This document shows positions 1-34,765 of a stretch of 34,765 nucleotides of DNA, piece by piece. How positions within the stretch are numbered: the first letter of the stretch is position 1; every line of letters starts with the position of its first letter. Under the pieces are notes generated by a model. That model was not told where the DNA came from. It saw only the letters and a list, made by a program, of their open reading frames with translations, and ran no database searches. The translations under genes were made by a program, and so were the position numbers. Source of the stretch: Bryobacteraceae bacterium (lineage in GTDB: Bacteria > Acidobacteriota > Terriglobia > Bryobacterales > Bryobacteraceae); the NCBI GenBank assembly GCA_019748195.1, contig JAIEPW010000103.1, positions 1-34,765 of the forward strand, in the 5' to 3' direction.

Positions 1-803
1 GTCCCGGAACCGATGGGCCGAAACTCCTTCTCCTGGAGGAACCGCAGGAGCTTGGGCTGGAATTCGAGCGGGATCTCGCCGATCTCATCGAAGAAGACGC
101 TGCCGCCGCGCGCGGCTTCAATGATACCGGGACGATCGCGGTCGGCTCCCGTGAACGATCCCTTCAGCGCACCGAAGACCTCCGCTTCCCACAAGCTCCC
201 CGCGACCGCCCCGGAGTCAACCGGAACAAAAGGGCTCTTCGACCGCGCACTGTTGCCGTGAATCGCCTTGGCGACCAGTTCCTTGCCGACACCAGTCTCG
301 CCCAAGATCAGCACGGTTTCGTCGGACTTCGCCGATCGCGCGATACGCTTGTAGACCTCCACCATCGGCGGGGCGAATCCGATCATCCCGCCATACGGCT
401 GTAAGTCTTCGACCAGCTCGTTAACCTCGGAGGCGTTCCGGCTCTGCCCGGCCCGCTCGATAACTTGCAGCAGTTCCTTCAGATCGAACGGCTTCGCCAA
501 GTATTCGAACGCTCCGCCCGATTCCGCGTCGACGGTGGTCGAGACGGAGCCTCGGGCGGTCATGAGGATGACACACGCCTCCGGATCCTGCTCTCGCGCA
601 ACGCGGAGGATATCGATGCCCGTCAGCCGGTCGATGTAGATGTCGCTCAGGATAAGCGAGTATCGGTTGCCGGCGATCCGTTCCAAGGCTTCTTCACTAT
701 CGTTGGCGACGGTGACCGCATAGCCTTTGGCATGGAGAAAGCTGGAGATGGTGGACGTTATGGCGGTGTCGTCATCGATCACGAGGATGGAGGGCTTAGA
801 CAT
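1..803 (-). CDS. Sigma-54-dependent response regulator (NtrC family), C-terminus cut by window edge
   Basis: Reading the minus strand from the ATG at 803 gives about 267 residues that are open to the edge. The N-terminal receiver domain has the acidic pocket (VIDDD), the phospho-acceptor Asp in LILSDIY and the Lys in EYLAKPF. The AAA+ domain follows, with Walker A GETGVGKE, a sigma-54 contact loop written GSFTGA instead of the usual GAFTGA, and Walker B VFFDEIGEI. The C-terminal Fis-type DNA-binding domain is outside the window. The start lies 2 bases after the stop of the sensor kinase gene, so the two are translationally coupled partners. By family knowledge it activates sigma-54 RNA polymerase from an upstream site. 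The dyad at 2681-2698 is the natural candidate site (inference). Ser for Ala in the GAFTGA loop is a tolerated natural variant. Confidence 0.93.
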   Translation of the reverse strand, partial: MSKPSILVIDDDTAITSTISSFLHAKGYAVTVANDSEEALERIAGNRYSLILSDIYIDRLTGIDILRVAREQDPEACVILMTARGSVSTTVDAESGGAFEYLAKPFDLKELLQVIERAGQSRNASEVNELVEDLQPYGGMIGFAPPMVEVYKRIARSAKSDETVLILGETGVGKELVAKAIHGNSARSKSPFVPVDSGAVAGSLWEAEVFGALKGSFTGADRDRPGIIEAARGGSVFFDEIGEIPLEFQPKLLRFLQEKEFRPIGSG

Positions 804-805
804 TC

Positions 806-2641
806 TTATTCCTTCGGGAGCGTTATCGTGAACCGGGAACCAGCGCCCACCTGGCTCTCGACCGAGACCCGGCCGCCATGTTGCTCGACTATCTCCTTGA
901 CCAACGCCAAGCCAATCCCGGTTCCTTCTTCGCTTCCCTTCTCATCGCGTTTGGCGCGATAGAACTTCTCGAAGATCTTCTCCCGTTCGGCGGGGCTGAT
1001 CCCTTGGCCCTGATCGGCAACCACCACGGTAACCGCATCGCCACTCTCCCGTGCGGATACGAGAATCGACGTGTTCCTCGGACTGTACTTTACTCCGTTG
1101 GTGATCAGGTTGTAGAGCGCGAACGAGAGCAACTCCTCATCCGCCCTGAGTTCGATCTCCGGCGCGGTGAGTTCCACTCGGATCTTCTTCCTCGCCGCGT
1201 ACAGCCGTCCCCGTTCCACGGCTTGCTCGCATATCCCGCGCAAGGCCACCGGGCTCTTCTCCAAACGGATGCTTCCGGACGCAAGACGTTCCACGTTAAG
1301 GAATGTCTGCACCAGGCCGGTCAGCCGTTTCGATTCCTTGTGAATCAAGCCGGCCATTTCGAGCCGTTGTCCTTCGGGTACCCCCGATTCGGAGAGCATT
1401 TCGCTGGACCCTTGAATCGCCGTCAGCGGCGTCTTGATCTCGTGAGCGATCGCCTGGATCCGAAACGCATACTCTTGCCTCCTTCGGACCTCGCCGGCAA
1501 GTGATCGTTTGAGAACGGAATGTTCGGTGACGGCGGCAACGGCGGCCACAAAGACAAAGAGCGTGACGAGCGAGCCGGTCGGAAACAGGATGCCGAACCG
1601 GATGCTGGCAAACCCTGCCCCGAACAGCACGGCCCCGATCAGCAGAAAACCGAGGAAGAGCGGCCATCCTTCAAGCCGCAGGATCGCAAGGATCGCCGCT
1701 GCGATGACCAGCAGCCCGAGCCCGAACTCACCGGCTGGTCCCACGGCTTGGAGGAACGCTTGGTCGAGGATGGTCCGGATCACGTTGGCATGGATCTCAA
1801 TCCCACTCATGCCAATGCCGGCCGAGACCGGCGTGAACATGCGGTCCCCGCCGCCTTGGGCGGTTACGCCCACGATCACGAGTTTGTGGCGGAGCGCGGC
1901 CGGATCGGCGCTCCCTTCGAGGAGGTCGGAGAAGCTGACCCTTTGGAAAGAACGCTCCGGACCGGCGTAGTTGATGAGCAGGATACGATTCTCGTCGGAG
2001 CGAGCCGGTAGCCGAACACTTCCCAGGACCACCGATTCCGGCTGCTCGATTGGACGCTCCGCCCCAAGGAAAAGCCGAGCAGCTTCGAGCCCGAAGGCCC
2101 AGCGGCGCGTGTTCCTGCCCTCCTTCGCCAAGAGAACGGAGCGAACGTCGCCGTCGGCGTCGGGAGAGGCATGCACGTGTGCCACGGAGGCGCCGCCGGC
2201 GAAAAGCGGCAGCGGTTCGATCCATGACGGTTCGGCTTGCCCGTCGCTATCGAGACCGGCGCCGAGAACCACGTGCGAATACCGGCGCAACGCGGAAGCC
2301 AACTCCGCATCGGCAACGGGGTCTCCCGGCTCCGACAGCAGGAGATCGACCGCCAGGACCCGCGGCTGCAGCGAGGCCAGCATCGTGAGTCCTGCGGCGA
2401 GAGTGCTTCGCGACAGGGGAAGCGGACCAAAGTGGGCTGCGGTGCGGTCATCGATCGCGAGCAGCACGATCTGGCGCATCGAAGGGCTGGCTTCGACGGG
2501 CCGAAGCCGGAGGACCAGATCGTTCCATTCGGTGTTGAGCTGTTGAACGAACCCGTTCCACATGACGAAAGGAAGCGCGACGAAGGCGATCAAGCAATAG
2601 ACCGAGCGGACGAACGCAGGGCTGGTGTGAAGCGGTTTCAT
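806..2641 (-). CDS. CHASE2-domain sensor histidine kinase
   Basis: This 611-residue membrane sensor has an N-terminal TM helix, a large extracytoplasmic CHASE2 domain (about residues 30-285), a cluster of three TM helices (about 295-375), HisKA with the phospho-acceptor His in AIAHEIKTPLTA, and HATPase with N box NLITNGVKYS and G boxes DQGQGIS and GTGIGLAL. It should phosphorylate the regulator encoded immediately downstream. GTG and ATG codons further upstream (2686, 2668) are possible starts, but a sigma-54 promoter at 2665-2679 predicts transcription from about 2653. That excludes them and leaves the ATG at 2641. The ligand cannot be read from sequence. The divergent multicopper oxidase suggests a metal or redox envelope signal (inference). 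Confidence 0.92.
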   Translation of the reverse strand: MKPLHTSPAFVRSVYCLIAFVALPFVMWNGFVQQLNTEWNDLVLRLRPVEASPSMRQIVLLAIDDRTAAHFGPLPLSRSTLAAGLTMLASLQPRVLAVDLLLSEPGDPVADAELASALRRYSHVVLGAGLDSDGQAEPSWIEPLPLFAGGASVAHVHASPDADGDVRSVLLAKEGRNTRRWAFGLEAARLFLGAERPIEQPESVVLGSVRLPARSDENRILLINYAGPERSFQRVSFSDLLEGSADPAALRHKLVIVGVTAQGGGDRMFTPVSAGIGMSGIEIHANVIRTILDQAFLQAVGPAGEFGLGLLVIAAAILAILRLEGWPLFLGFLLIGAVLFGAGFASIRFGILFPTGSLVTLFVFVAAVAAVTEHSVLKRSLAGEVRRRQEYAFRIQAIAHEIKTPLTAIQGSSEMLSESGVPEGQRLEMAGLIHKESKRLTGLVQTFLNVERLASGSIRLEKSPVALRGICEQAVERGRLYAARKKIRVELTAPEIELRADEELLSFALYNLITNGVKYSPRNTSILVSARESGDAVTVVVADQGQGISPAEREKIFEKFYRAKRDEKGSEEGTGIGLALVKEIVEQHGGRVSVESQVGAGSRFTITLPKE

Positions 2642-2664
2642 CCGAGTCTCTGTCGTCAGTATGA

Positions 2665-2679
2665 GCATTCCGGGTGCCA
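2665..2679 (-). promoter_or_regulatory. Sigma-54 promoter of the CHASE2 kinase/regulator operon
   Basis: The minus strand reads TGGCAC-N5-ATGC, an exact -24 element with a one-base variant of the -12 element TTGC at the strict sigma-54 spacing. The predicted start is near 2653, 12 bases before the kinase ATG. The pair may therefore be autoregulated. Confidence 0.6.
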
Positions 2680-2680
2680 A

Positions 2681-2698
2681 GGGCACGCCCGCGTGCCC
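2681..2698. promoter_or_regulatory. Dyad GGGCAC-N6-GTGCCC, candidate enhancer-binding-protein site
   Basis: The perfect dyad GGGCAC GCCCGC GTGCCC sits between the divergent kinase and multicopper oxidase genes. Its centre is about 96 bp upstream of the predicted sigma-54 start of the oxidase. The same dyad with the same N6 spacing recurs at 6251-6268, about 97 bp upstream of the predicted start of the PQQ-like operon. Position and symmetry fit an NtrC-type upstream activating sequence (inference). Confidence 0.6.
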
Positions 2699-2758
2699 AA
2701 ACAGACCGGCCGCGTAGGCTTCCTGTAGCTCAAGTTATTGAAAACAATAGCATGGCGT

Positions 2759-2773
2759 TGGCCCTTCGCATGC
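2759..2773 (+). promoter_or_regulatory. Sigma-54-like promoter of the multicopper oxidase
   Basis: TGGCCC-N5-ATGC keeps the invariant GG and GC dinucleotides at the correct separation. The predicted start is near 2785, 30 bases before the oxidase ATG. Confidence 0.5.
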
Positions 2774-2814
2774 TTCATGTTCGGTGGATACTCTTGTCAG
2801 AGAGGGAGGCGGCG

Positions 2815-4206
2815 ATGAACCGAACGAGCAGGCGACAGCTTCTGAAGGCGAGCTTGGGTATGCCAGTAATCCTCTCAGTCCCGCGTTTGCGGGGCTCCGA
2901 GAACAGCGGCGTGGTCGAGGCGACGTTTGCCGCAAGCCAACAATGGGTCCAGGTCGGGGGGAGGTTCGGATACCTGTACACCTACAACGGGCAGGTCCCC
3001 GGACCCGTGATTGAGGCCAAGCCAGGCGACGAGGTACGAATCACGTTGCGGAACGACCTGCCCGAACCGACCAACCTCCACTTCCATGGGCTACACATCC
3101 CTTCCACGGGCAACGCCGACAACGTGATGCTCCGGGTTCCGCCCGGGCAGTCGCAGGAGTACTCGTTCACCATTCCGGCCAACCACCCCTCGGGGACCTT
3201 CTGGTATCACCCTCATGTCCACGGTTCGGCGGCGCGACAAGTGTCGCGGGGACTTGCCGGTGCGTTTCTGATCCGGAATCCGGAGGACTCCGTTCCGGAG
3301 ATCACTCAGGCGCCGGAAGCTCTCGTCGTCCTGCAGGATTTCGCTCTGGACGGAGGCGGCCGGCCGGTTGAACCCAACATGATGGACCGGATGCTGGGCC
3401 GGGAAGGAGTTTTGGTCACGGCAACGGGGGCGCTGAGACCGGAATTTGAAGTCGCGCGCGATGGATGGCTCCGGCTTCGCATCGTGAACGCCTCCAGTTC
3501 CCGCTTCTACCGGCTTCGAATCGAGGAGCACCCGATGCTCGTTGTCGCCTCAGACGGCGGTTATCTCCCGCGGCCGGAACTTCGGGAAGAGGTCTTGCTC
3601 ACGCCCGGCGAGCGAGTCGAAGTGATGGTGCCGGGGTCTCGCGTGCCAGGCGTCTACCGGCTGCTCAGCTTGCCTTACAACCGCGGGGGCATGGGGATGA
3701 TGATGGGCGGCAACAACACCAGCGCTTCGTTCGAGGTGGCCCGGCTGCGATACGGCAGTCTCGCCGATTCCACCTGGAGCCTTCCCGAGAGCTTGGTCCG
3801 GATCGACGGACTGCCGGAGCCCGCCGTCCGGCGAGTGTTCCAGTTGGGCCAAGGCATGGGAATGGGCATGATGGGCGGCGGCATGAACTTCACCATCAAC
3901 GGCCGCACTTTCAGCGAAGCCAGAATCGACGTGCGGGCCAAGCTGAACGATGTCGAGGAGTGGGAGTTCGTGAACCCATCCTCGATGGACCACCCCATGC
4001 ATATCCACACCAACCCGTTTCAGGTCGTTCGAGGAGGTTCTTGGACGGGGTGGAAGGATACCGTGCTGGTCAAGGCCGGCAGCCGGGTCGCCGTGCGGTC
4101 CGCGTTTCGCGATTACGAAGGGGTGAGTCCGTATCACTGCCACATCCTCGACCATGAGGACCAGGGGATGATGGGAATGCTGGAGATCGCCGGCGCGGAT
4201 CACTGA
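2815..4206 (+). CDS. Tat-exported multicopper oxidase (CueO/laccase-like), Met-rich
   Basis: The gene encodes 463 residues. The ATG at 2815 follows a purine-rich ribosome site (GGGAGG). The N-terminus has a twin-arginine signal (TSRRQLLKA). All four copper-ligand blocks are present: HFHGLH (about residue 89), WYHPHVHG (about 131), HPMHIH (about 393) and YHCHILDHE (about 440), so T1 and T2/T3 sites look intact. Two Met/Gly-rich loops (GMGMMMGG about 291, MGMGMMGGG about 347) resemble the Met-rich copper-binding inserts of CueO-type cuprous oxidases. The likely role is periplasmic Cu(I) oxidation and detoxification. It diverges from a two-component operon and converges, 8 bp apart, on a DUF2318 gene whose operon shares its dyad motif. 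A laccase acting on organic substrates is the alternative. Confidence 0.93.
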   Translation: MNRTSRRQLLKASLGMPVILSVPRLRGSENSGVVEATFAASQQWVQVGGRFGYLYTYNGQVPGPVIEAKPGDEVRITLRNDLPEPTNLHFHGLHIPSTGNADNVMLRVPPGQSQEYSFTIPANHPSGTFWYHPHVHGSAARQVSRGLAGAFLIRNPEDSVPEITQAPEALVVLQDFALDGGGRPVEPNMMDRMLGREGVLVTATGALRPEFEVARDGWLRLRIVNASSSRFYRLRIEEHPMLVVASDGGYLPRPELREEVLLTPGERVEVMVPGSRVPGVYRLLSLPYNRGGMGMMMGGNNTSASFEVARLRYGSLADSTWSLPESLVRIDGLPEPAVRRVFQLGQGMGMGMMGGGMNFTINGRTFSEARIDVRAKLNDVEEWEFVNPSSMDHPMHIHTNPFQVVRGGSWTGWKDTVLVKAGSRVAVRSAFRDYEGVSPYHCHILDHEDQGMMGMLEIAGADH

Positions 4207-4214
4207 GATCCAAT

Positions 4215-4739
4215 TCAGTTTGCGTCCTGTCTCAAAACCTTGAGGCTGGCTCGCCAATCCTCCGCGCGGACAACGATAGCCGCGCCATCGACTGTGTGCG
4301 TCACCGGGATGGGCGTGCAGTCCGGTTGCTTGCCTATTACCTGGCCGGGCTGGAGCAGCGGCATCGGCTCCGCGCAATGGCCACAGATGAGCCGGCCGTT
4401 GCGCACATAGCTTGGCCTTGCGGCTTGCCGGCAGCGGCGGCATTCAGCAAGGGTAACGGCGACGAAGCCGCTCGCTTGCCGGCTGGCGAAGAGAGAAACG
4501 GCGGCGCCACTGCCGGGATCGGCGACACGCGCGATGCGCGCTTTGCCAGTGGGGATTTCGGCAAGCGGCACTCGAACTTCGGGCTCCGAGCCGAAAAGCA
4601 GATCTTTAGGCCGCGAGAACTCATGGTCTCGGAATTGCACCCATCCAGTGACCGCAGCGGCGGTCGTGACGAGGAGAACAGTAAGCGTGAGCTGCCAGCG
4701 CTCGCGACTCGTCAAGTGCCGGTGCTTCGCGCGTTTCAT
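4215..4739 (-). CDS. FtrD-like DUF2318 membrane-anchored CxxC protein
   Basis: The 174-residue protein has one N-terminal TM helix (about 14-33, TVLLVTTAAAVTGWV) and a periplasmic domain. It carries two CxxC pairs (ECRRCRQ about 99, ICGHCAEP about 119) and a C-terminal CTPIPVTHTVDG segment. This layout matches the DUF2318 / FtrD-like family, the periplasmic partner in FtrABCD-type iron transport and a putative Fe-S or metal-thiolate protein. It overlaps the upstream DUF302 gene by the four bases ATGA. No FtrC permease is in the window, so it probably works with the Met-rich PQQ-like and DUF302 proteins in copper or iron handling (inference). Confidence 0.8.
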   Translation of the reverse strand: MKRAKHRHLTSRERWQLTLTVLLVTTAAAVTGWVQFRDHEFSRPKDLLFGSEPEVRVPLAEIPTGKARIARVADPGSGAAVSLFASRQASGFVAVTLAECRRCRQAARPSYVRNGRLICGHCAEPMPLLQPGQVIGKQPDCTPIPVTHTVDGAAIVVRAEDWRASLKVLRQDAN

Positions 4740-5209
4740 CGCCAGAAGCCTCCCTCGGTGCGAATCTCGGTGCCGGGTTGCCTTGCCGCCACTGGCTCCG
4801 TGGAAACGCAGCGCTGGGCGCCCGCGCCCTCGATTGCCTGTGCGAGCCGAACCAGAGTGCGGTGCACCGGAATCGTGATGGCCGGAGAGATCCCGGAAGT
4901 CCTGACCGCCGCTGCCGAAAGGACGGATACCTGGACCGAGTCCCCGCGATCGGCGATCACGAGGTGAATGGGAAAGAACAGGGCCGCGGCGGAATCTCCG
5001 ACCAATCCTTCGAGAAGGAGGAACGGGCAGACGACACCGAAGACGCCGCTCTTAGCCAGTTGCACGCCGACCTCCCGGCGGACCTCACGCCCCAGATCGA
5101 CCTCGAAACAAATGTCCAGGAGGCCTTGTTTGAGTGCGCGCCTCAAACGTTCAGTTGCGGCCGAGTAGGGGCCGCTCATGACCCACTCCGTGCTCCATTC
5201 GTTCTGCAT
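4736..5209 (-). CDS. DUF302-like domain protein
   Basis: About 157 residues from the ATG at 5209. It reads as an alpha/beta DUF302-type domain: a helix with RLRRALKQGL, an acidic strand ICFEVDLG, a central strand GVVCPFLLLEGL, then FFPIHLVIAD. DUF302 proteins occur near metal, sulfur and cytochrome genes, and their biochemical role is unknown. There is no signal peptide with this start. The frame continues upstream to 5311, but those residues look unlike protein and contain the terminator hairpin. The 3' end overlaps the DUF2318 gene by ATGA, implying coupled expression. The start site is moderately uncertain. Confidence 0.7.
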   Translation of the reverse strand: MQNEWSTEWVMSGPYSAATERLRRALKQGLLDICFEVDLGREVRREVGVQLAKSGVFGVVCPFLLLEGLVGDSAAALFFPIHLVIADRGDSVQVSVLSAAAVRTSGISPAITIPVHRTLVRLAQAIEGAGAQRCVSTEPVAARQPGTEIRTEGGFWR

Positions 5210-5260
5210 TTCAGGAACCCCACCAGCACACCAGCAATCCAGAGTCCAGGCCGAATAAGA

Positions 5261-5292
5261 GACCCGGCGGCCCTTGAGGGCGACGCCGGGTC
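5261..5292 (-). terminator. Strong hairpin after the PQQ-like gene
   Basis: A nine-base perfect stem (GACCCGGCG / CGCCGGGTC) encloses a four-base inner stem GCCC-TTGA-GGGC. On the minus strand it follows the PQQ-like stop by 29 bases and is followed by TCTTATT, only weakly T-rich. It may terminate partially, or stabilise the first gene's mRNA and so lower expression of the DUF302/DUF2318 pair. Confidence 0.55.
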
Positions 5293-5321
5293 GGTTGGCA
5301 GCGGGAGCCAAGCGAAATGGA

Positions 5322-6125
5322 TCAGTTGGCGGGCATGCCGACCCGCGCTTCCGCGAGCTTCAAGCGAAACCTCTGGCGACCATCGGGATTGAACGCATAC
5401 AGATACTTCTCGCCGGCGGCCATCGAATCGTTGTCGCCGGAGTTGCTGCCGTTTCGCGCTCCACGCTCGAATCCGGTCACGTAGACCACGTAGTTGCCGG
5501 TTTCGTCGGCCGCAACTCGAGGCGTGGACAAGACGTCGGACTCAACGTCGATGGTCGTGGCAATACGCGCGGAGAATGGGTCGGAGGCGATGACCAGAAG
5601 CCGCGCCTTCCCAGTTCCGTTGCCCGGGTTCATCATTCCACCGCCGGTCTGTGTCTCCATCGAGAACTCCGACACGGTCAGGAAGATCCGGCCATCCTTG
5701 GCGAGCGCGGGATCGGAGACCATCCCACCGGTGATTTCCAGCCGCCAGCGGGCGGACCCGTCGCGAGCGTTGACCGCCATCAGTTCTTGCCGGAGTTGAT
5801 TCGGCTGGTTGCTGTTGGTTGAGGTTTGGGGGATGGTCCGGACGACATAAGCCGTTCCGTCGGGACCTACCGCAGGGCCGTCCATCATCTCGCGGCCCCC
5901 CATGCCCATGTTCATCGCGTTCATGACCGCGGCGCCCATGCCCTGGCCCATTCCTTGGCCTTGGTGCATTCCGTTGTTCTGTCCCGGCCCCATCGGATTG
6001 CCGGGGTTGTTCGGGCCCATCATGCCGCCACCCATCTGGGCAAGCGCCGCCACGCCAAGGATTAGGACGAGCGCCACTAACCGCATAAGCGTTCGGATCG
6101 AATCGGAAGAGGATTGAAGTTTCAT
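5322..6125 (-). CDS. Secreted Met-rich PQQ-propeller-like protein
   Basis: The 267-residue protein starts at the ATG at 6125, preceded by AAGGAAA. It has a signal peptide (hydrophobic LVALVLILGVAALAQ), then a Met/Gly/Asn/Gln-rich stretch (about residues 31-82) with repeats such as GQGMGQGMG. PQQ-type propeller blades follow: GPDGTAYVV, VNARDGSARWRLE, ALAKDGRIFLTVS and YLYAFNPDGRQRFRLKL. About three to four blades are visible, too few for a closed propeller, so it may oligomerise or be a partial fold. Met-rich segments typically bind Cu(I)/Ag(I). It heads an operon with DUF302 and DUF2318 genes and has its own sigma-54 promoter and dyad. The function is unknown; periplasmic copper binding is my inference. 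Confidence 0.8.
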   Translation of the reverse strand: MKLQSSSDSIRTLMRLVALVLILGVAALAQMGGGMMGPNNPGNPMGPGQNNGMHQGQGMGQGMGAAVMNAMNMGMGGREMMDGPAVGPDGTAYVVRTIPQTSTNSNQPNQLRQELMAVNARDGSARWRLEITGGMVSDPALAKDGRIFLTVSEFSMETQTGGGMMNPGNGTGKARLLVIASDPFSARIATTIDVESDVLSTPRVAADETGNYVVYVTGFERGARNGSNSGDNDSMAAGEKYLYAFNPDGRQRFRLKLAEARVGMPAN

Positions 6126-6174
6126 ATCGGTTTTCCTTAACAAGGCCTTTCAGGCCGTGATGTCCCCTTCATAC

Positions 6175-6189
6175 GCAGATGTCGTGCCA
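6175..6189 (-). promoter_or_regulatory. Sigma-54 promoter of the PQQ-like/DUF302/DUF2318 operon
   Basis: The minus strand reads TGGCAC-N5-CTGC: an exact -24 element and a near-exact -12 element at the correct spacing. Transcription would start near 6163, giving a 38-base leader before the ATG at 6125. Confidence 0.6.
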
Positions 6190-6231
6190 TTCCGTCTCTA
6201 CAGAAACGCAAGGAGTTACGGGAGTCGAGCG

Positions 6232-6268
6232 GTGCCCAGCGAAGCGACTTGGGCACAGTACCGTGCCC
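6232..6268. promoter_or_regulatory. Triple half-site with dyad GGGCAC-N6-GTGCCC
   Basis: GTGCCC (6232-6237) is followed by the dyad GGGCAC AGTACC GTGCCC (6251-6268). The dyad centre lies about 97 bp upstream of the predicted sigma-54 start of the PQQ-like operon. It matches the site at 2681-2698 in arms and N6 spacing, and both copies extend to TTGGGCAC when read in the appropriate orientation. Confidence 0.6.
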
Positions 6269-6838
6269 CGGAGTTCCCGAGAGCGGATCGTCTGGACTCT
6301 CGAGGCGGCGCCGAAGCAGGGGAGCGTACGAAAGAGGTGCATGCCTTTGCGCAGAGGACTCCGCAGTGGACGAAAGGAGCTTTCAAAGTGGGGAACAGAT
6401 GTAAGGTTGAAAAGCGGCCGATGGCCGGCCGGAGGAACCAACCATCGGCCCAGGGTCTCGTTGCCTGGAGGAAGCAACGAGGACCGGTTACGGGCACCGA
6501 CGCGCAGGAGAGGCTTCGGCGCTCGCAACCTTGTCAAGACATCAATTGGCTTGCACGCGCCCGACCGTTTTGCTTGTGCCGCATCGCTGACCGCCTCGGA
6601 GCCAGAGGCCGGGCAGGATCGTTCGCTTCCGCGACAGTTCGCTTCCGGACACCAGATGAGAGGAGGCCGTTATGGTACGATCCGCGGTCCCTGTCCCAGG
6701 TGGCGCACCCGCTGTGCAATTTGGGACAGCCGACGTTGATCTGGCCGTAGGTTCGGTTGCCCTGTGGCCTACTCCGCGTAGCCGTCTGCCGAGAGAGGCC
6801 CCAGTCGTGCTCTCGGTGGGATGGAGAATCAACCAACT
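6269..6838. other. 570-bp non-coding stretch rich in hairpins
   Basis: Several frames are open here, but none gives a recognisable protein or has a clear ribosome site. The stretch holds perfect inverted repeats: GGCCGATGG/CCATCGGCC (6416-6450), CTCGTTGC/GCAACGAG (6457-6481) and CTGTCCCA/TGGGACAG (6691-6729). The first two have the same GGAGGAA in their loops. No sigma-54 promoter for the downstream gene was found in it. It could encode a structured RNA or be decayed mobile DNA; I recognise neither. Confidence 0.35.
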
Positions 6839-7234
6839 ATGTCGCGCAATCGAGTCGATCGCCGAAGCTGGCTTGCAATCGCAATTGGAGTCCTGCTGAC
6901 AGATGCCCGCGGACTGGTAGCGCAGTCGAAGAGAAAGCGCCTCAAACGGAAAGAGCTCAAGAAGTGGATCGCGGCAGCTCGTTCGGCGGACGAGCACCTT
7001 GAGATTGCCGCGTATTTCCGCGACGAAGCCGCTCGTTACAAAGAGGAGCAGCGGGAACATGAAGCCATGCGCCGGGAGTACGAGCGTGACCCCGCCCGAC
7101 TCCCGGGCAAGTACCCTACGATGGCCGACCACTGCCGGAGCCTCGAAGGATACGCCGCACTGAGCGCCAACCGGGCGATGGCGATGGCCGAAAAACACGA
7201 GGAGATCGCGCGGGAACTGGCTGGGAAGCAGTGA
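6839..7234 (+). CDS. Small secreted helical protein, function unknown
   Basis: About 131 residues. There is a basic N-terminus and a hydrophobic segment (WLAIAIGVLLTDA), probably a signal peptide, then a charged helical body with regularly spaced acidic, basic and Ala residues (EHLEIAAYFRDEAARYKEEQ) and a second part with HCRSLEGYAALSANRAMAMAEKHEE. It resembles hypothetical proteins with an EHL..AAY...A..HC..L..Y pattern that I associate with acidobacterial metal-resistance neighbourhoods (recollection, not a search). An ATG at 6821 is an alternative start. The single Cys and the His residues could bind metal, but this is speculation. Confidence 0.65.
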   Translation: MSRNRVDRRSWLAIAIGVLLTDARGLVAQSKRKRLKRKELKKWIAAARSADEHLEIAAYFRDEAARYKEEQREHEAMRREYERDPARLPGKYPTMADHCRSLEGYAALSANRAMAMAEKHEEIARELAGKQ

Positions 7235-7256
7235 GAGCGAAGGCCGGCTGTGCTCC

Positions 7257-7691
7257 TCAGTGTCTCTTCCGTCCCCCAATCCCAATCTCTTTGAGGGCAG
7301 CTTCCATGTCGGCCAGGCAGCGGTCCTCACAAGCATCCGGTGGTGAGAAGTAATCGACGCGGTGCATGAGCCGAATGACGAGGACTACCTCGCTCGGCCC
7401 GCGGCCATCCGAATGGAGCGAGCGGTCAAAGGGTTCGATCTCGCAGACCGACGGCCGGACTTCGGCGGGAATCACAGCCTCGGCGATAGCCCGGAGGTCT
7501 GCGAAGGTCTCCCGGCAGGCGGGACAACCGGGAGTCAGGCTGGAATGACCATGGTCATGGGTACCGTGAAGCTCAAGATCGACGCCCACGACGACGCGGC
7601 GCCCCTCGTGGACTTCCCAATGGGGCCAAATCTCGTAGCGGACGGTATGCCGTTGCGCTCGTGCCCGAAGTTGCTCGCCCGGGTTCAACAT
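7257..7691 (-). CDS. Hypothetical protein with CPAC and clustered Cys/His
   Basis: 144 residues, starting at the ATG at 7691 after the strong site GGGGAGGGAG. There is no signal peptide or TM helix. Features visible are a His-rich stretch ELHGTHDHGHSS (about 42-53), a CPAC pair (about 58), one further Cys, and a C-terminal DACEDRC. The Cys/His content suggests a metal-binding or redox protein. I do not recognise the family. A sigma-54-like promoter lies 36-50 bases upstream, and the gene diverges from the CBM48 gene. Confidence 0.65.
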   Translation of the reverse strand: MLNPGEQLRARAQRHTVRYEIWPHWEVHEGRRVVVGVDLELHGTHDHGHSSLTPGCPACRETFADLRAIAEAVIPAEVRPSVCEIEPFDRSLHSDGRGPSEVVLVIRLMHRVDYFSPPDACEDRCLADMEAALKEIGIGGRKRH

Positions 7692-7726
7692 GACGCGTAC
7701 TCCCTCCCCTGTCGAGATCCGAGAGA

Positions 7727-7741
7727 GCAAGCCGGCGTCCA
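7727..7741 (-). promoter_or_regulatory. Sigma-54-like promoter of the CPAC hypothetical gene
   Basis: The minus strand reads TGGACG-N5-TTGC: an exact -12 element, and a -24 element that keeps TGG. The predicted start is near 7715, 24 bases before the ATG at 7691. Confidence 0.4.
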
Positions 7742-7809
7742 ACCTCAGCGAGTTTGCGGAAGAAGGTGGAACAGACCGATGGCCGCAGGCCGGCTCGATT
7801 TGCGGTGTT

Positions 7810-7842
7810 CCAATTGGTCCAGTTGGTGTGCCGAATTCGGCA
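7810..7842. promoter_or_regulatory. Two adjacent palindromes in a divergent intergenic region
   Basis: CCAATTGG (7810-7817) and TGCCGAATTCGGCA (7829-7842) are perfect palindromes. They lie about 97-98 bp upstream of the predicted sigma-54 starts of the divergent minus-strand gene and of the CBM48 gene respectively. This is the same distance seen for the GGGCAC dyads, so they may be activator sites for another enhancer-binding protein. Confidence 0.4.
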
Positions 7843-7906
7843 TGGTGCGGGCTGTCTAGCTTCCGAAGCCCGCGCCACCGATTGAGAGAGACGATTGAAG
7901 TTCGGA

Positions 7907-7921
7907 TGGCGTTCGGCGTGC
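7907..7921 (+). promoter_or_regulatory. Sigma-54-like promoter of the CBM48 gene
   Basis: TGGCGT-N5-GTGC keeps TGGC and TGC at the correct spacing, with a predicted start near 7933 and the ATG at 7950. The decayed CBM48 copy near 14 kb has a similar element (TGGCCC-N5-GTGC) with the same GGC-GTGCAT core, which supports it as a conserved promoter. Confidence 0.45.
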
Positions 7922-7949
7922 ATCATGGGAACACGAAAGGGGAACGCTC

Positions 7950-8273
7950 ATGAGCCGGAAATCGACGACGAAGGGACCGCAGGCAAAAGAGACGACCTTC
8001 CGAGTGCACGCCCCGGGCGCGCGCTCGGTGTACTTGGCAGGCACCTTCAACGATTGGGAGCCCGCGACCCACTCGATGGAAGAGGAGGCCGTGGGAGATT
8101 GGGTATTGGCCGTGGCGCTCGAACCGGGCCGGTACGAGTATAAGTTCATCGTAGACGGGGTATGGTGCTGCGATCCCACCGCCGACGATGCCACCGTATT
8201 CGATTGCGTGCCAAACGGCGTGGGCTCTTACAACCTCACGTTGGAGGTTCCAGATCCGAGCGGTGATTCGTAG
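7950..8273 (+). CDS. Small glycogen-recognition (CBM48/AMPK-beta-like) domain protein
   Basis: The 107-residue protein is almost only a CBM48 domain. It has the hallmark TTFRVHAPGARSVYLAG strand, FNDWEP, then WVLAVALEPGRYEYKFIVDG and a C-terminal NGVGSYNLTLEV strand. FNDW and the YEYKFIVDG block are the standard carbohydrate-binding signature. AAGGGGAA precedes the ATG. It has no catalytic domain, so it probably targets glycogen or maltodextrin, or regulates a glycogen enzyme. Two decayed relatives are in the window, one next to an alpha-glucan phosphorylase gene. An unusual CC pair (VWCCDP) is kept in all three copies. Confidence 0.9.
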   Translation: MSRKSTTKGPQAKETTFRVHAPGARSVYLAGTFNDWEPATHSMEEEAVGDWVLAVALEPGRYEYKFIVDGVWCCDPTADDATVFDCVPNGVGSYNLTLEVPDPSGDS

Positions 8274-8528
8274 CAACAGGCCGTCTGAACCCCCGCGACG
8301 GGTCACTGTTTCCGACGATGTCGCTCTTCAAGGAGGGGGGCACGGACCTTCAGAGGGTACCCGGGCGAGGAGTAAGTCTGACGCAGGCCCCTGAGATCCA
8401 CTATTCGGCCGGGTCGCCAGCGCGAACGGGTTCATCGCCGCGCTCGAGAAGTGTGAACGGGCTTTGGAGACGGAAGACTAAAAGAACGCCGCTCACTCAA
8501 GCCAAGGATTTTGCTAACTAGCTAAGTG

Positions 8529-8620
8529 AGAGTTCATGTGGACGGGGTGTGGTGCTGCGATCCTCGCGACGACGGCGTACCAAACGGATTGGGTTCGTAC
8601 AACCTCACTTTGGACTTCGG
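8529..8620 (+). pseudogene. Truncated copy of the CBM48 gene 3' end
   Basis: The stretch encoding VDGVWCCDP and then VPNGLGSYNLTLD repeats, with few differences, the 3' third of the intact gene at about 8148-8257. About 20 bases are deleted between the two blocks. The 5' two thirds, including the FNDW strand, are missing. The preceding 250 bases (8274-8528) show no matching sequence and no gene I can support. One frame there ends in a protein-like stretch, SANGFIAALEKCERALETED, which could be another remnant. Confidence 0.75.
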
Positions 8621-8762
8621 CACTCTTCCCACGCGCCGAAGGTTTGGAAGTCCCCGATGCGAAAGCGGTGACTCCTGGTTGAAGGTTGAAGGAACTGCCG
8701 GCCCGTGCGGTCTTGGCTTCGTGAGCGACGCAGCCGACTCACTGCTCGGACAAACCGAGCAG

Positions 8763-8777
8763 TGGCGATTGAAGTGC
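8763..8777 (+). promoter_or_regulatory. Possible sigma-54-like promoter for the glycosyltransferase gene
   Basis: TGGCGA-N5-GTGC has the right spacing, but the -24 element departs from consensus. It lies 126 bases before the ATG at 8903 and has no associated dyad. The surrounding 8621-8902 holds no gene I can support. Confidence 0.25.
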
Positions 8778-8902
8778 TGCAGCGAACCAATAAACGTGAT
8801 CGTTCAGTCATTCAGCGGCCGCACTCGAACACCCGGGCGAGTGAAACTCGACCAAGCTTAGCACCGCACGGCTGTCTCTTCTCGAACTGGGAGGCTCACT
8901 TG

Positions 8903-10798
8903 ATGTTTGGGTTGCGTCGCAATGGAACTCCACCAGCGGCGAAAGCCGCAGGTTTCATTCCCGCCTTGGACAGCCATGGAAATGGCGAAGGTGGTCGCTG
9001 GTCTTCGGCCGTTCCGGCAGCACTGGCAATGCTCGTCTTTGGCGGTACGATGTTCGCTCCCCCGCACCTGATGGACGATGTAGACGGAGTTCAGGCGCAG
9101 ATTGCACGGAACATGCTCACCTCAGGGGACTGGGTTACGCCGACGCTCAGCGGCATTCCAATTTTTGAAAAACCCCCGATGCTCTATTGGATGATCGCCG
9201 TCTCCTATCAGGTATTCGGCATCAGCGACTGGGCAGCTCGCCTTCCTGTCGTCCTCTCCGCCATAGTGCTGTGCTGGCTAGTGGCCCAAATCGGAACCTG
9301 GGCATTCGGAACGCGAGCAGGCGCACTCGCAGGGATATGTCTGGCAACCAGCGCGGGCTTCTTTTTGTTCAGTCGCGTACTTTTTCATGATGTACCGCTA
9401 ACGCTCTCAATGACCGTTGCGATGTGGGCGGGCCTGAGGATCTTCGATGACGCGGAGCGTCAGCCAGATCGTTGGGCGCTCGCATTCTGGGCAGCCCTTG
9501 CAATTGGAATCCTCATCAAGGGCCTTGTAGCTGCCGCGCTCTGTGCCGGAACGCTAGTCCTGTACCTTCTCGTCACTGGAAGATCGCTCAACCCTTCGAT
9601 TTTGCGGAAGCTTCGTCCAGTTGCGGGACTCGTAATCTTACTATCGCTTGCAGCTCCTTGGCATGCCTTCGCCGCTTGGCGACATCCGCCTTTCTTCGAT
9701 TTTTCTCTCACCCCAGAACCAGACACGTATCGTGGGTTCTTCTGGTTCTACTTTATGAATGAGCATATCCTACGGTTTTTCAATTTACGTTACCCGAGAG
9801 ACTACACATCGATTCCAATCGCTCAGTTTTTGCTTCTTCACCTCGTCTGGCTGTTTCCGTGGAGCGCCTATTTGCCGTCGTTGCGAGGGCTCACTTTCCT
9901 CGGCCAAGATCGCGCCTCCCAGACTCGTTTGTTCGCGGTCTGTTGGGCGGGCGTGGTCATCGGGTTCTTCTGCATCTCCACAACTCTCGAATACTATTCT
10001 CTTCCCGCCTATCCGGCGCTCGCGCTGCTGTGTGGATCCGCGCTGACATCTGGTCCAGTTCGTGCGCTGAGATGGTGTACGCGGATCGTCGCACTGGTCG
10101 CTGTCGTTGCATTCTTTCTGGCAGCGGCCATTCTCTGGGTTGTGAGAGACGTTGATACACCGGGCGACATTGCGTCGGCATTGCGAAAGAACCCAGACTT
10201 CTACACGATGTCTCTCGGCCACATGAGGGACCTTACTTTACATTCATTCGCCTATCTTCGCGTTCCATTGATCATAGCCGCGATCGCCTTCCTTGCCGGC
10301 GCAATGAGCGCGATCTTCTACCGCATCGAAAGATCGGTCACCGCCATCGCGCTGATGATGGTGATCTTTTTCCATGCGGCACGGGCCGCATTGATTGTTT
10401 TCGATCCCTACATGGGATCGTTTCCGCTGGCAAACGCGCTTAACAAGGCTCCCTCTGGACAGCTCATCGTTGACGATCAGTATTTCGCATTCTCCTCCCT
10501 CTTGTTTTACACCAACCGGCCCGCACTACTCCTGAATGGACGAGTCATGAACCTTGAGTATGGCTCGTATGCGCCGGGTTCTTCGCAAGTGTTCATCAAC
10601 GACACGGATCTGCAAAGGCTATGGGTGGCGGGCAACCGCCACTACCTGGTCGCTTCGAGCGAGTCCGTCGGCAGAATCAAATCGTTGCTTGGAGAGGAGC
10701 GGCTGCACCTTGTCGCGGCTCGGGGGGGCAAGGTGCTTTACACCAACCTCCAGACACAAAGTCGCCCCGGCGCTATTCATAGCGAAGCGCCTCGGTAG
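8903..10798 (+). CDS. ArnT/PMT-family membrane glycosyltransferase (GT39/GT83-like)
   Basis: The 631-residue polytopic protein starts at the ATG at 8903 after GGGAGG. About 11-12 hydrophobic segments follow an N-terminal cytoplasmic tail. The first periplasmic loop has DDVDGVQAQIARNML and SGDWVTP, the counterpart of the catalytic DEGRYAE...SGDW motif of ArnT-like enzymes. EKPPMLYWM follows, diagnostic for the family. These enzymes transfer sugars from polyprenyl-phosphate donors to lipid A, other lipids or proteins. The acceptor cannot be told. The first motif has Asp-Asp-Val-Asp rather than Asp-Glu, a modest deviation. Its 3' end overlaps the convergent permease gene by 26 bases. Confidence 0.88.
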   Translation: MFGLRRNGTPPAAKAAGFIPALDSHGNGEGGRWSSAVPAALAMLVFGGTMFAPPHLMDDVDGVQAQIARNMLTSGDWVTPTLSGIPIFEKPPMLYWMIAVSYQVFGISDWAARLPVVLSAIVLCWLVAQIGTWAFGTRAGALAGICLATSAGFFLFSRVLFHDVPLTLSMTVAMWAGLRIFDDAERQPDRWALAFWAALAIGILIKGLVAAALCAGTLVLYLLVTGRSLNPSILRKLRPVAGLVILLSLAAPWHAFAAWRHPPFFDFSLTPEPDTYRGFFWFYFMNEHILRFFNLRYPRDYTSIPIAQFLLLHLVWLFPWSAYLPSLRGLTFLGQDRASQTRLFAVCWAGVVIGFFCISTTLEYYSLPAYPALALLCGSALTSGPVRALRWCTRIVALVAVVAFFLAAAILWVVRDVDTPGDIASALRKNPDFYTMSLGHMRDLTLHSFAYLRVPLIIAAIAFLAGAMSAIFYRIERSVTAIALMMVIFFHAARAALIVFDPYMGSFPLANALNKAPSGQLIVDDQYFAFSSLLFYTNRPALLLNGRVMNLEYGSYAPGSSQVFINDTDLQRLWVAGNRHYLVASSESVGRIKSLLGEERLHLVAARGGKVLYTNLQTQSRPGAIHSEAPR

Positions 10799-11978
10799 GA
10801 TTCAGGCGCGATGCGCGTCGTGCTGGCAGCAACCCGAACAGCAGGCCAGTTGCAAGGGAAACGCCAAACGCTAAGGCCACAGCAGACCCAGATATCGGAA
10901 GGTGGAGTGGATCGAGAAACACATTTGTCAGAAGCGGGATCGACACACCGATGACGATACCGGCGAGGCCGCCAGAAAGACCTATCAAGGTGGCCTCGAC
11001 CAAGAACTGACGGAGGATTGAACGACGAGTCGCCCCGACCGACATCCGAATGCCTATTTCTCTTGTCCGCTCTGTGACCGTTACCAGCATGATATTCATA
11101 ATTCCAACTCCCGAGATGATCAGGGCGATGGCTGAAACGAGGATGAGAACTGCGCTCAGAACGAACGCAATGTTTCGTGCTGCTCCGAGGATAGCGCCTA
11201 GGTTGTCAACGCGATAGTGTGCGCCGCGGCGATGCCGAGCTTCGATCACTTGGCGAACCTGAGCAGTGATGGACTCAACGTCTTCTGCGGATCGCGCTGT
11301 TATATACATCGGATCTATTCGTTCTGTCGGAGTGAAGTATCGCAGGACCGTGATCGGTATAAGGATTGTCTCTCGAACAAGTTCACTCTGCCCGAAACTG
11401 CTTACTCTTTCGCGAAACGTTCCGACCACAGTGAACTGAAGTCCGTGAACTTTCAGGGTCTGACCAACCGCGGCAGAGGTATTCCCAAATAGACGGATTG
11501 CTAGCTTGTCCGTGAGCAGCGCGACCTTCCGCCTGGACTCGACGTCGTCGTCATCCAAGAACCTGCCCGCGAGTACTGCGAGGTTACGAACTTCCCGGTA
11601 TGCGCTGTCTGACCCCAGAACCGCCACGTCTTCTTCTTGTCCGTTGAAATAGAGCCGGTCGTAGTTGGTCATCACGCCCGTCGCCGCGAGGATCCTTCCG
11701 CCTAGTTGCTGCCGCACTGCCTCGATGTCGGCAAGCTTGATGAAGTCCGCTTCGACCCTGGCCGTGCTCTGGCTGCCGGCCTCGTAGTACGCAAAAATCA
11801 TGTTCGACCCGATCCCTTGAATCTGTTCCAGGACGTATTCGCGACTAGTCAATGAGATCGTCACGACTAGTATGACGGATGCGTTGCCCATCATCATGCC
11901 GATCGCAGTAAGGATTGAGCGTGTCGCGTTGGCTCGAAGGGCTCGGAGGGCTGTGCGAATCGCGTCGGAATAGAACAT
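10773..11978 (-). CDS. MacB-like ABC transporter permease (FtsX fold)
   Basis: About 401 residues. An N-terminal TM helix follows ALRANATRSILTAIGMMMG. A periplasmic MacB_PCD-type core (about 55-260) comes next, then FtsX with three TM helices and the signature VTERTREIGIRMSVGATRRSILRQFLVEA. The C-terminus is LLPARRASRLNPTEALRYE, typical of MacB/LolC-type permeases. An in-frame GTG at 12029 would add 17 residues; the ATG at 11978 begins the usual family start. No ATPase or periplasmic adaptor gene adjoins it, so it must use partners encoded elsewhere, or is an orphan. Its substrate is unknown. Confidence 0.9.
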   Translation of the reverse strand: MFYSDAIRTALRALRANATRSILTAIGMMMGNASVILVVTISLTSREYVLEQIQGIGSNMIFAYYEAGSQSTARVEADFIKLADIEAVRQQLGGRILAATGVMTNYDRLYFNGQEEDVAVLGSDSAYREVRNLAVLAGRFLDDDDVESRRKVALLTDKLAIRLFGNTSAAVGQTLKVHGLQFTVVGTFRERVSSFGQSELVRETILIPITVLRYFTPTERIDPMYITARSAEDVESITAQVRQVIEARHRRGAHYRVDNLGAILGAARNIAFVLSAVLILVSAIALIISGVGIMNIMLVTVTERTREIGIRMSVGATRRSILRQFLVEATLIGLSGGLAGIVIGVSIPLLTNVFLDPLHLPISGSAVALAFGVSLATGLLFGLLPARRASRLNPTEALRYE

Positions 11979-12070
11979 AGATAGCTGCCGATCTACCCTA
12001 GCGCTGGTTATCCGGGCTAGGGAAAGCACTTGGAACCGATGTTCAAAGCAATCTGCTCACAACACGGACG

Positions 12071-12085
12071 GCAAGCTGCTGGCCA
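12071..12085 (-). promoter_or_regulatory. Sigma-54-like promoter of the MacB-like permease
   Basis: The minus strand reads TGGCCA-N5-TTGC: exact -12 and TGGC of -24 at the correct spacing. Transcription would start near 12059, upstream of both candidate starts. Confidence 0.4.
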
Positions 12086-12186
12086 GTCGGTCAATTCCAA
12101 ACTTGCAAAACACCCCAACCGCACCGTGACATCAGAGCGACTGATCTGGAGAAGTGGAGCGGTTCGCTCTCAAACGAAACGCTGAA

Positions 12187-13896
12187 TCATGATGACGAGA
12201 GTGCGTAGGCCTGCGTCACGTATTGAGACAACATCCGGTGCGTGTTGAAGAAAGCCCCGTTGATCGCGATCGTGTGACGCATCACCTCTCCATAAGCGGA
12301 TGGCCGGCCATAAAACATCGGGGCGATGAGGGTTTCTAGCTTGTCGTACATGGAGGCCGCTTCGCTGGCCGAGTCTTCGGATGTCTCTCCGCCATGGCCG
12401 ATCGCCCAACCGGTCAGACCCTCCAAGCATCCTTCGATCCACCAGCCGTCGAGCACGCTTAGGCTCGGAACACCGCTTAAGGCCGCCTTCATGCCACTGG
12501 TACCAGATGCTTCATAAGGCCGCTGCGGGGTGTTCAGCCATAGATCCACACCCGCGGTCATCAGCGCTCCCCACTGCAAGTCGTAGTCCTCCACATAGGC
12601 CACGCTGATATCTCCGCTCAGTTGCGCACCAGCTTCAAATACCCGCCGGATGAGTGCTTTCCCCTCGTCGTCCCTCGGATGTGCCTTGCCGCCGAAGACT
12701 ATCTGTAACGGCCCGATGTGCTTTGCGATCCAACGCAGGCGATCCAGAGTTGAGAAGATGAGGTCCGTTCGCTTGTAAGTTGCCGCCCGTCTAGCAAAGC
12801 CGATCGTGAAAGCGTGTTCTTTTAACGAACAACCGGTTCGTTGTTCGATTTCGGCGAGGAGTTGCCGCTTGGATTCGGCGTGGGCCGTCTGAATCTGCTC
12901 GACCGGGATCTTGAGTGCGTAACGCAAGTACTGATTATCCCGGCGCCAATCGGGCAGGCGTTGATCGAAAAGGCTTTGGAAAGCCGGAGACGTCCACGTT
13001 GCGGCATGAACTCCGTTGGTGATCGAGTGGATAGGATAGCGCGGGAACATGCCTTGGGAGATATCCCCGTGCTGCATCGCAACTCCGTTTATGTACCGAG
13101 AGAATTGCAGCGCAAGGAACGTCATATTGAGCGCGTGATCGGGGCAGCAGTGCGTCACCTCCAGCACCGCCGCCCGCTCTGGTCCCAGGACTTGCCGCAT
13201 CTCATCTCGAGAAAACTGGTCGTGACCAGCGGGAACGGGTGTGTGAGTAGTGAAGACGCACTGGTGCCGAACTGTCTCGAGATCCTGCGGCGTCGCCAAG
13301 CCGAGATTCGGCCCGATGCGTTGCTCGAGGAGGGCGAGGCTTAGAAGGGCTGAGTGGCCTTCATTCATGTGAAATGTCCGTATGTCCGAATATCCTAAGC
13401 TCGCGAGAATGCGCACACCTCCGATGCCGAGTATGGCCTCCTGGCAGATCCGGTAGTGACTATCGCCGCCGTAGAGGTGGTCTGTCAACCGGCGATCCCA
13501 TTCGGAGTTTCCAGGCAAGTCGGTGTCCAGCAGCAGCACCGGTACTCGAAAGCCGCTGACGCCTTGAATCCACCACCGCCACGCACGGACGTGAACGGCC
13601 CTTCCTTCGATGGTCACTGAGACTCTCCCATGGGAGGGCTCGGCTCGTTGCTCTGGACTCCACGGAGAGGTTTCCTCCGTTTGGTTACCATCACGATCAA
13701 GCCTTTGTTTGAAGTAGCCTTTTCGATGGACCAGCGTTACGCCGACCATTGCCACGCCGAGGTCGGCACCCGCGCGTAGCGTGTCGCCCGCCAGAACGCC
13801 CAACCCACCGCTGTACGTAGGCACTGTGGGGTCGAGCGCGATTTCCATTGAGAAATACGCGACCTCAGGGGACTTGTGCATGGTCGAAATGTCCAT
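12187..13896 (-). CDS. glgP: Alpha-glucan phosphorylase, short-form GT35
   Basis: 569 residues, the short alpha-glucan phosphorylase family rather than the 800-residue form. GGAAAGG precedes the ATG. Recognisable blocks are EVAYFSMEIAL and YSGGLGVLAGD at the N-terminus, NEGHSALL, FTTHTPVPAGHD, ITNGVHAATW, GFARRAATYKR, GGKAHPRD, and the pyridoxal-phosphate site EASGTSGMKAALSG with its Lys. It would release glucose-1-phosphate from glycogen or maltodextrins. A frameshifted CBM48 gene lies just upstream on the same strand, and an intact CBM48 protein is encoded 4 kb away. Together these suggest a glycogen-utilisation neighbourhood in which the targeting subunit was duplicated and partly lost. 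Confidence 0.93.
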   Translation of the reverse strand: MDISTMHKSPEVAYFSMEIALDPTVPTYSGGLGVLAGDTLRAGADLGVAMVGVTLVHRKGYFKQRLDRDGNQTEETSPWSPEQRAEPSHGRVSVTIEGRAVHVRAWRWWIQGVSGFRVPVLLLDTDLPGNSEWDRRLTDHLYGGDSHYRICQEAILGIGGVRILASLGYSDIRTFHMNEGHSALLSLALLEQRIGPNLGLATPQDLETVRHQCVFTTHTPVPAGHDQFSRDEMRQVLGPERAAVLEVTHCCPDHALNMTFLALQFSRYINGVAMQHGDISQGMFPRYPIHSITNGVHAATWTSPAFQSLFDQRLPDWRRDNQYLRYALKIPVEQIQTAHAESKRQLLAEIEQRTGCSLKEHAFTIGFARRAATYKRTDLIFSTLDRLRWIAKHIGPLQIVFGGKAHPRDDEGKALIRRVFEAGAQLSGDISVAYVEDYDLQWGALMTAGVDLWLNTPQRPYEASGTSGMKAALSGVPSLSVLDGWWIEGCLEGLTGWAIGHGGETSEDSASEAASMYDKLETLIAPMFYGRPSAYGEVMRHTIAINGAFFNTHRMLSQYVTQAYALSSS

Positions 13897-13962
13897 ATGG
13901 AGCTACCTTTCCTCTGCTGGAAACGCGGTGAGGTCGGTGAGGCAACACTGTCCGCTGTCCCG

Positions 13963-14228
13963 TCGATGACGCAATTGAGCGTTCCGAAAGAGTTCCGGAG
14001 ATGCCCGTGGCAGGTTTCCTCGAAATCAGTTCCTCTTGGATTGCAGCACCGCCTGCCGTCGACAACCACCTCATACAAGCTCTTCAGCCATGCTGCCCTG
14101 GCGTGAGCGGGGCCATCGCGATCCAGAATCCGTCAGAACGGTCCCATCCGGATAGTCGAAGCTTCCTGCCAAAGAGATCTCCTGCGCCTCCCGGGCCTGA
14201 ATCAAGTCGCCGGCTCCGTCGATGCCAT
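13963..14228 (-). pseudogene. Frameshifted CBM48 glycogen-binding protein
   Basis: Reading the minus strand, pieces of a CBM48 domain appear in order but in three frames: AQEISLAGSFD, then GWDRSDGFWIAMAPLTPGQHG, then LYEVVVDGRRCCNP and a final NSFGTLNCVID. They line up with VYLAGTFNDWEP, DWVLAVALEPGR, YEYKFIVDGVWCCDP and GSYNLTLE of the intact protein. The candidate ATG (14228) soon meets a TGA in its own frame. At least two or three frame changes are needed, so it is decayed unless the assembly is poor here. A sigma-54-like element remains upstream at 14277-14291. Confidence 0.75.
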
Positions 14229-14276
14229 CTTCCTCTGTTTTTTCGTTCGGAGTAACCTTTCACTGTTTGGAGGTAT

Positions 14277-14291
14277 GCACGCCAAGGGCCA
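14277..14291 (-). promoter_or_regulatory. Sigma-54-like promoter kept by the CBM48 pseudogene
   Basis: The minus strand reads TGGCCC-N5-GTGC with a GGCGTGCAT core, like the element before the intact CBM48 gene. The predicted start near 14265 might still drive the phosphorylase gene downstream through the dead copy. Confidence 0.4.
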
Positions 14292-14574
14292 GTCGGTGAG
14301 ACTTCCTGATGGCGGTCAGGCGTCGAAGCAAGCCGGGTTGCTTGCCGCGATAGGCCGGCCAGCCTGCGCCACGCTATCGAACCCGGTTTTACCTGGATTT
14401 CATGTCGTTCTTCACTAGAGGCGGAGCGGCACGGAGATGAACCGGCATACACTCGCTCCGTGCGAGCCGCCGGTTTCAGAGTAGAGAGGGTGGAGAGCGT
14501 ATTTCTGGACATCATCCTCGGCATCCATGCGACAAAAGTCATCGTTCCCGATCCATCGGCCGGAAGTTGAAGAT
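14292..14574. other. Non-coding stretch with a hairpin
   Basis: No convincing gene is seen. It contains an eight-base perfect inverted repeat, GCACGGAG (14429-14436) and CTCCGTGC (14456-14463). This could be a regulatory stem-loop, or an operator for the cytochrome gene, about 155 bp upstream of its predicted start site. Confidence 0.3.
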
Positions 14575-14589
14575 TGGCAGTCTGCGTGC
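14575..14589 (+). promoter_or_regulatory. Sigma-54-like promoter of the cytochrome c gene
   Basis: TGGCAG-N5-GTGC keeps TGGCA and TGC at the correct spacing. The predicted start is near 14601, 44 bases before the ATG. Confidence 0.45.
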
Positions 14590-14644
14590 TGTAAAAGAAA
14601 GGATTCTGGCCGCAATCTGATCTTGGATCGACGAGAGGGGTATC

Positions 14645-15214
14645 ATGACATTGCCGCGAAGGCTGGTTGTCGTTTCTGGATGCTTGCTGCTCGCCGGGGC
14701 GGCTTGGGCCTATTGGTTTCTGGTTGGCCACAGCTTCAGCGCGCGAACTGCGCCGACGGCGATTGAGGCCGTTGTGGCGCGCAATCTTCGTCGACTCGCC
14801 ACCCAACCCGGTGTTCGGAGCCTGAAGCAGCCACTCTCCCCGACACCGCTCAACATCGCTGAGGCGCGCAATCATTTTGCCGACCATTGCGCGATGTGTC
14901 ACGCCAACGATGGCAGCGGCAGGACGATGATCGGTTCGAATATGTACCAACCCGCTCCTGACATGCGATCCAACCCCACCCAAGCTCTGACGGACGGTGA
15001 GCTCATGTATATCATTAAGAACGGCATTCGGTTCACGGGTATGCCTGGATGCGATGGCAAAGACGACGAGAACTGGAAGCTCGTCTTGTTCATTCGACAT
15101 ATCCCGAAATTGGGGCCGGAAGAACTTAGACTCATGAAGCAGCTAAATCAACTCGACGAGAGCGCGGGGAGTCCCGTTCAAACCGAATCGGGGCCTAGGC
15201 ATGGGACACATTAG
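14645..15214 (+). CDS. Membrane-anchored or secreted monoheme cytochrome c
   Basis: 189 residues; GAGAGGGG precedes the ATG. An N-terminal hydrophobic segment (LVVVSGCLLLAGAAWAYWFLV) is an uncleaved anchor or a signal peptide. One heme-attachment motif, CAMCH (about residue 82), sits in a class-I fold. DGELMYIIKNGIRFTGMPG follows and supplies the probable Met axial ligand, then WKLVLFIRHIP. It resembles small electron-carrier cytochromes in which the CxxCH is preceded by a Phe-x-x-His-Cys segment. The redox partner is not evident. The nearby TlpA-like and oxidase genes suggest periplasmic redox or copper metabolism. Confidence 0.88.
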   Translation: MTLPRRLVVVSGCLLLAGAAWAYWFLVGHSFSARTAPTAIEAVVARNLRRLATQPGVRSLKQPLSPTPLNIAEARNHFADHCAMCHANDGSGRTMIGSNMYQPAPDMRSNPTQALTDGELMYIIKNGIRFTGMPGCDGKDDENWKLVLFIRHIPKLGPEELRLMKQLNQLDESAGSPVQTESGPRHGTH

Positions 15215-15310
15215 GGATTACCCCAATCGCTGGGATGGTTCGGGCGGAAAAGAGACCCGAAGCAAAGGGTAACGGCCGAACACCGACATATTCTCCGGCT
15301 GCTATCGTGA

Positions 15311-15592
15311 GGGGATGATCTTGTAAATCGGATCGTCGGTGTCCGCGATCGGAAGACCAAGAGTGAAGTCGTCTCGGTGGGCGAAGTCCGCCTGCAGGGC
15401 ACGAGCAAAAAGGCTATCACAGTCCTGCTCACGCAAATGCTCCGAGGAGCATTCATGCAACGCGCAGAGATGTCGCCCGCGGCTCTCAAGCAGGGTGTCA
15501 AGGTAACCGTTTTGGGTGTGGTGCAACCCTCCGGGGAGATCGTCGCGCGAGAAATCCAGTTGCCAGCGCCCGTCGCCGCTTACGCTCACTAG
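15311..15592 (+). pseudogene. Remnant of a DUF5666-like secreted protein
   Basis: The open frame has no usable start before a GTG at 15377 and no signal peptide. Its C-terminal part, ITVLLTQMLRGAFMQRAEM then SPAALKQGVKVTVLGV and SGEIVAREIQL, lines up with TLLLTERTRIRQRG, ASALKPGDRLLVQGE and SGQIEAREIRM of the intact protein at 17237-17602. The N-terminal half is not recognisable. It is probably a decayed paralogue 2 kb from its intact relative and on the opposite strand. A short real protein starting at the GTG is possible but less likely. Confidence 0.55.
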
Positions 15593-16034
15593 TTCCGAGC
15601 GCGAGGAAGCTCGTGTCCAAACACAAGCAGGCACTATCGCATTCAAGGCGCGAACGGAAACGCGGGTTCACCAACCCGAGGTGCCGTATCGAATCTCAAG
15701 TGGAAATTGCGCTGCGCCTCAGCCACTATCTTTCTCCAGACTCTCTTCCTCCGGTTTCCCAGAGGCCGCCGCGAGGGCCATTCCGGGGATGAGTAGAGCG
15801 ATCATGACAAGACCGCGAAGCATTTGCGTTGCATGTGAATCGCGTATTGGGCGAGTTGCCGGAACGGCCCGCGGCGGTCTGGAGCGACCCCCTTGGGGGA
15901 TCGGCTCACACCGGCATGAAAACAGACGGTTGGTTCGGGCATATGCGGGTCGCGGCGGAGCGGGAACGGCCATCGGCGAGATGTCCAAAATCAGGCAGGC
16001 AGTGTGCACTCTGGGGCATCTGGGTCGGGTCTGC
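15593..16034. other. Gap with one doubtful signal-peptide-like small frame
   Basis: No clear gene is seen. On the minus strand, 15719-15823 encodes 34 residues that begin with a good signal peptide (LRGLVMIALLIPGMALA) and stop soon after a short acidic tail (KPEEESLEKDSG). There is no ribosome site. It may be the truncated 5' end of a lost secreted-protein gene. Confidence 0.3.
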
Positions 16035-16595
16035 TCAATGCCATCGAAAGTAGACCCCGGCTGCCGTTCGGCCGTACCATGCGATGTCAACCGCTTTCAC
16101 GGCTCGAAAGTCAAGGAAAACACCCACGTTGCGACCGACCTTGCAGTCGATGCCGCCGCCCGGGGAGACGCCGAATCTTGCGATGGAGCCACCAGCGCTT
16201 GCAGTGGCCCCCATCATATCCGTCGATCCGCCCATCCCGCCGGTTCGTCCGGAGACTGAAGCCGTCACCGCGCCGGCGGTCAGTGCAGCGTAGGGCGTAA
16301 CGCGCGACCGATTTGCCGCCGAGATCCGGACGCCGCCCATTACCTCGTGCCGCCGCGCGCTGTGCATCCCGAGGCCGTTGTTCGCGTAACTCCCCGTGAC
16401 GGCGAGCAGCCTGTTGAGCCCAAACGCGACCTCCACTCCGGCGGTCGGAGCGACGGTGTCCATGACGCCAGAGCTGGGGCCGAAGCTGACGCCCGCGAAC
16501 CCCCTCAACTCTCCCCGGCCACGATCCAGATTCCAATCTTGTGAAAAAGCGAGCGCGGCGAATAGCGACCCGCAGAAAGCCCACCTGATGAACAT
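16035..16595 (-). CDS. Small outer-membrane beta-barrel protein
   Basis: About 186 residues, ATG at 16595 after AGGAG. It has a cleavable signal peptide (FCGSLFAALAFSQD). The body is Gly/Ala-rich with alternating strands (RGFAGVSFG, AGVEVAFGLNRLLAVTGSYA, VTPYAALTAGAVTA, NVGVFLDFRAVKAVD) and ends in an aromatic-rich AAGVYFRWH, the OmpA/OmpW-like eight-strand barrel pattern. A Met/Gly-rich loop (GGMGGSTDMMG) is present. It is the last gene of an operon with TlpA-like and DUF5666-like genes (gap 16 bp). Its role, whether structural or a small porin, is not determinable. Confidence 0.8.
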   Translation of the reverse strand: MFIRWAFCGSLFAALAFSQDWNLDRGRGELRGFAGVSFGPSSGVMDTVAPTAGVEVAFGLNRLLAVTGSYANNGLGMHSARRHEVMGGVRISAANRSRVTPYAALTAGAVTASVSGRTGGMGGSTDMMGATASAGGSIARFGVSPGGGIDCKVGRNVGVFLDFRAVKAVDIAWYGRTAAGVYFRWH

Positions 16596-16611
16596 GGTTA
16601 ACAACTCCTCT

Positions 16612-17211
16612 TCAAGGCGTGAACGAACGCAAGGTACTCGGCGAGGTTCTCACTGGACTTTTCCTGGTTGGCGGGACGCCCCGAGTCGCTGGCGGTCCCG
16701 GCTCATTGAGCAGTTCCAGACTCTTGGCTCTGAAGTTCGCTTCTTCGTTCTGGAAGAATGGGGCGTCGCCTTCGTACTGCGCGCGAATGCGGCCGCGCCT
16801 GTCGATAAACACCATGATCGGCACCGAATGCCGCACTATCGGCGACAACTGGGCAAACTCGTAGACCCGGTCCCTTTGGATTGCCGCAACCGGGTGAGAC
16901 AATTGATGCGCCGCCACAAATCCCGGCGCCGCAATCGGCGCGTCGTCGTTAAACGGCAGCGAGATGGCTTGGAAACCTCTCGGGCCGTATTCCTTCTGCA
17001 ACCGGCTCATCAACTTCGCCGTGTTCTGGCAGTGCGGACACGTCGTCAACATGAATTCGAGAACGACCACCTTGCCGCGCAGGAGACTCAGGCGGATCAG
17101 TTTCCCGCTAGTATCGGTGAGAAGCAGATCGGGCGCCGCGCGGCTCGCGTCGGCTCTGTGCATCACCGTCGCGGCGAACGGAGCGGTGAGAAGAAACTGT
17201 TTTCGGGTCAT
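16612..17211 (-). CDS. TlpA/ResA-like thioredoxin-fold protein
   Basis: 199 residues, ATG at 17211 after GAGGGACA. The N-terminus TRKQFLLTAPFAATVMHRADA reads as an export signal. The thioredoxin/AhpC-TSA fold has LTDTSGKLIRLSLLRGKVVVLEF, the redox motif TTCPHCQN (about residue 63), and the cis-Pro region SVPIMVFIDRRGRI. Membership in the TlpA-like periplasmic disulfide family is clear. CPHC is less common there than CxPC and recalls DsbA (CPHC). The C-terminal 25 residues are Pro/Ser/Arg-rich and probably disordered. It sits between DUF5666-like and barrel genes, 25 and 16 bp apart. Confidence 0.85.
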   Translation of the reverse strand: MTRKQFLLTAPFAATVMHRADASRAAPDLLLTDTSGKLIRLSLLRGKVVVLEFMLTTCPHCQNTAKLMSRLQKEYGPRGFQAISLPFNDDAPIAAPGFVAAHQLSHPVAAIQRDRVYEFAQLSPIVRHSVPIMVFIDRRGRIRAQYEGDAPFFQNEEANFRAKSLELLNEPGPPATRGVPPTRKSPVRTSPSTLRSFTP

Positions 17212-17236
17212 CGATTGTCCCTCATCGTCCCTGCAA

Positions 17237-17602
17237 TCAGTGTTTGTGCCCCCCGCCGGCCGGGATATCGCGCGAAGGAACATCCGCCGTCCGGTCACCC
17301 ATTCGAATCTCGCGCGCTTCAATCTGCCCTGACCTGAGCCGCTCACCCTGCACCAGGAGACGATCGCCCGGCTTCAAGGCGGACGCATCAATGTCCGCTC
17401 CACGCTGGCGGATTCGGGTCCTCTCCGTGAGCAGCAGGGTCTCGGGTCGCCGGCCTACGCTGATCTCGATTCGGTCCTGGTCGACCGCCGTGACTGCGCC
17501 CTCGACACGCACCTGCCGTCTGCTGCGAGGTTCGCAAGCGTGCGCTGGTAGATGGGCCATGAAGAACGCGGCGGCGAAAAGGAGAATAACTATGCGATTC
17601 AT
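17237..17602 (-). CDS. DUF5666-like secreted small beta protein
   Basis: 121 residues; GGAGCAAGCAC precedes the ATG at 17602. It has a signal peptide (VILLFAAAFFMAHLPAHA) ending before CEPRSRR. A beta-rich domain follows, with repeated strand patterns EGAVTAVDQDRIEISVG, SALKPGDRLLVQGE and SGQIEAREIRMG, an OB-like fold often annotated DUF5666. The C-terminus GGGHKH could bind metal. It is the first gene of a three-gene operon with TlpA-like and beta-barrel genes. It is preceded by a strong terminator-like hairpin at 17646-17680, which suggests attenuation or an upstream small RNA. Confidence 0.75.
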   Translation of the reverse strand: MNRIVILLFAAAFFMAHLPAHACEPRSRRQVRVEGAVTAVDQDRIEISVGRRPETLLLTERTRIRQRGADIDASALKPGDRLLVQGERLRSGQIEAREIRMGDRTADVPSRDIPAGGGHKH

Positions 17603-17639
17603 GTGCTTGCTCCTATGTCGATTCGGTTCTCCGCATCTG

Positions 17640-17680
17640 AAAAAGCCAGGTGACCGGCTCGGAGGGTACCGGTCACCTGG
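17640..17680 (-). terminator. Rho-independent terminator or attenuator before the DUF5666 operon
   Basis: On the minus strand a perfect twelve-base stem (CCAGGTGACCGG / CCGGTCACCTGG, 11-base loop) is followed by C and TTTTT. It ends 38 bases before the ATG of the DUF5666-like gene. No clear gene lies upstream on that strand, so it terminates a small RNA or leader transcript. Confidence 0.8.
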
Positions 17681-17683
17681 AAA

Positions 17684-17715
17684 GCTCTGGCTACTCGGAG
17701 GATCAGAGCCAGAGC
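17684..17715 (-). promoter_or_regulatory. Second hairpin next to the terminator, with matching loop
   Basis: A nine-base perfect stem GCTCTGGCT / AGCCAGAGC lies 3 bases from the terminator stem. On the minus strand both loops contain CCTCCGAG. A short minus-strand frame runs from a GTG at 17780 and ends at the TGA at 17703-17705, inside this hairpin. That is the geometry of a leader peptide with paired stems, though no repeated regulatory codons are seen. Confidence 0.5.
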
Positions 17716-17832
17716 CGGACAAGACGCATCGCACCGGAGGAGTGGTATCCGATGCACCTGCCTTGCTTTACCCCATGCACTAAGGGCGATTGCACGTCCC
17801 CACCCACACCGGCGGCACCCGCACAGCCCGCG

Positions 17833-17847
17833 GCAGTCACGCTCCCA
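17833..17847 (-). promoter_or_regulatory. Weak sigma-54-like promoter upstream of the terminator
   Basis: The minus strand reads TGGGAG-N5-CTGC at correct spacing, with a predicted start near 17821. Transcription would run through the two hairpins towards the DUF5666-like operon. The direct repeat CCGTGGCGC occurs at 17906-17914 and 17926-17934, about 90-110 bp upstream of that start. Confidence 0.3.
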
Positions 17848-17910
17848 TCTGCCGTGGTTTGAGCAAGTTGCGGAAATAGTATTCCGCTTGGAGCAGGGGA
17901 CCGGCCCGTG

Positions 17911-17990
17911 GCGCAGATATCAACGCCGTGGCGCTTGTCCCTGCGGGCACAGCGATTGTGCACTTTTGGGCAGTATTCTCTGAATTCGAT
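17911..17990 (+). repeat. Direct repeat, copy A, flanking the mer-like cassette
   Basis: The core CGATTGTGCACTTTTGG (17953-17969) and flanking bases match copy B at 19693-19770, with diverged edges. The two copies bracket the merR/MerC-like/thioredoxin cassette in the same orientation. Confidence 0.6.
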
Positions 17991-18054
17991 ACAGAAGAGT
18001 CCGGGCTCGCTGGGCCGGTCAGAGCGCGCTCGTTTTTCCTGCGGCTCTCAACCG

Positions 18055-18324
18055 CTACCCGGCAACGCCAAGACCGGCACTCCGCAATGCCGCCTCATTC
18101 GGCCCGGCGTCGGTGCAGCAACCTGCGAGCTTCCCATTGATCGCCACGGCGGGCACGGTTTTCACACCGTACTGCCTGGCTTTTGCTGCGACCTCGGGCT
18201 TGTTCATGTCAAGCACCTCGACCTCGCACGAAGAGCAGGCAATCTGCTGGACGAGTTTTACTGTTTCAGCGCACGCCGGGCACCCAGCGCTAAACACTTC
18301 GACCTTGCGTTTGTTGGCGGTCAT
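18055..18324 (-). CDS. Small thioredoxin/glutaredoxin-like protein of the mer-like operon
   Basis: 89 residues, one thioredoxin-fold domain. The active site SAGCPACAETV is near the N-terminus, a second CSSC pair follows (about residue 30), then the cis-Pro segment GVKTVPAVAINGKLAGCC. It is cytoplasmic (no signal). GGAGAA supports the ATG at 18324; an ATG at 18330 would overlap the upstream stop by ATGA. As the last gene of a MerR-controlled operon it probably reduces, or hands thiolate-bound metal to, a cytoplasmic target (inference). Confidence 0.8.
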   Translation of the reverse strand: MTANKRKVEVFSAGCPACAETVKLVQQIACSSCEVEVLDMNKPEVAAKARQYGVKTVPAVAINGKLAGCCTDAGPNEAALRSAGLGVAG

Positions 18325-18326
18325 GA

Positions 18327-19085
18327 TCATTTCTCCGTAGCGCTCAACCGTACAAGCTCCGTGCCCGAAGGAGCGCATCGCGGGCACCGGCGTGCCGCGG
18401 GTTGCGGCCAGATGTTCCATAAAGATGAACTGATCAGGAGTCCCACGCCCGCGTAGACCAAGACGTTCGATTCCAGCGAAAACTTCCCCCAAAGGATGAG
18501 GATCGCGGCAATCAGCCCAAGTGCAAACGGGCCGTATCCGCGGCGCGCTCTCGCTCGACAGGCGAGGACAACAACCGAGAAGAACAAGAATAGGGCGGTG
18601 AGAGGCAGCAGGTAGGCCGAGGAGAGCAGGAAGCCACATCCCAGCGTGGAAAGTGCGCCGGCGTAGAGTGGCCAGCACGCAGGGCAGCCCCCGAAGGGGA
18701 GAATGCTCAGAGCGACGCCGGGAGCCGCGAAGAGGCTCTGCTTCCATGTGCCAGTTGTCTTGGCCGAGGCGACCTTCAGATCTGCCCTGCGAAGCGATGC
18801 TTCGATGAGTTCCACGGCAGGGGTTCCGGAGTATCGCCCCTCGGCGGAGGCGTAGAGTCGGCAGCAGGAGACACTCTCCGTCGGGGTTTCTCTTTCTACA
18901 TCGAGCCCATCCACCAGTACGCTGGGGGAACCAAAGCGAGCGACGTAGGCAGGGCTGGTGGGTGAGGATCGCTCCCACTCCGTCCACCTCGCTTCGAGTC
19001 GGGCCACCGCGAACGCCTGCAAGAGGTTTGCTCGCGTCGCCGCTACATTCGGGCAGCCTGTATCGTAGATGAGCTCGACTTTCAT
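18327..19085 (-). CDS. Thioredoxin-like domain fused to a MerC-like metal transporter
   Basis: 252 residues, overlapping merR by ATGA. Residues 1-95 form a small thioredoxin-like domain (VELIYDTGCPN near the start, FGSPSVLVDG, then VSCCRLY). Residues 105-235 are four TM helices with GGCPACWPLYAG in the first and LGCGFLL nearby, resembling MerC/MerT-type mercury uptake proteins that pass Hg(II) through membrane Cys pairs. The tail has RRCPRC. The fusion would put a thiol acceptor and the channel in one chain. The substrate (Hg or another soft metal) is inferred from the MerR-type regulator. No mercuric reductase gene is in the window. Confidence 0.75.
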   Translation of the reverse strand: MKVELIYDTGCPNVAATRANLLQAFAVARLEARWTEWERSSPTSPAYVARFGSPSVLVDGLDVERETPTESVSCCRLYASAEGRYSGTPAVELIEASLRRADLKVASAKTTGTWKQSLFAAPGVALSILPFGGCPACWPLYAGALSTLGCGFLLSSAYLLPLTALFLFFSVVVLACRARARRGYGPFALGLIAAILILWGKFSLESNVLVYAGVGLLISSSLWNIWPQPAARRCPRCAPSGTELVRLSATEK

Positions 19086-19492
19086 CGCTCTTCCTTTGCG
19101 TCGATGCTTTCGAGAATCGGGCACTCATTCGCCGGTCCACAGCCGGGGCACAGTTCGCTCAGCCCAGTCAGCACCCGCTTCATGGATTCGAGCGTGCGGA
19201 TCTTCTCCTCTATGTCAGCTACCTTTGCCTTTGCCAGTCGCTGCACATCCGAGCAGTCCTTGTCCGGGTCAACCTGCATCGAGAGCAGATCCCGGATTTC
19301 CGCGAGCGAGAAGCCGAGCTCCTGCGCGCGTTTGATGAACCGTACCCGGCGCACTGTCTGCTCTGGGAACATTCGGTAGCCGGAAGCGAGCCGCGGGGGC
19401 TTCGGAAGAAGCAGTTCTCGTTCGTAGTAACGAATGGTCTGGAGGTTTACTCCACCGCGCGCCGCAACTTCGCCGATCTTCAGCGCCTTCAT
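19082..19492 (-). CDS. merR: MerR-type mercury-responsive regulator
   Basis: 136 residues; GAGAGG precedes the ATG at 19492. The winged-helix N-terminus has KIGEVAARGGVNLQTIRYYERE and the second motif RFIKRAQELGFSLAEIRDLL. The dimerisation helix follows. All three metal-ligand cysteines of Hg-type MerR are in place: DCSDVQ, then CPGCG and ECPIL around the C-terminal loop. This matches MerR rather than CueR, which has two ligand Cys, or ZntR. It would autoregulate the three-gene operon from the dyad at 19528-19549. Confidence 0.9.
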   Translation of the reverse strand: MKALKIGEVAARGGVNLQTIRYYERELLLPKPPRLASGYRMFPEQTVRRVRFIKRAQELGFSLAEIRDLLSMQVDPDKDCSDVQRLAKAKVADIEEKIRTLESMKRVLTGLSELCPGCGPANECPILESIDAKEER

Positions 19493-19521
19493 CTCATCGC
19501 CTCTCAACTTGTCCGATCCCA

Positions 19522-19552
19522 GGCTAAACCCTGTACCTAGGTATAGAGTCAA
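19522..19552 (-). promoter_or_regulatory. MerR-type promoter with overlong spacer and central dyad
   Basis: The minus strand has a -35 TTGACT, then a dyad read from the plus strand as ACCCTGTACC-TA-GGTATAGAGT (19528-19549), then a -10-like TTTAGC or TTAGCC with an 18-19 bp spacer. This is the classic MerR-family arrangement, in which the regulator untwists the spacer. It lies 30 bases before merR. Confidence 0.8.
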
Positions 19553-19582
19553 GGGCGGTTCTCGTTTCTGTCCTTGCCTCAC

Positions 19583-19650
19583 CCCCCGCGGCTCGCGGAA
19601 CTCGCGGCTGAGGTCTGGCGCTGGTGTGAAAGTGCGTGGCCAATGAGTCG
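19583..19650 (-). repeat. Repeat shared with the merR fragment near 21 kb
   Basis: Bases reading CTCGCGGAACT and GAGGTCTGGCG recur at 21020-21065 (CTCGCGGAACT ... GAGATCTGGCG). In the second copy this unit adjoins a merR HTH fragment. It is probably a piece of a duplicated merR-proximal region. Confidence 0.5.
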
Positions 19651-19692
19651 CGAGCGCTCTGGACCGTCCTGCGACTCGCGGGTCTCATCTCT

Positions 19693-19770
19693 TAAGGAGA
19701 CATCAGCCGGGCAACTGTCGCTGGAAGCGCGCCGATTGTGCACTTTTGGCCAGTCTTCTCTTGGATCAAG
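19693..19770 (+). repeat. Direct repeat, copy B, flanking the mer-like cassette
   Basis: It carries the same core CGATTGTGCACTTTTGG (19733-19749) as copy A. The terminal-looking GTGCACTTTTGG recalls ends of some IS21-family elements (recollection, unverified). The surrounding 19650-19936 holds no gene I can support. Confidence 0.55.
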
Positions 19771-19936
19771 ACTGGATCGTCCGCTTCCGGGGTCTGTTGG
19801 CATCTGGCGGTATGACCGAAGTTGATCGGCACCAGCTTTTGCTCTGGAAGTCCCAACTCCAATCTCTGTCCAGCGGCGTTTGGTGCGGCGCAAGTGGCCC
19901 TCATCCGCGGCCGCCCTCGCGCAGCAAGCTGGATTG

Positions 19937-19951
19937 TGGCACGAGCCATGC
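19937..19951 (+). promoter_or_regulatory. Sigma-54 consensus at the 5' end of the VWFA gene
   Basis: TGGCAC-N5-ATGC matches the other strong sites in the window. It overlaps the first ATG of the VWFA gene. If functional (start near 19963), translation must begin at the in-frame GTG at 19966. It may be a chance match. Confidence 0.35.
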
Positions 19952-20886
19952 ATGCAGAACCAGCAGTGCGCGTACGTCTGCTATTCCGGCTCCTCGCGGC
20001 GATCTCGCTCCCGCTGGTAGCGCAGGAGGTGAGTAGTTCGCGTGGGCGGCATACAGTTTCTACCGAGCCAACGATCCGCGTTACAGCCGATCTTGTCCTT
20101 GTGCCTGTTACCGTAACCGAAAACTCCGGCAAACCCGTCCTCGGCCTCGACAAGAAAGACTTTGTCCTGACCGATGAGAAGGTCCCTCAGGACATCATGT
20201 CGTTCTCACGCGAGAACGCTCCCGTGTCCATCGGCATAGTATTCGACCTCAGCGGGAGCATGACGAATAAGATTGCGAAGGCGCGAGCGGCAGTTCGCGA
20301 ATTCCTGCGGTACCTCGAGGCGCAGGATGAGGTCTTCCTGGCAACGTTCAGCGATCGAGCTCAACAGCGGACCGAATTTGCATCCGACGATGCCGCTATT
20401 TTCCACGAGCTTCTCTTTGCGCAACCCGAGGGCAGCACGGCTCTCATTGATGCCGTGGCTCTTGCCGTTCGAACGATGCGCAAGGCGCGCAATGATCGCA
20501 GGGTGTTGCTCATCGTCTCAGACGGAGAGGACAACCATAGCCGCCTCTCCAAACGCGAACTGTGGCGGATCCTTGAAGAGACGGAGATTCAGATTCATGC
20601 GCTGGGCATTCATGACCGCGTACGCAGCATGCGGGAAGCCGGAGGGCCACAGACTCTTGAGGATCTTGCGAAGATGACCGGAGGAGAACATCATATGGTT
20701 GATGACGCCGGTGAGTTGCCTGGCCTGGCTGCGAAAATGGGATTGTCGCTGCATGACCGGTATCTCTTGGGCTACCGTCCAACGCCATCGGGAGCGGCAG
20801 GGAAGTGGCGGAGAATCCGGGTAAAGCTCCCTGGGGCTCCACGGTCTTATCAAATCTATGCCCGAACCGGCTATCGGATGCCCTAA
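19948..20886 (+). CDS. Secreted VWFA-domain protein of the acidobacterial type
   Basis: About 312 residues. It has a signal peptide (VRLLFRLLAAISLPLVAQE). An N-terminal beta domain (VTADLVLVPVTVTENSGKPV, GLDKKDFVLTDEKVPQDI) is followed by a VWA domain with a MIDAS motif (IVFDLSGSM), a conserved GSTALIDAV and VSDGEDNHS. This is the VWFA-related family expanded in Acidobacteriota, secreted and of unknown function. The likely start is the ATG at 19948; the GTG at 19966 gives a better-centred signal peptide. The upstream frame is unlike protein. No functional link to the neighbours is evident. Confidence 0.88.
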   Translation: MHAEPAVRVRLLFRLLAAISLPLVAQEVSSSRGRHTVSTEPTIRVTADLVLVPVTVTENSGKPVLGLDKKDFVLTDEKVPQDIMSFSRENAPVSIGIVFDLSGSMTNKIAKARAAVREFLRYLEAQDEVFLATFSDRAQQRTEFASDDAAIFHELLFAQPEGSTALIDAVALAVRTMRKARNDRRVLLIVSDGEDNHSRLSKRELWRILEETEIQIHALGIHDRVRSMREAGGPQTLEDLAKMTGGEHHMVDDAGELPGLAAKMGLSLHDRYLLGYRPTPSGAAGKWRRIRVKLPGAPRSYQIYARTGYRMP

Positions 20887-20954
20887 TCAAAGGAGACCAG
20901 ATGCCGTACTCGATGTACTCTCCGCTCGGGAATCAATCGTTAGCCGGGCGCGGG

Positions 20955-21065
20955 AGCGGCGGGAGAAGCGGTTGTCGTTCGAGTAGCAAATGGTTTGGAG
21001 GTTGATCCCGCCGCCACGACTCGCGGAACTGCCAGACTGAGATCTGGCGTGGGCGCGGCAAGGCA
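20955..21065 (-). pseudogene. merR N-terminal fragment
   Basis: The minus strand encodes RGGGINLQTICYSND, a decayed form of RGGVNLQTIRYYERE. The DNA matches the HTH part of the intact merR (19400-19460) along about 60 bases. The following bases match 19583-19650. Everything past the first half of the DNA-binding domain is missing. Confidence 0.7.
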
Positions 21066-21095
21066 CAGCCTTGATTCGGCGCTTCGTATACTGGC

Positions 21096-22400
21096 ATGTG
21101 GCGGTCAGCAATGCTTCAGGAAGAGCGATTCAGAAAGATCGTTGAGACCTACCGGGGCGACCAGGAGTCGGTCTATAACACTTGGTTCATGAACAGCGCC
21201 GAACGGCTGAAGGCGTTTCGCAGCATTCGCCGGGGTGTTGAGCAAGTCGTTGACGAGATGCGCTCCGGCCGGTTTGGGAACGACTTCCGGGGCTCCTCCC
21301 TGGAGTTCGTCCTGAACTGCATCACGGAGCAAAAGCAGGTCTTCGAGGGCGCCGCGCATGCCTTCTACTGGAAGCCGAAGCTCCGCATCCCGGATATCTA
21401 CGAGAACGAAACAAACCAGCGGGCTTTCGGCCAGTTCCTGGCCAACTGTCTGTCGGCCTCGCGGGTAGACCAAATCCTGCGTGAAATCCATCATTTGGAC
21501 AAGCTGAAGATCAAGGGTCTCGGCCCAGCCGCCGCCAACATCCTCTACTTCTTGCACCCCACTCTGATCCCGCCGTCCAACACGGCGATGCTGAACGGCT
21601 TCAACCTCCTCTTCGACGCCAAGTGCAAATTGGGCTCTTGGGAGAGCTACCTGGACATGCGGGACGCAGTCCTGCGGACGAACGAGCAGTTTCGAGCGGT
21701 GCTCTCGATAGACCTCGGGGCAATCTCAGGCCTGCTGTTTGAAATCGGCGCCGGGAAGCTGGTGCTCGAAGAGAATGCCGACCTGGTTCTCGAAGTCGAG
21801 AGGAAGAAGCTTGAAAGTCTGCGCCGCCGCCGCCACCAGGAGGTGCAGGATGACTTGGCCCAAGATCAAGCCCACACGCAGATGCAGTATCTGCTATGCC
21901 GGATCGGCAGCGCTCTCGGCTACGAAGTCTGTGTGGCAAGCAACGACCGCAGCAAGTCCTTTAACGGCAACTACCTCGCGCAATTATGCCGACCGGGCAT
22001 GCCGGCTCTCGGCCTCGATCAAGACGTCGCAGGAACTGTCGAACTGATCGACGTCCTATGGCTCGAAAAGGAAACCCACCGGATCGTCGGCGCGTTTGAA
22101 GTTGAGAAGAGCACATCAATCTACTCGGGGATCCTGCGACTCAGCGACTTGGCTCTCGCCCTGCCGGACCACGCGACGAAGCTGTGCCTAGTGGTGCCGG
22201 ACGTTCGCGAGAAGGAGGTGATAGCCCAGCTCAAACGGCCTTCCTTCGTCGCGGCGAACCGGACGCAGCCTTCCTACCTCCTCTTCTCAGATCTCGCCCA
22301 GCACTGTGACGCGATCTGTCGATTCGGCACAGATCACCGAGTCCTGGACAAGATCGTGAAGACCGTTCAGGGTCCGGCCGGACATGATCGCGGCACATGA
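21096..22400 (+). CDS. Restriction-endonuclease-like protein with helix-hairpin-helix, orphan
   Basis: About 434 residues (ATG at 21111 is an alternative). The N-terminal half has a helix-hairpin-helix-like motif KLKIKGLGPAAANILYFL (about residue 143) followed by PPSNTAMLNGFN. After a charged coil (EVERKKLESLRRRRHQEVQ), the C-terminal domain has VELIDVLWLEKETHRIVGAF and EVEKSTSIYSGILRLSDL, a PD-(D/E)xK-type core with Asp in IDVLW and the E-x-E-K signature. ATKLCLVVPDVREKEV follows. It resembles proteins annotated as type II restriction enzymes. No methyltransferase gene is adjacent, so it may be solitary, repair-related, or left from a decayed defence system. Confidence 0.65.
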   Translation: MWRSAMLQEERFRKIVETYRGDQESVYNTWFMNSAERLKAFRSIRRGVEQVVDEMRSGRFGNDFRGSSLEFVLNCITEQKQVFEGAAHAFYWKPKLRIPDIYENETNQRAFGQFLANCLSASRVDQILREIHHLDKLKIKGLGPAAANILYFLHPTLIPPSNTAMLNGFNLLFDAKCKLGSWESYLDMRDAVLRTNEQFRAVLSIDLGAISGLLFEIGAGKLVLEENADLVLEVERKKLESLRRRRHQEVQDDLAQDQAHTQMQYLLCRIGSALGYEVCVASNDRSKSFNGNYLAQLCRPGMPALGLDQDVAGTVELIDVLWLEKETHRIVGAFEVEKSTSIYSGILRLSDLALALPDHATKLCLVVPDVREKEVIAQLKRPSFVAANRTQPSYLLFSDLAQHCDAICRFGTDHRVLDKIVKTVQGPAGHDRGT

Positions 22401-23036
22401 GTGTCTCGGTTGCTGGCCGCCTTGCCTTCCGGCAAACCGGTGGCGGGAGCGGGGGATGCCGAATACTGGCTGAGTTCGCGTTGAAACTCCACATCGAACG
22501 GCAGGATCTCGGAGAGAGAGGTCTCCCGATGTCGGCCGCGAAGTGCAAAAGAACCAAAGAACCGGCATGGCGGACTCCGACGCATGATGCGGCGCCATTG
22601 TTCTGGCGCAGCGCGTATCCGGCTCAGCCGGCTTACGTTTTTCTGCCCTTTCCTTCAACACACTTCCAGTTTAAGGGTAGGATGCGTGAAAGTGACAAAC
22701 GTCAACCGGCGGCACTATTCGTGTGTGCCGTGGCGGTGCGGAACACGGGTAGCGATCAGTCGATCAATCAACGCCGCCCATACAGAGAAGGTCGGTCGAG
22801 TCCAAGCATGTGGACGAGAGGAGGAGGGGCTAGCGCTAGCGATCGGCCTCAACAAAGGAACAAAGGAGTCAGCCATAGCTGCGGGGGCTGACTTGGACAA
22901 GCCACCGACAGACACCGACTCAATGCATGCCTAGCTTGTTGCTGGGGGGCCCGCCGGTGTGACGGCCCGGTAAGTGTCCGGTCCGGCACGGGCTGCACAC
23001 ACTGGACATCTTAGTTAGGATCACCGGATCACCCGG
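22401..23036. other. 636-bp gap without a supportable gene
   Basis: Short frames exist on both strands, but none has a ribosome site plus a recognisable protein. One minus-strand segment (about 22450-22540) reads like protein (LSEILPFDVEFQRELSQYS) without a start, and could be a gene remnant. The last 100 bases, after the HtrA-like stop, are GC-rich with short inverted repeats (GGGCC / GGCCC) but no T-run, so no clear terminator. Confidence 0.35.
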
Positions 23037-24095
23037 TCAGAAGTGCATTGGGGGCAAAATCAGGTCAACCGTGCGCTTCACGCCGTCGCGCAGGAGTTCA
23101 AACTGCACTTTGTCGCCTGGCCGCCCGCCAAGAAGCACTACGGTAAGGCTGTGGGGAGAAGCTATCCTTCGTCCATTCACGGCAACGATCACGTCTCCAC
23201 CGACGACCCACAGGTTGTCGCCCATGGGGATCATCCGGTTTCCGCCCTTGATCCCTGCCAGCGAGGCAGGACTGCCTTCGAGAACCTCCTGAACCAACAA
23301 CCCCGCCTTGACCGTCAGCCCGAGGAGTGAGCTAACGCCAGGGCTTATCGGGATGGCGGAAAACCCGAGGTTCGGTTTGTAGGCGTGTCCCATACTGACG
23401 AGCTCCGGGACGATTTTCTTGACGAAGTTTATCGGTATGGCGAATCCGAGGTTTTGCCCGCCCCGCGCCACAAGCGTGTTGATCCCAATCACGGCTCCTA
23501 CGGAATCGACGAGTGGCCCACCGCTACTTCCTGGGCTGATCGCTGCGTCAGTCTGGATGAATGCCTCTTCCAAGCCGACAGGAGCACCGGGAATATCGCG
23601 TGATCGTCCGCTGATGATCCCTGTTGTCAGGGTGTTATGGAGGCCGAGGGGATTCCCGATGGCAAGCACCTTTTGTCCGATTTCGACAAGATCAGAATCG
23701 CCCAACTGAGGGAGCCCAAGGTCCCTGATTGCAGCCGCCCCATTTTCGATCTGAAGCAAGGCCAGGTCGAAGGCCGGGGCAGTGCCGACTAATCTTCCGA
23801 CGAAACTCCCCCCTTCCGCCAGTAAGAGCCTCACTTCAGTTGCGTTCTCCACGACGTGGTAGTTGGTCAGCACATGGCCCGCGCCGTCGATGATGAAACC
23901 GCTACCCGTTCCAATGCCGCCTGCCTGAGATTGACCGTCTGCCGTGGAGCCAATCACCGACTGCACGTGGACGACCAAGGGGGCCACCTTTTTGAACACC
24001 ATGATCGAATTCGCTTCATCCGTAGTACGTTGCGCATTTGCGGAAATGGCAACCGCAAAGGCCACAACGAAGACTAAGACGCGGACTGGTCTCAT
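23037..24095 (-). CDS. HtrA/DegP-like periplasmic serine protease with one PDZ domain
   Basis: 352 residues; GAGG precedes the ATG. It has a signal peptide (VLVFVVAFAVAISANA). The trypsin-like domain carries the full triad: His in LTNYHVVE (about residue 80), Asp in APAFDLALLQ (about 110) and Ser in SPGSSGGPLVD (about 190). One C-terminal PDZ domain includes GLLVQEVLEGSPASLAGIKGG. It degrades or refolds damaged envelope proteins. It follows the RsbU-like gene by 94 bp on the same strand and may be the last gene of the transglycosylase/kinase/regulator/phosphatase unit, which would give the whole unit an envelope-stress theme (inference). Confidence 0.92.
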   Translation of the reverse strand: MRPVRVLVFVVAFAVAISANAQRTTDEANSIMVFKKVAPLVVHVQSVIGSTADGQSQAGGIGTGSGFIIDGAGHVLTNYHVVENATEVRLLLAEGGSFVGRLVGTAPAFDLALLQIENGAAAIRDLGLPQLGDSDLVEIGQKVLAIGNPLGLHNTLTTGIISGRSRDIPGAPVGLEEAFIQTDAAISPGSSGGPLVDSVGAVIGINTLVARGGQNLGFAIPINFVKKIVPELVSMGHAYKPNLGFSAIPISPGVSSLLGLTVKAGLLVQEVLEGSPASLAGIKGGNRMIPMGDNLWVVGGDVIVAVNGRRIASPHSLTVVLLGGRPGDKVQFELLRDGVKRTVDLILPPMHF

Positions 24096-24189
24096 GTTAC
24101 GTGATCCTCATTCACTTTCTCCCGTCAGAGTTGTGTGGACGGTTCACTTCGGAAGGCACATGACGAATTGTTCAAAGAGTATCTCCTAG

Positions 24190-25581
24190 TCAGAAACGCA
24201 CCACCAGGACCGTCAGATCGTCCTGAAGCTCGCACCTCCCGACAAAGGCACTCACCGCTTCGATGATCGCCTTCTGGATCTCTTCCACGGGCCGCAGCCA
24301 GTTGGCCTCCACGGTTTCGATGAGCCGTAGTTCGCCGAATTCCATGTCGGACCGGTTCGCGGCCTCGGCCAGCCCGTCCGAGTACATGACGAGAACATCC
24401 CCGCCCTTCACCGCGACTTCATCCTCCACGTAGGACGCTCTCGGAAGTAGGCCCAGGACTGGACCTCCTATTTGCAGTCGATGGCTTTCGAATACTCCCG
24501 GCCGGCTCTGACGAACGATAACCGGGGGCAGGTGCCCCGCGTTCACGTATCTCAGTTCCCGCTTCGTGGAGCTGTAGTGCCCCCAGAAAAGGCTTGCGAA
24601 GCGTTCGCCGGATGTGACCGTGCACAAGAGCTCATTAAGGTGTGCCGCGCCAGCCGCCAGATCCGAGCGTTCATCTACGGCAGCAATGCTGCGCACAGAG
24701 CCGTGAAGGTGAGCCATGAGAAGAGAGGCCGGAAGCCCCTTGCCAGCAATGTCACCCAGCGCGATTGTGTGCTCGCCGAGCCGGGTCGAGAACACGTCAT
24801 AGTAGTCCCCACCTACCTCAAAGGCCGGAATGCACTTGGCGGCGAAGTCGAAGCCTGGCTCGCGCAGAACCTGGTCCGGAGTTGGCTGAAGTCTCTGCTG
24901 CACCGTCCGAGCCAGATCCAATTGATCCTCTAATTCCCGCCCACGGAGATAACCTGGAAGGCGAGCGACGGCGGCGGCCATTGACAGCAACAGCGCGAGC
25001 GCGGCTCCGGTGCTTATGGCGAGGTTGTTCCGCAGGACCCGAAAGAGGTCGTTAGAGCCGCTCGTCGGGAGGGCGATTTCGGCAATTGCGAAGACGGATT
25101 GGTCCTGCTCAGCGCTTGCGATTCCTTCCGTTCGGTGCTCGGTCAAGCGAAGGCGGAGGGGCATGGTGGATACGAGCACTTCGCCGTTAACCGTTGGCCG
25201 GGCGACCGAATGCCGGTGGGTTAGTCCTCTTCGAAGGGTTTCCACTTCAGGGCGGCTGATGGTTGGGATGGGGACTTCACTACTCTGCGCTATTACCGCC
25301 CCGTTTGCATCAGCGATCCGGAGCCACGCGATTCCGTCTTTGCGCTCTCGGCAGATTTCCTCGATCAGCGCTTGAAGTTGCTGCCGCGATTCGACGTGCA
25401 AGGCGCGCACTCGATTCTCGAGGGAAGAGAGGTGCTGGCCGGCTTCCCAGTTCAGATGGTCGCGAAGCAAGTGATTGGTCACGTACCGGTAGGTGAGACC
25501 GCTTTCCACCAGTAGGACGATCCCGAGCAAAGCGCCGACAGCGACTGCTGCGGTGAACCACCCGAATCTTATCCTTCTCAA
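24190..25581 (-). CDS. RsbU/SpoIIE-type PP2C phosphatase with extracytoplasmic sensor
   Basis: 463 residues. The start is a TTG at 25581, fixed by a perfect AGGAGG five bases upstream. A TM helix (about 9-28) precedes a periplasmic sensor region of about 150 residues. A second TM helix follows (about 188-210), then a short linker (LEDQLDLARTVQQRLQP) and a PP2C domain with FEVGGDYYDVF, ALGDIAGKGLPASLLMA, VMYSDGLAEA and CELQDDLTVLVVRF, supplying the metal-binding Asp residues. Such proteins dephosphorylate an anti-sigma-factor antagonist (STAS). No STAS or anti-sigma gene is in the window, so the target is elsewhere. It lies 136 bp after the NtrC-type regulator on the same strand. Confidence 0.92.
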   Translation of the reverse strand: MRRIRFGWFTAAVAVGALLGIVLLVESGLTYRYVTNHLLRDHLNWEAGQHLSSLENRVRALHVESRQQLQALIEEICRERKDGIAWLRIADANGAVIAQSSEVPIPTISRPEVETLRRGLTHRHSVARPTVNGEVLVSTMPLRLRLTEHRTEGIASAEQDQSVFAIAEIALPTSGSNDLFRVLRNNLAISTGAALALLLSMAAAVARLPGYLRGRELEDQLDLARTVQQRLQPTPDQVLREPGFDFAAKCIPAFEVGGDYYDVFSTRLGEHTIALGDIAGKGLPASLLMAHLHGSVRSIAAVDERSDLAAGAAHLNELLCTVTSGERFASLFWGHYSSTKRELRYVNAGHLPPVIVRQSRPGVFESHRLQIGGPVLGLLPRASYVEDEVAVKGGDVLVMYSDGLAEAANRSDMEFGELRLIETVEANWLRPVEEIQKAIIEAVSAFVGRCELQDDLTVLVVRF

Positions 25582-25717
25582 GAAATCCTCCTGTTTGCGA
25601 TTACCTAATGACCGTCTTCCGCGAAAGCGACTGCTCTCGGCGAAGAGCGCCCGACCCGAAAACCAAGTTGCCGAACCAAGGCCGACGAGTCCGGCGATCG
25701 TGGATCAATGTTCTCCG

Positions 25718-27082
25718 TCACGGCTTCAGGTCGAACTTCTCCATGCGGTAGATGAGCATCTTCCGGCTGATGTCGAGGTACTCGGCGGCCTTGGTCTGAT
25801 TCCAGTTGAACTTCTTGAGCGCTCGAACGACCAGTTCGCGCTCGACGGCTTCCATGCTGATGCCCTCCGGAGGCAGTTCCAACTGAATCGCCTCCAGCGG
25901 TGGACGTTCGCGGCGGAGGAAGTCGGGCAGGTCTTCCACGGTGATCTCGTCCCCCGGGGCGAGCACGACCAACCGCTCGACCACGTTCTCCAACTCGCGC
26001 ACGTTGCCGGACCAACGATGGGTGCAGAAATGGGCCAGCAGCGAGGGCGGCAGCCGTAACGCCGGCCGGTTCAGCCGTTGGGTGAACTTCTTGAAGAAAA
26101 TCGCAACCAGCTCCGGGATGTCGGCGGGCCTTTCGCGGAGCGGCGGCAGGGTCAGCGGGATGACCGCTAGCCGGTAGTACAGGTCCTCGCGAAACGTACC
26201 GTCCTCCACCATGGCCTGCAAGTTACGATGGGTCGCCGCGATGATCCGCACGTTCACCTTCGTGGGATTGGCGGCACCGATCTTCTCGATCTCGCGCTCC
26301 TGAATCAGTCGCAGCAGCTTGACCTGCAACTCCAAGGGCATCTCGCCGACCTCGTCCAGGAACAGCGTTCCCTGATCAGCCATCTCGATCTTGCCCTTCT
26401 TGTTGACGACGGCGCCGGTGAAGGAGCCTTTCGTGTGGCCGAACAGCTCCGACTCGAGCAACTCCTTCGGGATCGCCCCGCAGTTGATGACGATCAGGGG
26501 CCGCTCGCGCCGTGGGCTGTTGAAGTGGATGGCCTTGGCGAGAAGCTCTTTACCGGTTCCGGTCTCGCCCCGAACCAGCACGGTGGAATCGCTTTGCGCG
26601 GCGCGCGCGGCATTCTCGAGAGTCGCGAGGAGAGCCTTCGATTGACCCACAATGTTCTCGAAGCCGTACTTGCGGTCGATCGCGGAACGAAGGCTCTTCA
26701 CCTCCTCCTGGAGACGATGGTGCTCCAGGGCTCGCGAGACCACGAGCTTCAGCGCGTCGGAGTTGACGGGCTTGATGATGTAGTCGTAGGCGCCGAGCTT
26801 CATGGCTTCGACGGCGGATTCGACGGTGCCGAACGCGGTGACCACGATGACGATCACCTCCGGGTACTCCTCCCGGATCTTCCGGAGAAGCTCCATGCCG
26901 GACATGCCGGGCATCTTGAGGTCGGTAATGATGAGGTCCTGAGGATTCCGGGTGAGCAGATCCAAGGCCTGAGCGCCGTCGGATGCGGTCATCGCCTCAT
27001 ATCCGGCCTGGTGCAACTTGAGTTGGGTGACGCGGCGGAGGTTTTCCTCGTCGTCCACGACTAGGATTCGTTTCCCGATCAT
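25718..27082 (-). CDS. Sigma-54-dependent response regulator (NtrC/ZraR-like)
   Basis: 454 residues, complete. The receiver domain has VVDDEENL, the phospho-acceptor Asp in LIITDLKMPG (about 54) and the Lys in YIIKPV. The AAA+ domain (about 145-375) has GETGTGKELLAK, ELFGHTKGSFTGA (Ser for Ala in GAFTGA), GTLFLDEVGEM and the R-finger region REDLYYRLAV. The Fis-type HTH at the C-terminus has WNQTKAAEYLDISRKMLIYRME. It overlaps the sensor kinase gene by ATGA. It should activate the facing sigma-54 promoters of the cus operon and of its own operon. The dyads at 29103-29176 are candidate sites. Confidence 0.95.
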   Translation of the reverse strand: MIGKRILVVDDEENLRRVTQLKLHQAGYEAMTASDGAQALDLLTRNPQDLIITDLKMPGMSGMELLRKIREEYPEVIVIVVTAFGTVESAVEAMKLGAYDYIIKPVNSDALKLVVSRALEHHRLQEEVKSLRSAIDRKYGFENIVGQSKALLATLENAARAAQSDSTVLVRGETGTGKELLAKAIHFNSPRRERPLIVINCGAIPKELLESELFGHTKGSFTGAVVNKKGKIEMADQGTLFLDEVGEMPLELQVKLLRLIQEREIEKIGAANPTKVNVRIIAATHRNLQAMVEDGTFREDLYYRLAVIPLTLPPLRERPADIPELVAIFFKKFTQRLNRPALRLPPSLLAHFCTHRWSGNVRELENVVERLVVLAPGDEITVEDLPDFLRRERPPLEAIQLELPPEGISMEAVERELVVRALKKFNWNQTKAAEYLDISRKMLIYRMEKFDLKP

Positions 27083-28179
27083 GCCGATCCTCCCGGAGTC
27101 TGGGGGAAAAAGAGCGAAAAGGTCATGCCCCGAGTCTCGTTTCTGGCCACGCTGACCGTTCCTCCCAACTGGCGTACGATCTGATGCACAACGGAGAGGC
27201 CGAGTCCCGTGCCGGTATCCTTGGTCGTGAAGAACGGATCGAAGATCTTATCGATGTGTTCGGGAGCGACGCCGACTCCCTCGTCCTTTACTTGGATGAG
27301 GACTCTGTCATCCATTTCGCGGGCGCTCAGTTCGATCTCGCCTCCGTCCGGCATCGCTTGTGCGGCGTTGATAGTGAGATTGAGAATCACTTGGGCAATT
27401 TGCTCTTCGTCCGCCCAAAGCGGCGGAAGGCGGTCGGCAGTATTGCGCTTGAAGTGGATCCCTTTGCCGGCGGAGTGCTTTACCAACTCGATGACGGAAT
27501 CGAGCACGCGCGGGACATTGACCTCGCGCCATTCGGGGTGGCGGGGCCGCGCGAAGTCGAGGAGATTCGTCAGCAACCGGTTGAGCCGCGCGCATTCCTT
27601 CCGCACGATGCTCATGGTTTCAGCGAGAACTTCTTCCGGCCGCTCGGCTGCTTCCATCACCTCGGCGGCCCCATCGATGCTCGCCAGCGGATTGCGAATC
27701 TCGTGAGCCAGACCGGCCGCGAGCTGCCCGATGGCCGACAGCCGGTCGGCGCGTTTCACCTGCTCGAAGGTGTCCTGGAGTTCCCGATACACCTGACTCA
27801 GCTTCTGCGCCGTTGACTGGAGCTCCGCACGCCGCCGCCGCTCCCGGTCCGAAAGCACCCCCGTCACCGCACCGACGGCAAGGAACATGAAGATCTCCGC
27901 GTACTGCTCCATCGCATAGTGCTCTTCGTTCGACCACGTCATCAGAATGTGAGGGACGTACAGGAGAGCGGCGGTGAAGCCCGCCGCCAAGCCTCCGAGC
28001 CATCCGAAAGCGATGGCCGCGTAGACGACAGGAATGTAATACAGCCGTTGAAAGATCCCATGCCACAGCCGGTACTCGGGTGGTGTGAAGTAGTGCCCGG
28101 CACTGGTGATGGCAATGCCGGCGACGACCAGGGCGAGCGACCGCCAATTGGCCGTCGGCCGTTCAACATCGGCACTCAT
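27079..28179 (-). CDS. Membrane sensor histidine kinase (ZraS/AtoS-like)
   Basis: 366 residues from the ATG at 28179 (GAGGCGG upstream). An ATG at 28263 is in frame but would overlap the transglycosylase gene by 59 bases and adds an unstructured tail. Four to five TM helices fill about residues 13-115 with only short loops, so sensing is probably within the membrane. HisKA has LAAGLAHEIRNPLASIDG, HATPase has LNLTINAAQAMPDGG, DEGVGVAPE and GTGLGLSVV. It overlaps the regulator gene by ATGA and is its cognate kinase. In position it replaces CusS/ZraS for the divergent cus operon. Confidence 0.93.
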   Translation of the reverse strand: MSADVERPTANWRSLALVVAGIAITSAGHYFTPPEYRLWHGIFQRLYYIPVVYAAIAFGWLGGLAAGFTAALLYVPHILMTWSNEEHYAMEQYAEIFMFLAVGAVTGVLSDRERRRRAELQSTAQKLSQVYRELQDTFEQVKRADRLSAIGQLAAGLAHEIRNPLASIDGAAEVMEAAERPEEVLAETMSIVRKECARLNRLLTNLLDFARPRHPEWREVNVPRVLDSVIELVKHSAGKGIHFKRNTADRLPPLWADEEQIAQVILNLTINAAQAMPDGGEIELSAREMDDRVLIQVKDEGVGVAPEHIDKIFDPFFTTKDTGTGLGLSVVHQIVRQLGGTVSVARNETRGMTFSLFFPQTPGGSA

Positions 28180-28204
28180 GACCGCCTCGTGGAGTTCGCG
28201 GTTC

Positions 28205-29011
28205 TCATGGCGAGACTCCGGCCGCGGCGAAAACGACTTTGCCTCTTCGATGGGTGGAGTCATCCCTGGTTCGTATTTCGAGTTCGCCTAGCCGCCCTTC
28301 TCCGAGATACTGGGCCGCCAGGACCGCTGGAACATAGGCTTGCGTTTCGCGGGGGAGCAACCCCGCGTCGGCCAGACGCCAGAAGTCTGTCGTCTGTCCC
28401 TTTCTAGCCGCCTCTTGAACTGTACGTTCACCCGCGTTGTAGGCCGCGAGCGCGAGCGGCCAGTCACCAAACCTAGCATAGAGCAACTTCAAATAACGGG
28501 CCGCGGCCCTGGTTGATTTCGCGGGGTCACTTCGTTCATCCGGTCCCTCGATCCGTAAGCCGAACGCCTCGGCCGTCTCGGGGATGAACTGCCAGATGCC
28601 GACTGCATTCTTCGGCGAGCGGGCCAACGGGTTGAACCCGCTTTCGACGAGTCCAACCCAAAGCAATTTCCGCGGGAGCCCTTCCTGATCGAAGACCTGC
28701 TCGATCATCGTCCTGTAGGTCTCCAGCCGACTTCGCGAAGCGAGCCAGTGTCTGGCCCCCACTGCACCCGTGAAGTACTCGATGAACTTACCCACGGCCG
28801 GATGCGGTAAGTGGATTCCGGTCTGCGGTTGCTCCAAGAGAAGACTCGTCCGTACTTCCGTGGCTTCTGCAGTCCCTCGCCCGGTCTTCTCCGCTTCCGC
28901 CCGCACCAATATCTCGTCGAGGACGCGCGCCCAATGGGGGACACCCTCCTCCGCGAACGCAGAATCCGGGATCGATCCGAGCAGGAACAGGCCGAGGAGC
29001 GGACGCAACAT
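28205..29011 (-). CDS. Periplasmic lytic transglycosylase (SLT/MltD-like)
   Basis: About 268 residues from the ATG at 29011 (alternatives 29035, 29047). It has a signal peptide (LLGLFLLGSIPDSAFA). The SLT domain begins near residue 113: LLWVGLVESGFNPLARS carries the catalytic Glu, followed by NAVGIWQFIPETAEAFGL, the SDPAKSTRAAARYL segment and LALAAYNAGE. There is no LysM repeat. It cleaves peptidoglycan glycan strands. Its place as first gene of a kinase/regulator operon facing a trans-envelope efflux pump suggests it makes room in the wall for CusCBA assembly, as reported for other trans-envelope machines (inference). Confidence 0.9.
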   Translation of the reverse strand: MLRPLLGLFLLGSIPDSAFAEEGVPHWARVLDEILVRAEAEKTGRGTAEATEVRTSLLLEQPQTGIHLPHPAVGKFIEYFTGAVGARHWLASRSRLETYRTMIEQVFDQEGLPRKLLWVGLVESGFNPLARSPKNAVGIWQFIPETAEAFGLRIEGPDERSDPAKSTRAAARYLKLLYARFGDWPLALAAYNAGERTVQEAARKGQTTDFWRLADAGLLPRETQAYVPAVLAAQYLGEGRLGELEIRTRDDSTHRRGKVVFAAAGVSP

Positions 29012-29031
29012 CGTCACGCTCGGGATGGACT

Positions 29032-29046
29032 GCATGCCACTTGCCA
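29032..29046 (-). promoter_or_regulatory. Sigma-54 promoter of the transglycosylase/kinase/regulator operon
   Basis: The minus strand reads TGGCAA-N5-ATGC at correct spacing, with a predicted start near 29020, nine bases before the ATG at 29011. The short leader matches that of the CHASE2 kinase gene. Confidence 0.45.
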
Positions 29047-29102
29047 ATCCTCTTATCGGCCTTCACCGGGCCGAATCCCATTGGAAATCAAACAGTCCGA
29101 GC

Positions 29103-29176
29103 CGCGGAACCAGTCCGCGCTGGAGAATCCTGGACAGTCGGAGTCCGAGATTCTCCAATCCGCGAGAGCCGTCGCG
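29103..29176. promoter_or_regulatory. Cluster of three dyads between divergent sigma-54 promoters
   Basis: CGCGGA-N5-TCCGCG (29103-29119) is followed by a large nested palindrome, TGGAGAATC/GATTCTCCA with inner GGAC/GTCC (29121-29157), then CGCGA-N6-TCGCG (29161-29176). The large palindrome is centred about 123 bp from the cus start and 119 bp from the opposite start, so it lies midway. These are candidate activator sites for the NtrC-type regulator. Confidence 0.5.
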
Positions 29177-29235
29177 CCAGAGGTCTCGCCGGTCACGGCA
29201 CGCGTTTTCAACGACATCAGGGTAGTTCTGCGGCA

Positions 29236-29250
29236 TGGCACGGCGATTGC
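29236..29250 (+). promoter_or_regulatory. Sigma-54 promoter of the cusCBA-type operon
   Basis: TGGCAC-N5-TTGC is an exact consensus at exact spacing. The predicted start near 29262 makes the TTG at 29294 a suitable first codon for the TolC-like gene. Confidence 0.7.
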
Positions 29251-29293
29251 CTTTTCCTGGGCAGTGCAGAATCGCGAAATCGCCCCGGCATCC

Positions 29294-30547
29294 TTGGTTC
29301 GCACGCTTCGCGTCGTGGGGGCGGTCACCGCCTTCGCTGCTGTCCTGGCGGCGCAACCGACGGGCTCGGAGTTGAGTGAGCTGCTGGCGGAGGCCCTGCG
29401 CTCCAATCCCGAGATCGTGGCGGCGCAGAAGCGATACGAGGCGTCGCGACAGCGGCCCACTCAGGTGAGCAGTCTCCCCGATCCGATGTTCTCCCCCGGC
29501 TATAACAGCAACGGACGGCCGTGGCCCGGCGCCGGCCTGGGGATGGAGCCCACGAGCCAGATCGGCTTCATGGTGTCCCAGGAGTTGCCCTTTCCCGGCA
29601 AGCGCAAGCTCGCGGGCGATATGGCGGTCAAGGAGTCGGAAGCGGAATGGCAGCAGTACCAGCAAGTCCAACTGAGCGTGGTGGCGCGGCTGAAGCAGGC
29701 CTACTATCGGCGTTCCTATGCGTTCTCTGCGGTCGATGTCCTCGAACGGAACCTGGAATTGCTCCGGAAGTTCCTCCGCATCACGGAGGCCCGCTACTCG
29801 GTGGGTAAGGCCGCCCAGCAGGACGTCTATAAGGCCCAAACGCAGATCTCGATTCTCGAAACCAAGAAGGTCCAGTTGCAGCGCGAGAAGCGTGCCCGCG
29901 AGGCCGAGATCAACAGCCTTGTCAATCGGCCTCCGGGTTCGCCGATGATCCGGCCCGCAGCCCTGACGCCGATGCCTTTACCGATCCAGCTCGAAGAGTT
30001 GTACGCGGCGGCCCGCGAGAATTCCCCCATGCTGCGCCGCGACGAGAAGATGATCCAGCGCGCGGAGGTCGCGGTCAACATGGCGCGCAAGGAATACTAC
30101 CCCGACGTCACGCTGAACGGCGGGTATTACAACATGGGGCGGATGCCGGACATGTATATGTTCCGGGCGGACTTCAAGATCCCGCTGTATTTCTTCCGCA
30201 AGCAGCGCGCCGCGGTAACGGAGCAGGCGCAAACGCTCGTTCAGTCCCGGAAGACCTACGAAGCCACGAATCAAGGGATCCACTTCCGCATCCAGGACGA
30301 CTACCTGATGAGCCAGACCTCCGAACAGTTGGTCCGGCTTTACGGACAGACCGTGATCCCGCAAGCGAGCCTGGCGCTCGAATCGTCGCTGTCGTCCTAC
30401 GAAACCGGCGCGGTCGACTTCCTAACCGTCTTCATGAACTACATCACGGTCGTCGAGTACGAGATGAACTACTACGAGGAGTTGCAGAACTTCTACCTGG
30501 CCCTGACGCGGCTGGAGGAGATGACCGCCCGCCGGCTGACGCCCTAA
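29294..30547 (+). CDS. TolC/CusC-family outer-membrane efflux protein
   Basis: About 417 residues. The signal peptide (LRVVGAVTAFAAVLAAQ) directly follows the TTG at 29294; there is no strong ribosome site, and a GTG at 29264 is the alternative. Two outer-membrane efflux repeats are visible, each with long helices: LLAEALRSNPEIVAAQKRYE and QPTPE-free QELPFPGKRK in the first, then LYAAARENSPMLRRDEKMIQ and FKIPLYFFRKQ in the second. The C-terminus has SLSSYETGAVDFLTVFMNYI. It forms the outer duct of the tripartite pump with the next two genes, 9 bp upstream of the adaptor. Acylation at a lipobox Cys, usual in CusC, is not seen. Confidence 0.9.
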   Translation: MVRTLRVVGAVTAFAAVLAAQPTGSELSELLAEALRSNPEIVAAQKRYEASRQRPTQVSSLPDPMFSPGYNSNGRPWPGAGLGMEPTSQIGFMVSQELPFPGKRKLAGDMAVKESEAEWQQYQQVQLSVVARLKQAYYRRSYAFSAVDVLERNLELLRKFLRITEARYSVGKAAQQDVYKAQTQISILETKKVQLQREKRAREAEINSLVNRPPGSPMIRPAALTPMPLPIQLEELYAAARENSPMLRRDEKMIQRAEVAVNMARKEYYPDVTLNGGYYNMGRMPDMYMFRADFKIPLYFFRKQRAAVTEQAQTLVQSRKTYEATNQGIHFRIQDDYLMSQTSEQLVRLYGQTVIPQASLALESSLSSYETGAVDFLTVFMNYITVVEYEMNYYEELQNFYLALTRLEEMTARRLTP

Positions 30548-30556
30548 CGGAATTCC

Positions 30557-32020
30557 ATGAAACTCTTACGCATCCTCACCGGAGTTGTTCTCGTCGCGGC
30601 CGGTATCCTCATCGGATTCGGCTACGGCCGTTGGTACGGACCGCGCCCAAAGGCCGGTATCACCGAGGCCAAGAAGCCCAAGGGATACCACTGCCCGATG
30701 CATCCCAACTACCGGTCGGACAAACCGGGCGATTGCGGGATTTGTGGCATGAAGTTGGTGCCCGACGATGACCCCAGTCACCCGGAGCATGCGCCGGCGC
30801 AAGCATCGGCTAATCGAAAGCTGCTCTACTATCGCGATCCCAAGAACCCGGAATTCAAGTCCGACAAGCCGGGCCTGAATCCCGCAACCGGAAACGATCT
30901 CGAGCCGGTTTACGCGGACGATCCTGCCTCGATGCCCATGGGCACCATCCGGGTAAGCCCTCAAAAGCAGCAGTTGATCGGCGTCAAGTACGGCGAGGCC
31001 ACGGCTGCCGCGGGCACCCATACTTTTCGCGCGGTGGGACGCGTGGCGATGGATGAGACGAGGATCGCCAAAGTGCAGACCAAGATCGAAGGGTGGATCG
31101 ACAGAGTCCACGTCGATTTTACGGGCAAACTCGTCGAAAAAGGTCAACCCTTGCTGACCGTCTACAGCCCGGAGATGTTGGCGAGCCAGCAGGAGTACCT
31201 GCTCGCCATTCGAGGCCGCGACATGCTGCGAGACAGTCCGCTCGCGGGAACCGGGCAGCAGAACGAGTCGCTGATCGAGGCCGCGAAGAAACGTCTGGAG
31301 CTGTGGGACCTCAGCGACGCGCAGATCGCCGAGATCACTCGCACCGGCAAGGCGCTCAAGAACATCACGCTCTACTCCCCGATCAGCGGCTACGTGATGA
31401 TGCGCAACGCTTTTCCCAAGCAGCGGATCACCCCCGAAACCGAACTCTACACGGTGGCGGACCTAAGCAAGGTTTGGATCATGGCTGACGTCTTCGAGAA
31501 CGAGTCGTCCATGATCCGAGTGGGCATGCCGGCCCGGGTTTCATTGTCCTACGCGGGCGGGCGCAAACTCCAAGGCCGTGTCGATTACATCCAGCCGCAG
31601 GTGGACATGGCGACTCGCACGTTGAAGGTGCGCATCGAGGCTGAGAACCCGGAGATGGTTCTGAAGCCTGAGATGTTTGTGGACGTCGAATTCCAGGTCG
31701 GAATGCCCACCCGTGTCACCGTGCCCTCCGAGGCCGTGCTCAATTCGGGCCTGAAGAAGACGGTGTTCGTCGACCGCGGCAATGGGTATCTGGAGCCCCG
31801 GCAGGTCGAGATTGGCGAGCGCATCGGCAACCGCGTGGAAATCACGAAGGGTGTTCGCGCCGGCGAGCGGCTCGTGATCTCCGGCAACTTCCTCATCGAC
31901 TCCGAAAGCCAGTTGAAGTCGGCGGCGGCCGGCATGGCGGGCCATCAGCATGGAAGCCCGGCTTCAAAATCATCGGAGCCGAAGACGCCATCACGGCTCG
32001 AGGAACACAAGCATGATTGA
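30557..32020 (+). CDS. cusB: CusB-family periplasmic adaptor with N-terminal heavy-metal-binding domain
   Basis: 487 residues. It has an N-terminal TM or signal segment (VVLVAAGILIGFGYG), then a heavy-metal-binding domain with YHCPMHPN and CGICGMKLVP (about 44-70). A second, degenerate copy follows (YYRDPKNPEFKSDKPG, then NPATGNDLEPVY), lacking the usual Met-Gly-Met. The CusB core has barrel-sandwich, alpha-hairpin (LASQQEYLLAIRG), beta-barrel and membrane-proximal domains to about 460. The C-terminus is His-rich (HQHGSPAS, EEHKHD). It captures periplasmic Cu(I)/Ag(I) and hands it to CusA. Its 3' end overlaps the pump gene by eight bases. Confidence 0.93.
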   Translation: MKLLRILTGVVLVAAGILIGFGYGRWYGPRPKAGITEAKKPKGYHCPMHPNYRSDKPGDCGICGMKLVPDDDPSHPEHAPAQASANRKLLYYRDPKNPEFKSDKPGLNPATGNDLEPVYADDPASMPMGTIRVSPQKQQLIGVKYGEATAAAGTHTFRAVGRVAMDETRIAKVQTKIEGWIDRVHVDFTGKLVEKGQPLLTVYSPEMLASQQEYLLAIRGRDMLRDSPLAGTGQQNESLIEAAKKRLELWDLSDAQIAEITRTGKALKNITLYSPISGYVMMRNAFPKQRITPETELYTVADLSKVWIMADVFENESSMIRVGMPARVSLSYAGGRKLQGRVDYIQPQVDMATRTLKVRIEAENPEMVLKPEMFVDVEFQVGMPTRVTVPSEAVLNSGLKKTVFVDRGNGYLEPRQVEIGERIGNRVEITKGVRAGERLVISGNFLIDSESQLKSAAAGMAGHQHGSPASKSSEPKTPSRLEEHKHD

Positions 32021-34765
32021 TCAGATCATCGAGTTCTCCGGCCGCAACAAGTTCCTGATCTTCATCCTGATCGGCTTCCTTGTCGTCGCCGGGCTGTGGT
32101 CGATGCAGCACGTTCCGCTGGACGCCATTCCCGACCTAAGCGACACCCAGGTGATCGTTTACTCTCGCTGGGACCGCAGTCCCGACATTATGGAGGACCA
32201 GGTCACCTATCCGATCGTCACCAGCATGTTGGGGGCGCCGAAGGTGAAGGACGTGCGGGGCTTTTCCGACTTCGGCTACTCGTTCGTCTACATCATCTTC
32301 GAAGAGGGAACCGATATCTACTGGGCCCGCTCGCGCACCCTCGAATACCTCTCCGCGGTTCTTCCCAGGCTCCCGCAAGGCGTCAAGACGGAGTTGGGTC
32401 CGGACGCGACGGGCGTCGGGTGGGTGTTCCAGTATGCCCTGGTGGACGAGAGCGGGAAGCACTCGCTCGCTGAGATGCGCTCGCTGCAGGATTGGTTCCT
32501 GCGGTACCAGTTGAAGTCCGTACCGGGCGTCGCCGAGGTTGCACCGCTCGGCGGTTTCGTGCGGCAGTATCAGGTGAACGTCGATCCCAACCGGCTCCAG
32601 GCTTACAACATCCCCATCATGAAGGTCGTCGAAGCCGTCCGGAACGGAAACAACGACGTCGGCGGCCGGTTGCTCGAGTTTTCGGGAACGGAGTACATGG
32701 TTCGTGGCCGGGGCTATGCCAAGAGCACGGACGACCTCGGCAATATCGTGCTCCTGAACACCGAATCGGGGATCCCCGTCCGGGTCAAGGACGTCGGCGA
32801 TGTCGTACTCGGGCCGGACATCCGGCGAGGCATCGCGGACTGGAACGGCGAAGGGGACGTGGTCTCGGGGATCATCGTCATGCGCCAGGGCGAGAATGCT
32901 CTCCAGGTGATTGACCGCGTCAAGGCCAAGATCAAGGAACTGGAGCCCGGCCTGCCGGAGGGCGTCAAGATCGTCAGTGCGTACGACCGGAGCGACTTGA
33001 TTCTCCGATCCATCGAGAACCTCAAATCGACGCTGATCGAGGAGATGCTGATCGTCGCCCTGGTGATCTTCATTTTCCTGTGGCACGTTCCGAGCGCGAT
33101 CATCCCGGTCTTCACCATCCCCATCGCCATCATCCTGTCGTTCATTCCCATGAAGCTGATGGGCGTCAGTTCGAACATCATGTCGCTGGGCGGCATCGCG
33201 ATCGCCATCGGGGCGATGGTCGACGCGGCGATCGTCGTCGTGGAACAGACGCACAAGCACCTGGAAGAGTGGGATCGCACGGGCCGCCAGAAGGACTACC
33301 ACCGCGTGGTGATCGACGCGGTCAAGGAAGTCGGTGGTCCGAGCTTCTTCGCGCTCCTGGTAATCGCGGTCTCGTTCCTCCCGGTGCTGACGCTCGAAGC
33401 GCAGGAAGGCCGGCTATTCAAGCCGCTGGCCTACACCAAGAACCTCTCGATGATCATCGCCGCGGTCCTGGCCATTACGTTGGACCCGGCCATGCGCCTG
33501 CTGTTCACGCACATGAACAACTTCAGCTTTCGGCCGAAGTGGTTGGCGCGCGTCGCCAACGCCGTGCTCGTCGGCAAGATCCACTCCGAGGAAAATCATC
33601 CGATCAGCAAACTCCTGATCCGGATCTACGATCCCGTCTGCCGCTGGTCGCTTCGTTGGAAGTACGTAGTGATCCTGGGAGCCGTCGCCATGGTGGTGGC
33701 CACGATTCCGATCTACGAGAAGATCGGGTCGGAATTCATGCCGCCGCTCGACGAAGGCACGCTCCTTTTCATGCCGTCGACGCTGCCCGGCATCTCGGTC
33801 ACCGAGGCCGAGAAGCTGATGCAGGTGCAGAACCGCATCATCAAGGGCTTCCCCGAAGTGCTCACGGTCATGGGCAAGAGCGGCCGGGCCGAGACCTCGA
33901 CCGATCCCGCGCCCTTCTCCATGATGGAAACGATCGTGGTTCTCAAGCCGCATCAGCAGTGGCGGAAGGTCGAGACCTGGTACTCGCAATGGACTTGGGC
34001 GCCGCCGTGGCTGAAGGCCGTATTCGGCCGCATCACGCCCGATCACATCTCCACCGAGCAACTGGTCAACGAATTGAACGAAGCCCTTACGCTTCCCGGA
34101 GTCTCGAATGCTTGGACGATGCCAATCAAAGCCCGCATCGACATGCTGACCACGGGCGTTCGCACTCCGGTGGGAATCAAGGTTTATGGTTCCGACCTCA
34201 AGGAGATCGAGCGCATCGGGACGGAGATCGAGGGGCTGCTTCCGCAAGTGCGCGGCACCCGCAACGTATTCGCGGAACGCACCGGCGGCGGCTACTTCCT
34301 CGATTTCGATTGGAAGCGCGAGGAACTCGCCCGCTATGGGTTGAGCATCGAGGACGTGCAGGGCGTTCTGATGAGCGCCGTCGGCGGGGAAAACGTGACG
34401 ACCACGATCGAGGGTCGCGAACGGTATCCCGTCAACGTCCGGTACCTGCGCGACTTTCGGAGCGACCTGAATACGCTGAGCCGCGTGCTGGTGCCAGTGA
34501 TGGATGGCAAGATGCAGATCCCGGTCTCTCAGCTCGCCGATATCCGCATGGCGAGCGGCCCCGCCATGCTGCGCGATGAGAACGGCATGCTCAACGGCTA
34601 CGTCTATGTGGACGTCGCGGGCCGCGACGTGGGCGGCTTCGTGGAAGACGCCAAGAAACTGGTCCGGGAGCGAGTGAAACTGCCCGCCGGCTACACGCTC
34701 GTTTGGAGCGGCCAGTACGAAGCCATGCAGCGAGTACGGGAGAAGTTGACCGTCATTCTCCCTCT
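32013..34765 (+). CDS. cusA: CusA-family heavy-metal RND pump, 3' end outside the window
   Basis: 917 codons are visible of about 1040. The ATG at 32013 follows GAGGAA. It has the first TM helix (FLIFILIGFLVVAGLW), porter domains, and the TM4 proton-relay segment IAIGAMVDAAIVVVE with the Asp and Glu typical of heavy-metal RND pumps. The three methionines that bind Cu(I)/Ag(I) in E. coli CusA have counterparts in LLFMPSTLPG, SMMETIVVL and RIDMLTTGV, so it is the copper/silver type rather than the zinc/cobalt CzcA type. It exports metal across the envelope with the adaptor and outer-membrane protein encoded just upstream. Confidence 0.95.
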   Translation, partial: MIDQIIEFSGRNKFLIFILIGFLVVAGLWSMQHVPLDAIPDLSDTQVIVYSRWDRSPDIMEDQVTYPIVTSMLGAPKVKDVRGFSDFGYSFVYIIFEEGTDIYWARSRTLEYLSAVLPRLPQGVKTELGPDATGVGWVFQYALVDESGKHSLAEMRSLQDWFLRYQLKSVPGVAEVAPLGGFVRQYQVNVDPNRLQAYNIPIMKVVEAVRNGNNDVGGRLLEFSGTEYMVRGRGYAKSTDDLGNIVLLNTESGIPVRVKDVGDVVLGPDIRRGIADWNGEGDVVSGIIVMRQGENALQVIDRVKAKIKELEPGLPEGVKIVSAYDRSDLILRSIENLKSTLIEEMLIVALVIFIFLWHVPSAIIPVFTIPIAIILSFIPMKLMGVSSNIMSLGGIAIAIGAMVDAAIVVVEQTHKHLEEWDRTGRQKDYHRVVIDAVKEVGGPSFFALLVIAVSFLPVLTLEAQEGRLFKPLAYTKNLSMIIAAVLAITLDPAMRLLFTHMNNFSFRPKWLARVANAVLVGKIHSEENHPISKLLIRIYDPVCRWSLRWKYVVILGAVAMVVATIPIYEKIGSEFMPPLDEGTLLFMPSTLPGISVTEAEKLMQVQNRIIKGFPEVLTVMGKSGRAETSTDPAPFSMMETIVVLKPHQQWRKVETWYSQWTWAPPWLKAVFGRITPDHISTEQLVNELNEALTLPGVSNAWTMPIKARIDMLTTGVRTPVGIKVYGSDLKEIERIGTEIEGLLPQVRGTRNVFAERTGGGYFLDFDWKREELARYGLSIEDVQGVLMSAVGGENVTTTIEGRERYPVNVRYLRDFRSDLNTLSRVLVPVMDGKMQIPVSQLADIRMASGPAMLRDENGMLNGYVYVDVAGRDVGGFVEDAKKLVRERVKLPAGYTLVWSGQYEAMQRVREKLTVILP

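Follow-up and report, generated by a model that had tools for sequence, protein, structure and literature searches.

A conserved GGGCAC dyad is the probable upstream activating sequence of an NtrC-type response regulator linked to a CHASE2 kinase in the Bryobacteraceae

Introduction

The CorSR system of Myxococcus xanthus, as set out in the available portion of its description, pairs a histidine kinase with a response regulator of the sigma-54 class (receiver, sigma-54 activation and HTH_8 domains), is associated with the curA operon, and controls via putative sigma-54 promoters a cluster whose products include a multicopper oxidase and a PQQ_2 protein (PMC3707914). A second grouping is seen in the BiofilmReg operon of Burkholderia contaminans, where a response regulator gene is grouped with those for a histidine kinase of the CHASE2 kind and an exported protein with a FecR domain (PMC5192318). 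In addition, regulons of two-component enhancer-binding proteins in Desulfovibrio have been reconstructed by comparative genomics (PMC4641369).

The locus described here lies in a 34,765-nucleotide stretch of a Bryobacteraceae genome (the window). By gene content and domain families its nearest analogue is the copper system CorSR, since in both a sigma-54 regulator is found together with multicopper oxidase and PQQ-like genes; however, the Pfam families listed for CorS in the available portion of that report include HAMP (PF00672) and not CHASE2, which is the reverse of the window kinase (PMC3707914). Moreover, CorSR is described there with one nine-gene operon that includes a copper ATPase, whereas the window holds convergent units; the same portion lists no FecR or barrel gene, unlike the relatives of the window locus, and names no regulator site, unlike the dyad reported below (PMC3707914). 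BiofilmReg resembles the present locus in its CHASE2 kinase, response regulator and FecR-domain protein, but it has a CreB-type regulator in place of a sigma-54 activator, its FecR protein also carries LysM, and in the accessible text the operon has no oxidase or PQQ-like gene and neither ‘sigma-54’ nor ‘sigma54’ appears (PMC5192318). The Desulfovibrio sites, so far as the available text describes them, are likewise palindromes upstream of sigma-54 promoters, conserved beside regulator orthologues, and include an inverted repeat with the same 6-base gap (yGTCA-N6-TGACr), although sequence, regulators and phylum are all different (PMC4641369). In the literature searched, of which few subscription papers formed part, neither a prior report of a GGGCAC dyad site nor a regulon of this kind in the Acidobacteriota was found.

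Results

The genes and putative control elements of the window are collected in Table 1. The truncated regulator, whose own HTH is absent from the assembly, shares 74% identity with the first 267 residues of the regulator at locus L126, a full-length orthologue in which a Fis-type HTH (HTH_8, PF02954) is present besides the receiver and sigma-54 activation domains. The GAFTGA loop makes the contact with sigma-54; this loop reads GSFTGA in the window regulator and GAFTGA in the orthologue at L148. The genome (G000) also carries a sigma-54 gene, rpoN (PF04552 at G000:C151, above threshold with E 2.8e-57). The window kinase matched the CHASE2, HisKA and HATPase families, and a HAMP (PF00672) match was not obtained. 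The closest solved structures to the oxidase are laccases, followed by CueO, and the PQQ-like protein is Met-rich at its N-terminus. The DUF302-related gene has no Pfam match of its own; its relative at L150 passes the DUF302 cut-off.

Table 1. Genes and sequence elements of the window discussed in the text.
Feature	Coordinates	Strand	Remarks
NtrC-type response regulator, cut by contig end	1..803	-	PF00072 receiver, PF00158 sigma-54 activation
CHASE2 sensor histidine kinase	806..2641	-	PF05226, PF00512, PF02518
Sigma-54-like element facing kinase gene	2664..2679	-	TGGCACCCGGAATGCT; 1 mismatch; abuts dyad
Dyad GGGCAC-N6-GTGCCC	2681..2698	.	Kinase/oxidase intergenic gap; proposed upstream activating site; exact match
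IHF-like sequence, tentative	2731..2743	-	Between dyad and oxidase promoter; 1 mismatch to IHF consensus
Putative sigma-54 -24/-12 element of oxidase	2759..2774	+	TGGCCCTTCGCATGCT; 2 mismatches to consensus; ~70 bp from dyad centre
Met-rich multicopper oxidase	2815..4206	+	Three Cu-oxidase Pfam families
FtrD-like (DUF2318) gene	4215..4739	-	PF10080 above cut-off
DUF302-related gene	4736..5311	-	51% identity to L150:6071-6547; start uncertain (open frame given)
Met-rich PQQ-like (beta-propeller repeat) protein	5322..6125	-	Lead gene of leftward operon; PF13360 E 7e-6, just short of cut-off
Putative sigma-54 -24/-12 element of PQQ-like operon	6174..6189	-	TGGCACGACATCTGCG; 2 mismatches to consensus; ~71 bp from dyad centre
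Dyad GGGCAC-N6-GTGCCC	6251..6268	.	Upstream of PQQ-like operon; proposed upstream activating site; exact match

A preliminary description of this DNA had pointed to the two identical perfect dyads, to an extension shared by one arm of each, and to the difficulty of obtaining such a pair by chance. The coordinates and sequence of both copies are exact, and the promoter-proximal arm, read on the opposite strand, is TTGGGCAC in each. Indeed, these are the sole two exact gap-6 copies in the whole genome (5,832,045 bases in 154 contigs), in which the reversed control pattern has 0 exact copies. When up to two mismatches were allowed, 333 copies were found vs 412 for the reversed control, from which simple counting gives ∼ 0.5 exact copies as the chance expectation for a genome. 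A separate shuffle test at this tolerance, which is uninformative on exact copies, gave 2 dyads where 2.75 were expected.

Orthologues of the CHASE2 kinase are present in 20 of 237 family genomes. Among all 4096 hexamer dyads, GGGCAC ranked first in the 21 kinase loci, with 20 copies in 15 loci against four for the runner-up. With an inner gap of 6 or 7 and at most one mismatch, the dyad is located upstream of 8/9 multicopper oxidase genes, 10/10 PQQ-like genes and 14/16 FecR-domain genes, the background in random windows from the same loci being 4.8%; a further 104 loci gave seven matches in 973,197 bases. Even with one mismatch allowed, the dyad is missing from two of the 21 kinase loci, namely L162 and L138, the latter on a contig of 3.2 kb. 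Gap-6 dyads at this tolerance are also absent from eight loci with oxidase homologues and no nearby kinase (L046, L047, L049, L050, L051, L054, L071 and L084), and L050 contains a single gap-7 dyad, with one mismatch, ∼ 1.8 kb before its oxidase gene. Across the sites the arms are kept and the inner bases vary, and outer positions are conserved as well, position +15 being C in 27 of 29 sites and position -15 being G in 23 of 29. The equal inner spacing first noted for the pair holds for the window copies, both N6, but not for the orthologous sites, which use gap 6 or 7. In some cases the dyad coincides with the regulator gene's 3′ end.

Transcription starts had been predicted about 96 and 97 bp from the dyad centres, and the putative -24/-12 elements at ∼ 70 and 71 bp are consistent with starts near 95-97 bp. 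Where a sigma-54-like promoter is present at the orthologous sites, it usually lies 70-72 bp from the dyad centre in the kinase-oxidase gap and before PQQ-like genes, and 84-86 bp at FecR sites. Elements with at most two mismatches accompany five kinase-upstream-gap, seven PQQ-like and eight FecR sites, five of these elements being perfect; the remaining dyads have a weaker element or none. The PQQ-like orthologues at L148, L151, L154 and L158 each have a 0-mismatch element at the same distance as the window copy. Thus the scan of related genomes that had been proposed as a check bore out the initial reading, as the dyad recurs upstream of the same orthologues with its distance from sigma-54-like promoters almost unchanged. 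Two entries at L126 could be assigned to none of these gene classes: a dyad with one mismatch (16132) has a weak promoter element at 70 bp, and the weak promoter element at a further site (7396) points in the wrong direction.

DNA-bending sites, for IHF or another protein, are common but not obligatory between the activator-binding site and the promoter. The tentative IHF-like sequence of the window is matched equally well by shuffled sequence in 4% of trials, and similar sequences (up to one mismatch to the IHF consensus) occur at 3/8 kinase-gap, 6/10 PQQ-like and 2/11 FecR sites.

In relatives, the regulator gene is followed by an operon for a protein with a FecR domain and a predicted barrel of the outer membrane, and this operon is a putative third target, beyond those proposed at the outset. 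In a second family, the dyad is found at the regulator 3′ end in 4/4 loci, none of which has an adjoining oxidase or PQQ-like orthologue. There C at +15 is present in 1/4 and G at -15 in 2/4, with C at -12 and G at +12 in 4/4, so that the extended outer half-site generalises in part only. Binomial values computed for these positions take no account of relatedness. A distant kinase homologue (L197 in G085, 41-43%) has neither a FecR match nor a dyad with up to one mismatch. Exact dyads of gap 6 or 7 number 54 in the 20 kinase-positive genomes, 24 of them off the kinase contig and off G218:C368 (∼ 1.2 per genome), vs 16 (0.8 per genome) in 20 chosen kinase-negative genomes, the reversed control giving 12 and 18, respectively. 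This comparison of 20 with 20 genomes revealed no clear additional regulon members outside the kinase locus.

Discussion

In relatives the spacing between the dyad and a promoter of this kind hardly changes, and the dyad is therefore very probably the docking site, or enhancer, at which the adjacent NtrC-type response regulator acts from upstream. Three observations underlie this reading: the site is conserved, its spacing to sigma-54-like promoters is kept, and it occurs together with the kinase and regulator. It is improbable that a different protein, either another enhancer-binding protein or a one-component regulator, binds the dyad and that the adjacency of kinase and regulator reflects gene clustering only. 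The genome does contain other NtrC-type regulators, with 13 matches to the C-terminal part of the regulator at E <= 1e-20; however, in the first family dyad and promoter are combined in kinase-positive genomes only, and the second family retains the dyad beside the regulator at all four loci despite having no adjoining oxidase or PQQ-like orthologue. Moreover, the recognition helix of the regulator HTH is identical in 16 of the 17 orthologues examined and different in all seven paralogues, which also argues against a different protein.

The perfectly complementary arms, and the location of some sites at the end of the regulator gene, would suit an RNA hairpin acting as a terminator or processing signal. 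This is very unlikely, and was rejected on position relative to the promoters and the missing T-run: the dyad lies at an almost constant 70-72 bp before the oxidase and PQQ-like promoters, and so would fall outside those transcripts, and no T-run follows the sites. Least likely of all, to the point of being hardly credible, is chance recurrence or a dispersed genome repeat. The shuffle test with up to two mismatches was not significant and outside the locus the frequency of dyads is close to background, but the restriction of exact copies to the window, the first rank of the dyad in kinase loci, the retention of the arms while inner bases vary, and the family comparison led to rejection of chance. 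In that comparison the composite of dyad and promoter was found in 10/20 kinase-positive vs 0/217 kinase-negative family genomes (Fisher 1.5e-12, an optimistic value because the spacing range was picked after viewing the kinase loci, and one obtained with mutually related genomes). The strict composite is absent from 10/20 kinase-positive genomes, and occurs in 6/395 other genomes of the phylum.

With the dyad taken as the enhancer of the adjacent regulator, a signal sensed through the CHASE2 domain would lead the kinase to phosphorylate the regulator, which would bind the dyad via its Fis-type HTH and, by DNA looping, would engage sigma-54 RNA polymerase at the promoter ∼ 70 bp onward. This scheme would place the Met-rich multicopper oxidase under the control of the regulator, together with the Met-rich PQQ-like/DUF302/FtrD-like operon and the FecR/barrel operon of relatives. 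The preliminary description had already joined the first two in one regulon under a putative NtrC-type activating site, and conservation with the kinase, the regulator and sigma-54-like promoters supports that proposal, but the FecR/barrel operon had been left out. This third target, the flexible inner gap and the sites inside the end of the regulator gene go beyond the earlier reading. Gene content and the analogy with Myxococcus CorSR, as described in the available portion of that report, suggest envelope copper or redox homeostasis as the most likely physiological role, to which we would give about an even chance (PMC3707914).

A more doubtful, tentative proposal is that the locus may represent an undescribed envelope stress module of the Acidobacteriota, in which a CHASE2 kinase and a sigma-54 regulator would have had a FecR-domain protein and a FapF-like outer-membrane channel as ancestral target, with the enhancer often within the last codons of the regulator gene. 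One family might then have captured Met-rich copper-handling operons via enhancer copies set almost equally far upstream of sigma-54 promoters.

Overall, what began as a guess from sequence alone has become a well-supported regulon with a defined putative operator. The regulon predicts which genes are under CHASE2 kinase control, so that a simple reporter would be enough to look for the signal of the sensor. It also suggests a way in which enhancer copies, at near-constant promoter distance, may have extended the reach of the regulator beyond its gene neighbourhood to further targets and, if the envelope stress module is real, the CHASE2 domain would gain a testable signal, namely copper or the envelope redox state.

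Two exact dyads flank the oxidase and PQQ-like genes

The dyad GGGCAC-N6-GTGCCC was described at two places in the window, and both copies proved exact, with 3.6 kb between them (see table). No further exact copy was found in the whole assembly (G000; 5,832,045 bases, 154 contigs), which contained 0 exact copies of the reversed control pattern. With up to two mismatches allowed, 333 copies of the dyad were counted versus 412 of the control, from which about 0.5 exact genomic copies would be expected by chance.

Coordinates of the dyad copies and associated features
Feature	Locus	Position	Strand	Remarks
Left-edge regulator gene	window	1-803	-	receiver and sigma-54 activation domain; truncated by contig end
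CHASE2 histidine kinase gene	window	806-2641	-	
Sigma-54-like element	window	2664-2679	-	TGGCACCCGGAATGCT, 1 mismatch; directed at kinase gene, abuts dyad
Dyad copy 1	window	2681-2698		gap between kinase and oxidase genes
Block like TTGAAAACA	window	2731-2743		between dyad and promoter; resembles IHF site on opposite strand
Multicopper oxidase gene	window	2815-4206	+	
Dyad copy 2	window	6251-6268		upstream of leftward operon (PQQ-like, DUF302-related, FtrD-like genes)
Regulator gene with FecR-side dyad inside its last codons	L126	12709-14073		
Same	L128	3917-5278		
Same	L155	11248-12606		
Same	L157, L160, L194, L195, L196, L198			
Barrel gene P0008	L148	5434-6639		behind FecR gene; no Pfam match; Met-rich loop; outer-membrane barrel model

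The dyad is conserved at kinase loci

Orthologues of the kinase (E ≤ 1e-135) were found as 21 genes in 20 of the 237 Bryobacteraceae genomes. The group is distinct, since, among 101 relatives searched earlier, the best homologue below it scored only 9.7e-125. Up to 20 kb around each orthologue was examined (21 loci including the window, 291,351 bases), and every hexamer X was counted in the arrangement X-N6-rc(X). GGGCAC headed the ranking: 15 loci held 20 copies of it, against 4 copies for the runner-up. Because L152, L153 and L154 are near-duplicates, such counts are not independent events. With an inner gap of 7, GGGCAC was present in 8 loci; ranked by number of loci, this entry came second across all gaps from 0 to 15. 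With one mismatch tolerated and the gap set at either 6 or 7, 19 of the 21 loci carried at least one site; none was found on these terms in L138 (a 3.2-kb contig) or L162.

The sites fall mainly in three syntenic places: the gap upstream of the kinase gene, mostly common to the kinase and oxidase genes; the promoter of the PQQ-like gene; and the regulator gene's 3' end, which precedes a FecR-domain gene (PF04773) and then a gene without a Pfam match. Conservation upstream of orthologues had been proposed as a check, and within a window reaching 300 bp upstream of each gene and 60 bp into it the dyad was present at 8/9 oxidase, 10/10 PQQ-like and 14/16 FecR genes, those lacking it being the L157 oxidase gene and the L127 and L161 FecR genes. 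By comparison, 957 of 20,000 windows placed at random in these loci contained it (4.8%), and 7 matches were counted in 104 further loci totalling 973,197 bases. The kinase-gap site of L148 (gap 7, one mismatch) has no oxidase gene next to it, and an oxidase fragment lies at the opposite contig end. The FecR-side dyad lies within the regulator coding sequence in L126, L128, L155, L157 and L160, and in some others at or just past the stop codon; we propose that the final codons would both encode the protein tail and serve as an enhancer.

Distance to putative sigma-54 promoters

The -24/-12 elements were scored with up to two mismatches and distances were taken from the dyad centre. The equal promoter distance suggested for the two window units was borne out: the element lies about 70–71 bp away at five kinase-gap sites (window, L148, L149, L150 and L154) and 71–72 bp away at seven PQQ-like sites. 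At FecR sites the distance is 84–86 bp (six sites), 60 bp (one) or 95 bp (one). TGGCAC-N5-TTGCW occurs without mismatch at five promoters (L126 FecR; PQQ-like of L148, L151, L154 and L158). The window's own promoters have two mismatches each, so their credit comes mainly from the orthologues; the other dyad sites have weaker elements or none under the same rule.

Blocks like TTGAAAACA recur in several kinase-gap and PQQ-like promoters. TGGCAC or TGGCAT stands in L148, L149 and L150 at the place equivalent to the element directed at the kinase gene. As this element abuts the dyad, bound regulator could block it, and autorepression is possible.

Co-occurrence with the kinase

All 237 family genomes were searched for a composite pattern (dyad, 48–78 bp, TGGCNC-N6-TGC). 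It gave 14 sites in 10 genomes, namely 10/20 kinase-positive versus 0/217 kinase-negative (Fisher 1.5e-12, an optimistic value, given that the spacing range was fixed with the loci already in view and that the genomes are relatives of one another). The zero in the 217 kinase-negative genomes is the independent part of this evidence. The reversed control gave two sites, both in kinase-negative genomes. Thirteen of the 14 sites are on the kinase contig; the other lies on a separate contig (G218:C368) upstream of a PQQ-like gene, with a promoter without mismatch. The dyad alone occurred 54 times in the 20 kinase-positive genomes (29 on the kinase contig, plus that at G218:C368) and 16 times in 20 hand-picked kinase-negative ones, with 12 and 18 copies, respectively, of the reversed control. 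Among 396 phylum-wide genomes the composite pattern was present in six besides the organism's own (control, one), and five of the six matches form two groups of similar sequences.

Outside the family, three kinase homologues in 399 class genomes passed 1e-130, and 200 genomes of a second family yielded three, one of them new. All four second-family loci (L194, L195, L196 and L198) have an exact dyad in the regulator 3' end before the FecR gene, and none has a PQQ-like match; remote matches are an oxidase in L198 (30%) and a DUF302-type protein in L194 (21%). The FecR-side site therefore looks ancestral, and the copper-type operons would be later recruits. A distant kinase homologue, L197, had no FecR match and no dyad at up to one mismatch.

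Proteins of the system

The regulator recognition helix, GIQRRTLYKKLAR, is identical in 16 of the 17 orthologues examined and different in 7/7 paralogues; in L194 it reads GIQRRTLYKKLER. The exception among the 17 is L159, whose helix region is garbled: in this regulator (451-1959, minus strand) the conserved helix is lost after GIQ, as from a frameshift or assembly error. Sigma-54 is encoded in G000. A second NtrC-type regulator (41% identical) was seen in L126 (1549-3990), near an FtrD-like gene on the same contig.

Met-rich stretches occur in both the oxidase and the PQQ-like protein. The solved structures nearest in sequence to the oxidase are laccases, one of them named Thermus thermophilus, followed by CueO. 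The protein encoded second in the FecR operon was modelled from an alignment of 14 sequences (mean pLDDT 74.9, pTM 0.57), which gave a helical N-terminus and a β-barrel. Among solved structures this model best matched FapF, an amyloid-secretion channel (12% identity, E 6e-12, TM 0.42 relative to query length); the match is a lead rather than a family assignment.

Neither the regulator end nor the FecR gene turned up in the G000 assembly, and most of the barrel gene was likewise not detected. At the start of contig C67 lie the final 52 residues of a barrel protein (62% identical), and the assembly probably breaks between the regulator middle and the barrel gene end (G000:C94:1 / G000:C67:1); the C94–C67 join is presumed from that protein end.

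Discussion

The preliminary description was right in its finding, and its interpretation of the dyad as an NtrC-type regulator's site, joining the oxidase gene and PQQ-like operon in one regulon, is supported by the conserved site, its promoter spacing and its co-occurrence with the kinase. A classical circuit would be the simplest account: on a signal the kinase would phosphorylate the regulator, which would bind the dyad and reach the sigma-54 polymerase by DNA looping.

The best functional analogue is CorSR of Myxococcus, described as controlling a copper-tolerance operon that encodes CopA together with an oxidase and a PQQ_2 lipoprotein (PMC3707914); like the window targets, this operon pairs an oxidase with a PQQ-type gene. 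In Burkholderia, a CHASE2 kinase is described alongside a FecR protein; the regulator there is CreB-type, unlike the sigma-54 regulator of the window (PMC5192318). Similar regulon reasoning was applied in Desulfovibrio: sigma-54 promoters there are reported to lie within 100 nucleotides of the nearest regulator site, four cases being more than 300 bp away (PMC4641369).

The interest of the system lies in an enlarged regulon, an enhancer that would sit within the regulator gene, and a possible handle on CHASE2 sensing.
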